Assembly (NCBI GenBank): GCA_013911835.1
Contig: JACESM010000003.1
Coordinates: 1-44,664 of the forward strand
Source: Porphyrobacter sp.
Lineage (GTDB): Bacteria > Pseudomonadota > Alphaproteobacteria > Sphingomonadales > Sphingomonadaceae
Direction of reading: 5' to 3'
Length of the DNA: 44,664 nucleotides
Made by a program: the position numbers and the translations under genes. Positions 1-44,664 of this stretch are shown here, piece after piece. The stretch's first letter is position 1. Every line of letters begins with the position of its first letter. The notes below the pieces were generated by a model. That model had not been told where the DNA came from. It made no database searches and was given only the letters and a program-made list of their open reading frames with translations.

Positions 1-716
1 CAGCCAAAGGTAATGACATATTATTGTCGCCCTACGGCTTATTAGACCGAAAATTAGCAATAAAAATGCTTGGCGGAGAGGGTGGGATTCGCGTAAATAT
101 GCTATGTAATTGTTTTATAAAGTTAACATTCTCCAATTCAACGTATTGCGCCCCCTATCCTGCCCCCAAAATTGTTGGCTTGATCCTAATGTACACTGTC
201 ACCCAAACTTGGACCGCTCGGGTCTGGAGTTTTCCGCCCTTCCTCAGGACCGGTGGGCTGGCTTCACGGGCTGAGTTTGACAGCATGATCGGGGGGAAGC
301 CCCGATTGCGTTGTGCGGCCGCTCTTCGTTTTAGTGCCACGCCAAACCTCCAGCTTTCGGCAAGCATCGCCTCCACGGGACAAACTCCATCGCAGCCCTC
401 CTGATCCTGCAGAAGGCGCACCACACGCACTTGCACCCGATGTGAAACCGGTTGGTCCCTTTGCCATTCGTTGGCCCGCCCTTTCAGGACTTGCGGCTTC
501 CCATAATCCCGGAGCGGACCAAACCGAGCAGAAGAAAGAGTTCATGAAAACTGAGGCTGATGATGCTCAATGCGTTTCAGGCGATCCGCCAATTGATTTT
601 CAAATTAGTCCAACAACAGCGGTCATTGAACGTGCATCAAACATTAATATTGCCGCAGCCTAAAAATTCATCCATAATGAGCGCGTCAGACAAAATAATC
701 TAGGATTACACCACAT

Positions 717-1023
717 ATGGAGAAAGAATTGAAGATAATGCCTGAAACGCTTATCACGCTGACCAGCGACATCGTCGCTGCGCACCTCAGCAACAATGAT
801 GTCGCCGTGGCCGATGTCCCCGGCCTCATCACCAATGTCTATGCGGCACTTGCCAATCTCGGCGAGACGCCGGTGGTCGAAGAAGCCAAGCCTCAGCCCG
901 CCGTCGCGATCCGCAATTCGGTCAAGCCCGATTACATCGTGTGCCTTGAAGACGGCAAGAAGCTGAAGATGCTCAAGCGCTATCTTCGCACCAATTACAA
1001 CATGAGCCCCGAAGAATACCGCG
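717..1023 (+). pseudogene. mucR: MucR/Ros-family transcriptional regulator, C-terminus lost at the palindrome axis (left copy)
   Basis: Translation ...VAIRNSVKPDYIVCLEDGKKLKMLKRYLRTNYNMSPEEYRAR matches the MucR family core, then becomes non-homologous (YSSGLML) where the fold-back begins. Confidence 0.8.
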
Positions 1024-1330
1024 CGCGGTATTCTTCGGGGCTCATGTTGTAATTGGTGCGAAGATAGCGCTTGAGCATCTTCAGCTTCTTGCCGTCTTCA
1101 AGGCACACGATGTAATCGGGCTTGACCGAATTGCGGATCGCGACGGCGGGCTGAGGCTTGGCTTCTTCGACCACCGGCGTCTCGCCGAGATTGGCAAGTG
1201 CCGCATAGACATTGGTGATGAGGCCGGGGACATCGGCCACGGCGACATCATTGTTGCTGAGGTGCGCAGCGACGATGTCGCTGGTCAGCGTGATAAGCGT
1301 TTCAGGCATTATCTTCAATTCTTTCTCCAT
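1024..1330 (-). pseudogene. mucR: MucR/Ros-family transcriptional regulator, C-terminus lost at the palindrome axis (right copy)
   Basis: Mirror image of the 717-1023 copy with identical translation. Confidence 0.8.
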
Positions 1331-1955
1331 ATGTGGTGTAATCCTAGATTATTTTGTCTGACGCGCTCATTATGGATGAATTTTTAGGCTGCGGCAATAT
1401 TAATGTTTGATGCACGTTCAATGACCGCTGTTTGTGGACTAATTTGAAAATCAATTGGCGGATCGCCTGAAACGCATTGAGCATCATCAGCCTCAGTTTT
1501 CATGAACTCTTTCTTCTGCTCGGTTTGGTCCGCTCCGGGATTATGGGAAGCCGCAAGTCCTGAAAGGGCGGGCCAACGAATGGCAAAGGGACCAACCGGT
1601 TTCACATCGGGTGCAAGTGCGTGTGGTGCGCCTTCTGCAGGATCAGGAGGGCTGCGATGGAGTTTGTCCCGTGGAGGCGATGCTTGCCGAAAGCTGGAGG
1701 TTTGGCGTGGCACTAAAACGAAGAGCGGCCGCACAACGCAATCGGGGCTTCCCCCCGATCATGCTGTCAAACTCAGCCCGTGAAGCCAGCCCACCGGTCC
1801 TGAGGAAGGGCGGAAAACTCCAGACCCGAGCGGTCCAAGTTTGGGTGACAGTGTACATTAGGATCAAGCCAACAATTTTGGGGGCAGGATAGGGGGCGCA
1901 ATACGTTGAATTGGAGAATGTTAACTTTATAAAACAATTACATAGCATATTTACG

Positions 1956-1980
1956 CGAATCCCACCCTCTCCGCCAAGCA
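1956..1980 (+). repeat. tRNA-Ser 3'-end fragment (att-like direct repeat, left)
   Basis: cgaatcccaccctctccgccaagca. It contains the T-arm/acceptor 3' end typical of tRNA-Ser (TTCGAATCCCACCCTCTCCGCCA); 25 nt identical to 40177-40201 and inverted in the left palindrome arm (67-91). Confidence 0.7.
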
Positions 1981-2106
1981 TTTTTATTGCTAATTTTCGG
2001 TCTAATAAGCCGTAGGGCGACAATAATATGTCATTACCTTTGGCTGAAACGATTAATAAATTTGGTATAAAGAAATTTTATTCCATATCCGATTTGTGTC
2101 GATGCC

Positions 2107-2400
2107 GATTGGGGGCAAATCTGGGGGAGGAGTTCACCGGATTTGGGGGCACGGCGACAGTAGGCGGTTGAATGCACTCAGTGGCCGAAGATTTGCGGCC
2201 TTATTGGCTCCCGTGGGTTCGAATCCGACTGGTTCCCCTGCTAAAGCCAATTGTATTGTCTGATCTGCTCGACGCGCTGGGCTAGTCCCCGCATAAATAT
2301 GAAAAGCTTTGGAAAAATGGCTGAGTTGGCGCTGCAGAATGCCGTTGTAGATGCGGAGGCACATGGGCGCTTTCCCGCATCGGCTGATCGCCATCATACG
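2107..2400 (+). repeat. Degenerate island-boundary repeat, copy 1
   Basis: tgggggcaaatctgggggaggag...gatttgggggcac...cccgtgggttcgaatccgactggttcc...ctgagttggcgctgcagaatgcc; homologous by eye to about 29060-29350 and 40325-40470. Confidence 0.6.
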
Positions 2401-2432
2401 TAAGCAGCTCGAATGGACGGCCTGTTCGCCGC

Positions 2433-3929
2433 TCAATCTTCCCGATTTTGATCGGTCATGGCCACATCGTTGACAGCTTGAGCGACATGAAGCGGAACAC
2501 CATGCTGGGATTGCCTGCGAGCCACCATAAGAAAATGGCATGAAGCAGCGAATGGCAGCAGGCACATCGCAAGCAGCGCCATTTCCATGCCGTCGGCCAT
2601 GGCCATGTTACAATCTGATCGTCGCGCCGCTGAAGAGAGGCAGGTGACCGCGAAAGCCTCGGCATCGAGCCCCAAGGCTCGTCTTGACCAAAAATCGCTC
2701 AACGCACCAACAATCGGTGGCCCAAGGCCAAATCCAACGAGGTTGGTCACCAGATAGAAAATCGACGTAACGGTTGCGCGGTTTCTACCACTTGCCAGCG
2801 TATGGACTTGCGCGAAGGTGGGGGCGACGAAAGCGTAGAGCGAGGCCGTGCCGAGCATGCAACCGGCAACGGCCAGGTACAGATTATTCGACAGGATCCC
2901 GCCGGCGATGAAAATCGGAGCTGGCACAATCGCCAACGCCGAGACGATGGCTAGGCGGACTGGTTGACCCCTAGCCCATCGATCCCCTGCAATGCCTCCG
3001 ATAATTGTACCTACGCCGCCGCCGAGGCCACTCACTAGCCCGGTAAATAAGCCAACTTGAGCCAACGGCAGGCCATAACTTCGCACCAGAAGCGCCGGTA
3101 GGAAGGCGGGTAGGCAGTAACCAACGAGAACAACAAGTGCTCCACCCCACGCGAGATGCCTGAAGGCGGAATTTCGCACAAGTTCGCCTGCTACCAATTG
3201 CAGTGACGGGATAGGTTCCTGCTTGCGTGATGCAACGCCGGCCCGCCAAGTGCGCTCCGGGTCCTTGAGCCAGATTAGCATTATCACGGCGAGCACGAAG
3301 CCCGGAATGCCGAGCACCAGGAACGTGTTGCGCCAGCCGATTTGGTCAGCCAGCCAGCCGGTTCCCGCAGCACCCAAAAACGATCCAAGCGGCGCGCCAA
3401 GCGAGAAAATCGCGATGGCCATTGATCGCCTCGCCTCTGGGAAATGCTCGGCAATCAGAGCATGTGACGTCGGATTACCGCCAGCCTCGCCAATGCCTAC
3501 GCCCATCCGCGCGACGAACAGGCTGATAAATGAACGCCCTTGACCAAACAGCATCGTCATAGCCGACCACACTGCGATGCAACCGGCCAACAGGCGCGCG
3601 CGATGACTCCGCTCTGCTAGCCGGGCCAGTGGCAAGCCCGCGAGGGAATAAATGATGGCGAAGGCTGGACCGATCATCAGCCCGATTTGCCAGTCGGATA
3701 ACAGCATCTCGGCTTTGATCTGCTCTTGCACTACGCTGACTGCGGTGCGATCGATGAAACTCAAAGTGTAGGCCGCTGTTAGCAGTGCTAACGCAATCCA
3801 TGATTCAGATGAAATACTGCCCTGCGGCGCCGTCTGCACGGCACTGAGCTGAGAGGGATTGGCATGCATAGGTGGATTGTGCCAGCCCACCTCGCGCATT
3901 GACAGCGTCAGATTGACTGTAGTTACCAC
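2433..3929 (-). CDS. MFS transporter
   Basis: 498 aa, multiple hydrophobic helices, MFS signature regions (FIDRTAVSVVQEQIKAEMLLSDWQIGLMIGPAFAIIYSLAGLPLARLAER). Confidence 0.9.
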   Translation of the reverse strand: MVTTVNLTLSMREVGWHNPPMHANPSQLSAVQTAPQGSISSESWIALALLTAAYTLSFIDRTAVSVVQEQIKAEMLLSDWQIGLMIGPAFAIIYSLAGLPLARLAERSHRARLLAGCIAVWSAMTMLFGQGRSFISLFVARMGVGIGEAGGNPTSHALIAEHFPEARRSMAIAIFSLGAPLGSFLGAAGTGWLADQIGWRNTFLVLGIPGFVLAVIMLIWLKDPERTWRAGVASRKQEPIPSLQLVAGELVRNSAFRHLAWGGALVVLVGYCLPAFLPALLVRSYGLPLAQVGLFTGLVSGLGGGVGTIIGGIAGDRWARGQPVRLAIVSALAIVPAPIFIAGGILSNNLYLAVAGCMLGTASLYAFVAPTFAQVHTLASGRNRATVTSIFYLVTNLVGFGLGPPIVGALSDFWSRRALGLDAEAFAVTCLSSAARRSDCNMAMADGMEMALLAMCLLPFAASCHFLMVARRQSQHGVPLHVAQAVNDVAMTDQNRED

Positions 3930-4031
3930 AGAGCCTGCACTGTGATTGCAAAGAAATGGCTCATCGTAAGCAAAGTGGAATTATCTGCGGCGTCCAAGCA
4001 TGTGCGACCGATGATCAAGATGGCAGCTGGA

Positions 4032-4838
4032 TCATTCCTTCGGGGGGGCGTAGAGGTTTTCGAGAAGCTGATCACGAGCCTGTGAAAAATCGCGGCCCAT
4101 GCCGCTCTGGTTGACCGCTATGTCAATGCGCTCAGCGGCGTACCCGTAGCACACGCCCGTCACGGCTTCGCGGTAGGATTGGCTAAGCGGGCCTTCGGCC
4201 ATCTTGAAACGTCGCGCACCGACCATGAAAAAGCCCTTGGCGAGGATCAGACACTCCTCAATTTCGAGCTCAGACAAGCCAGACGTATCTATCAGCCAGC
4301 GGCTTAGTCCGCCGCCGACGCTCTGGCCAGCAAGGTGGACAGGAGCCTTGATGAGGTGATCGTCGACCTGCCAGTTCTGCACAATCGATCCGTTACGGTT
4401 TAAGGTGCCATGCAGCGGACCCGAGACTGCGTCTGGGATCTCGACATCATAAATCCATTCGACATCGCCGCGACCAGCGTGACGCATCGCCAGCCAAGCG
4501 AGATCCAACATATGCGTGCAATTCTGCCGCGCACGACCATTGGCGAAGAGCTCTTTGGTCGTCGTGTCGATGCGCATCCCAACTAAGGCTTCAATCGGTT
4601 TGCTGGCACCCGGACAGGTCTGCAATGTGTAGCGCTGGAACCCCGCCTCGATTGCCGTGACCGCCTGCCCATCGTGATGCAGGACGCAGGTCATGTGGTG
4701 CCGCATGTCAACGATAGCTGCATCGACCTTCCCGGACGATCCACTGAGCCGGATCGCCCTGCGAGTGATGCCCGTTCCCCAGTCCTCAGCTAGGGGCAGA
4801 TGATCAGTGCGTCGCTTCTGGGACTCCGTTCCCGTCAT
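4032..4838 (-). CDS. DUF2889 domain-containing protein
   Basis: [24 protein letters not shown]...[17 protein letters not shown] resembles the DUF2889 pattern; overlaps the etfA stop by 4 nt. Confidence 0.65.
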
Positions 4839-5764
4839 AGCGCCCCAGTCAGCTCCGGCACGGCGGTGAACAGGTCCGCCACCAAGCCGATATCCGCGAC
4901 CTGAAAGATCGGGGCGTCTTCGTCTTTGTTGATCGCGATGATGACCTTCGAGTCCTTCATCCCCGCAAGGTGCTGGATCGCGCCCGAGATGCCGATGGCG
5001 AAGTACACTTCGGGGGCGACGATCTTGCCGGTCTGGCCGACCTGATAGTCGTTGGGGACATAGCCGGCATCGACCGCCGCGCGGCTCGCGCCGATGGCTG
5101 CGCCGAGCTTGTCGGCGAGCGGGGTGATCGTGGCTTCGAAGGTTTCCGCATCCTTCAGCGCGCGGCCGCCCGAGACGATCACCTTGGCGCTGGTCAGTTC
5201 CGGACGCTCGCTCTTGGCGATTTCCGAGCTGACGAAGCTCGAGGTGCCCGCATCGCCCGCGCCGCTGACGGCTTCGACGGTGCCCGAACCGCCTTCGGTC
5301 GCAGCCTTTTCAAACGCGGTGCCGCGCACGGTGATGACCAGCTTGGCATCGGTCGATTCGACCGTGGCGATGGCGTTGCCGGCGTAGATCGGGCGGGTGA
5401 AGGTCTTGGGGCCTTCGACCGACAGGATCTCGCTCACCTGCATCACGTCGAGGTGGGCAGCGACGCGCGGAGCGACGTTCTTGCCCTGCGTGGTGGCAGG
5501 CGCAAGGAAGGCGTCGTGATCGGCCATCAGCGCGGCGGCGAGCGGCGCGACGTTTTCGGCGAGGCCGTTGGCGTGAGCCGCGTCGTCCGCGACGTGGACC
5601 TTGCCGACGCCCGCGATCTTGGCGGCAGCCTCGGCCACCGCGCCGCAATTGTGGCCCGCGACCAGCAGGTGCACTTCGCCCAGCTTCGATGCAGCGGTGA
5701 CGACCGCGAGGGTCGCGTCGTGCACCTTGGTGTTGTCATGTTCGACCAGAACCAGAGTCTTCAT
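4835..5764 (-). CDS. etfA: Electron transfer flavoprotein subunit alpha
   Basis: Full-length Etf[26 protein letters not shown]...[73 protein letters not shown]. Confidence 0.95.
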
Positions 5765-5782
5765 CTCGATATCCTCTTACAA

Positions 5783-5872
5783 CCGTTCGCCCTGAGCTTG
5801 TCGAAGGGCTGCACTTCCTTTCACCCGCGTGCCCAAAGAAGGACAGTGCTTCGACAAGCTCAGCACGAACGG
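5783..5872. repeat. REP-like inverted pair (cgttcgccctgagcttgtcgaagg / gtgcttcgacaagctcagcacgaacg)
   Basis: Two inverted copies of the GAGCTTGTCGAAG palindromic repeat between etfA and the etfB remnant. Confidence 0.85.
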
Positions 5873-5885
5873 GTGTGGTTCAAAC

Positions 5886-5952
5886 TTACGCGATGCCGAG
5901 CGCCTTGACCTTTTCGACCAGCGCAGTGACGTCAGCGACCTTCTCGCCTGAC
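5886..5952 (-). pseudogene. etfB: etfB 3' remnant (last ~21 codons)
   Basis: Reverse translation SGEKVADVTALVEKVKALGIA* resembles an EtfB C-terminus; same strand and upstream position expected for an etfBA operon. Confidence 0.65.
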
Positions 5953-6555
5953 GTTACCAGCGAGGATCAGTGGATTGCAGTCATGGATCGGATTCGCGTC
6001 GATCACGGCATGCTCGACATCTTGGTCAACAATGCTGGCATTCTAGGGACTGGTCCGCTTGAAACGATCGATCTGGCTGCTTGGAACCACCTCTTCGCGA
6101 TTAACGTCACCGGCGTGATGCTGGGTTGCAAGCATGGCGGGAAACTTATGCAGGCCAACCCAGGAGGTGCACGCGGCTCAATCATCAATATCTCCTCGAA
6201 CTCGGCGTTGCTCGCGACGGCAAGCGACTGTGGCTACTCGGCAACGAAGGGCGCCGTGAAACTTATGACCCAGTCAATTGCAGTCAATTTCGCCCGCCGC
6301 GGGCTCGCGATCCGGTGCAATTCGCTACACCCTGGGCCAATCGACACGTCGATCTTTGCCCCCATGCGGACGACGAATGAAGCGGCGGAGCGCCTCGAGA
6401 AACGGCTAACGGCGATGGTCCCGATGGGACGGATCGGCAGGCCCGAAGAAATCGCCAGCATGGCGCTCTATTTCGCGAGCGACGAGTCCAGTTTCTCGAC
6501 CGGGGCGCAATTCGTGGTCGACGGCGGCGGTACGAGCGCGCTGGCTGGGATATGA
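5953..6555 (+). pseudogene. SDR-family oxidoreductase lacking its N-terminal cofactor-binding region
   Basis: VTSEDQWIAVMDRIRVDHGMLDILVNNAGILG...SNSALLATASDCGYSATKGAVKLMTQSIAVNFA...VDGGGTSALAGI. NNAG and YxxxK are present; the TGxxxGIG motif is absent. Confidence 0.8.
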
Positions 6556-6559
6556 GTGC

Positions 6560-7450
6560 ATGAATTCTGGAAAACCCATTGGGGTAGGGCTCGTTGGCTT
6601 TGAGCCGGGTCGCAGTTGGAGTGCCGTTGCGCACCTGCCGGCACTCGCCGCGCTTACTGAGTACAGGGTCGCGGCGGTCGCAACCACGCGGCATGAGTCT
6701 GCGATGGCGGCTGCCGAAGTTATTGGGTTGAACGCCGATAAGGCCTTCATCTCGGGCGCAGCCTTGGCAACATGTTCAGATGTCGATGTTGTAGCTGTAA
6801 CCGTCAAAGTCCCACACCATCTTGAAATCGTCCGAGCAGCTGTCGCGGCCGGCAAGCACGTCTATTGCGAATGGCCGCTCGGCAATGGGCTGGCAGAAGC
6901 TGAGGAAATGGCAAAGCTCGTAGGGGATGCCGGTGTCCAAGGTGTCGTTGGCCTGCAGGCCCGCTGCTCCCCGACGATCGCCTATTTGCGTGATCTGGTA
7001 TGCGGTGGGGCAATCGGGGAGGTGCTTTCCTCGAACATGATCGGAACCGGCATTCAGTGGGGAGGGTGGGTTGATAAGGCCAATACTTATCTGCTCGATC
7101 CTGCGAACGGAGCCACGCTTCTCACTATCCCATTCGGTCAGCGTTGTTGCCGCTGCGCCCGGTTGCGCAGTCTTCCCTCTCCGGGCTGCTTCGCCTGCGC
7201 CTCGCTAGATTGGGAGCCGGTCGGGCTGGCGGGGAATGGTGAAATCTACAGCTATGTCACTCACCATCACCCGCCCTTGCCGGGCTTCTCGGTGCCGCAC
7301 CCGATCGCTGTTGTGATGATGGAAGAAGGCGTTCGTCTGCTTGGAGCGATGGACGGCACGGATCCGGCCGACCTGGCGATCGGTCGCCGCGTGAGGGCCG
7401 AATTCATCAGGCGCGACGCAGTCGCAGCCTTTCGCTTCTGCCTCCTCTGA
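6560..7450 (+). CDS. Chimeric ORF: Gfo/Idh/MocA-family N-terminal domain fused in frame to a DUF35 Zn-ribbon/OB-fold protein
   Basis: N-terminal part IGVGLVGF...HVYCEWPLGNGLAEAEEMAKLVGDAGVQGVVGLQAR (Gfo/Idh/MocA). From about 7140: RCCRCARLRSLPSPGCFACASLDWEPVGLAGNGEIYSYVTHHHPPLPGF...VAVVMMEEGVRLLG-type OB-fold acyl-CoA-associated domain. Confidence 0.8.
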   Translation: MNSGKPIGVGLVGFEPGRSWSAVAHLPALAALTEYRVAAVATTRHESAMAAAEVIGLNADKAFISGAALATCSDVDVVAVTVKVPHHLEIVRAAVAAGKHVYCEWPLGNGLAEAEEMAKLVGDAGVQGVVGLQARCSPTIAYLRDLVCGGAIGEVLSSNMIGTGIQWGGWVDKANTYLLDPANGATLLTIPFGQRCCRCARLRSLPSPGCFACASLDWEPVGLAGNGEIYSYVTHHHPPLPGFSVPHPIAVVMMEEGVRLLGAMDGTDPADLAIGRRVRAEFIRRDAVAAFRFCLL

Positions 7451-7471
7451 TCCTGCGACCGGAAAGAAAAC

Positions 7472-7600
7472 ATGACAACCATCGCAAACAGGACTGCAAT
7501 CGCCGGCTACGGCGCCACCGAGTTCTCGAAAAACAGCGGACGCAGTGAATTGCGCCTTGCGGTCGAAGCGACGCTTGCGGCGCTTGCGGATGCGGATCAG
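7472..7600 (+). pseudogene. Thiolase-like (lipid-transfer/SCP-x type) 5' fragment
   Basis: MTTIANRTAIAGYGATEFSKNSGRSELRLAVEATLAALADA, then abrupt loss of homology. Confidence 0.7.
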
Positions 7601-7607
7601 CGCAGGG

Positions 7608-7790
7608 TTACCATAGGCCAAACACCCCACTGTATTCCGAGGGTCCGAACCAAGCCAATTCCTGCGTTCCGCGAACCGCGGTTGCGGCCAATTCCTCATT
7701 GAGCCCTGGCACAAATCGCACGCCTGCAGCGTCAAGTTCCTTCTGCGCTGCCCAAAGCGCAGCATCATAGCGGGCTCCCGATCGAGCGAT
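7608..7790 (-). pseudogene. Indolepyruvate ferredoxin oxidoreductase family internal fragment (frameshifted)
   Basis: Reverse translation YDAALWAAQKELDAAGVRFVPGLNEELAATAVRGTQELAWFGPSEYSGVFGLW* with a preceding GSPL in another frame. Confidence 0.7.
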
Positions 7791-7854
7791 CTAAGCCCGA
7801 ACAGCCCGGCGCGCGGCCGGGGCAATTGGGCTGCGCCTTTTGCTAGTTTTCCAC

Positions 7855-7896
7855 CTCAGCGCCTTTATGCAACAAACGTTGCATAAAGGCGCTGAG
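7855..7896. promoter_or_regulatory. 19-bp perfect inverted repeat with TetR-operator-like core TATGCAAC-aaac-GTTGCATA
   Basis: ctcagcgcctttatgcaac-aaac-gttgcataaaggcgctgag, 75 nt upstream of the 7971 ATG; core shared with 26265-26284. Confidence 0.7.
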
Positions 7897-7970
7897 TTCT
7901 CGACGATCTGATCGTAAGGCTCGCGATCCATGCGCGCATCGGGAAAGCGCGTGATAGGGAGGAACGGAAA

Positions 7971-9404
7971 ATGAGCGAGTGGGATCGCACGGTCGATGTG
8001 GTCGTCGTGGGGCAAGGCATCGCGGGCGCCTGCGCCGCGCTCGAAGCGCACCGGGCCGGGGCCGACGTGCTGGTGCTTGAACGTGCCGGAGGCGGCGGCG
8101 GGGCCAGCGCGCTCTCCGAGGGCATTTTTTATCTCGGCGGGGGAACGCCGGTACAGCAGGCCTGCGGCTATGAAGACACGGCGCAGAACCTATATGATTT
8201 CCTCCGCGCAAGCACTTCTCACCCCGATGATGCCGTGGTCCGCACCTTTGCCGAGGGCGCGCGCGATCATTTCGACTGGCTGGAACAGCAAGGCGTCCCT
8301 TTCACCCGCACGGCTTTCCCCGGCAAGGTTGTCTCCGTGCGAACGGCCGATTGCTTGCTGACCACCGGCAACGAGAAAGTCTGGCCATTCAAGAACGCAG
8401 CACAACCTGTGCCCCGTGGCCACCAGGCGCGTAGCGACGAGGTCAATGGCGGGCTGTCAGCCATGCGCGCGCTGCTGGCTGCTTGCGAGGCGGAAGGCAT
8501 CGAAACGATCTGCAATGCTGCGGTCACCGGAATCGAAACTGACGCAGACGGCCGCGTGATCGGCGTTTCAGCCACCGTCGACGGCGCACAGCAGCGGATC
8601 GGCGCACGCCGCGGCGTAGTGATCGCCACCGGCAGCTTCACCAACAATGCCGAGCTGGTGCAAAAGTGGCTCCCGCTGCTCAGCGAGACGTCCTCGCCGC
8701 TCGGCGTGCCCTCGAACGACGGGGTGGGCCTGGGGCTGGCGCAGCAGGCGGGCGCCGCGCTTGCCGCGATGGACGGGGTGATCGCGACCGCATCAATCTA
8801 TCCGCCCGAAAACCTTATCAAGGGGATCGTGGTGAATGACAAGGGCGAGCGGTTCGTCGCCGAGGACAGCTATCACGGGCGGCTGGCGGGCTTCATCATG
8901 GAGCAGCCGGACCAGAAGGCCTACCTGATCGTGGACAGCGAGATCTTCGCCTATCCCGAAACCGAGGGCGCGCGGCACGTGCTGATCGACGGCTACGAGA
9001 CGGTTGCCGAAATGGAGCGCGGCCTGAGATTGCCTCAAGGCGCGCTCGTCGGTACGCTCGAAGAATACAACCGGGATGCGGCGCAGGGGGTGGACACCCG
9101 CTTTCACAAGCAGCCGCCGTGGCTCAAACCGCTCGATCAGGCACCCTACGCCGCGTTTGACATTTCGTTCGACCGCTCGATCTACCTCTACATTACGCTC
9201 GGCGGGATCGACACGGATGCCCGGGCGCGGGTGCTCGATCCCTCGGGCAAGCCGATTGCGGGCCTCTATGCCGCAGGCGCTTGCGCCGCGCATATCACCC
9301 GGAACGGCAAGGAATATGCGAGCGGCCTCAGTCTGGGGCCGGGTTCGTTCTTTGGCCGCGTGGCCGGGCGCGAGGCTGCGGCCAACGCCGGCTCCTCTCA
9401 ATGA
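7971..9404 (+). CDS. FAD-dependent oxidoreductase (FAD_binding_2, fumarate reductase/KstD-like)
   Basis: VDVVVVGQGIAGACAALEAHRAGADVLVLERAGGGGGASALSEGIFYLGGGTPVQ...GLYAAGACAAHITRNGKEYASGLSLGPGSFFGRVAGREAA. Confidence 0.9.
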   Translation: MSEWDRTVDVVVVGQGIAGACAALEAHRAGADVLVLERAGGGGGASALSEGIFYLGGGTPVQQACGYEDTAQNLYDFLRASTSHPDDAVVRTFAEGARDHFDWLEQQGVPFTRTAFPGKVVSVRTADCLLTTGNEKVWPFKNAAQPVPRGHQARSDEVNGGLSAMRALLAACEAEGIETICNAAVTGIETDADGRVIGVSATVDGAQQRIGARRGVVIATGSFTNNAELVQKWLPLLSETSSPLGVPSNDGVGLGLAQQAGAALAAMDGVIATASIYPPENLIKGIVVNDKGERFVAEDSYHGRLAGFIMEQPDQKAYLIVDSEIFAYPETEGARHVLIDGYETVAEMERGLRLPQGALVGTLEEYNRDAAQGVDTRFHKQPPWLKPLDQAPYAAFDISFDRSIYLYITLGGIDTDARARVLDPSGKPIAGLYAAGACAAHITRNGKEYASGLSLGPGSFFGRVAGREAAANAGSSQ

Positions 9405-11074
9405 GCGACGCCGGAGAGCGGACGCCGGACGGCGGCTATGATTTCATCGTCGTCGGCAGCGGTGCGGCGGGGCTGGTCGGTGCGATTTCGGCGCGGCTCG
9501 CCGGACTGCGCCCCTTGATCATCGAGAAGTCCGACCAGTGGGGCGGAACCACAGCCTTGTCGGGCGGGGTGCTGTGGATCCCGGCCAATGACGCGATGAT
9601 GGCCGAGGGTGTCGACGACCCTATCATCCGGGCACGCGCCTATCTTGCCGGCCTGCTCGGCCCCGATGCGAGTGAACGCGAGCGCGCCAAGGCCGAGGCA
9701 TTTCTTGATCACGCCCCGGCCATGGCCCGGATGCTGGCGGGCGAAGGCCTGCAATGGGTCCGCAACCGCGATCACCCCGATTACTATCCCGAAGTGGATG
9801 GCGCAGGGTTCGGTCGCACGCTCGAAGCTGCGCCAATCGACGGGCTTCGGCTCGGCCCCCGGCTTGCCACCTTGCGCGGGGTGGAGCTCGATGTCCCGGC
9901 ACTGACCAGCGACCAGTTCGGGCCGGCGGTGCTGACCAAGACCGGTATTCGCCCGGCCATGGTGGGCGCGCGCATAATGCTGCGGCATTACCGCGACAAG
10001 CTGCGCGGGCGCAAACCGCTGGGGTCGGGCCGCGGGCTGATCGCCTCGCTCATGCTGATCGTCGACCGGCTGGGGATTCCGGTCCGGCTGTCCACCGGAC
10101 TTGTTGACCTGATCATCGAGCACGGCGCTGTCACAGGCGTGGTTGTGGCGCACGATGGCAAGCGCGAGACCTTGCCTGCACCGGCAGGCGTCTTGCTTGC
10201 CGCAGGCGGTTTTGCGCACAACCCGGCGCTGCGACGCGAATTGCAGGGCTTCACCGATACGTGGAGCAATGCCTCGCCCGACGATCAGGGCGACGCGCTG
10301 GTCGCGGCGCGCGCGATTGGCGCCGATACCGAACTGCTCGACGATTGCTGGTGGATGCCGACGCTGGAAGTCGGACCGGACACCCATGCGCTCGCGCTCG
10401 GCCTGCGGGCCCTGCCGGGCAGCATTGTCGTTGACCATCATGGCAAGCGTTACATGGACGAGGCCCGCTCCTACATGGCGACGGGCCGGATCATGCGCGA
10501 ACACGGTGCGGCTGAGCATCGGCACTGGTTGATCATGGACGAACGCTTCCTGTCGCGGCACATCTTCCCTGAACTGTCTCCGCCCAGCGCGCGTGCGGCG
10601 ATGATGGCAGCCGGCACATTGAAGCGCGGCGAAACCATCGCCGAATTGGCGGCTGCGTGCGGCCTTGATCCCGCCGCTCTGTCGGCCACGGTGGAACGTT
10701 TCAACGGGTTTGCCCGTGCGGGCGTGGATGGCGATTTCCACCGCGGGGCCACAGCATACGATCGTTACTGGGCCGATCCGGCGCACAGCCCCAACCCGAG
10801 CCTTGGCCCGATCGAACGCCCGCCGTTCTGGGCTGCGGTGCTGCGTCCGGGTGATCTTGGCACCAATGGCGGGGTCAAGACCGATGCAGCGGGTAGGGTT
10901 CTGGATGGCGCGGACCGCCCAATCGAAGGGCTCTATGCCGCCGGTAACGGAAGCGGTTCGCCATTCCGCCGCAGCTATCCCGGGGCAGGGGCCACCATCG
11001 GCGCAGCGGCGACCTATGGCTATATTGCGGCGCGCCATGCCGCCCGGCGCCGGGTCAACGCCCCGTCGGACTGA
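9401..11074 (+). CDS. FAD-dependent 3-ketosteroid-delta1-dehydrogenase-like flavoprotein
   Basis: ATGA overlap with the upstream gene; YDFIVVGSGAAGLVGAISARLAGLRPLIIEKSDQWGGTTALSGGVLWIPAN...GLYAAGNGSGSPFRRSYPGAGATIGAAATYGYIAARHAA. Confidence 0.85.
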   Translation: MSDAGERTPDGGYDFIVVGSGAAGLVGAISARLAGLRPLIIEKSDQWGGTTALSGGVLWIPANDAMMAEGVDDPIIRARAYLAGLLGPDASERERAKAEAFLDHAPAMARMLAGEGLQWVRNRDHPDYYPEVDGAGFGRTLEAAPIDGLRLGPRLATLRGVELDVPALTSDQFGPAVLTKTGIRPAMVGARIMLRHYRDKLRGRKPLGSGRGLIASLMLIVDRLGIPVRLSTGLVDLIIEHGAVTGVVVAHDGKRETLPAPAGVLLAAGGFAHNPALRRELQGFTDTWSNASPDDQGDALVAARAIGADTELLDDCWWMPTLEVGPDTHALALGLRALPGSIVVDHHGKRYMDEARSYMATGRIMREHGAAEHRHWLIMDERFLSRHIFPELSPPSARAAMMAAGTLKRGETIAELAAACGLDPAALSATVERFNGFARAGVDGDFHRGATAYDRYWADPAHSPNPSLGPIERPPFWAAVLRPGDLGTNGGVKTDAAGRVLDGADRPIEGLYAAGNGSGSPFRRSYPGAGATIGAAATYGYIAARHAARRRVNAPSD

Positions 11075-12433
11075 TTAGCGCAAGGCGGACAAGATCAACG
11101 CGGTGTCAGGCGCGGTCGGATTCCACGTGGATGCAAGCACACCCTGTTCGCCGAACAAGGATTGTACCGGTTGTGCACTTGTCGCTGCGGCAAACAGGCT
11201 CTCTGCCATAGGATCGTCAACCGCGCAGTTCTTCCCGCGAAGGTGGCTGATCCAAGCGGCGATTGCGCGCAGGATGGCAGGGCATTGCTGCTCCGCCCGC
11301 TGCCGGACGGCGAGTGTTTCGAGCCAACGTTGCGGAATTTTCTGGCTGCCATCCATCGCAATCTGGGCCAGCCGGTGGTTGAGCGCCGGGTTCCTGAAGC
11401 GGTCGATCAGAGATGCTGCATAGGCGGTCAGATCCTGATCCGGCGAAGTGGCGATTGTGGCAGCCGCATCAGCCATCAAGGCTTGGGCTGCTTGGCACAG
11501 GGTCGCATCGGCAATCGCTTCGTGGACATAGGTGTAGCCGGCTTCCAGCCCGCAATAGGCAAGCAACGAATGCGCACCGTTGAGCATCCGCAGCTTGGCC
11601 GTCTCGTAGGGAGCGACATCCGCGACCAATTGGACGCCCGCCGCTTCCCAGCGGGGGCGGCCTGCGGCAAAGCGGTCCTCGATCACCCACTGGCTGAATG
11701 GTTCTGTTACCACCAGCGCGTCGTCGGCAAGGCCGGTGTCGGCAAAGGCGGCGGCGCGATCGGCATCGGTGGTGGCGGGAACAATGCGGTCGACCATGGT
11801 CGATGGGCAGGTGCAGGCTTCGGCAAACCATTCGGCAAGGTCAGTTGCGTGGGCGGCCAGATACTGGCGCATCAGCCGCTCTAATACCGCGCCGTTATGT
11901 GCCAGGTTGTCGCAGGACAGGAGCGTAACGCCGCTCATTCCAGCAGCGCGGCGCTGGCGCATGCCTTCGGTCAGCAGCGGATAGAAGCTGCCCGGCCCCG
12001 CCAGCGCCATGTCGAGCGAGCCGTCTCCGGCACGGCAATAGCCCTTCTCGGTCACGGTGAAGCTGACAATTCGCGTCGCCGGATCGGCAATGGCCGCGAT
12101 CACGGCTTCGGTATCCTGCGGGGCGGTCAGGACATTGCGGATCGCCCCGCCCAGACGGAATCGCGTGCCTTGGCCCGAGCGCTCGGCGATGAGGTAGAAT
12201 CCGTCTTGCGGATTGAGCTGCTCCGCCACACTCGCCGACCGCAGCGAGACCCCGGTGATCATCCAGCCCTCATCGCCAGCGACCATGGCCGCATCGGTAT
12301 ACGCCGCCTGATGTGCGCGGGTGAAGGCGCCTAGGCCGAAATGCACGATCCCGCGCGCCTGTGCACTGCGGTCATAGGCCGGGCGCTGAACCGTATCGGG
12401 CAGTTGGCCAGCTGTGGCGGCGGAAAGCCTCAC
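11075..12433 (-). CDS. uxuB: Mannitol dehydrogenase family / fructuronate reductase
   Basis: GIVHFGLGAFTRAHQAAYTDAAM...FTVTEKGYCR...LLSCDNLAHNGAVLERLM...VDRIVPATTDAD...KLRMLNGAHSLLAY; 4-nt overlap with uxaC. Confidence 0.88.
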   Translation of the reverse strand: MRLSAATAGQLPDTVQRPAYDRSAQARGIVHFGLGAFTRAHQAAYTDAAMVAGDEGWMITGVSLRSASVAEQLNPQDGFYLIAERSGQGTRFRLGGAIRNVLTAPQDTEAVIAAIADPATRIVSFTVTEKGYCRAGDGSLDMALAGPGSFYPLLTEGMRQRRAAGMSGVTLLSCDNLAHNGAVLERLMRQYLAAHATDLAEWFAEACTCPSTMVDRIVPATTDADRAAAFADTGLADDALVVTEPFSQWVIEDRFAAGRPRWEAAGVQLVADVAPYETAKLRMLNGAHSLLAYCGLEAGYTYVHEAIADATLCQAAQALMADAAATIATSPDQDLTAYAASLIDRFRNPALNHRLAQIAMDGSQKIPQRWLETLAVRQRAEQQCPAILRAIAAWISHLRGKNCAVDDPMAESLFAAATSAQPVQSLFGEQGVLASTWNPTAPDTALILSALR

Positions 12434-13833
12434 AGCTTGTAGGCTCGCTTGGCGAGGTTGTAGGCCAGATCGACCGCAAGCTCGGCGGCTTCGTCTTCAC
12501 CCATGCGATGTTCGGCGACCAGCTGCGCGAGCCAGCCGCAGTCCATCCGCCGCGCGACATCGTGACGCGCCGGGATCGACAGGAAGGCGCGGGTATCGTC
12601 GTTGAAGCCGACGGTGTTGTAAAAGCCCGCCGTCTCGGTGGTCATCTCGCGGAAACGGCGCATCCCCTCGGGGCTGTCGTTGAACCACCATGCCGGGCCG
12701 AGCTTCAGGGCCGGATAATGTCCCGCCAGCGGCGCCAGTTCGCGGGCATAGGTCGTCTCGTCCAGCGTGAAGACGATCATGCTGAAGCCGGGGTGGCTAC
12801 CGTAACGCGCCAGCAACGGGCGCAGGCCGTGAACATATTCGCAGGGCAAGGGAATGTCGGCGCCCTTGTCCCGCCCGAAGCGTTCGAACACAGCCGGGTT
12901 GTGGTTGCGAAAGACACCCGGGTGCAGTTGCATCACCAGCCCGTCATCCACGCTCATGCCCGCCATCTCGGTGAGCATCTGGGCGCGGAACAGCTCGGCA
13001 TCTTCCGGGCTGACATCGGCGCGGGTGACGCGGGTGAACAGGGCCTCGGCCTCGGCTGCCGGGAGGTCGGTGGTGCGGGCGCTGAGGTGGCCGTGATCGG
13101 TCGAGGTCGCACCCATCGCGGCGAAGAACGCGCGTCGCTGGCGATGGGCGGCAAGATAGCCCCGCCAGCTGAAGCAATCCTCGCCGGTCATTTCGCTGAA
13201 TCGCGCGAGATTATCGCGAAATCCTTCGAACTCGGGATCAACCACCGCATCAGGACGATAGGCGGTAATCACCCGCCCGCCCCAGCCGCTGTCGCGGATT
13301 GCCTGATGGTGGCGCAATTCGTCGAGCGGGCCTTCGGTGGTGGCGATGACCTCGATATTGTAACGCTCGAACAGCGCACGCGGTCGGAACGCCGGGTTGG
13401 CGAGGGCGGCGGTGATGGTGTCATAATAGTGGTCTGCCGTATCAGCGCCGAGCTTCACGTCGATCCCGAAGCTTGTCCCGAACACCCAATCCAGCCACAT
13501 CCGCGAAGGCGTGCCCCGGAACAAGTGGTAGCGTTCGGCAAACAGCCGCCAGCTTTCGCGCGGATCAGCAGCCGGGTTGCCAATACCAAGGTCTTCCAGC
13601 GCCACACCTTGCGAATGGAGCATCCGGAACACGTAGTGATCGGGGTGCAGCAGCAATTCGCTGGCATTTCCGAAAGGCGCATCGGTTGCCCACCATTCGG
13701 GGTCGGTATGGCCGTGCGGGCTGATGATCGGCAGATCCTTGACCAATTGGTACAGCGTGCGCGCGACAGCGCGGGTGGCCGGATCGGATGGCAACAGGCG
13801 ATCAGGGTGGAGTGCAAGCGACTTGGCGGTCAT
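12430..13833 (-). CDS. uxaC: Glucuronate isomerase
   Basis: PIISPHGHTDPEWWATDAPFGNASELLLHPDHYVFRMLHSQGV...GTSFGIDVKLGADTADHYYDTI. Confidence 0.93.
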   Translation of the reverse strand: MTAKSLALHPDRLLPSDPATRAVARTLYQLVKDLPIISPHGHTDPEWWATDAPFGNASELLLHPDHYVFRMLHSQGVALEDLGIGNPAADPRESWRLFAERYHLFRGTPSRMWLDWVFGTSFGIDVKLGADTADHYYDTITAALANPAFRPRALFERYNIEVIATTEGPLDELRHHQAIRDSGWGGRVITAYRPDAVVDPEFEGFRDNLARFSEMTGEDCFSWRGYLAAHRQRRAFFAAMGATSTDHGHLSARTTDLPAAEAEALFTRVTRADVSPEDAELFRAQMLTEMAGMSVDDGLVMQLHPGVFRNHNPAVFERFGRDKGADIPLPCEYVHGLRPLLARYGSHPGFSMIVFTLDETTYARELAPLAGHYPALKLGPAWWFNDSPEGMRRFREMTTETAGFYNTVGFNDDTRAFLSIPARHDVARRMDCGWLAQLVAEHRMGEDEAAELAVDLAYNLAKRAYKL

Positions 13834-13850
13834 GCCATCAGGCTCCGAGT

Positions 13851-14609
13851 TCAGGCGGTAACGCGGGAAAAGCGGTCGCGATTTGCCTGAACCGAGCGCC
13901 GGGCCTCGGCAATCGCACGTTCTTCGGTGGCAAACAGCAGGCTATCGAGCACTTGCGAAAGGTGCGCGCGCATCGCGGCACGCGCGGCGGCAGGATCGCG
14001 TTGCTTGAGCGCAGCCACAATCGCGGCATGTTCGTCCACCACAGGCTTGATGTTGGCCGACCTGGCCTTTTCGTGCAGCAAGGCTGCCTCTGGCGAGACG
14101 CTGCGCAGTTGCCACAGGCGTTCGACCGCCTGAAGCAGCGCATTGTTCCGACTGGCACTCGCAATCGCCAGATGGAAGGCCCGGTCGGCCTTCTCTGTGC
14201 CGCGCGGGTCCTGATTTTCGGCTTCGATGCGCTCAACCAGCTCGTCCAGCCGGTTCAACTCCGCATCGGTGATCTGGGTTGCCGCCAGTGCCGCAGCCTC
14301 TGCTTCGATCAGCAGCCGGGCTTCGGTGATTTCGATGGCTGACACGTTGTATGATGCCTCCTGCGCCTGATCGGGCAAGGCCCGGACATAGACACCTGAG
14401 CCGACCTTCACGTCGACCAGCCCGCGCACCTCAAGCGCAATGATCGCTTCACGAATGACCGGGCGACTGACTTCATACATGATCGCAAGCTCACGCTCGG
14501 CAGGCAGTTTTGCCCCGAGCGGGTATTTGCCTGCCGACAGATCGCCCATCAGCTTGCCAGCGATGACGACGTAAAGCCGGGCTTGCGGGGTCGCGCCATC
14601 AACCATCAT
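13851..14609 (-). CDS. FadR-type GntR regulator with FCD domain (probable uronate regulator)
   Basis: LSAGKYPLGAKLPAERELAIMYEVSRPVIREAIIALEVRGLVDVKVGSGVYV wHTH plus helical FCD C-terminal domain; divergent from manD. Confidence 0.9.
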   Translation of the reverse strand: MMVDGATPQARLYVVIAGKLMGDLSAGKYPLGAKLPAERELAIMYEVSRPVIREAIIALEVRGLVDVKVGSGVYVRALPDQAQEASYNVSAIEITEARLLIEAEAAALAATQITDAELNRLDELVERIEAENQDPRGTEKADRAFHLAIASASRNNALLQAVERLWQLRSVSPEAALLHEKARSANIKPVVDEHAAIVAALKQRDPAAARAAMRAHLSQVLDSLLFATEERAIAEARRSVQANRDRFSRVTA

Positions 14610-14637
14610 TTACCTCTTTCGCAAATCTGTTTGACCA

Positions 14638-14652
14638 ACTTGACAGACCAAT
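14638..14652. promoter_or_regulatory. Candidate FCD-regulator operator ACTTGACAGACCAAT
   Basis: 12/15 match to a FadR-type ATTGGTCNGACCAAT pattern, in the divergent uxuR-like/manD promoter. Confidence 0.35.
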
Positions 14653-14705
14653 CTCATCAGGTCAAGAACTGAGCCAACGAAATCGACTCAATTCGGGACC
14701 ATGTC

Positions 14706-15914
14706 ATGAAAATCGAATCCGCCAAGGTGATCGTAACCTCTCCGGGCCGAAATTTCGTCACGCTCAAGATCCAGACCGACCAGGGCGTCTACGGCATTGG
14801 TGACGCAACGCTCAACGGGCGCGAATTGTCCGTTGTGTCCTATCTTGAAGACCACGTGATCCCTTGCCTGATCGGCATGGACCCGTGCCGGATCGAGGAT
14901 ATCTGGCAGTACCTTTATCGCGGCGCCTATTGGCGGCGCGGGCCGGTGACGATGCGGGCGATTGCGGCAGTCGATGTGGCGCTGTGGGACATCAAGGCGA
15001 AGATGGCCGGCATGCCGCTCTACCAGCTGCTCGGCGGGCGCAGCCGTGATCGGGTGATGGTTTACGGCCACGCCAATGGCAGCGACATTGCCGAAACGGT
15101 TGACGCTGTCGGGCGCTATATCGACCTCGGATACAAGGCGATCCGGGCGCAGACCGGCGTGCCGGGGATCAAGGATGCCTACGGGGTGGGCCGAGGCGAT
15201 CTCTATTACGAACCCGCCGATGCCCGCTTGCCCAGCGTTACCGGATGGGACACCCGCAAGGCGCTGAACTACGTCCCCAAAATGTTCGAAAAGCTGCGCG
15301 AAACTTACGGCTTTGATTACCACCTGCTGCACGATGGCCACCACCGCTATACCCCGCAGGAGGCCGCCAGTCTGGGCAAGATGCTCGAACCTTACCAGCT
15401 GTTCTGGTTTGAAGATTGTACTCCGGCCGAAAATCAGGAGGCCTTCAAGCTGGTGCGCCAGCACACCACCACGCCGCTAGCCGTTGGGGAAATCTTCAAT
15501 ACGATCTGGGATTGCAAGGATCTGATCCAGAACCAGCTGATCGACTATATCCGCGCCACCATTGTCGGGGCCGGCGGGGTCACGCATTTGCGCCGGATCG
15601 CGGATCTTGCCAGCCTCTATCAGGTGCGGACCGGATGCCACGGGGCGACTGACCTTTCCCCGGTAACGATGGGTACCGCCCTGCATTTCGATACCTGGGT
15701 GCCCAATTTCGGCATTCAGGAATATATGCGGCACACGCCGGAAACCGACGCGGTCTTCCCGCATGATTACCGCTTTGACAGCGGTCACATGACCTGCGGT
15801 GAGACGCCCGGCCACGGGGTGGACATCGATGAACAGCTCGCCGCGAAATACCCCTATCAGCAAGCCTGCCTGCCGGTCGCCCGGCTCGAAGATGGCACCA
15901 TGTGGAATTGGTAG
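14706..15914 (+). CDS. manD: D-mannonate dehydratase, enolase superfamily
   Basis: [100 protein letters not shown]...[12 protein letters not shown]...[17 protein letters not shown]. Confidence 0.93.
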
Positions 15915-15945
15915 GCGCAGAATTGGCCATTCGGGAGACGTGAGA

Positions 15946-17457
15946 ATGAACAGGAATTTGCTGGCTGCGGTTGCACCTTTGGCGGTTGCGGCTTGCGCCA
16001 CAGCGCCGAGCGATGGGCTGGGTCTGGCGTCACTCGACAAGCTGGCCACGGTCGATCCGCGCTTTCAGGCGTATAATGTCGAGATGGTCGAAGTAACCGG
16101 CGGGCGGTTTTGGGCGCCTTATGGCGGACCGGCCGGCGAACGCTATCGTCAGCGGCCGCCGATTGATCTGACCAATCCGCGCCTCAGAGCTATGGCCAAG
16201 CATCTCGCGCCGAGCCTCATGCGGGTTTCGGGAACCTGGGCGAACAACACCTATCTCGAAGCCGAAGGCGAGAGCCTGTCCGCGCCTCCGCCCGGATTTG
16301 TGCAGGTGCTGACGCGCGGCCAGTGGCGCGGCGTGGTGGACTTCGCCAAGGCGGTTGATGCGCCGATCGTCACCAGTTTTGCCGTGAGCAAGGGAACCCG
16401 CGGCCCTGATGGCGTGTGGACAACCGCGCAGGCGCAGCGTCTCGCCGATCTGACGAAAGCTGCTGGCGGAACGCTGTATGCAGCAGAGTTCTTCAACGAA
16501 ACCAACGTGCCAACCGCTGCACCCGAAATGCCCGAACGCTATTCGGCCGATGATTACGCGGCCGAGTTCAAAATCTTCAGCGCATGGGCGAAAAAGGCTG
16601 TGCCCGGCATGAAGATCCTCGGCACCGGCGGGGTTGGCGAGGGCGGCCTGCTGACCGATGTGCCAGTGCCCGCCCTGAGCTTCATACCGACCGAGGAACT
16701 CGCCAGACGTCTGCCGGACAGCGTTGATGCCTTCAGCTATCATTTTTACGGCACCGTGTCGCAACGGTGTGCGGCGATGGGGATCGGCACGGCCCAAAAG
16801 GACGAGGCGCTGTCTGACCGGTGGCTCGACCTGACGCTCAGGGACTATGCCTTCTATGCGGCGCTGCGCGATAAGTACGAGCCGGGCAAGCCGATCTGGA
16901 ATACCGAAACAGCGCAGGCGGCCTGTGGCGGCAGCCCCTGGGCTTCGACGTTCCTCGACAGTTTCCGCTATCTGACTCAGAATGCGGTGCTGGCGCAGAA
17001 AGGCGTGCAGGTGGTGATGCACAACACGCTGGCTGCCTCGGACTATGCGCTGATCGATCAGGAATCCCTCGCCCCGCGCCCGAATTACTGGGCGGCGGTG
17101 CTTTGGGCGCGGCTGATGGGAACGACAGTGCTGGCGTCGCCGCAGTCGCCATCGGCCGATCTCCGGCTGTTTGCGCATTGCCTGAAGGGCGAGACCGGCG
17201 GCGTCGCCGTGCTTGCGCTGAACACCGGGGACGCGGAGCAGACGATCAATGTTGGCACCAAGGCAACCGCTTGGGTGATGACGGGGGCGCCGGTCGACAC
17301 CCGAAGTGTGAAGGTCAATGGCACCGCCCCGCAGGTTGACGAGGCAGGCGACATCACCGGGTTGAACGGCGTCGCCGCAACCGGCGATTTGTCAGTCCCC
17401 GGAAAGTCGATCGCCTTTGTCGCGGTTGCCGATGCAGCCAACGCAGCCTGCCGATAA
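15946..17457 (+). CDS. Lipoprotein glycoside hydrolase, GH79-like (beta-glucuronidase/heparanase type)
   Basis: MNRNLLAAVAPLAVAAC lipobox; GGRFWAPYGGP...LTNPRLRAMAKHLAPSLMRVSGTWANNTYL; AAEFFNETNVP acid/base-type motif. Confidence 0.7.
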   Translation: MNRNLLAAVAPLAVAACATAPSDGLGLASLDKLATVDPRFQAYNVEMVEVTGGRFWAPYGGPAGERYRQRPPIDLTNPRLRAMAKHLAPSLMRVSGTWANNTYLEAEGESLSAPPPGFVQVLTRGQWRGVVDFAKAVDAPIVTSFAVSKGTRGPDGVWTTAQAQRLADLTKAAGGTLYAAEFFNETNVPTAAPEMPERYSADDYAAEFKIFSAWAKKAVPGMKILGTGGVGEGGLLTDVPVPALSFIPTEELARRLPDSVDAFSYHFYGTVSQRCAAMGIGTAQKDEALSDRWLDLTLRDYAFYAALRDKYEPGKPIWNTETAQAACGGSPWASTFLDSFRYLTQNAVLAQKGVQVVMHNTLAASDYALIDQESLAPRPNYWAAVLWARLMGTTVLASPQSPSADLRLFAHCLKGETGGVAVLALNTGDAEQTINVGTKATAWVMTGAPVDTRSVKVNGTAPQVDEAGDITGLNGVAATGDLSVPGKSIAFVAVADAANAACR

Positions 17458-17461
17458 GCAG

Positions 17462-18343
17462 ATGCGGGCCGTTCTGATTGGCGAGGGGATGCTTGAGCTG
17501 TCGCGCGATGGCCCGGCGTGGCGGCTTGGCTATGGCGGCGACACGCTCAACACGGCGATCCATCTGGCCCGGGCAGGGATCGACACGGCGTTTTTGACGG
17601 CACTGGGCGCTGATCAGTTCAGCGCAGACCTGAAGGCCCAATGGGCAGCCGAAGGGCTGGATACGTCATGGGTACTGGCCGACCCCGCCCGCGCGCCCGG
17701 ACTCTACGCAATCTCAACCGACGAACACGGCGAGCGCAGCTTTGGCTATTGGCGCAGCGACAGTGCGGCGCGGCAATTGTTCGCATGCGACGGCATCGAC
17801 GCGCTGCTGGAGCGGGCGGTTGAGGCCGATTTGCTGGCGTTTTCGCTGATCTCGCTAGCGATCTTGCCGCCAGCGGGACGCTCTCGGCTATTGCAGGTTG
17901 CCCAAGATGCGCGCGACCGGGGGGCGATGGTTGCGTTCGACGGCAATTACCGCCCGCGCCTGTGGGGTTCGCCGCGAGAAGCCTGCGCTGCGCGTGATGC
18001 CGCGATTGCGTGCGCGACAATCGGCCTGCCCACGCTGGAGGATGAAGCCGCGCTCAGCCACGCAGTTGGCGCGTCAGATGTCGCAGCCCATTGGCAGCAG
18101 CTTGGGTGCGCTGAAACGGTAGTCAAGCTGGGAGTCGATGGCTGCCGCTTGCCCGATGGCGCGATTAGCGCGCCGCAACAGCAACTGGCACCGGTCGATA
18201 CCAGTGGGGCCGGCGATGCTTTCAATGGCGGATACCTCGCCGCACGCCTGCGCGGTGCATCGCCATCCGAGGCGGCGCGCAAAGGACACGAGGTCGCTGG
18301 CTGGACCATCATGCGCCGCGGCGCCATCCCGCCCCGCGACTGA
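17462..18343 (+). CDS. kdgK: 2-keto-3-deoxygluconate kinase (PfkB family)
   Basis: VLIGEGMLELSRDGPAWRLGYGGDTLNTAIHLARAG...DTSGAGDAFNGGYLAARLRG. Confidence 0.88.
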   Translation: MRAVLIGEGMLELSRDGPAWRLGYGGDTLNTAIHLARAGIDTAFLTALGADQFSADLKAQWAAEGLDTSWVLADPARAPGLYAISTDEHGERSFGYWRSDSAARQLFACDGIDALLERAVEADLLAFSLISLAILPPAGRSRLLQVAQDARDRGAMVAFDGNYRPRLWGSPREACAARDAAIACATIGLPTLEDEAALSHAVGASDVAAHWQQLGCAETVVKLGVDGCRLPDGAISAPQQQLAPVDTSGAGDAFNGGYLAARLRGASPSEAARKGHEVAGWTIMRRGAIPPRD

Positions 18344-18376
18344 CAGGCACAGCGCGCCAAGCGTGCTGTGCCTGTC
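18342..18376. terminator. Terminator-like hairpin between convergent kdgK and GH3 genes
   Basis: gacaggcacagc-N11-gctgtgcctgtc, 12-bp perfect stem overlapping the kdgK stop codon. Confidence 0.6.
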
Positions 18377-18390
18377 TCCGGGGACCTGCC

Positions 18391-20934
18391 TTACTGATCG
18401 ATGGTTCCGGCCTTCGCGAGATCGCGGGGCGCCGACGACGAGCCAAGCCAGACCGTGACCGCACCCTGCGGCCGCACCCACTTGCGCTCCTGCTCGCTCC
18501 ACACGCTCAGCGGATGGTTGCTCGCTGCCGGATCGATGGTGATGACCGCCTCGCCCGAGGCACCGGGAGCAAGCTCGACCCGCTGGAAGCCGATCAGACG
18601 GCGCGGCGGTTGGGCGTGGCCGATGGTATCGGCGCTGGCGGGCAGGGTCACATAGGCTTGGACCACCTCGGCTCCGGCGCGCTTACCGGAATTGGTCACG
18701 GTGACACGCGCCTGCCATGACCCGCTCGCCGGATCGAAAGCGAGGCTAGGCGCGGTCTGGCTGAAGGTGGTGTAGGAAAGACCGTGACCGAAGGGGAAGG
18801 CAAGGCAGCTGTTGCGGCCCTCGAATTCGGGGCACTGGCTGGCAGGGCGGGTGTCATACCAGCGATAGCCGATTGCCAGATGCTCGCTGTAGGTGACCGC
18901 CTGCTTGCCATCCTCCTCGCGGATCACGCCGGGGAATTGCGCGGGCGCGGCATGATCGAGGAAGCCCTTGCCCTCGAACGGCACGGAGACCGGCAGCTTG
19001 CCGGAAGGGTTGACCTTGCCGAACAACACATCAGCCACGATGTTGCCGTCCTCCTGCCCCGGGAACCAGACTTCCACCATCGCCGGCCCGGCCGGGCCGA
19101 CAAACCGCTGCGGAAGCGCGACGCCGGCATTGTCCTTGAGCACCAGCGCGGTCTTGGCGTGCATCGGCTCCCCCGTCGCGGATGGTGCCGCGAGGATAGC
19201 ATCGATCATGGCCGTGGTGGCGCTGTTGCGAACCGGATTGGTCTCACCACTCGTGGCAATGATGTTGGAGCGCGGCGCGTACCAATCGAGCGTGTTGCCG
19301 GCCCCAGCGGGCTGCGCCAGCGTCTTGCCGGTGATGTCAGTAAAGGCCGCGCGGTCTGCGCCTTCTTCCGAAATCGTGCCCGCCATGATTACAACCGCAT
19401 CGGCCCCCGATGCCAGCGCGATGGCATCGGCGAAGCTCGCATCAGCGCCGTCGATCGTGGCGGTCTGGTTGGCATCGTCGACCAACACCAGCCGGACCGC
19501 TGCAGCGCCATTGCCCATGTCGGCCAAGGCATTGCGCAGCCCTTCGACGGGACTGACTGTATAGGCAGGCACCACATCCGAACTGCCGCCGCCAGCGCCC
19601 ATCGGCTCACCGACCACCGCGCCGCCCGCTACGGCCTGCTGGGCATAGACCTGACTGGCCTTGCCAATCAGCACCACCGTGCGGGCATCGGCGCGCAGCG
19701 GCAAGGCGCCATTGTTCTGCAACAACACCGCAGCCCGCGCGCCGATCTCGCGGGCCTTGGCACCGCCCGCGGCAAAATCGATCAGCGTCTGGGTCAGCGG
19801 GCGGTCAAAAATGCCAGCCTTGAAAGCCTGCGTGTAGCGCCGTTCAAGCGCAGTATCGATCTGACCGATATTCAGTTCCCCGCCCGCGATGGCCGCGTCC
19901 AGCTTGTCCGGCGCCCAGTGCAACGGCAGCGGCATTTCATGGTCCATGCCGTTGGCGAGGGTCGCGGCCGTGCTCTTCATCGCGAAGAAATCGGACTGGA
20001 CATAGCCGGTGAAGCCCCAGTCGTTACGCAAGATATCGGTCAGCAATTCCTTGCTTTCGCACGATGACTGTTCGTTGACGTAATTATAGGCGCACATCAC
20101 CGATGCAGCCTTGCCATCCTTCACCGCCATTTCGAACGGCAACAGGTAAAGCTCGCGCAGGGTCTGGCGGTCGACCGAGGTCTGGATCGTCTGCCGGTTG
20201 GTTTCCTGCTCGTTGGCGGCAAAGTGCTTGGGCATCGCGATCAGGCCCTGCGATTGGATCGCTTTGGTCTCGGCAACCGCCATCACCCCGCTGAGGTAGG
20301 GATCTTCGCCAAAATATTCGAAATTCCGCCCAAGGATCGGCAGCCGCGCCAGATTGACCCCGGGCGCTTCAAACACGTGCAGGCCAAGGTTCTTCATCTC
20401 GGCCGCGATCACCTCGCCATACATCCCGGCAATCGCCGGATCGAACGATGCGGCCGCTCCAATCGCCGAGGGTAGCGCGGTGGCCTTGGCTGAACTGGGA
20501 TGGGTGTAAGCGGCTGAAATGCCGCCAAAGCCGGGAATATTGAGCTGCACTTCTGCCACTTCGGGCGACACGCAGTCGTTCTGACCAAGGCCGACAGGGC
20601 CATTGGTTATGCGGAAGGTCGGAATGGCAAGCTCAGCAATGCCGCTGACATGGCGGGCACCAAAGCATTGCGGCAATTCGGGCAGCACTTCGGGCTTGGC
20701 ACCGGTCAACTGCTGGAACTTTTGCTGCAGGCTCATTTTCGCGAGGAGCAGCCGCGCGCGGCGATTGGCGATGCTTTCGCGGGCGGCATCATCGGACGCC
20801 GCGGCCTGCTCGGCGATGATCTCGGGCGCCATCCACGCGTGGGCCGGAGCGTCATCGGCCTGCGCCGTGCCGCCCAGCGCCATCGTCAATGCGAGAGCCG
20901 AAAGGCCGGTTTTGATGATCGAGCGCTTTTGCAT
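18391..20934 (-). CDS. Glycoside hydrolase family 3 (secreted/periplasmic)
   Basis: Signal peptide (LSALALTMALGGTAQA); KHFAANEQETNR, GFTGYVQSDFFAM nucleophile region, GH3 C-terminal and fibronectin-III-like domains. Confidence 0.9.
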   Translation of the reverse strand: MQKRSIIKTGLSALALTMALGGTAQADDAPAHAWMAPEIIAEQAAASDDAARESIANRRARLLLAKMSLQQKFQQLTGAKPEVLPELPQCFGARHVSGIAELAIPTFRITNGPVGLGQNDCVSPEVAEVQLNIPGFGGISAAYTHPSSAKATALPSAIGAAASFDPAIAGMYGEVIAAEMKNLGLHVFEAPGVNLARLPILGRNFEYFGEDPYLSGVMAVAETKAIQSQGLIAMPKHFAANEQETNRQTIQTSVDRQTLRELYLLPFEMAVKDGKAASVMCAYNYVNEQSSCESKELLTDILRNDWGFTGYVQSDFFAMKSTAATLANGMDHEMPLPLHWAPDKLDAAIAGGELNIGQIDTALERRYTQAFKAGIFDRPLTQTLIDFAAGGAKAREIGARAAVLLQNNGALPLRADARTVVLIGKASQVYAQQAVAGGAVVGEPMGAGGGSSDVVPAYTVSPVEGLRNALADMGNGAAAVRLVLVDDANQTATIDGADASFADAIALASGADAVVIMAGTISEEGADRAAFTDITGKTLAQPAGAGNTLDWYAPRSNIIATSGETNPVRNSATTAMIDAILAAPSATGEPMHAKTALVLKDNAGVALPQRFVGPAGPAMVEVWFPGQEDGNIVADVLFGKVNPSGKLPVSVPFEGKGFLDHAAPAQFPGVIREEDGKQAVTYSEHLAIGYRWYDTRPASQCPEFEGRNSCLAFPFGHGLSYTTFSQTAPSLAFDPASGSWQARVTVTNSGKRAGAEVVQAYVTLPASADTIGHAQPPRRLIGFQRVELAPGASGEAVITIDPAASNHPLSVWSEQERKWVRPQGAVTVWLGSSSAPRDLAKAGTIDQ

Positions 20935-20961
20935 GATGATCCCTCTTTTGATCGATGGTTT

Positions 20962-22227
20962 TCAGGCCGTAGCCGCATCGGGTTTGGATGACGGCGTGCG
21001 CAGCAGGCTCCACAGCACCACCGCGCCCACCAGATCGAGCGCGGCCAGCGCCACGAACAGCGGATCATAGCCATAGGTATCGGCGCTCTGTCCGATCAGG
21101 AAGGTGAAGCCCAGCCCGCCGATCCAGGCAAAGGTTCCCGCCATGCCGCTGGCCGTGCCAACTGCGCGCCGATCGAACACGTCGCTGCATAAGGTCAGCA
21201 GCGCGCCGTTGAGCATCTGGTGCGCAAACCCGCCGAGACAGAACAGCGCAATGGCGACTTCGGGCGATCCTGCCCACCCGATGAAGGCCAATGCTCCCAT
21301 CAGCAAGGCGCCGATGGTCATGGTGATCTTGCGCGAACCCACCAGCGATGCGCCGCGCGCGATCAGAAACGACGGCAGGACGCCCGCCGCCAAGGAACCA
21401 AGGTCAGCTGCGACAAATGGCAGCCATGCCATCGCCGCGATGCCTTTGAGATCGACGTTCCACGCCGCAACGAGATAGAGCGGGATGAAGAAATTGAACG
21501 TCTGCCATGCTGGTTCTGCCAGGAACCGGGGGATCGCAATTGCCCAGAATCCGCGCGATTTGACCACATCCAGCCGGGTTGCCGGCTTGGTGCCCATCCC
21601 GGATTCAAGCTCGCGCCCGCCCTCAATCGTGGCGCGTTCTTCGGGCGTGAGGCGCGGATGCTGATCCGGGTCGCGGTATCCGATCCACCACATGCCAGCC
21701 CACACGAGGCTCATCATGCCCGTCACCAGAAAGGCCGACTGCCAGCCCCAGGTCACGATACAGAAGATTACGATGGGCGGGGCGAGAATGGCGCCAAAGC
21801 TGGTGCCGATCTGAAACGCGCTGGTGGCCAAGGGGCGTTCGCTAGGCGGAAACCAGTTCGCCACCGTCTTGGTGCCCGCCGGAATGGCCGCAGCTTCCGT
21901 TGCGCCAAGCAGGCCGCGGAAAAACGCCAGCCCTTGCCAGCCGGTCGCAAGGCCATGCGCCATATTGGCCAGCGCCCAGCCAACCGCGAACAGGAAGAAG
22001 CCAAGCCGGGTGCCAAGCAAATCCAGCACCGCCCCGGCCACCGTCTGCATCACCGTATAGGCCGCCTGAAACGCCATCACGACATAGCTGTATTGCTCCG
22101 TCGTCAGCCCGAGCTCTTCGGTCAGCGTCGGCGCCGCAACCGAGAGCGATGCGCGGGCGAGATAGTTCAGCACCGTGCCGAGCGTGACCAGCCCGATAAT
22201 CCACCAGCGCAACGGCAACTTACGCAT
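20962..22227 (-). CDS. exuT: MFS transporter, hexuronate (ExuT/ACS family)-like
   Basis: RWWIIGLVTLGTVLNYLARASLSVAAPTLTEELGLTTEQYSYVVMAFQAAYTVMQ...FRGLLGATEAAAIPAGTKTVANWFPPSERPLATSAFQIGTSFGAILAPP. Confidence 0.8.
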   Translation of the reverse strand: MRKLPLRWWIIGLVTLGTVLNYLARASLSVAAPTLTEELGLTTEQYSYVVMAFQAAYTVMQTVAGAVLDLLGTRLGFFLFAVGWALANMAHGLATGWQGLAFFRGLLGATEAAAIPAGTKTVANWFPPSERPLATSAFQIGTSFGAILAPPIVIFCIVTWGWQSAFLVTGMMSLVWAGMWWIGYRDPDQHPRLTPEERATIEGGRELESGMGTKPATRLDVVKSRGFWAIAIPRFLAEPAWQTFNFFIPLYLVAAWNVDLKGIAAMAWLPFVAADLGSLAAGVLPSFLIARGASLVGSRKITMTIGALLMGALAFIGWAGSPEVAIALFCLGGFAHQMLNGALLTLCSDVFDRRAVGTASGMAGTFAWIGGLGFTFLIGQSADTYGYDPLFVALAALDLVGAVVLWSLLRTPSSKPDAATA

Positions 22228-22319
22228 TATGACCCCCGGATGCCTTCAGGAAGGCAGTTCGTGACAGGAAAAAGCGGGGCCGGTGCAATCATGACCGGCC
22301 CACAGGGGGAGGGAGTCCG

Positions 22320-24557
22320 TCAGAAGCCGACCTTGACCCGCACACCGGCAAAGCGTGTGTAATTGCGCGCAAGTTGCTGGGTCAGAACGATATTGCCGCC
22401 AAAGAAATTGCGGCTATCGGCGATGCCAGCCGCATATTCCTTGTCGAACAGGTTGTTCACAAAGGCGGTGACTGACCAGTTATCGTTTTCATTGCTCTTG
22501 AGCCCAAGGCTCAGGTTGACGATGTCGTAGCTATCTTGCTGTGTGAACGGGCTCCCGAACAGGTCGTAGGTCACTTCGCTCTGCCAATTGTAGTTGACGT
22601 TGGCAAAGGCGCTCACCGGCGAGCTACCCAACGGCGTTTCATAAGATGCACCCATGGTATACTTGAACTCAGGTGAGTTAGCGAGGCGTGAGCCAGCCAG
22701 ATCCTGAACGTTGCGGTTGAGCGTCGCGTCGAAAACGCAGCCCTGCGCTGCCGTCTGCCCGGTGAAGCATTGCGCGCCGGCAAACTCCTGAATCGTCGCG
22801 TCAGTGTAGGCAGCTGAGCCGAACACGTCCAAGCCGTCGGTGATTTCGAAGCTGCTCTCAAATTCGACGCCTCGGGTGCGCAGCTTCCCGACATTGTTGA
22901 GCTCAACCAGAATGCCTTCGGTCTGGGTGACGACTGCGCTTTGAGCTTGGAAATCATTGTAGTCGGTCCAGAAACCGGTCAGCGAAAACGAAAGGCGATT
23001 GTCGATCACCCGGCCTTTGAGGCCGATTTCGTAGGCCACGCTGGTTTCTGCCGATACCGGGTTATCCGCCCGCCGCTGTGTAAAGCCAGACGAGACGTCG
23101 TAAGCTTGGCCCTTGTAGCCGGTGCCGATCGAGGCAAACAGGTTGATGTCGGGGGTCACAAAATGCTGCAATGACAATTTCCCGGTGACGGCCGTGTCGC
23201 TGGCTGCGCCATTGAAAGTCACCGGGGTCGGCAGGTTGCGTTCCTCAAACCGCACCGCAATTTCTTCGCGGTTGAGCCGCGCGCCGCCGGTCACCGTCGT
23301 ATCAGGCCCAAGATCATAGGACAGCTGCGTGAATGCGGCGTAGCTGGTGGTTGACGCGGTCGAATCCCAATTAGCTACCGCCACCGGGCCGCGGGTAAAG
23401 GCGCGGTCGGTCGACGCGTCGGCAAAGAACAACCCGAACATATATTCAAACCCGTCCGCCGATGGCGAGGTCAGGCGCAATTCCTGGCTGAACTGCTTGG
23501 AGGCATAGGGCCCCCCTTGAAAAATCAGCGCCAGATCGGTGCCGTCAACATCCTGCCCGAACTGGTAGCTCCATTCCTGATAGCCGGTCACCGAAGTCAG
23601 CGTGGCAAAGCCAAGATCGATATCGACCTTGCCAATCAGGCTTGTCTGTTCATTGTCCGCAATCGGATCGCGATCAAACCTGATGGTGTTTGCGCCAAGC
23701 CCGACTTCCACGCCCGTCCGGTCAAACGCATTGCCGAAGAACAGGCTTCCTGCAGGCAGTTGCAGGTAGGTCGCGGCATTGCCCAGCACATCGCGTTCGC
23801 TGTGATCCGCGATCAGGGTGATGTCGGCTGCCCCAAGTTCGACCACCAGCTTGCCGCGAATGCCGAAACCTTCTTCGCCGTTCAGGCTGTTCCCGGTTTC
23901 GAGGTTATCGATGTAGCCATCGCGGTCGACATAATAGCCGTTGACCCGGAAGCCGACGCTGTCGCCAATCGGGCCCGACAGGGTTGCGTTCACCCGCTTC
24001 TCGCCGTCGGTCGTCAGCACACCTTCCGCCGATCCGGTAAAGACGTCGCTTGGTGCTTTGGTGACAATGTTGATGACACCGGCCGACGCATTCTTGCCGA
24101 ACAAGGTGCCTTGCGGCCCGCGCAGGACTTCGATCCGGGCAATGTCGGTCAGGTTGGAGAATGCCTGACCCTGCTGCACCACCGCGACATCGTCGATCAC
24201 GACCGAAACGCTGGGTTCGACACTGGTCGAGAACGAGAAGGTGCCGATCCCGCGCAGGGCGATGGTCGATTCGTTGTTGTTGGCCGCACCATTGATGGTC
24301 AGCGACGGCGAAACGCGGGTGATGTCTGCGAAATCGTTGACGTTCGCTGCGGCCAAGGCGGTGTCCGAGAATGCCGAGACCGATACCGGGACTTCAATGA
24401 TGTCCTGCGATCGCTTTTGCGCGGTCACGATAATCACATTGCCGCTGTCTTCGGTGCTGGCTTCGGCGCTGACGTCATCGACCGCTTCTTGCGCAAGCGC
24501 AGGAGTGGCGAACGCAAGAGCCGAGGCCCCCGCAAGAAGCATTGTGAACCGGCCCAT
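22320..24557 (-). CDS. TonB-dependent receptor
   Basis: Signal peptide, TonB box region (DSGNVIIVTAQKRSQDIIEVPVSVSAF), plug (RIEVLRGPQGTLFGKNASAGVINIVTKAP), C-terminal ...RFAGVRVKVGF. Confidence 0.95.
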   Translation of the reverse strand: MGRFTMLLAGASALAFATPALAQEAVDDVSAEASTEDSGNVIIVTAQKRSQDIIEVPVSVSAFSDTALAAANVNDFADITRVSPSLTINGAANNNESTIALRGIGTFSFSTSVEPSVSVVIDDVAVVQQGQAFSNLTDIARIEVLRGPQGTLFGKNASAGVINIVTKAPSDVFTGSAEGVLTTDGEKRVNATLSGPIGDSVGFRVNGYYVDRDGYIDNLETGNSLNGEEGFGIRGKLVVELGAADITLIADHSERDVLGNAATYLQLPAGSLFFGNAFDRTGVEVGLGANTIRFDRDPIADNEQTSLIGKVDIDLGFATLTSVTGYQEWSYQFGQDVDGTDLALIFQGGPYASKQFSQELRLTSPSADGFEYMFGLFFADASTDRAFTRGPVAVANWDSTASTTSYAAFTQLSYDLGPDTTVTGGARLNREEIAVRFEERNLPTPVTFNGAASDTAVTGKLSLQHFVTPDINLFASIGTGYKGQAYDVSSGFTQRRADNPVSAETSVAYEIGLKGRVIDNRLSFSLTGFWTDYNDFQAQSAVVTQTEGILVELNNVGKLRTRGVEFESSFEITDGLDVFGSAAYTDATIQEFAGAQCFTGQTAAQGCVFDATLNRNVQDLAGSRLANSPEFKYTMGASYETPLGSSPVSAFANVNYNWQSEVTYDLFGSPFTQQDSYDIVNLSLGLKSNENDNWSVTAFVNNLFDKEYAAGIADSRNFFGGNIVLTQQLARNYTRFAGVRVKVGF

Positions 24558-24809
24558 GACAACTCTCCCACTTATCTGTTTTTCCAATTGGTCATCACCA
24601 TGATGCATATTGGTAAGGCCTGTCAATCGTGATTCTGTCATATGGTGGCAAGTCGCCTCACCCGGGTGTACGCGGAGCCTTGCTGGCCAGAGCCCGCCAA
24701 CGGGCAGGGTTCTTGGGTATTTGAATAGCTTGCACTCGCTTGGGTCACTCGAATTGCGCTGGCAGAGGCAATGGCGCCTGCGAGCCGCCTATCAATACGG
24801 GTAGCGAAT

Positions 24810-24824
24810 TAATTGGACTGACCA
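24810..24824. promoter_or_regulatory. Candidate FCD-regulator operator ATTGGACTGACCAAT
   Basis: 14/15 match to a FadR-type ATTGGTCNGACCAAT pattern, upstream of the TonB receptor gene. Confidence 0.35.
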
Positions 24825-24934
24825 ATCCGCCGCTCCGAGCTTGCGGAGTCGCTGCCGACAACGAAGAAACCGCAAAGCACTATGGCTGTTCGTCAGCACG
24901 CTTCCGCCTTGGTGAAGCAACGTGCATTCCGGAG

Positions 24935-26233
24935 TTATTCCGCCGCTTCGCGCGTCTCTTTTTCCATCAGCGCCACTCGCGGGTCATTGGGCGAGACCCA
25001 TTCCTCGCCGATCGCCTGTTCGACCCAAAGTTCGTCCGGCACGTTCTGGGGCCCAATCATGCGGTCGCAGTGCTGGTGGAACCAGTAGATGCGCGATTCC
25101 TGATAGCTCAGCGGCACGCTCCGGAAGCCGCGACTTTCCATCGAGCGCTGGATCGCCTCGCCGAACTGGGTGTCCTCCTGGATGAGCTTGGCCATCGCCC
25201 GCCCGTTGGGTGATGTCTCGTCGGGCACGGTCCACAGGTCGGGCGCCTCGCCGTCACCCCAATCGGGGGCCATGGTGATCAGTTCCAGCCGCGTGGTCGT
25301 TAGCGAGGTTGGCCAGAAGATCAGCGGCGGCACGAAGTAGTTCGACAGCGGCGAGACCCAGTTGGGGAAGATCGTGTAGCTCTGGGTATGGGTGCGGCCC
25401 AACTCGCCCACGGTCTCGATCGCGGTCCAGTTGGGCGCATTCGCGAGCGCGCGCACCGACTCGCGCTGCATCTCGCGCGGCGGGGGTGCGAGCATCCGGC
25501 CATGCCCGCCCGGATAGAGGTGATTGACGTTGCGCTTGGCATCCACCAGCGGCGCGACCGTTTCGGGGTGGATGAAGGGCACATGGTAGACCTCCATGTT
25601 GGCCTCCATCGCCACCTTCCAGTTGCACTGGAGATCGAACGAATGGCGCGCGGCGAGGCGCAGCTTGTCGAAGCCGAACTCCTCCCATTCTTCGGCGATG
25701 GGGCCGAGAAAGTCGCGCAAGCTGGGCGCGCCGTCGTCGAAATTGACGAAGATGAGCTTGCCGAACATCTCGCACCTGACCGGGATCAGGCCGCGCGTGG
25801 CCATGTCGAGATCGACGAAATCCTGCCGCTCGGGCACGCCGATCAGGGTGCCGTCGGTCTTGTAGGTCCAGGCGTGGTAGGGGCACACCAGCCGCCGCGC
25901 GCAGCCCTTGTCCTGCGTCACCACCGGCGCGCCGCGGTGGCGGCAGGTGTTGTAGAAGGCGCGCACCACGCCATCGGTGCCGTGGACGATGATGATCGGA
26001 TCGCCGGCATTGTTCCAGCGCATGAAGCTGCCCGGCTCAGGCACTTCATCGAGATGCGCGGCGAACAGCCAGGTCTTGCGGAAGATGTGCTGCTGTTCGA
26101 GCGCGTAATACGCGGCGCTGGTGTAGCGCGCGGCGGGGACATCGGGCAGCCGCGGGAAGCCCGGCGGGGGCGCCTTGCGTTGCCCCTCCCACTCCATCAG
26201 CGCCTTCAGCGTCGCGATCGTGGCGGAGTCCAT
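24935..26233 (-). CDS. Rieske non-heme iron oxygenase alpha subunit (RO1)
   Basis: Rieske CRHRG...CPYHAWTY; mononuclear Fe motif NWKVAMEANMEVYHVPFIH. Confidence 0.93.
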   Translation of the reverse strand: MDSATIATLKALMEWEGQRKAPPPGFPRLPDVPAARYTSAAYYALEQQHIFRKTWLFAAHLDEVPEPGSFMRWNNAGDPIIIVHGTDGVVRAFYNTCRHRGAPVVTQDKGCARRLVCPYHAWTYKTDGTLIGVPERQDFVDLDMATRGLIPVRCEMFGKLIFVNFDDGAPSLRDFLGPIAEEWEEFGFDKLRLAARHSFDLQCNWKVAMEANMEVYHVPFIHPETVAPLVDAKRNVNHLYPGGHGRMLAPPPREMQRESVRALANAPNWTAIETVGELGRTHTQSYTIFPNWVSPLSNYFVPPLIFWPTSLTTTRLELITMAPDWGDGEAPDLWTVPDETSPNGRAMAKLIQEDTQFGEAIQRSMESRGFRSVPLSYQESRIYWFHQHCDRMIGPQNVPDELWVEQAIGEEWVSPNDPRVALMEKETREAAE

Positions 26234-26264
26234 GGCGTGCCTCTCCCTGCGAATCGTCAGTTAT

Positions 26265-26284
26265 TATGCAACGCATGTTGCACA
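26265..26284. promoter_or_regulatory. TetR-operator-like palindrome TATGCAAC-gcat-GTTGCACA
   Basis: Located in the divergent RO1/RO2 promoter; same half-sites and N4 spacing as 7866-7885. Confidence 0.7.
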
Positions 26285-26342
26285 TAGTCTCGCGGATGGC
26301 TAGACCTGCATTCGGCGATGAATCTTGGGAGAGGGCAGCGCG

Positions 26343-27611
26343 ATGCAAGTGATGGACCTTCAGAAGGGTGCGGCTGCCAGTGCCGAGCGGGTAAGCGCCG
26401 CTGCTCGTGCCACGCTCGAACAGCACGCTGCTGCATTGCTTCGGCACACTGCGGACGGCACTTTCCCGTTGGCGGCGGACGTCATGGCGCTGAATGCCGA
26501 TCACTACACTTCGCCCGAACGGTTCGAGGCCGAGAAGAGGCGCATCTTCCGGCGGGTTCCGGTGGTGCTTGCCGCCTCCTGCGAACTTCCCAAGGCCGGA
26601 GACTACAAGACGCTCGAAGTTGTCGGTATTCCGGTCCTGCTTGTGAGGGACCGGCAAGGCAAAGCACATGCCCTGCTCAACGCCTGCACCCATCGCGGGG
26701 CGGCGGTGGCATCGGGGTGCGGCACGGCGGCGCGCTTCACCTGCCCCTATCACGGCTGGACCTTCGCGCAGGATGGCGCGCTCATTGGCGTTGCAAGTTC
26801 GGTCGATTTCGGTGCCGTCGACAAGGCGATGCTGGCGATGAAACGCTTCCCTGTCGCAGAGCGCGCCGGGCTGATCTGGGCGATCCTCGATCCCGACAGC
26901 CCGCATGACCCTGCCGCCATGCTCGGTGGGAGCGACGAACTCATCGCGGGGTTCGGCCTTGCCGACTGGACGTTGATTGAAAGCCGAACGCTTCACGGCC
27001 CCAACTGGAAGCTCGCCTTCGACGCGCATCTTGAATTCTACCACGTGCCGGTGCTTCACCGCGAGACCTTTGGCCCGGAACGGAGCAACCGCGCCTTCTA
27101 TTTTGCGCAAGGCCCTCACCAGCGGGTGATTGCGCCGCAGGGCCGTCCGGAGGTGACCGCGCCGGACGATCTCTATGCCTTGGGCCGCCTGCCTGCGTCA
27201 CACGAGCCGATCGATCCGCTGCTGATGGGCGAGTGGATTTTGTTTCCCGGCACCTCGATCAACACCTTCTATATTGGCGGCATTCGCTGCGTGCTGGTTT
27301 CGATCGTTGTGCCCGGCGCCGAAGTTGGCACCTCGACAACCACCCAGACCTTCCTTGCCGAAACGCCCCCCGATGATGCGACCCGCGCGGCGATGGGCGA
27401 GATGTGCGCCTTCCTTGCGCATGTGGTGGGCGATGAAGACCTGCCCACTTCAGCGTTCCAGCAAAAGGTCATGGCGACCGGCCTCGTTGGCGAAGTGCGC
27501 TTCGGCCGCAACGAGGGCGGCTTGCAGCACTTTCACAAGTGGCTCGACATGGTGATCGCGGCGGACGACACCGCTCTTTCCGACTTTCTGGGAGCCACAT
27601 GCCAGCCGTAA
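26343..27611 (+). CDS. Rieske non-heme iron oxygenase alpha subunit (RO2)
   Basis: CTHRGAAVASGCGTAARFTCPYHGWTF; NWKLAFDAHLEFYHVPVLH; RBS gggagaggg upstream of the ATG at 26343. Confidence 0.9.
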   Translation: MQVMDLQKGAAASAERVSAAARATLEQHAAALLRHTADGTFPLAADVMALNADHYTSPERFEAEKRRIFRRVPVVLAASCELPKAGDYKTLEVVGIPVLLVRDRQGKAHALLNACTHRGAAVASGCGTAARFTCPYHGWTFAQDGALIGVASSVDFGAVDKAMLAMKRFPVAERAGLIWAILDPDSPHDPAAMLGGSDELIAGFGLADWTLIESRTLHGPNWKLAFDAHLEFYHVPVLHRETFGPERSNRAFYFAQGPHQRVIAPQGRPEVTAPDDLYALGRLPASHEPIDPLLMGEWILFPGTSINTFYIGGIRCVLVSIVVPGAEVGTSTTTQTFLAETPPDDATRAAMGEMCAFLAHVVGDEDLPTSAFQQKVMATGLVGEVRFGRNEGGLQHFHKWLDMVIAADDTALSDFLGATCQP

Positions 27612-28204
27612 TCGATCACGACGCCCGCCGCACAGCGCTCGCCGAGGTCGCTGCCGATCTGCTGGCAAGCGGCGGCGCCGAGGCCGCAACCGTGCGCGCC
27701 GTTGCCGCAGCGGCTGGCTTCAGCACCAAGGCGGTGACGCATTATTTCCCCGATAAGCGCGCGCTGATGCTGCTGACCTATCGCCACGCGGCCCTGAGTT
27801 CGCAGGCGCGCACCGATGCCTCGCAGCCAGCTGATGGCGGCGACATCAAGGCATTGCTGCACGCTCTGCTGCCGACCGATCCGAAGGTGGAGCGAGATTG
27901 GCGGGTGTGGTTCTCCTTCTGGGGGCTCGCTATCGCCGACCCCGAGTTCGCCGCCGAACAACGTGAACGAATGCGCGATTTCGTTAGCCAGATCGCTGCC
28001 ATACTCGCGGCCGATCCAGACTGCGCCCATCTGACTGCGGAGCAACGTCCCGTCATCGCCAGCGCGCTGCTAGCCGCGCTGTTCGGGACCGTCACCCAGG
28101 CGATTTTCGATCCCGAAGCTTGGCCCGCAGCACGGCAGAGCGATGCGATTGACGAGGCTCTCATGCGGATTGCGGGTATGGTTTTTGATCACAAGGAGGG
28201 ATGA
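27599..28204 (+). CDS. TetR-family transcriptional regulator (TetR-1)
   Basis: N-terminal HTH: LAEVAADLLASGGAEAATVRAVAAAAGFSTKAVTHYFPDKRALMLLTYRHA. Confidence 0.88.
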   Translation: MPAVIDHDARRTALAEVAADLLASGGAEAATVRAVAAAAGFSTKAVTHYFPDKRALMLLTYRHAALSSQARTDASQPADGGDIKALLHALLPTDPKVERDWRVWFSFWGLAIADPEFAAEQRERMRDFVSQIAAILAADPDCAHLTAEQRPVIASALLAALFGTVTQAIFDPEAWPAARQSDAIDEALMRIAGMVFDHKEG

Positions 28205-28207
28205 AGG

Positions 28208-28963
28208 ATGAGCGGACGTTACACAGGAAAGACTGTGGCCATCACCGGGGCGGGTGAAGGCATGGGCCGTGCCATGGCACTGGCCTTTGCACGCGAGGGC
28301 GCAGCGGTGATGGCCTGCGATGTCAACGCCGCAGGACTTGAGGTGACCGCAGCGCAGCTCGGTTCTGCATCCGGCAACATCGCGACGATGGTCGTCGACG
28401 TGCGTGACGAGGCTGCGGTCGCTGCCTTTGCCGCCCGCGCCGCGCAGCCCACCGGCGCGCTCGATGTGATGATCTGCAACGCCGGGGTGAAGGGCGACTG
28501 GGCCCCGCTCGCCGAACAGCCGCGCGAGCAGCTCGATCTGGTGATCGACATCAATCTCAAGGGCGTGGTGTTGTGCATGAAGCATGCGCTCGCCCACATG
28601 ATCCCGGCGCGCTCGGGCGTGATCATCAACCTCGCCTCGGTGCAGAGCTTCCGCGTCGGCTTCCCGGGAGCGGCGTTCTATACGGCGAGCAAGGCGGCGG
28701 TGGTGGCGCTGACCCGTGCGGCAGCGCTGGAGAACGGGCAGTTCGGCATCCGCGCCGTCGGCATTGCGCCCGGCCCGATTGACACCCCGATGCTGCGGAG
28801 CGCCGGAGGAGACTGGCCGCCCCCGATCATCAACGACGTGCCGCTGGGACGCATCGGCCATGTCGATGACATCGCCAATGCGGCCTTGTGGCTTGCCTCC
28901 AGTGAGGCGAACTACATCAGTGGGGCCACGCTGACCATCGACGGGGGCTGGCTCGCCCCCTGA
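28208..28963 (+). CDS. SDR-family oxidoreductase
   Basis: TVAITGAGEGMGRAMALAFAREGA...VMICNAGVKG...YTASKAAVVALTRA...SGATLTIDGGWLAP. Confidence 0.93.
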   Translation: MSGRYTGKTVAITGAGEGMGRAMALAFAREGAAVMACDVNAAGLEVTAAQLGSASGNIATMVVDVRDEAAVAAFAARAAQPTGALDVMICNAGVKGDWAPLAEQPREQLDLVIDINLKGVVLCMKHALAHMIPARSGVIINLASVQSFRVGFPGAAFYTASKAAVVALTRAAALENGQFGIRAVGIAPGPIDTPMLRSAGGDWPPPIINDVPLGRIGHVDDIANAALWLASSEANYISGATLTIDGGWLAP

Positions 28964-29059
28964 GGACTGACGTCGAATTACGGGTAAGGCTCCGCCGCTT
29001 CCCGTGACATGAAATGACAGAGTTTGGAGCGAGAAAGCCAACGAGTCACTGGTGAAACT

Positions 29060-29350
29060 CTTGTCCAGATTCGGCCTGAAAAAGCCAAAAAATCCAGGGG
29101 TGAGAATTGGCAGATTTTGCGGGCACAGCATCGAAATGCGGCGAAGGTCGCAATGTCCGGAGATTTGCAGCCCATTTTTCCCTGTGGATTCGAATTTGAA
29201 CGGTTCCGTCGGCAAAGCGCCTTGAATCGGCCGCTTTGCCCGTCAACTTAATCTGGTCTTGCAACGATCAGAATTCGTTTGGAAATCTGCCTGAGCTGGC
29301 GCTGCGGAATGCCGACAGGCGCAGTGGCGCTCGGGTGTTTCGTGCCCCGC
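29060..29350 (+). repeat. Degenerate island-boundary repeat, copy 2
   Basis: gtccagattcggcctgaaaaagcc...ggtgagaattggcagattttgcgggcacagcatcg...cctgtggattcgaatttgaacggttccgtcggc...tttggaaatctgcctgagctggcgctgcggaatgcc; matches copies at about 2107-2400 and 40060-40470. Confidence 0.6.
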
Positions 29351-29661
29351 ATGTTTTCATTCGACATCCCGAAAGATGTTTCGAGATCCTCCCGTCCGTT
29401 CAGTCGCCGCCATGCCTCAACAAAGGTTCTGAGTTGGTACATTCCTGCCAATCGCCACTGCGTGCTTAATCGACCGCGGAGGCCGAAACCGACGGATCGT
29501 GAAGCAGCGATAATGGCACTGCCGTAAGCCCGACATGCAGTAAGTGACCCCGTATATTCCGCTAATCCCGAAGGATTTTTGCTACAATTCCTGCCGTTTT
29601 GACAGGTTACGCTTGGACTGCAATCTGCCATCCAAAGCTCGACTGGGAGCGTGAAAACAGC

Positions 29662-30465
29662 ATGACCACAGGAATACTATCGGGACGGGTCGCATTCGTC
29701 ACCGGCGGACTGCGCGGGATCGGCCTTGCCTGCGCGGCGCGGCTGGCCGCCGATGGGGCGGCAGTGGTGGTCTGCGATCTTGACGATCCGGCGGCGGCCG
29801 CGCCGGTGCTCGCCCCGCTGGGCACGGCTGTTAGTTACATCCGGGCGGATGTCACCAGCGAGGCCGATTGGCGGGCCGCCCACGATTTTGTGGTGGAGCG
29901 GCACGGCGCGCTGCATATCCTCATCAACAATGCCGGGACCGATCTGACCGGCGCGGTCGAGGCTATCGCCTTGGACGATTGGCGGCGGATCATGGCGGTC
30001 AATGTTGACGGGGTGTTCCTCGGCACGCGGATCTTCACCCCCTTGCTGGCGGCGAGCGGCGCGGGCGTTGCCGGGGGATCGAGCATCATCAACGTCAGTT
30101 CGATCATGGGGTTGGTCGGGATGAGCGAGGTGTCCGCTTACAACACCAGCAAGGGCGCAGTGCGGATGTTTACCAAGGGCATCGCGATGGAATTCGCCGC
30201 CAAGAGAATGCCGATCCGCGCCAATTCGCTGCATCCCGGCTTTGTCGAAACCCCGCTGCTGCACGCCGGGTTCGAACGCTGGGTTACCAAGGGGATTGCC
30301 GACAATGCCCAGGTGCTGATCGACGGGATGAACGCGGTGACCCCGATGGGGCGACTGGGACAGGCGGACGAAATCGCCGGGCCGGTGGCCTTCCTCGCCG
30401 GGCCGGACAGCAGTTTCATGACCGGGGCAGAGCTCGTGATCGACGGGGGGTGGACGGCGCAATGA
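29662..30465 (+). CDS. SDR-family oxidoreductase
   Basis: VAFVTGGLRGIGLACAARLAADGA...ILINNAG...YNTSKGAVRMFTKGIA...ELVIDGGWTAQ. Confidence 0.93.
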   Translation: MTTGILSGRVAFVTGGLRGIGLACAARLAADGAAVVVCDLDDPAAAAPVLAPLGTAVSYIRADVTSEADWRAAHDFVVERHGALHILINNAGTDLTGAVEAIALDDWRRIMAVNVDGVFLGTRIFTPLLAASGAGVAGGSSIINVSSIMGLVGMSEVSAYNTSKGAVRMFTKGIAMEFAAKRMPIRANSLHPGFVETPLLHAGFERWVTKGIADNAQVLIDGMNAVTPMGRLGQADEIAGPVAFLAGPDSSFMTGAELVIDGGWTAQ

Positions 30466-31241
30466 CGATCAATCTGAACAATGTGGTCGCGGTGGTCACC
30501 GGGGCCAATGGCGGCATCGGCAGCGCGATGGTGACCGCGATGGCGGCTGCGGGCGCGCGAGTGGTCGCCAGCGATTTGCAGCCGAGCACCAGCCTGACGG
30601 ATTGCGAACATTATCTGCCGCTTGATGTGACAAGCCCGGACAGCTGGCGCGACCTCACCGATTTTATGGCGCGCGAATATGGCCGGGTCGATGCGCTGGT
30701 CCACAATGCTGGAATCTCGATCGTGACCAAGTTCGAAGACACCCCGCTGGCCGAATTTCACCGGGTCAACGCGGTCAATGTCGATAGCGTGATTATCGGC
30801 ACGCAGGCGCTTTTGCCGCTGTTGAAGGTGGGCGGTCAGGGCCGTGCGGGCGGGGCCAGCGTGGTCAATGTCTCCAGCGTCGGAGGTCTGCGCGGCGCGC
30901 CGTTCAACGCCGCCTATTGCGCCAGCAAGGCGGCGGTCGCGATGCTGAGCAAGTGCATGGGGGCCGAGTTTGCCGCGCTGGGATACCCGGTGCGGGTCAA
31001 CAGCCTGCATCCTGGCGGGGTCGATACCGGAATGCTGGGCGGCATCTTCCAACGCTATGTCGATCTGGGCGTCATGCCCGATGTGGGCACCGCAATCGCT
31101 GGCACGGCGGCGCGCCACCCGATCGGGCGGATGGGCCGCCCGGAAGAAATCGCCAGCGGCGCGGTTTTCCTGTGTTCGGAAGCGGCCAGTTTCATGACCT
31201 GCGATGAATTGGTGATCGACGGCGGCTTTGCCTCGATCTAG
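30462..31241 (+). CDS. SDR-family oxidoreductase
   Basis: ATGA overlap; VVAVVTGANGGIGSAMVTAMAAAGA...YCASKAAVAMLSKCMG...ELVIDGGFASI. Confidence 0.93.
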   Translation: MTINLNNVVAVVTGANGGIGSAMVTAMAAAGARVVASDLQPSTSLTDCEHYLPLDVTSPDSWRDLTDFMAREYGRVDALVHNAGISIVTKFEDTPLAEFHRVNAVNVDSVIIGTQALLPLLKVGGQGRAGGASVVNVSSVGGLRGAPFNAAYCASKAAVAMLSKCMGAEFAALGYPVRVNSLHPGGVDTGMLGGIFQRYVDLGVMPDVGTAIAGTAARHPIGRMGRPEEIASGAVFLCSEAASFMTCDELVIDGGFASI

Positions 31242-31657
31242 CTCGCAAGCGGCAGCATCGGGGTGACGGTGTAGTGACGGCATTGCCACCCATCCGGCGT
31301 CTCGACGCATTCCATCCGGTACCGCACATGCATGGTGACCGAAGTGCCATCCCTGCCATGGCCCGCGCCGATGACATAGGCAGTCATTGCGCCCATCGCG
31401 CCATCCCAGCTTTCGGGCCGGAAATTGCTGATCGCGTGGAAACTGTGGCTGAGCGCGCCGAACACCCCTTCGTAAAAGGTGCGCAAACCGGCCCGATCCG
31501 GGATTACCGGCACGCCGATGGCGCTCATATCCGTCACCGCGTCCGGGGTGAAGACCGCCAGCAACCGGTCGATGTCAGCCAAGCTGTCGACGTTGTGGCA
31601 ATGATCGACCATCAACCGCTCAATCGCGGTGCGGACATGATCGGGCATGGGGTTCAT
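31238..31657 (-). CDS. NTF2/SnoaL-like protein
   Basis: IERLMVDHCHNVDSLADIDRLLAVFTPDAVTDMSAIG...HAISNFRPESWDG; small alpha+beta NTF2-like pattern. Confidence 0.75.
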   Translation of the reverse strand: MNPMPDHVRTAIERLMVDHCHNVDSLADIDRLLAVFTPDAVTDMSAIGVPVIPDRAGLRTFYEGVFGALSHSFHAISNFRPESWDGAMGAMTAYVIGAGHGRDGTSVTMHVRYRMECVETPDGWQCRHYTVTPMLPLAS

Positions 31658-31661
31658 CGCT

Positions 31662-32996
31662 CTAACTTGCCGCAGGCGGGGTCGGCTCGCCCAGCACCAT
31701 GTCATTGAGCAATTCGTGGAACCGCTGAATGCGCCTTTCCTGATAGCTTAGGATGCTGCCCTTGAAACCGCGTGATGCTAGCCCCTGCTGTTGGGTCGAT
31801 CCGATCGACAGATCCTGATCGGCGACAAATCCAAGGCTCACCCCGTCGCCATAGACCGAGTGGCGCTGCACCGCGTCGTGTTCCAACGGGATCGGCCCGA
31901 CCGGGCTTTCGACGTCGCTCATGCCGGCGACCGGGGGGTAAAGGCACCAGTGCTGGAAAATGCATTTAGCAGGGTCGGTCGGGTGCGGTTCGGTGCGCAG
32001 GATCTGGCACTGTTCGGGCGACATGGTGAGCGTGAGGTTGGGAAACAGCGTGCAGTGGAAATAGTCCACCAGCTGCTGATCAGTCATGGAATCATAATTG
32101 GTGAACCCGCGCGCCGGGCCCAGCGTGCGCTTGGCGTGAATGATCGCCTCGCGGATGTCGTTGGGGCGCCCGGCATAGGCATCGGGATCGACCCCCCATG
32201 CCCGGGCAATATCATCGAGCGGAGCGGGCACATTGTCGAATTGGCGGCGGGTGGTGGCCTGATGGCCCTTCATCCACATCGCGTTGTGCCCGCTTTCGTA
32301 CATTTCGAACAGTGTGTCATCCAGCCCGTCATTGATGAAGGTCGACAATTCGGGGTGGATTGTGGGCAGGTGATAGCTTTCGTTGAAATTGTCGCGGATG
32401 ATCTTCCAGTTGAACGGGGCATCGCACGACAGGTTCATTGCCCGCACCCAGGTTTCCAGCCCATATCCGGCGAGCTTTTCGGGCAGCGGGGCGAGCCATT
32501 CGATCAGCGGCGCGGCATTATCGTCCATGCACCAGAACACGAACGGCCCCCAGGTCTCGCACCGCAGTTCGGTGAGATGCACCTTGCCGCAGGGGCTGCC
32601 GCCGGGGAAATCATCGGGGTCCTGCACCTTGATCAGCGTGCCTGACGCATCAAACTGCCAGCCGTGATAAGAACAGGTGATCCGCGGGGACGACGCCACA
32701 TCGCCCAGCACCAGCCGGTTCCCGCGGTGCGGGCAGGCGTTGTAGAACGCCCGCACGGTGCCATCGGCCTGGCGCACCATGATCACCGATTCCTCGCCGA
32801 AATTGTGGCGCACGGTGTCGCCTTCTTCCTCGAATTCGGCGGTGACTGCGCCCAGATGCCAGACGCGCGGCCACAGATTGGCAAATTCCTTGTCCATCCA
32901 ATCGCGCGCGACATAGCGTTCCCCCGTGATCACATCGCCGCGCACCGGCTGATCGGCTCCTTCGGCGTATCGTGCCGCGCCATGCTGGATGTTCAT
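31662..32996 (-). CDS. Rieske non-heme iron oxygenase alpha subunit (RO3)
   Basis: FYNACPHRGNRLVLGDVASSPRITCSYHGWQF; NWKIIRDNFNESYHLPTIH. Confidence 0.93.
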   Translation of the reverse strand: MNIQHGAARYAEGADQPVRGDVITGERYVARDWMDKEFANLWPRVWHLGAVTAEFEEEGDTVRHNFGEESVIMVRQADGTVRAFYNACPHRGNRLVLGDVASSPRITCSYHGWQFDASGTLIKVQDPDDFPGGSPCGKVHLTELRCETWGPFVFWCMDDNAAPLIEWLAPLPEKLAGYGLETWVRAMNLSCDAPFNWKIIRDNFNESYHLPTIHPELSTFINDGLDDTLFEMYESGHNAMWMKGHQATTRRQFDNVPAPLDDIARAWGVDPDAYAGRPNDIREAIIHAKRTLGPARGFTNYDSMTDQQLVDYFHCTLFPNLTLTMSPEQCQILRTEPHPTDPAKCIFQHWCLYPPVAGMSDVESPVGPIPLEHDAVQRHSVYGDGVSLGFVADQDLSIGSTQQQGLASRGFKGSILSYQERRIQRFHELLNDMVLGEPTPPAAS

Positions 32997-33035
32997 TGAT
33001 CGCAATCCTCTGCCTGTAATGGTGCCGCGCGCTTA

Positions 33036-33059
33036 AAAACCGGCATCTTTGCCTGTTTT
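33036..33059. promoter_or_regulatory. Operator candidate O1: AAAACCGGCA-tctt-TGCCTGTTTT
   Basis: Palindrome in the RO3/TetR-2 divergent promoter; same motif at 33798, 36723 and 36768. Confidence 0.75.
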
Positions 33060-33142
33060 ATCGGGCGCGCGGCCCCGATCAAGCTCAGTTTTTAATTAGT
33101 TTGCCGTGACATTGCCCTGTTCTTGGCCCTAATGTCGCGGGC

Positions 33143-33799
33143 ATGGCAAGTTCGCTCCCGGCTCCGCTGCCCCACGATGATCCCGCGCCGCCGCGCTGGC
33201 AGCAGCGCAAAGCCGCCGCCACTCGCAAGCTGATCCTTGATGCGGCGACCGATTGTCTGGTCGAAGGCGGCTATGCCCGGCTGACCACGGTTGAGGTGCT
33301 GAAACAGGCGAATGTTTCGCGCGGGGCGATGCACCACCACTTCACCAGCCGTGCCGAACTGGTCAGCGCGCTGATCGACCATGTGCTGCACAAACGGCTC
33401 GAACGGTTCCTGTCGGATTACCTGTCGGCGCTAAAAGACACCAATCCCGCCCACGCCATCGCGGTTGCCACCGATGTGCACTGGCAAAGCATGAAGACGC
33501 CGGAATTTACCGCCTTTCTCGAACTGGTGATGGCGGCGCGCACCGATCCGGAATTGTCGGCCTTGCTGGTGCCGGCCACGCGCGAATTTGAACGCACGTG
33601 GATCAGCGAAGTCGAGCGCGCGATCCCGCAGTGGTCGGGGGCATCAGATCAAATGCTGCTGGCCAATGATGTCGCCGCCGCGCTGCACCTTGGCCTGCTG
33701 ATCAACCGCCCCTTCATCGAAGATCCCGCCCGGCGCGAAGCCGTGCGCGACACGCTGGTGGCGCTGGTGAAGGACATTTTCGCGCAGTCCAAGGGATAA
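33143..33799 (+). CDS. TetR-family transcriptional regulator (TetR-2)
   Basis: AATRKLILDAATDCLVEGGYARLTTVEVLKQANVSRGAMHHHFTSRAELVSALIDHVL. Confidence 0.93.
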   Translation: MASSLPAPLPHDDPAPPRWQQRKAAATRKLILDAATDCLVEGGYARLTTVEVLKQANVSRGAMHHHFTSRAELVSALIDHVLHKRLERFLSDYLSALKDTNPAHAIAVATDVHWQSMKTPEFTAFLELVMAARTDPELSALLVPATREFERTWISEVERAIPQWSGASDQMLLANDVAAALHLGLLINRPFIEDPARREAVRDTLVALVKDIFAQSKG

Positions 33800-33821
33800 A
33801 ACCGGCACGATTGCCTGATTT
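33798..33821. promoter_or_regulatory. Operator candidate O2: AAAACCGGCA-cgat-TGCCTGATTT
   Basis: Overlaps the TetR-2 stop codon and precedes RO4; same motif and N4 spacing as O1. Confidence 0.75.
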
Positions 33822-33894
33822 TCCGCCGAAGTGATAGTTGCCGCGCCCGCGCGCTGATCCACAATAACCGGCGTTGACCGGTGGGAGCAGGCGG

Positions 33895-35238
33895 ATGACA
33901 CAGCAGCATCAAATCCCAACGCCCTTGAACGGGCGCGATCCCGCCCATCTGCGCGGCGATCCGATCACCGGCGACCGCTACCATTCGGCCGATTTTGCCA
34001 AGGCCGAATGGGAGGGTCTCTGGACCCGAATCTGGCATATTGCCGGGCGGCTTGCCGACATTCCCGAACCGGGCGATTTCCTGGTCCATGATTTCATGAA
34101 GGAATCGGTGATCGTGGTGCGGCAGGATGACGGCACGATCCGCGCCTTCTACAACGCTTGCGGCCATCGGGGGATGCGGCTGGTGGGCGAATCCAGCTCG
34201 GTCGGGGCGTTTACCTGTCCCTATCACGGCTGGCGCTGGGGCACGGACGGGGTGCTGCAATATGCCCAAGACCCGCAGGATTTCCCCCAAGGCAACCCCT
34301 GCGGCAAGCTGCGGCTGAAGGAATTGCGCTGCGATAGCTGGGGCGGGTTTGCGTGGTACACGATGGACGATGCCGCGCCGTCGCTGGCCGATTATCTTGA
34401 TCCGATCCCGGCGCTTTACCGCAATTACGCGATGGACACCGCCGTGCGCGTGGCGTGGTACCGGATCGAACTGAACGCCAACTGGAAGTTCGTCACCGAC
34501 AATTTCTCCGAAAGCTACCACACCCGCACCGCCCATCCGCAGGTGCCGCCGTGGATCGATCAGGACGTCGATTCGGCGCGGCATGAAATGTGGCCGCAAG
34601 GGCATGGCCGCACCGTGCAACCGATGCGCCCATCGCTGACTGATCGGCCTGCCAGCGGCACCAACGGCGTGTTCGCCGCGATCCTGCAAGCATGGGACAT
34701 CGATCCCGAAAGCTATGCTAGTTACGATGATTTCGTGGTGCAGGGCTGGCACGATCTGAAGGCGGCCAAGCGGCGGCTGTGGCAGGCGCGCGGCTATTAC
34801 CACTACGAACACCTGAGCGACGAAGAAATCACCGATAGCCCGCACACGGTAATCTTCCCCAATGTGACGATCAGTTTTCTGCCCGATAACCTCGTCTTTT
34901 TCCGCAGTGAACCGCACGCGACCGATCCCGAAAAATGCTATTTCGATCTGTGGTGCATGGCCTTTCCCGTGGCGGGGCAGACCGAGGTTGAATCGATCAT
35001 GGCCGGGGTGCGCCCGCTGCGCGAGGCCGAGGTCTGCGAACACCGCAAGTTCGATAATGGCCGGGGCATTCCCGAATTGGCCGGACAGATCGTCTATCAG
35101 GATATGGAACTGGCCGAAGGGATGCAGGCCGGGATGCATTCGCGCGGGTACAGCGACGCCTATCTCGCCGCGCAGGAAACCCGGGTGCGGCATTTCCACG
35201 AGGTATTGAACGATTGGATTGCGGGCCGCCGCCCGTAA
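33895..35238 (+). CDS. Rieske non-heme iron oxygenase alpha subunit (RO4)
   Basis: FYNACGHRGMRLVGESSSVGAFTCPYHGWRW; NWKFVTDNFSESYHTRTAH. Confidence 0.93.
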   Translation: MTQQHQIPTPLNGRDPAHLRGDPITGDRYHSADFAKAEWEGLWTRIWHIAGRLADIPEPGDFLVHDFMKESVIVVRQDDGTIRAFYNACGHRGMRLVGESSSVGAFTCPYHGWRWGTDGVLQYAQDPQDFPQGNPCGKLRLKELRCDSWGGFAWYTMDDAAPSLADYLDPIPALYRNYAMDTAVRVAWYRIELNANWKFVTDNFSESYHTRTAHPQVPPWIDQDVDSARHEMWPQGHGRTVQPMRPSLTDRPASGTNGVFAAILQAWDIDPESYASYDDFVVQGWHDLKAAKRRLWQARGYYHYEHLSDEEITDSPHTVIFPNVTISFLPDNLVFFRSEPHATDPEKCYFDLWCMAFPVAGQTEVESIMAGVRPLREAEVCEHRKFDNGRGIPELAGQIVYQDMELAEGMQAGMHSRGYSDAYLAAQETRVRHFHEVLNDWIAGRRP

Positions 35239-35251
35239 CAGGAGAAAAATC

Positions 35252-35698
35252 TTGCCCTTTTCCGGCCCCTTGGAAGATCGCCTCGCCATCCGCGAGTTGA
35301 TGAACACCCATGCCCACGGCGTGATGACCCGCGATGCGGACATATGGGGATCAATCTGGGCGGATGATGCCGCGTGGTTCCTGCCCGAATATCCCGATCT
35401 CGGCACTTTCGAAGGCAAGGACGTGATTGTCGCATCGTGGGTCGAATCGATGAAGGTTTACGGCCTCGATAACATGGCCAAGCCGATGGTCTATTTCATG
35501 GAGCCGGGCAGCATCGTGGTGGACGGCGACCGCGCCGCCGCCGTCGCCTACACCCACGAATTGTATCAGCACCCCGAAACCGGCAAACTGGTGCGCGGCG
35601 CGGGGCGATATGACGACGAGCTTGAAAAGCGCGATGGCCGCTGGGTCTTCGTCCGGCGTGCCTACCGCATCCTGCACGAACAGATCAGCGACTACTGA
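35252..35698 (+). CDS. NTF2/SnoaL-like protein
   Basis: LEDRLAIRELMNTHAHGVMTRDADIWGSIWADDAAWFLPEYPDLGTFEGKDVIVASW; probable TTG start at 35252 behind ggagaaaaat. Confidence 0.8.
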   Translation: MPFSGPLEDRLAIRELMNTHAHGVMTRDADIWGSIWADDAAWFLPEYPDLGTFEGKDVIVASWVESMKVYGLDNMAKPMVYFMEPGSIVVDGDRAAAVAYTHELYQHPETGKLVRGAGRYDDELEKRDGRWVFVRRAYRILHEQISDY

Positions 35699-35702
35699 AG
35701 CC

Positions 35703-36704
35703 CTATATTTTCACGATCACCTTGCCGGTGTTCTGCCCGGTCATCAGCCGGGTGAAGGCGGCGAGCACCTTGTCGATCCCCTGCGTCTCGTCGAATTCAC
35801 CCAGCAACTGCCCTGCATCATACAGCGCGCGCAGTTCGGGGTAATAATCGCGCCCCTCGGCCATAAAATCGGGCAGGAAAATGCCGCGGATCGTCAACCG
35901 CTTCATCAGCACCTGATCGAACCGGGCCGGGCCGGGTGCGCCGCTTGTGGTGGTGTAACCTTCGATCAGCCCGCAAATCCCGATGCGGCCCTGCAAGGCC
36001 ATGTTGGGCAAGGCGGCATCGAGCAACGCACCGCCGACATTTTCGAAATAGGCATTGATACCGCCGCCGATCTTGGCGAGTTCGGCGGCCAAGTCCTGCT
36101 TGCGGTAATTGATCGCGGTGTCGATCCCCAGCGTGTCGGTCAGCCAGGCGCATTTATCGTCCGATCCGGCAATGCCGATCACCCGGCATCCCATCGCGCG
36201 GGCAATCTGGCAGGCAATGCTGCCGGTGGCCCCGGCGGCGGCGGACACCAGCACCGTTTCCCCGGCCGTGATGCCCAGCACATCGACCAGCCCGCACTGC
36301 GCGGTCCAACCGTTCAGTCCGAGCACGCCGAAATGATCGCGGATATCGGCCACATCCTCGTCCAGCCGGACCAAGCCCGACAGCGCCGGATCGACCAGCG
36401 AATGGGTCGCCCAATGGCCGAACCCGCGCACCAGATCGCCCGGCGCAAACCCGGCATGGCATGATTGCAACACCCGGCCGATGAATTGCCCCAGCATCGG
36501 CGTGCCAAGCGGGATCGGCGGCGAATAGCCATCCTCACGCGCGCTCATCCACACTCGCACGCCGGGGTCCATCGATAGGTACTGCGCTTCGACCAGCACC
36601 TGCCCTTCGCCGGGCGGAGCGGTCGCTTCTGCCACTAACGAGAGCGCAGCGGCATAATCATGCCCTTCGGGACGCGCGTCCAAACGCCAGAAATGTCGCT
36701 GCAT
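35703..36704 (-). CDS. Zinc-free MDR-family NADP-dependent oxidoreductase (CurA/LTB4 dehydrogenase-like)
   Basis: EAQYLSMDPGVRVWMS...GETVLVSAAAGATGSIACQIARAMGCRVIGIAGSDDKCAWL...FENVGGALLDAALPNMALQGRIGICGLIEGY; start MQRHFWRL at 36704. Confidence 0.9.
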   Translation of the reverse strand: MQRHFWRLDARPEGHDYAAALSLVAEATAPPGEGQVLVEAQYLSMDPGVRVWMSAREDGYSPPIPLGTPMLGQFIGRVLQSCHAGFAPGDLVRGFGHWATHSLVDPALSGLVRLDEDVADIRDHFGVLGLNGWTAQCGLVDVLGITAGETVLVSAAAGATGSIACQIARAMGCRVIGIAGSDDKCAWLTDTLGIDTAINYRKQDLAAELAKIGGGINAYFENVGGALLDAALPNMALQGRIGICGLIEGYTTTSGAPGPARFDQVLMKRLTIRGIFLPDFMAEGRDYYPELRALYDAGQLLGEFDETQGIDKVLAAFTRLMTGQNTGKVIVKI

Positions 36705-36722
36705 GATGATCCCTCGCTTACC

Positions 36723-36740
36723 ACCGGCACCTATGCCGGT
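36723..36740. promoter_or_regulatory. Operator candidate O3: ACCGGCA-ccta-TGCCGGT
   Basis: Perfect 7-bp arms with N4 spacer, in the MDR/TonB-receptor divergent region; same core as O1, O2 and O4. Confidence 0.65.
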
Positions 36741-36767
36741 TTGCCGCGCTGTCATAACCTAATACAT

Positions 36768-36791
36768 AAAACAGGCGCGTTTGCCGGTTTT
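36768..36791. promoter_or_regulatory. Operator candidate O4: AAAACAGGCG-cgtt-TGCCGGTTTT
   Basis: Same motif and N4 spacing as O1/O2, upstream of the TonB receptor gene. Confidence 0.75.
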
Positions 36792-36863
36792 CTGCTGCTA
36801 GCAGAAGGTCACGGCCCCGATCCACACTTGCAAGCCAGAGGGCCGAAAACGAGGGGATTTTTC

Positions 36864-39338
36864 ATGCGGCTTCTGCGTTCCGTCCTGCTTGCGTCCAGCG
36901 TCCTTGGAGCCGCCGGCCTTATGCCCGCCACCGCTTACGCTCAGCAGGCTGACGAGGCCGAGTTGCAGACGCAGAGCGGCGGCTTGACCGAAATCGTGGT
37001 TACCGCCCGCAAGCGCGAAGAAAGTGTTCAAGACGTGCCGGTTGCCGTCACCGCTTTTTCCGAACAATTGATCCTTGATCGCGACATCACCAGTGTCGAA
37101 AAGATCGCATCCATCGCTCCCAACTTCAACGTCGGGCGCGCATCCAACGGGTCGGGCGCGCAGTTGACCTTGCGCGGGATTGGTTCATCCTCAACCTCGA
37201 TCGGGATTGAACAATCGGTCGCGGTGGTGGTCGACGGTGCCTATTACGGGCAAGGCAGGGTCATCAACGAAGGCTTCTTCGATCTGCAACGGGTCGAAGT
37301 GCTCAAAGGCCCGCAGGCGCTGTTCTTTGGCAAGAATGCCACTGCGGGCCTGATCTCGTTCACCACAAATGATCCGGGCAATGATCCCGAATTCATCACC
37401 CGCGCAGGTTACGAATTCAACGGCGAACAATGGCGCGTCGAAGGCATCGCCTCCGTGCCGCTGGGCGATAATGCCGGGGTGCGGCTTGCCGTGCGCTATT
37501 CCAAGGCCGAAGGCGGATTGTACGACAATATCCAGATTGATCGGCCCTACACTACGCTCGACATCGTCGATCTGGGCGCAGGCGGCGACGGCAATCCGAT
37601 TGTCAGCAACGCCACCCCGGTCACCAGCGACCAGCCGGGCGAAGAAGAATTCCTGAGCCGCCTGACCTTCAAGGTCACCCCGTCGGATCAGCTGACGATC
37701 AACCTCAAAGGATCGTATAACTACAACCGCAACAACAACAGTTCGTTCAATTACGCTCCCTTCGCCTGCGGATTGGCGACCGGGATCAGCCAGTTGACGG
37801 GGTTCCCCTGTGCGGCCGATTTCATCACCCGGCAGAACAACCTGCCGACTGACATCGCCGCCACGGTGCCGTTCGCGCCTGCCGATGGTCGGCCGTTCAA
37901 CCGTTATGAAAGTTTCGCCGCCAATGGCGCGATCGATTACGAAGCGGACAATTTCGTTCTGTCGTCGGTCACCAATTATCAGTGGAACAACAACCGTTTT
38001 CTGTGCGTGTGCGATTTCCAGACCGGCAACAATTCGGGCACCTGGGCGACCGAAGACACCACCTGGGAAGCGTTTTCGCAGGAATTGCGGCTGCGCACGG
38101 ATTTCGACGGTCCGTTCAATTTCATGCTCGGCGCGCTGTATCAGGACACGCGGCGTGATTTTGATCAGTTCATCCTGTTTGCCGGCCTGCGTAACAGCGC
38201 CGCCGCGCCGCAGAACGTGTTCCTTGCCACCACCAAGAACAGCTTTACCTCGGGTGAGACATTCTCGGTCTTCGGTCAGGTGACCTTCGCCATCACGCCG
38301 CAACTCGAACTGGCAGCGGGCGGGCGGTATACCGACGAAAGCAAGGACAGCTTTTTCACCCAGCCTTACAACAATCCCGGCCTGACCTTCATTTTCCGCG
38401 ATCAGGCTTCGGCCGATGGGTTGGGCGAAGTCACCGCCAGCCAATCGTTTGAAGACTTCGCGCCGGAAGTCACCTTGTCGTACAAGCCCAACGACGATCT
38501 GCTACTGTTTAGCGCTTACAAGACCGGGTACAAATCGGGCGGGTTTTCCAACGGCGGGATCAATTCGGCGTTTTCGCCCGATCCGTTGGGCGATCTCACC
38601 TTCGATCCTGAAACGGTCGAAGGGTTCGAATTCGGGGTGAAATCCACTTTGGCGGCCAATCAGCTGCGGCTCAACCTGACGCTGTTCACCTATGACTACA
38701 GCGATTTGCAGGTCGATTTCTTCAACTCGCCGATCTTCGCCTTCCAGACCCTGACCGCCGATGCGCGGACCCGCGGGGTTGAAGTGGATTTCGAATATGC
38801 CCCGAATGCGATTGACGGGCTGAACCTGCGCGGGGCGGTCAATTATACTGATGCGAAATACACCGATTTCCCGCAGGCCCCGTGCTTTGCCGGGCAGACA
38901 ATTGCAGAAGGCTGCACGCTGGCGGGCGGGCTGAGCGCAAGGCAGGATCTGGGCGGCACACCGCTGTCCGTCGCTCCGGAATGGACCGGCACTTTGGGCG
39001 CAGCCTATACCGCGCCGATCGGTGACGACTTCGAATTGGGGCTGAATGCCGATGCGCGTTATTCCGACAGCTATCTGGCATCGGGCTTCGGCAATCCCTT
39101 GAGCGCGCAGGACAGCTACGTCACGCTGGATGCCGGTGTCCGGTTTGGCGCGGCGGATGGCAATTGGCAGATTGCGCTGATCGGCAAGAACCTCACCAAT
39201 GAATTCTACGTTACGGGTGCGGTCGATGGGCCGTCCACCGGCTCTGGCACCGGCACGGCAAACGGCGTTCGCGCCGATCAGCTCGGGTTCGGCAACCTGC
39301 CGCGCACGGTGCAGGTGGAATTGACTAAGCGGTTCTGA
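36864..39338 (+). CDS. TonB-dependent receptor
   Basis: Signal peptide MRLLRSVLLASSVLGAAGLMPATAYAQ; TEIVVTARKREESVQDVPVAVTAFSEQ; RVEVLKGPQALFFGKNATAGLISFTTNDP; C-terminal ...RTVQVELTKRF. Confidence 0.95.
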   Translation: MRLLRSVLLASSVLGAAGLMPATAYAQQADEAELQTQSGGLTEIVVTARKREESVQDVPVAVTAFSEQLILDRDITSVEKIASIAPNFNVGRASNGSGAQLTLRGIGSSSTSIGIEQSVAVVVDGAYYGQGRVINEGFFDLQRVEVLKGPQALFFGKNATAGLISFTTNDPGNDPEFITRAGYEFNGEQWRVEGIASVPLGDNAGVRLAVRYSKAEGGLYDNIQIDRPYTTLDIVDLGAGGDGNPIVSNATPVTSDQPGEEEFLSRLTFKVTPSDQLTINLKGSYNYNRNNNSSFNYAPFACGLATGISQLTGFPCAADFITRQNNLPTDIAATVPFAPADGRPFNRYESFAANGAIDYEADNFVLSSVTNYQWNNNRFLCVCDFQTGNNSGTWATEDTTWEAFSQELRLRTDFDGPFNFMLGALYQDTRRDFDQFILFAGLRNSAAAPQNVFLATTKNSFTSGETFSVFGQVTFAITPQLELAAGGRYTDESKDSFFTQPYNNPGLTFIFRDQASADGLGEVTASQSFEDFAPEVTLSYKPNDDLLLFSAYKTGYKSGGFSNGGINSAFSPDPLGDLTFDPETVEGFEFGVKSTLAANQLRLNLTLFTYDYSDLQVDFFNSPIFAFQTLTADARTRGVEVDFEYAPNAIDGLNLRGAVNYTDAKYTDFPQAPCFAGQTIAEGCTLAGGLSARQDLGGTPLSVAPEWTGTLGAAYTAPIGDDFELGLNADARYSDSYLASGFGNPLSAQDSYVTLDAGVRFGAADGNWQIALIGKNLTNEFYVTGAVDGPSTGSGTGTANGVRADQLGFGNLPRTVQVELTKRF

Positions 39339-39380
39339 TTTCAGGTAATTCTGTTCCCGATGCTATAGCGGGAGCAAAAC

Positions 39381-39409
39381 GGGGGTGGGTTTAAGCCCGC
39401 CCCCTTTTT
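39381..39409 (+). terminator. Rho-independent terminator
   Basis: gggggtgggtttaagcccgccccc followed by ttttt, downstream of the TonB receptor gene. Confidence 0.8.
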
Positions 39410-39810
39410 CATTCGGAGCTCATGACCGGAATGTCGCCCGGCCCTGGCGCCTCGTCGGGAAGAGCCACGGCGATCATCCCGCCCTCCACGCGCACATCGA
39501 AGCTGCGCAACGCGGCATAGGCGCCGCCGATGCATTCCCCCGTATTGATCTTGAAGCGCGCACCATGCAGCGGACACATCACCCCCCCGCTTCTGATGCG
39601 CCCTGGTGAAAGCAAGGCCCCTTGATGTGGGCACCTGTCGTTATAGGCGAAATGAACGCCCTCTTTCTCGACGATCAGAACACGCCATCCGGCAATGGCG
39701 GCGGCGAATTTGCCATCAGCGGGAAAATCATCCTGCCGACAGACTTCATGCCAAGTCGGATTCAAGCCTTGTTCCTTCTGTTTGCGCGTCGACGGCGATC
39801 CATCTCCCAT
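39409..39810 (-). CDS. Rieske [2Fe-2S] ferredoxin
   Basis: VLIVEKEGVHFAYNDRCPHQGALLSPGRIRSGGVMCPLHGARFKINTGECIGG: Rieske CPH...CPLH motif in a small protein. Confidence 0.9.
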   Translation of the reverse strand: MGDGSPSTRKQKEQGLNPTWHEVCRQDDFPADGKFAAAIAGWRVLIVEKEGVHFAYNDRCPHQGALLSPGRIRSGGVMCPLHGARFKINTGECIGGAYAALRSFDVRVEGGMIAVALPDEAPGPGDIPVMSSE

Positions 39811-40059
39811 TGGTATCCGGCTCGTATGCTGGGAAAATTGAGAGGGTCAGGTGCTGCTCGTCGGTATCGCACGACGCCACCATGCCATCGCTCCCAATGC
39901 TGCCGTTGAGCTTTCCATCACCTGCGGTCATAGGCGGGGCTGATGCGCGATCCCGCAAGCGGCATCTCGGCTCCGGGCGAAAGCAGATGATCACATTGGC
40001 GTTCGCAAACAACCGGTTCTGGGTCGAGAGCCATCGAAGTTATATTGTCGATAGGACTT

Positions 40060-40470
40060 CAATTCTCGTCCAGATTCGTCCTGATAAATGCAAAATTTTT
40101 GGGGGCAGGGGAGGCGGCACAATTGGCGAGATCGGAAAACTCTGACGTTTAAGAACAATAAGATAAGTCAAACAATCGAATCCCACCCTCTCCGCCAAGC
40201 ATCGTAGTTGCGAGTTTTAGTTCGTAAAAATCCAATAATAGCATGTTAATTTCGATCTGCGGTACTCTAGTATTTCTATAAACTCATCAAGTTGAAATAA
40301 GATTGTGCGGCTCATTTATGTCGGCGCCGTTTGGGGGCACATCTGGGGGCGGGAATTGGCAGATTTGGGGGCACAGCAGCGAAACACGGTGGAAGCTCGC
40401 AACAGCCCGAAACTTGCGATCCAATTGCCCCCTGTGGGTTCGAATCCGAACGGTTCCGTCGCTAACGCGG
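40060..40470 (+). repeat. Degenerate island-boundary repeat, copy 3, containing the tRNA-Ser 3'-end fragment
   Basis: tttttgggggcaggggaggcggcacaattgg...cgaatcccaccctctccgccaagca...gtttgggggcacatctgggggcgggaattggcagatttgggggcacagcagc...cctgtgggttcgaatccgaacggttccgtcg; parallels 1870-2260. Confidence 0.65.
40177..40201 (+). repeat. tRNA-Ser 3'-end fragment (att-like direct repeat, right)
   Basis: 25-nt exact match to 1956-1980. Confidence 0.7.
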
Positions 40471-40927
40471 GATCCACATCCGGCCTGCCTTGCTTTTGCA
40501 CGAATCGGTGCCAAGGCTCTGAAAATCAGAGCTTAAGTTTGATCGGTGGTGTTTTGACGCTAATTCATTGGGGTTATCTGTTGCCGCACGCACCGGGTGA
40601 GAGCAGACACGCCTGCCGGTCGCATTCAAATTGCCGCATCTAGGACATTTCTGCCTTTCGCATGCGACATGCAGAACGACCGCTGTTGTCCGACGCCGAC
40701 GTTCAATATTTGCGCGACCGGCATCACAGAACGACAGAAGGTGAGCCGGTTGCCGAACGGCAGGTCCCAGCCAGAGAATGGGAAAGCCGCACGTCTGCTT
40801 CGGGACAGGCTCCGCCGTGAACAACCCAGCCGAAACGGGAGGACTTTCGAAAAACGCGGCTTGGATGCGGCCAGCGGTCAAATAGTAGTTTCTTCCACCG
40901 GCGATTGTTTCATGCGACTTCGCTGCC

Positions 40928-42118
40928 ATGAAAATCATCAGGACCGCTCTTTTCCTTGGCGCCGTGCTAAGCCTTTGTGCGAACACGGCTGAAACTGACT
41001 ACGCCGAGGCAGCGCGCGAGCTTGATGAAATTATTGAGGAAAGCTACGCCTATCGCGATCACTTGCCGAAAGGGGAGCTGCGCCAATCCGAAGTACTGAC
41101 TGCCGAGCGCAAAGCCGTCCGCGATGATCGGACGCTGCTCGCTTACGCTGAGAAACGCCTCGCCTCTTTGGCGGATCACCATGCCATTACAGGAAGCTCG
41201 TTTCGCGACAGCTGGGCGGTTGTGCCGACCTACGCGGACTTGTGGGTGGTGACGCAAGGCGATCAATTTGTGGTCGATGCGGTGCGTGATGGCAGTCCGG
41301 CACGGGCTGCGGGCGTGGTGGCGGGTGACATGATCATCGCTGTGCATGACGTTCCTATCGAGCAAGCAGTGGCATTGTTCTGGGCAGAGCTTGGTCTCGG
41401 CGAAACGCCAGATCGCAAGGGATATGCTGCCCGCGTCCTCGTCGCAGGGCGGCGCGACCGCATGAGAAAACTCACGATCCGGACCCGCGCCGGCTCGGCC
41501 CGCGATCTGGTTCTTCCCACATTGTATTCCCTCGAGCAGGATCCGCTGCCTGCGCTGAGCATCTGCAGCGCCCCGAACCGGACCATCATCCGTTTTAACA
41601 ATAGTCTGGACGACTTCGCGACGGTCATCGCCTTTGATGAGGCCTTGCGGGCCGTTCCCGAAGACCATGCTCTCGTTCTTGATTTGCGTGACACGCCATC
41701 GGGCGGCAACACTATTGTGGCGCGCGCAATCATGGGCTGGTTTGTCGCCGCGCCGCGCGGATACCAAATTCACAATCGCCCCGCTGAGGAGCGCGAAACG
41801 GGCATCCCGCGACAATGGGTGGAGCAGGTTCTGCCACGCAAAGGCATGCACCGCGCAGGGCTGCCGACTGTTGTCGTAGGCCGCTGGACGGGCAGTATGG
41901 GCGAAGGCATCGCTGTCGGCTTCGCCGCATTGGGGGCCGAAGTGTTCGGCACAAGAATGGCCGGGCTGAAAGGCTCGGTGGAGGATCTTCGGGCGGGCGA
42001 TGCCAACCTGTCCATCAAGCTGCCAACTGAGCGATTGTTAACGACGTCCGGGCTACCGCGCGAAGAATTCGAGCCGAAGCCGCTCGGCGATGAGCGGCTG
42101 GCGGCGGGATCCTGCTGA
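40928..42118 (+). CDS. S41-family (C-terminal processing-like) peptidase with PDZ domain
   Basis: Signal peptide; PDZ-like DAVRDGSPARAAGVVAGDMIIAVHDVPI; ALVLDLRDTPSGGNTIVARAIMGWF...TVVVGRWTGSMGEGIAVGFAALG (S41 catalytic region). Confidence 0.85.
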   Translation: MKIIRTALFLGAVLSLCANTAETDYAEAARELDEIIEESYAYRDHLPKGELRQSEVLTAERKAVRDDRTLLAYAEKRLASLADHHAITGSSFRDSWAVVPTYADLWVVTQGDQFVVDAVRDGSPARAAGVVAGDMIIAVHDVPIEQAVALFWAELGLGETPDRKGYAARVLVAGRRDRMRKLTIRTRAGSARDLVLPTLYSLEQDPLPALSICSAPNRTIIRFNNSLDDFATVIAFDEALRAVPEDHALVLDLRDTPSGGNTIVARAIMGWFVAAPRGYQIHNRPAEERETGIPRQWVEQVLPRKGMHRAGLPTVVVGRWTGSMGEGIAVGFAALGAEVFGTRMAGLKGSVEDLRAGDANLSIKLPTERLLTTSGLPREEFEPKPLGDERLAAGSC

Positions 42119-42271
42119 AGGCTCTGCCTCAGCCTTCAGACCAGAGCCATCCCGCCACGCAACACTGAACAGCCTGCTACTGCGAAGCGTCGAATGTTCC
42201 CGCCTTTTCCGCAATCGGCTTAGCGGTCGGGTAAGCGAGACCGCCGATGCCAAGAAAAGTCAGGCCAGATT

Positions 42272-42502
42272 TCATATCGTCTTCCTGCTTTTCAAATCAA
42301 TCGGTCGCGCCGCCGCAAACAGCGGCCACACGATCCACGGAAATGCGATCAGGAAGAACAGGCCCTGCAGCGCGAAGGCTGCGAGGCTGTCCGGCAGCAG
42401 GAACACGCCCGCGCCATGGGCCAGGAGAACGGCGGAACCCTTGCGATAGCGCGCGACCCAGTCCGGGCTCGCGCGCTTCAGGCATTCGACACACAGCGCC
42501 AT
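42272..42502 (-). CDS. Small hypothetical membrane protein
   Basis: 76 aa with a hydrophobic segment (GVFLLPDSLAAFALQGLFFLIAFPWIVWPLFAAA). Confidence 0.4.
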   Translation of the reverse strand: MALCVECLKRASPDWVARYRKGSAVLLAHGAGVFLLPDSLAAFALQGLFFLIAFPWIVWPLFAAARPIDLKSRKTI

Positions 42503-42946
42503 CAGACCGCCCCCGCCAGATTTGCGGTTATCCGGCCACTGCCGATGCTATCGAAAATCAATGCCGCATCGCGCTGCCCGCGTGGCAAGGCGTGGGCGAC
42601 TCGTTGGCCGATTGCCGGGCAAGTATCCTTCATCGCCATTCTCCTGCGGTTGTCGCACACCGTGGTTTGCCAGGTTGCGGACACAAGAACGGTCCGGTTC
42701 GTGACAAGACCGTTCTAGCCATCCGCTATGCGATGAGAATGCGGTCACTCGGCAATGATCTATTGCGTCTGGGGCAATGATGGGGGTGGCAAATCCGGAT
42801 TTGCCCCGGGCATTCCGCCCGGCGGAATTATCTGCTGCGCCGTATCGATATTCTGGTCGGCCGCGCGCGGGACTACCTGACGCTGGCGCAGCCCGGACAC
42901 CTCGCTTTCGTCCGGTGCTGCGGTCAGCTTACGCAGGAGTCTTCCA

Positions 42947-43213
42947 ATGCCCAGACACACAGATGCCGTTCTGGCAGCATTTGCCAGCTTCGCGCTCACC
43001 AGCGTGGTGATGGTGCCACCGGTGCTGACAGCCCGGGCCGAGAAGGCTGCCAGAATTGCCTCCTACGAACAGGTTCTGGGGCCAGACGCGACGACCTTAG
43101 GGAGCGACCGGGCTGGCAGGCTCGCAAGCCTGCTCCGCGACGGCGATTATCGCGATGAAGCGCGGCACCACGTCGCAGATGCGCGCGCAACAAACTCCCG
43201 CAACGCCCATTAG
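42947..43213 (+). CDS. Hypothetical protein
   Basis: N-terminal hydrophobic stretch AVLAAFASFALTSVVMVPPVLTA; the stop codon lies inside the terminal inverted repeat of the downstream palindromic element. Confidence 0.4.
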   Translation: MPRHTDAVLAAFASFALTSVVMVPPVLTARAEKAARIASYEQVLGPDATTLGSDRAGRLASLLRDGDYRDEARHHVADARATNSRNAH

Positions 43214-43451
43214 AGCACTTTCCGACCAATCTGGATCACTCTGATCGCGCCAGGAAACGCGCTGGACAGGAGTGGCGCGCAGCCGGGGCTGGTTGCCCCG
43301 GCAAGTGCCGCGACGCAGCCAGCGCGTTTCCTGACGCGACCCCGAAGGGGCGGGCCGATTTGGGTTCAGGGCCACGTTTCTCGTCGCGCCTCACCCTGAA
43401 CCCAAATCGGCTCCGTCAGAGCGACCCAGATTGGTCGGAGAGTGCTCTAAT
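43209..43451. repeat. MITE-like element with ~38-bp imperfect terminal inverted repeats and nested internal hairpins
   Basis: attagagcactttccgaccaatctgg... / ...ccagattggtcggagagtgctctaat; internal pairs ccaggaaacgcgctgg/ccagcgcgtttcctg and ccgatttgggttcaggg/ccctgaacccaaatcgg. Confidence 0.8.
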
Positions 43452-43453
43452 CC

Positions 43454-43804
43454 CTAGCGCGCCAGACGTTTCGTTAGCGGGTCAGCCAGTGAGCAGATGG
43501 TCAGGCCAAGGAACAGCAGTCCGCCGACGATAATCTGTGGTCCCGGGAGAACCAGCCAGGCAGCGCCGAAGAAGCCAAGCATAGCGAGGTTAATCGCGGT
43601 CAAAATCCAAGATCCGGCCACGCCCCGCGAGGGGAAGCCAGCGAGATTGGCAGCGGCCGCCACCACGATTGCCAAGCCGGAACCGACGAACCAAAGTGCC
43701 TCGATCGTCCAATCGGCATAGGCCAGCGGCGTAAGCGCGATATGGACGAGGCCGAGCAGCCCGCCGATAATCGCCAACACCATTGCCAAGGTTCGCGCCC
43801 GCAT
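43454..43804 (-). CDS. Hypothetical four-helix membrane protein
   Basis: MRARTLAMVLAIIGGLLGLVHIALTPLAYADWTIEALWFVGSGLAIVVAAAANLAG...; 1-nt start/stop overlap with the upstream gene. Confidence 0.7.
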   Translation of the reverse strand: MRARTLAMVLAIIGGLLGLVHIALTPLAYADWTIEALWFVGSGLAIVVAAAANLAGFPSRGVAGSWILTAINLAMLGFFGAAWLVLPGPQIIVGGLLFLGLTICSLADPLTKRLAR

Positions 43805-44370
43805 CAGTTCAGCCGCTTCTGGACAGCAGCGAAACACGCAGCGGCACCTGCGAGCGCCAGTGCGACCGAGAGTACGGCAAGATTTTCGAAGATCAGCGCA
43901 AGGTACAGGTTCGACGCTGGTGTCGGCGGCTCGCCAAGACCAATATACGTCGCCGCCACTGCCAGCAGCGCTATCACGGGCGCAGCGAGGCCAATCGTGG
44001 CCCGGCTTCCGAACCGGGCTGTTGCCGACGCGCCGATGAGAAACAGCAGCGCCGTGACATATCCATAGGCTTCCAGCACGGAGGTACCATCCACCGACAT
44101 GCGCCCGGCAAAGCGGATGTTGAGCGCGGCCCAGAGCATGGCGCCTCCGATCAGCAGGCAGCGGGCAGCGGCCAGAAGGAATTGCGGCGAACCCAGACGT
44201 TCTCTGCAGGCAGCCAGGACGCAGCCGGCCGCGAAATGCATCTGCTCGGCCTCAGGGACATGATCGAGTTCGGCAGCCATCGCCTCGAACCACGATCTGC
44301 GCTCCGGCGGCGCGATCTTGAAAGTGAGCACAATCAGGCGTTGCAGCTTTCGATTCCGCCTCTGGGTCAC
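43804..44370 (-). CDS. Hypothetical membrane protein, translationally coupled to the PadR regulator
   Basis: VTQRRNRKLQRLIVLTFKIAPPERRSWFEAMAAELDHVPEAEQMHFAAGCVLAACRERL plus C-terminal helices; GTG start overlapping the PadR stop. Confidence 0.65.
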   Translation of the reverse strand: MTQRRNRKLQRLIVLTFKIAPPERRSWFEAMAAELDHVPEAEQMHFAAGCVLAACRERLGSPQFLLAAARCLLIGGAMLWAALNIRFAGRMSVDGTSVLEAYGYVTALLFLIGASATARFGSRATIGLAAPVIALLAVAATYIGLGEPPTPASNLYLALIFENLAVLSVALALAGAAACFAAVQKRLN

Positions 44371-44664
44371 AGTGCAAATCCCTTTCCAAGGTTGGCGATG
44401 GGCACTTCGCTTGCCTGAATGCTGCGGGCGAGTGCCAAGCCCGACGGGGTCAGTCGATAGGCATGGCGCGGCGGCCTGCCCTCGTGCGGCGAAGGGACCC
44501 AGCGGGCTTCGAGGTTGCCTTGGTCGCACAGCCGGATCAGCATGGGGTAAAGGGTGCCCGACGCGATCCCGGTCCGTTCCATCAACTCATATCCGTAACA
44601 CCAGTCCTGGGGCCGTTCGAGCAGGGTCAGCATGGCGGTTCGCGTTTGTCTGGAGATATTGGAG
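44367..44664 (-). CDS. PadR-family transcriptional regulator (5' end beyond the window)
   Basis: SNISRQTRTAMLTLLERPQDWCYGYELMERTGIASGTLYPMLIRLCDQGNLEARWVPSPHEGRPPRHAYRLTPSGLALA; the frame stays open to the window edge. Confidence 0.88.
   Translation of the reverse strand, partial: SNISRQTRTAMLTLLERPQDWCYGYELMERTGIASGTLYPMLIRLCDQGNLEARWVPSPHEGRPPRHAYRLTPSGLALARSIQASEVPIANLGKGFAL

Follow-up and report, generated by a model that had tools for sequence, protein, structure and literature searches.

TetR-family proteins act as local repressors of catabolic gene clusters, as in the case of KstR and KstR2 (steroid catabolism) and CymR (p-cymene and p-cumate), and the KstR regulon also takes in uptake genes. 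TetR2, the TetR-family protein analyzed here, is predicted to resemble these three regulators in joining a helix-turn-helix to a ligand domain, in using a palindromic operator, in autoregulation, and in having divergent targets. It differs from them in operator sequence and in lineage, and it is predicted to act on genes for Rieske oxygenases and for TonB receptors in the Sphingomonadaceae.

A sphingomonad repressor tied to both oxygenase and TonB genes has been described: the loss of PheR in Sphingobium sp. SHPJ-2 raises the expression of an oxygenase operon and of TonB and TonB-dependent receptor genes, the TonB effect being transcriptomic (PMC13273656). However, PheR is an IclR-family protein whose operator core is GCAACG, and it has no operator in common with the TetR2 system (PMC13273656). 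Searches of openly available journal papers gave no account of the TetR2 regulator, the operator, or the cluster. The TetR2-operator system, called probably undescribed in an earlier note on this DNA, is thus very probably so, although as a repressor linking uptake to breakdown it would be mechanistically ordinary.

The locus lies in a 44,664-nucleotide stretch of Porphyrobacter sp. (assembly GCA_013911835.1, contig JACESM010000003.1), hereafter the window. The tetR2 gene (33143..33799, + strand) encodes a protein of 218 amino acids with an N-terminal TetR_N helix-turn-helix (PF00440, E = 5e-13, residues 31–77) and the recognition helix S59-RGAMHHHF67 (residues 60–66 in the model), in which H64 is invariant among the 21 aligned sequences. 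An AlphaFold2 model, for which two alignment rows from plasmid records were left out, gave nine helices in an all-helical TetR fold (pLDDT 91.3). Its closest folds in the PDB according to Foldseek are the TetR proteins Rv0078, EthR2, and EilR, whose structures are solved (Rv0078 and EilR with DNA), but these share only 18–24% identity with TetR2 and have other ligands and other operators. TetR2 scored under every curated cut-off of the named NCBIfam TetR subfamilies (ScbR, BetI, AcrR, RutR, and others), the best scores being 53 bits for ScbR (cut-off 150) and 40 bits for BetI (cut-offs 118 and 201).

Divergently from tetR2 runs RO3 (31662..32996, − strand), a Rieske ring-hydroxylating oxygenase alpha subunit with orthologues of about 72–96% identity in most relatives' clusters, followed downstream by SnoaL/NTF2-like protein A (31238..31705, − strand; its start is probably internal). 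On the other side lie RO4 (33895..35238, + strand), a second alpha subunit of this kind with orthologues of 73–94% identity in many relatives, and SnoaL/NTF2-like protein B (35252..35698, + strand) downstream of it. Between genera, RO3 and RO4 are mostly 73–88% identical, far more conserved than TetR2 at the same loci. Neither reached any cut-off of the glycine-betaine, carnitine, or aromatic Rieske equivalogs, GbcA being the best match with 95 and 116 bits against a cut-off of 670. The block continues with MDR (35703..36704, − strand), a zinc-type NADP-dependent dehydrogenase/reductase that is CurA-like but under the CurA cut-off, and with a TonB-dependent outer-membrane receptor with plug and barrel (36864..39338, + strand). 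The starts 32996 for RO3 and 33895 for RO4 fit ribosome sites and homologues. The automatic open reading frame starts of MDR (36755) and of the TonB receptor (36660) overrun the operators described below, and ribosome sites and homology place them at 36704 and 36864 instead.

Four palindromes with a 4-nt spacer were found in this block exactly as the earlier note had quoted them. O1 (33036..33059, AAAACCGGCA-tctt-TGCCTGTTTT, with its 22-mer at 33037–33058) lies between the divergent RO3 and tetR2 and is conserved in the aligned loci L065, L033, and L068. O2 (33798..33821, AAAACCGGCA-cgat-TGCCTGATTT) overlaps the tetR2 stop codon, its bases 1 and 2 being the last two of TAA (33797–33799), so that tetR2 is flanked by predicted operators on both sides. 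In O3 (36723..36740, ACCGGCA-ccta-TGCCGGT), which stands 17 nt ahead of the MDR start, one side has no A-tract, and this site is clearly weaker, while O4 (36768..36791, AAAACAGGCG-cgtt-TGCCGGTTTT), before the TonB receptor gene, is conserved in L033; both lie between the divergent MDR and TonB receptor genes. The palindromes are genuine, but the claim that they share their half-sites was too simple, as these vary (CCGGCA or CAGGCG on one side, TGCCTG or TGCCGG on the other) and O3 is weak. Nor does an operator precede every transcription unit: this is true of RO3, tetR2, RO4, MDR, and the TonB receptor, but not of the conserved neighbors SDR1 and SDR2 (29599..31241, + strand) or, in the window, of the conserved Rieske-type ferredoxin gene (39409..39810, − strand).

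We consider it highly likely that TetR2 acts through O1–O4 as a local repressor that is autoregulated and responds to a ligand. A TetR2 dimer would bind the 22-bp palindrome AAACMGGCA-N4-TGCCKGTTT at the four places. At O1, it would repress tetR2 itself together with the divergent RO3-SnoaL unit, at O2 the RO4-SnoaL unit, and at O3 and O4 the divergent MDR and TonB receptor genes. A hydrophobic substrate or intermediate of the pathway would probably bind the helical C-terminal domain and release the dimer, and this release would induce uptake and the first oxidations together.

The geometry at RO4 bears on the sign of this regulation. Of 10 aligned species, 8 have the exact hexamer GATAGT (33833..33838, + strand), a probable −10 element, 12–13 nt past the operator; the ninth reads GATAGT then A, the tenth has diverged, and the bases around the hexamer differ between species. 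It is plausible that the TTGCC of the right O2 half-site, 16–17 nt from GATAGT, is the −35 of a promoter in which the repressor would cover that element. Alternatively, TetR2 might bind O1–O4 mainly as an activator, or with an effect that depends on the site, which would be compatible with the distance of most sites from the tetR start (84–155 bp) and with the lack of a convincing sigma-70 promoter at O1. We regard this as unlikely, since O2 overlaps the probable −35, a classical position for a repressor, and since most of the characterized TetR proteins whose targets are local and divergent act by repression. TetR2 could nevertheless be an activator at some of the sites.

That TetR2 rather than another protein would bind these sites is suggested by their distribution across the family. 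TetR2 homologues were taken from relatives, from the family, from named genomes, and from plasmids, and the same operator was found beside tetR in TetR2 orthologues of 41–98% identity across the Sphingomonadaceae. A high-scoring operator lies upstream of tetR in 27 of the 43 loci with a TetR2 homologue, nearly always 91–155 bp away, and a second one downstream of tetR in 12 of the 43, mostly on or just past the stop codon; in E. tepidarius, the copy at the stop codon (L033:5720) falls narrowly under the high-score threshold. Because downstream copies recur in relatives, the overlap with the stop codon noticed earlier at 33798 is a conserved layout. The spacer is equally constant: among 23 cluster loci, the exact core gave 16 with a spacer of 4 and 0–1 each with spacers of 0, 2, 3, 5, 6, and 8, and over the 43 loci, other spacers were found in 0–2 loci in either tetR-flanking region.

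The operator also appears to track the recognition helix of TetR2 (SRGAMHHHF). The helix SRGA(M/V)H(H/Y)H is carried by 28 homologues, and in 27 of them, the site is upstream of tetR; in the 28th (G092), it lies upstream of the neighboring SDR gene (L080:2267) in a probable SDR-tetR operon. Only 1 of the 15 homologues with a different recognition helix has the operator (Fisher p = 3e-9 for 27/28 against 1/15, with counts made by eye from tables; phylogeny is a confounder here, the homologues that carry this helix being the closer relatives). Among 401 genomes of the family, a site with at most one mismatch was found in 9 of the 28 TetR2-positive and 15 of the 373 TetR2-negative ones (p = 7e-6), and a reversed-pattern control over the same genomes gave none.

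The palindromes might be a genuine operator read by some other regulator, for instance TetR1 (27539–28204) or an unlinked TetR or MarR protein, with TetR2 a mere neighbor or a co-reader. TetR1 is only 5 kb away, and the near matches in 15 TetR2-negative genomes, four of which are from one genus and have a common site beside SDR genes, would fit such a reader; because of them, related regulators may read similar half-sites. Against this, the matrix described below finds no site at TetR1 or its neighbors, sites stand on both sides of TetR2, and the pairing of TetR2 with the operator is kept in many genera although the adjoining genes differ. Taken with the apparent link to the recognition helix, this leaves a different reader quite improbable.

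TetR2 binding to DNA, as opposed to a function of the palindromes in RNA, is also what the variation of the arms points to. Over 42 sites, either half of the operator accepts A or C, and the letters of the two arms vary independently: at operator position 5, 25 of the 42 sites could pair as RNA, where shuffled arms gave 25.2. Thus the element would be a DNA site bound by a dimer, one monomer per half-site, and not an RNA hairpin. As inverted repeats with 4-nt loops and A- and T-tracts, one of them (O2) at the end of tetR2, the four palindromes could be taken for transcribed hairpins or bidirectional intrinsic terminators, with O2 ending the tetR2 transcript. This reading was rejected and is very improbable: no compensatory change was seen between the arms, a terminator scan of 31200–39900 listed none of O1–O4, Rfam gave no match, and the remaining copies lie in divergent promoter regions.

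The specificity of the operator was assessed with a matrix that draws only on sites of other species, neither the window nor its 98% sister contributing to it. This matrix ranked O1–O4 as the top four places of the window (29.7, 27.9, 27.1, and 18.3, with about 30 for O1, 27.9 for O4, and 18.3 for O3), the next place scoring 7.8 and the best score over 40 dinucleotide shuffles being 15.1. The core ACMGGCRN4TGCCKGW without mismatches likewise gave exactly four places in the window, all of them O1–O4. The organism's own genome (2.67 Mb, 73% complete) was scanned with patterns instead of the matrix. The pattern AAMCMGGCRN4YGCCKGKTT with up to two mismatches was found at five places, of which four are O1–O4 and the fifth (C230:4423) looks like a chance match; the reversed control pattern also yields five. 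The shorter core ACMGGCRN4YGCCKGT with one mismatch is not diagnostic (33 places against 23 for the control). That the palindromes are a chance resemblance of GC-rich palindromes is practically negligible as an explanation: the short core with three mismatches is barely enriched in the window (79 places against 58 expected), which would fit it, but the full 22-mer, for that reason the only diagnostic form, is confined to the block, conserved, and specific for its spacer. The matrix ranking and the pattern counts, with four of the five 22-mer matches in this block, therefore exclude the random genome-wide frequency that the earlier note had named as evidence against the regulon. Because only 73% of the genome is present, distant targets of TetR2 could be missed.

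We then considered the genes that the operator adjoins in relatives. In 21 scanned regions, high-scoring sites of the matrix, which was itself built partly from many tetR-flanking sites, adjoin the starts of tetR2, RO3, RO4, other Rieske oxygenase, TonB, SDR (the gene downstream of tetR), MDR, and ferredoxin or other cluster genes, except for two sites (L071:19059 and L083:1410) with no neighbor nameable from the gene calls. In the window, E. tepidarius, and G384, tetR is faced by RO3, in many others (G023, G078, G180, pNL2, and N. meiothermophilum) by a TonB receptor, and in the remaining loci by another cluster gene. As the facing gene varies in this way, the tie of Rieske oxygenases to uptake recurs across loci and is no local accident. 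The proposal of a TetR2 regulon of Rieske and TonB genes is thus supported at the level of sequence, the operator recurring beside TetR2 orthologues and its copies preceding genes of both kinds.

Both operator positions between MDR and the TonB receptor are homologous across species, yet the sites turn over: in the window, a weak site is followed by a strong one, in E. tepidarius a decayed one by a strong one, and in G384 a strong one by a decayed one. For this reason, one good site seems to be sufficient there, and O3 would be redundant. The regulon is compact, as first described, in the window species and its nearest relatives, but much larger clusters exist elsewhere, in which the same regulator and operator accompany extra Rieske oxygenases, P450, AMP-ligase, EthD, ThuA, and SDR proteins, with acyl-CoA dehydrogenases nearby. 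Of two relatives, the culturable Erythrobacter tepidarius DSM 10594 has the block as in the window, and Novosphingobium aromaticivorans DSM 12444 has the larger cluster.

This gene content is suggestive of a large, hydrophobic substrate, possibly isoprenoid or steroid-like. In the literature searched, no substrate of the multi-Rieske clusters was found, and no equivalog scored above its cut-off. In the main text of a paper on tomato steroidal glycoalkaloids, oxygenases, TetR, and TonB-dependent receptors go unmentioned, and a paper on pinoresinol has Rieske in its reference list only, with no TetR and no TonB. We tentatively propose, at somewhat less than even chances, that sphingomonads possess an undescribed pathway for natural products that are large and hydrophobic, possibly isoprenoids or steroid-like compounds, and that TetR2 regulates it throughout the family; the operator and the recognition helix would have remained fixed, and the target genes (TonB receptor, various Rieske oxygenases, SnoaL, and SDR) would be swapped between species.

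Multi-Rieske clusters occur across the Sphingomonadaceae, model strains such as Novosphingobium aromaticivorans included, and the analysis provides for them a defined regulator, an operator matrix that has been tested, and a list of targets. In other genomes, the operator may serve to predict members of the pathway, and TetR2 could be converted into a reporter for substrate screening. With a regulator found family-wide and a well-defined operator, these orphan multi-Rieske clusters are opened to direct test.

The window holds a second Rieske/TetR block at 24935-28204, in which the Rieske oxygenases RO1 and RO2 and the regulator TetR1, whose C-terminal domain is BetI-like, adjoin TonB1. No copies of the TetR2 operator were found in this block, which presumably forms a regulon separate from that of TetR2. 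Elsewhere, operator matches distant from tetR2 lie close to TonB-receptor genes at two loci of other genomes, L096 (G180:C1:1488607) and L097 (G098:C1:1384520), and are possible unlinked targets. Among the TetR2-negative genomes, four of a single genus (L116, L117, L118, and L120) share a conserved near match to the operator, AAAAAGGCA-N4-TGCCTGTTT, which adjoins SDR genes and suggests another regulator with similar half-sites.

At 6560-7450, a GFO/IDH/MocA oxidoreductase carries a C-terminal ChsH2-type OB domain within a single reading frame, an unusual pairing. Genes near the TetR2/Rieske cluster include one of the mannitol-dehydrogenase family and uxaC (glucuronate isomerase), in the window (11075-13833) as well as on plasmid pNL2 (L085 25723-28502); this proximity could be coincidental or could hint at a glucuronide substrate.
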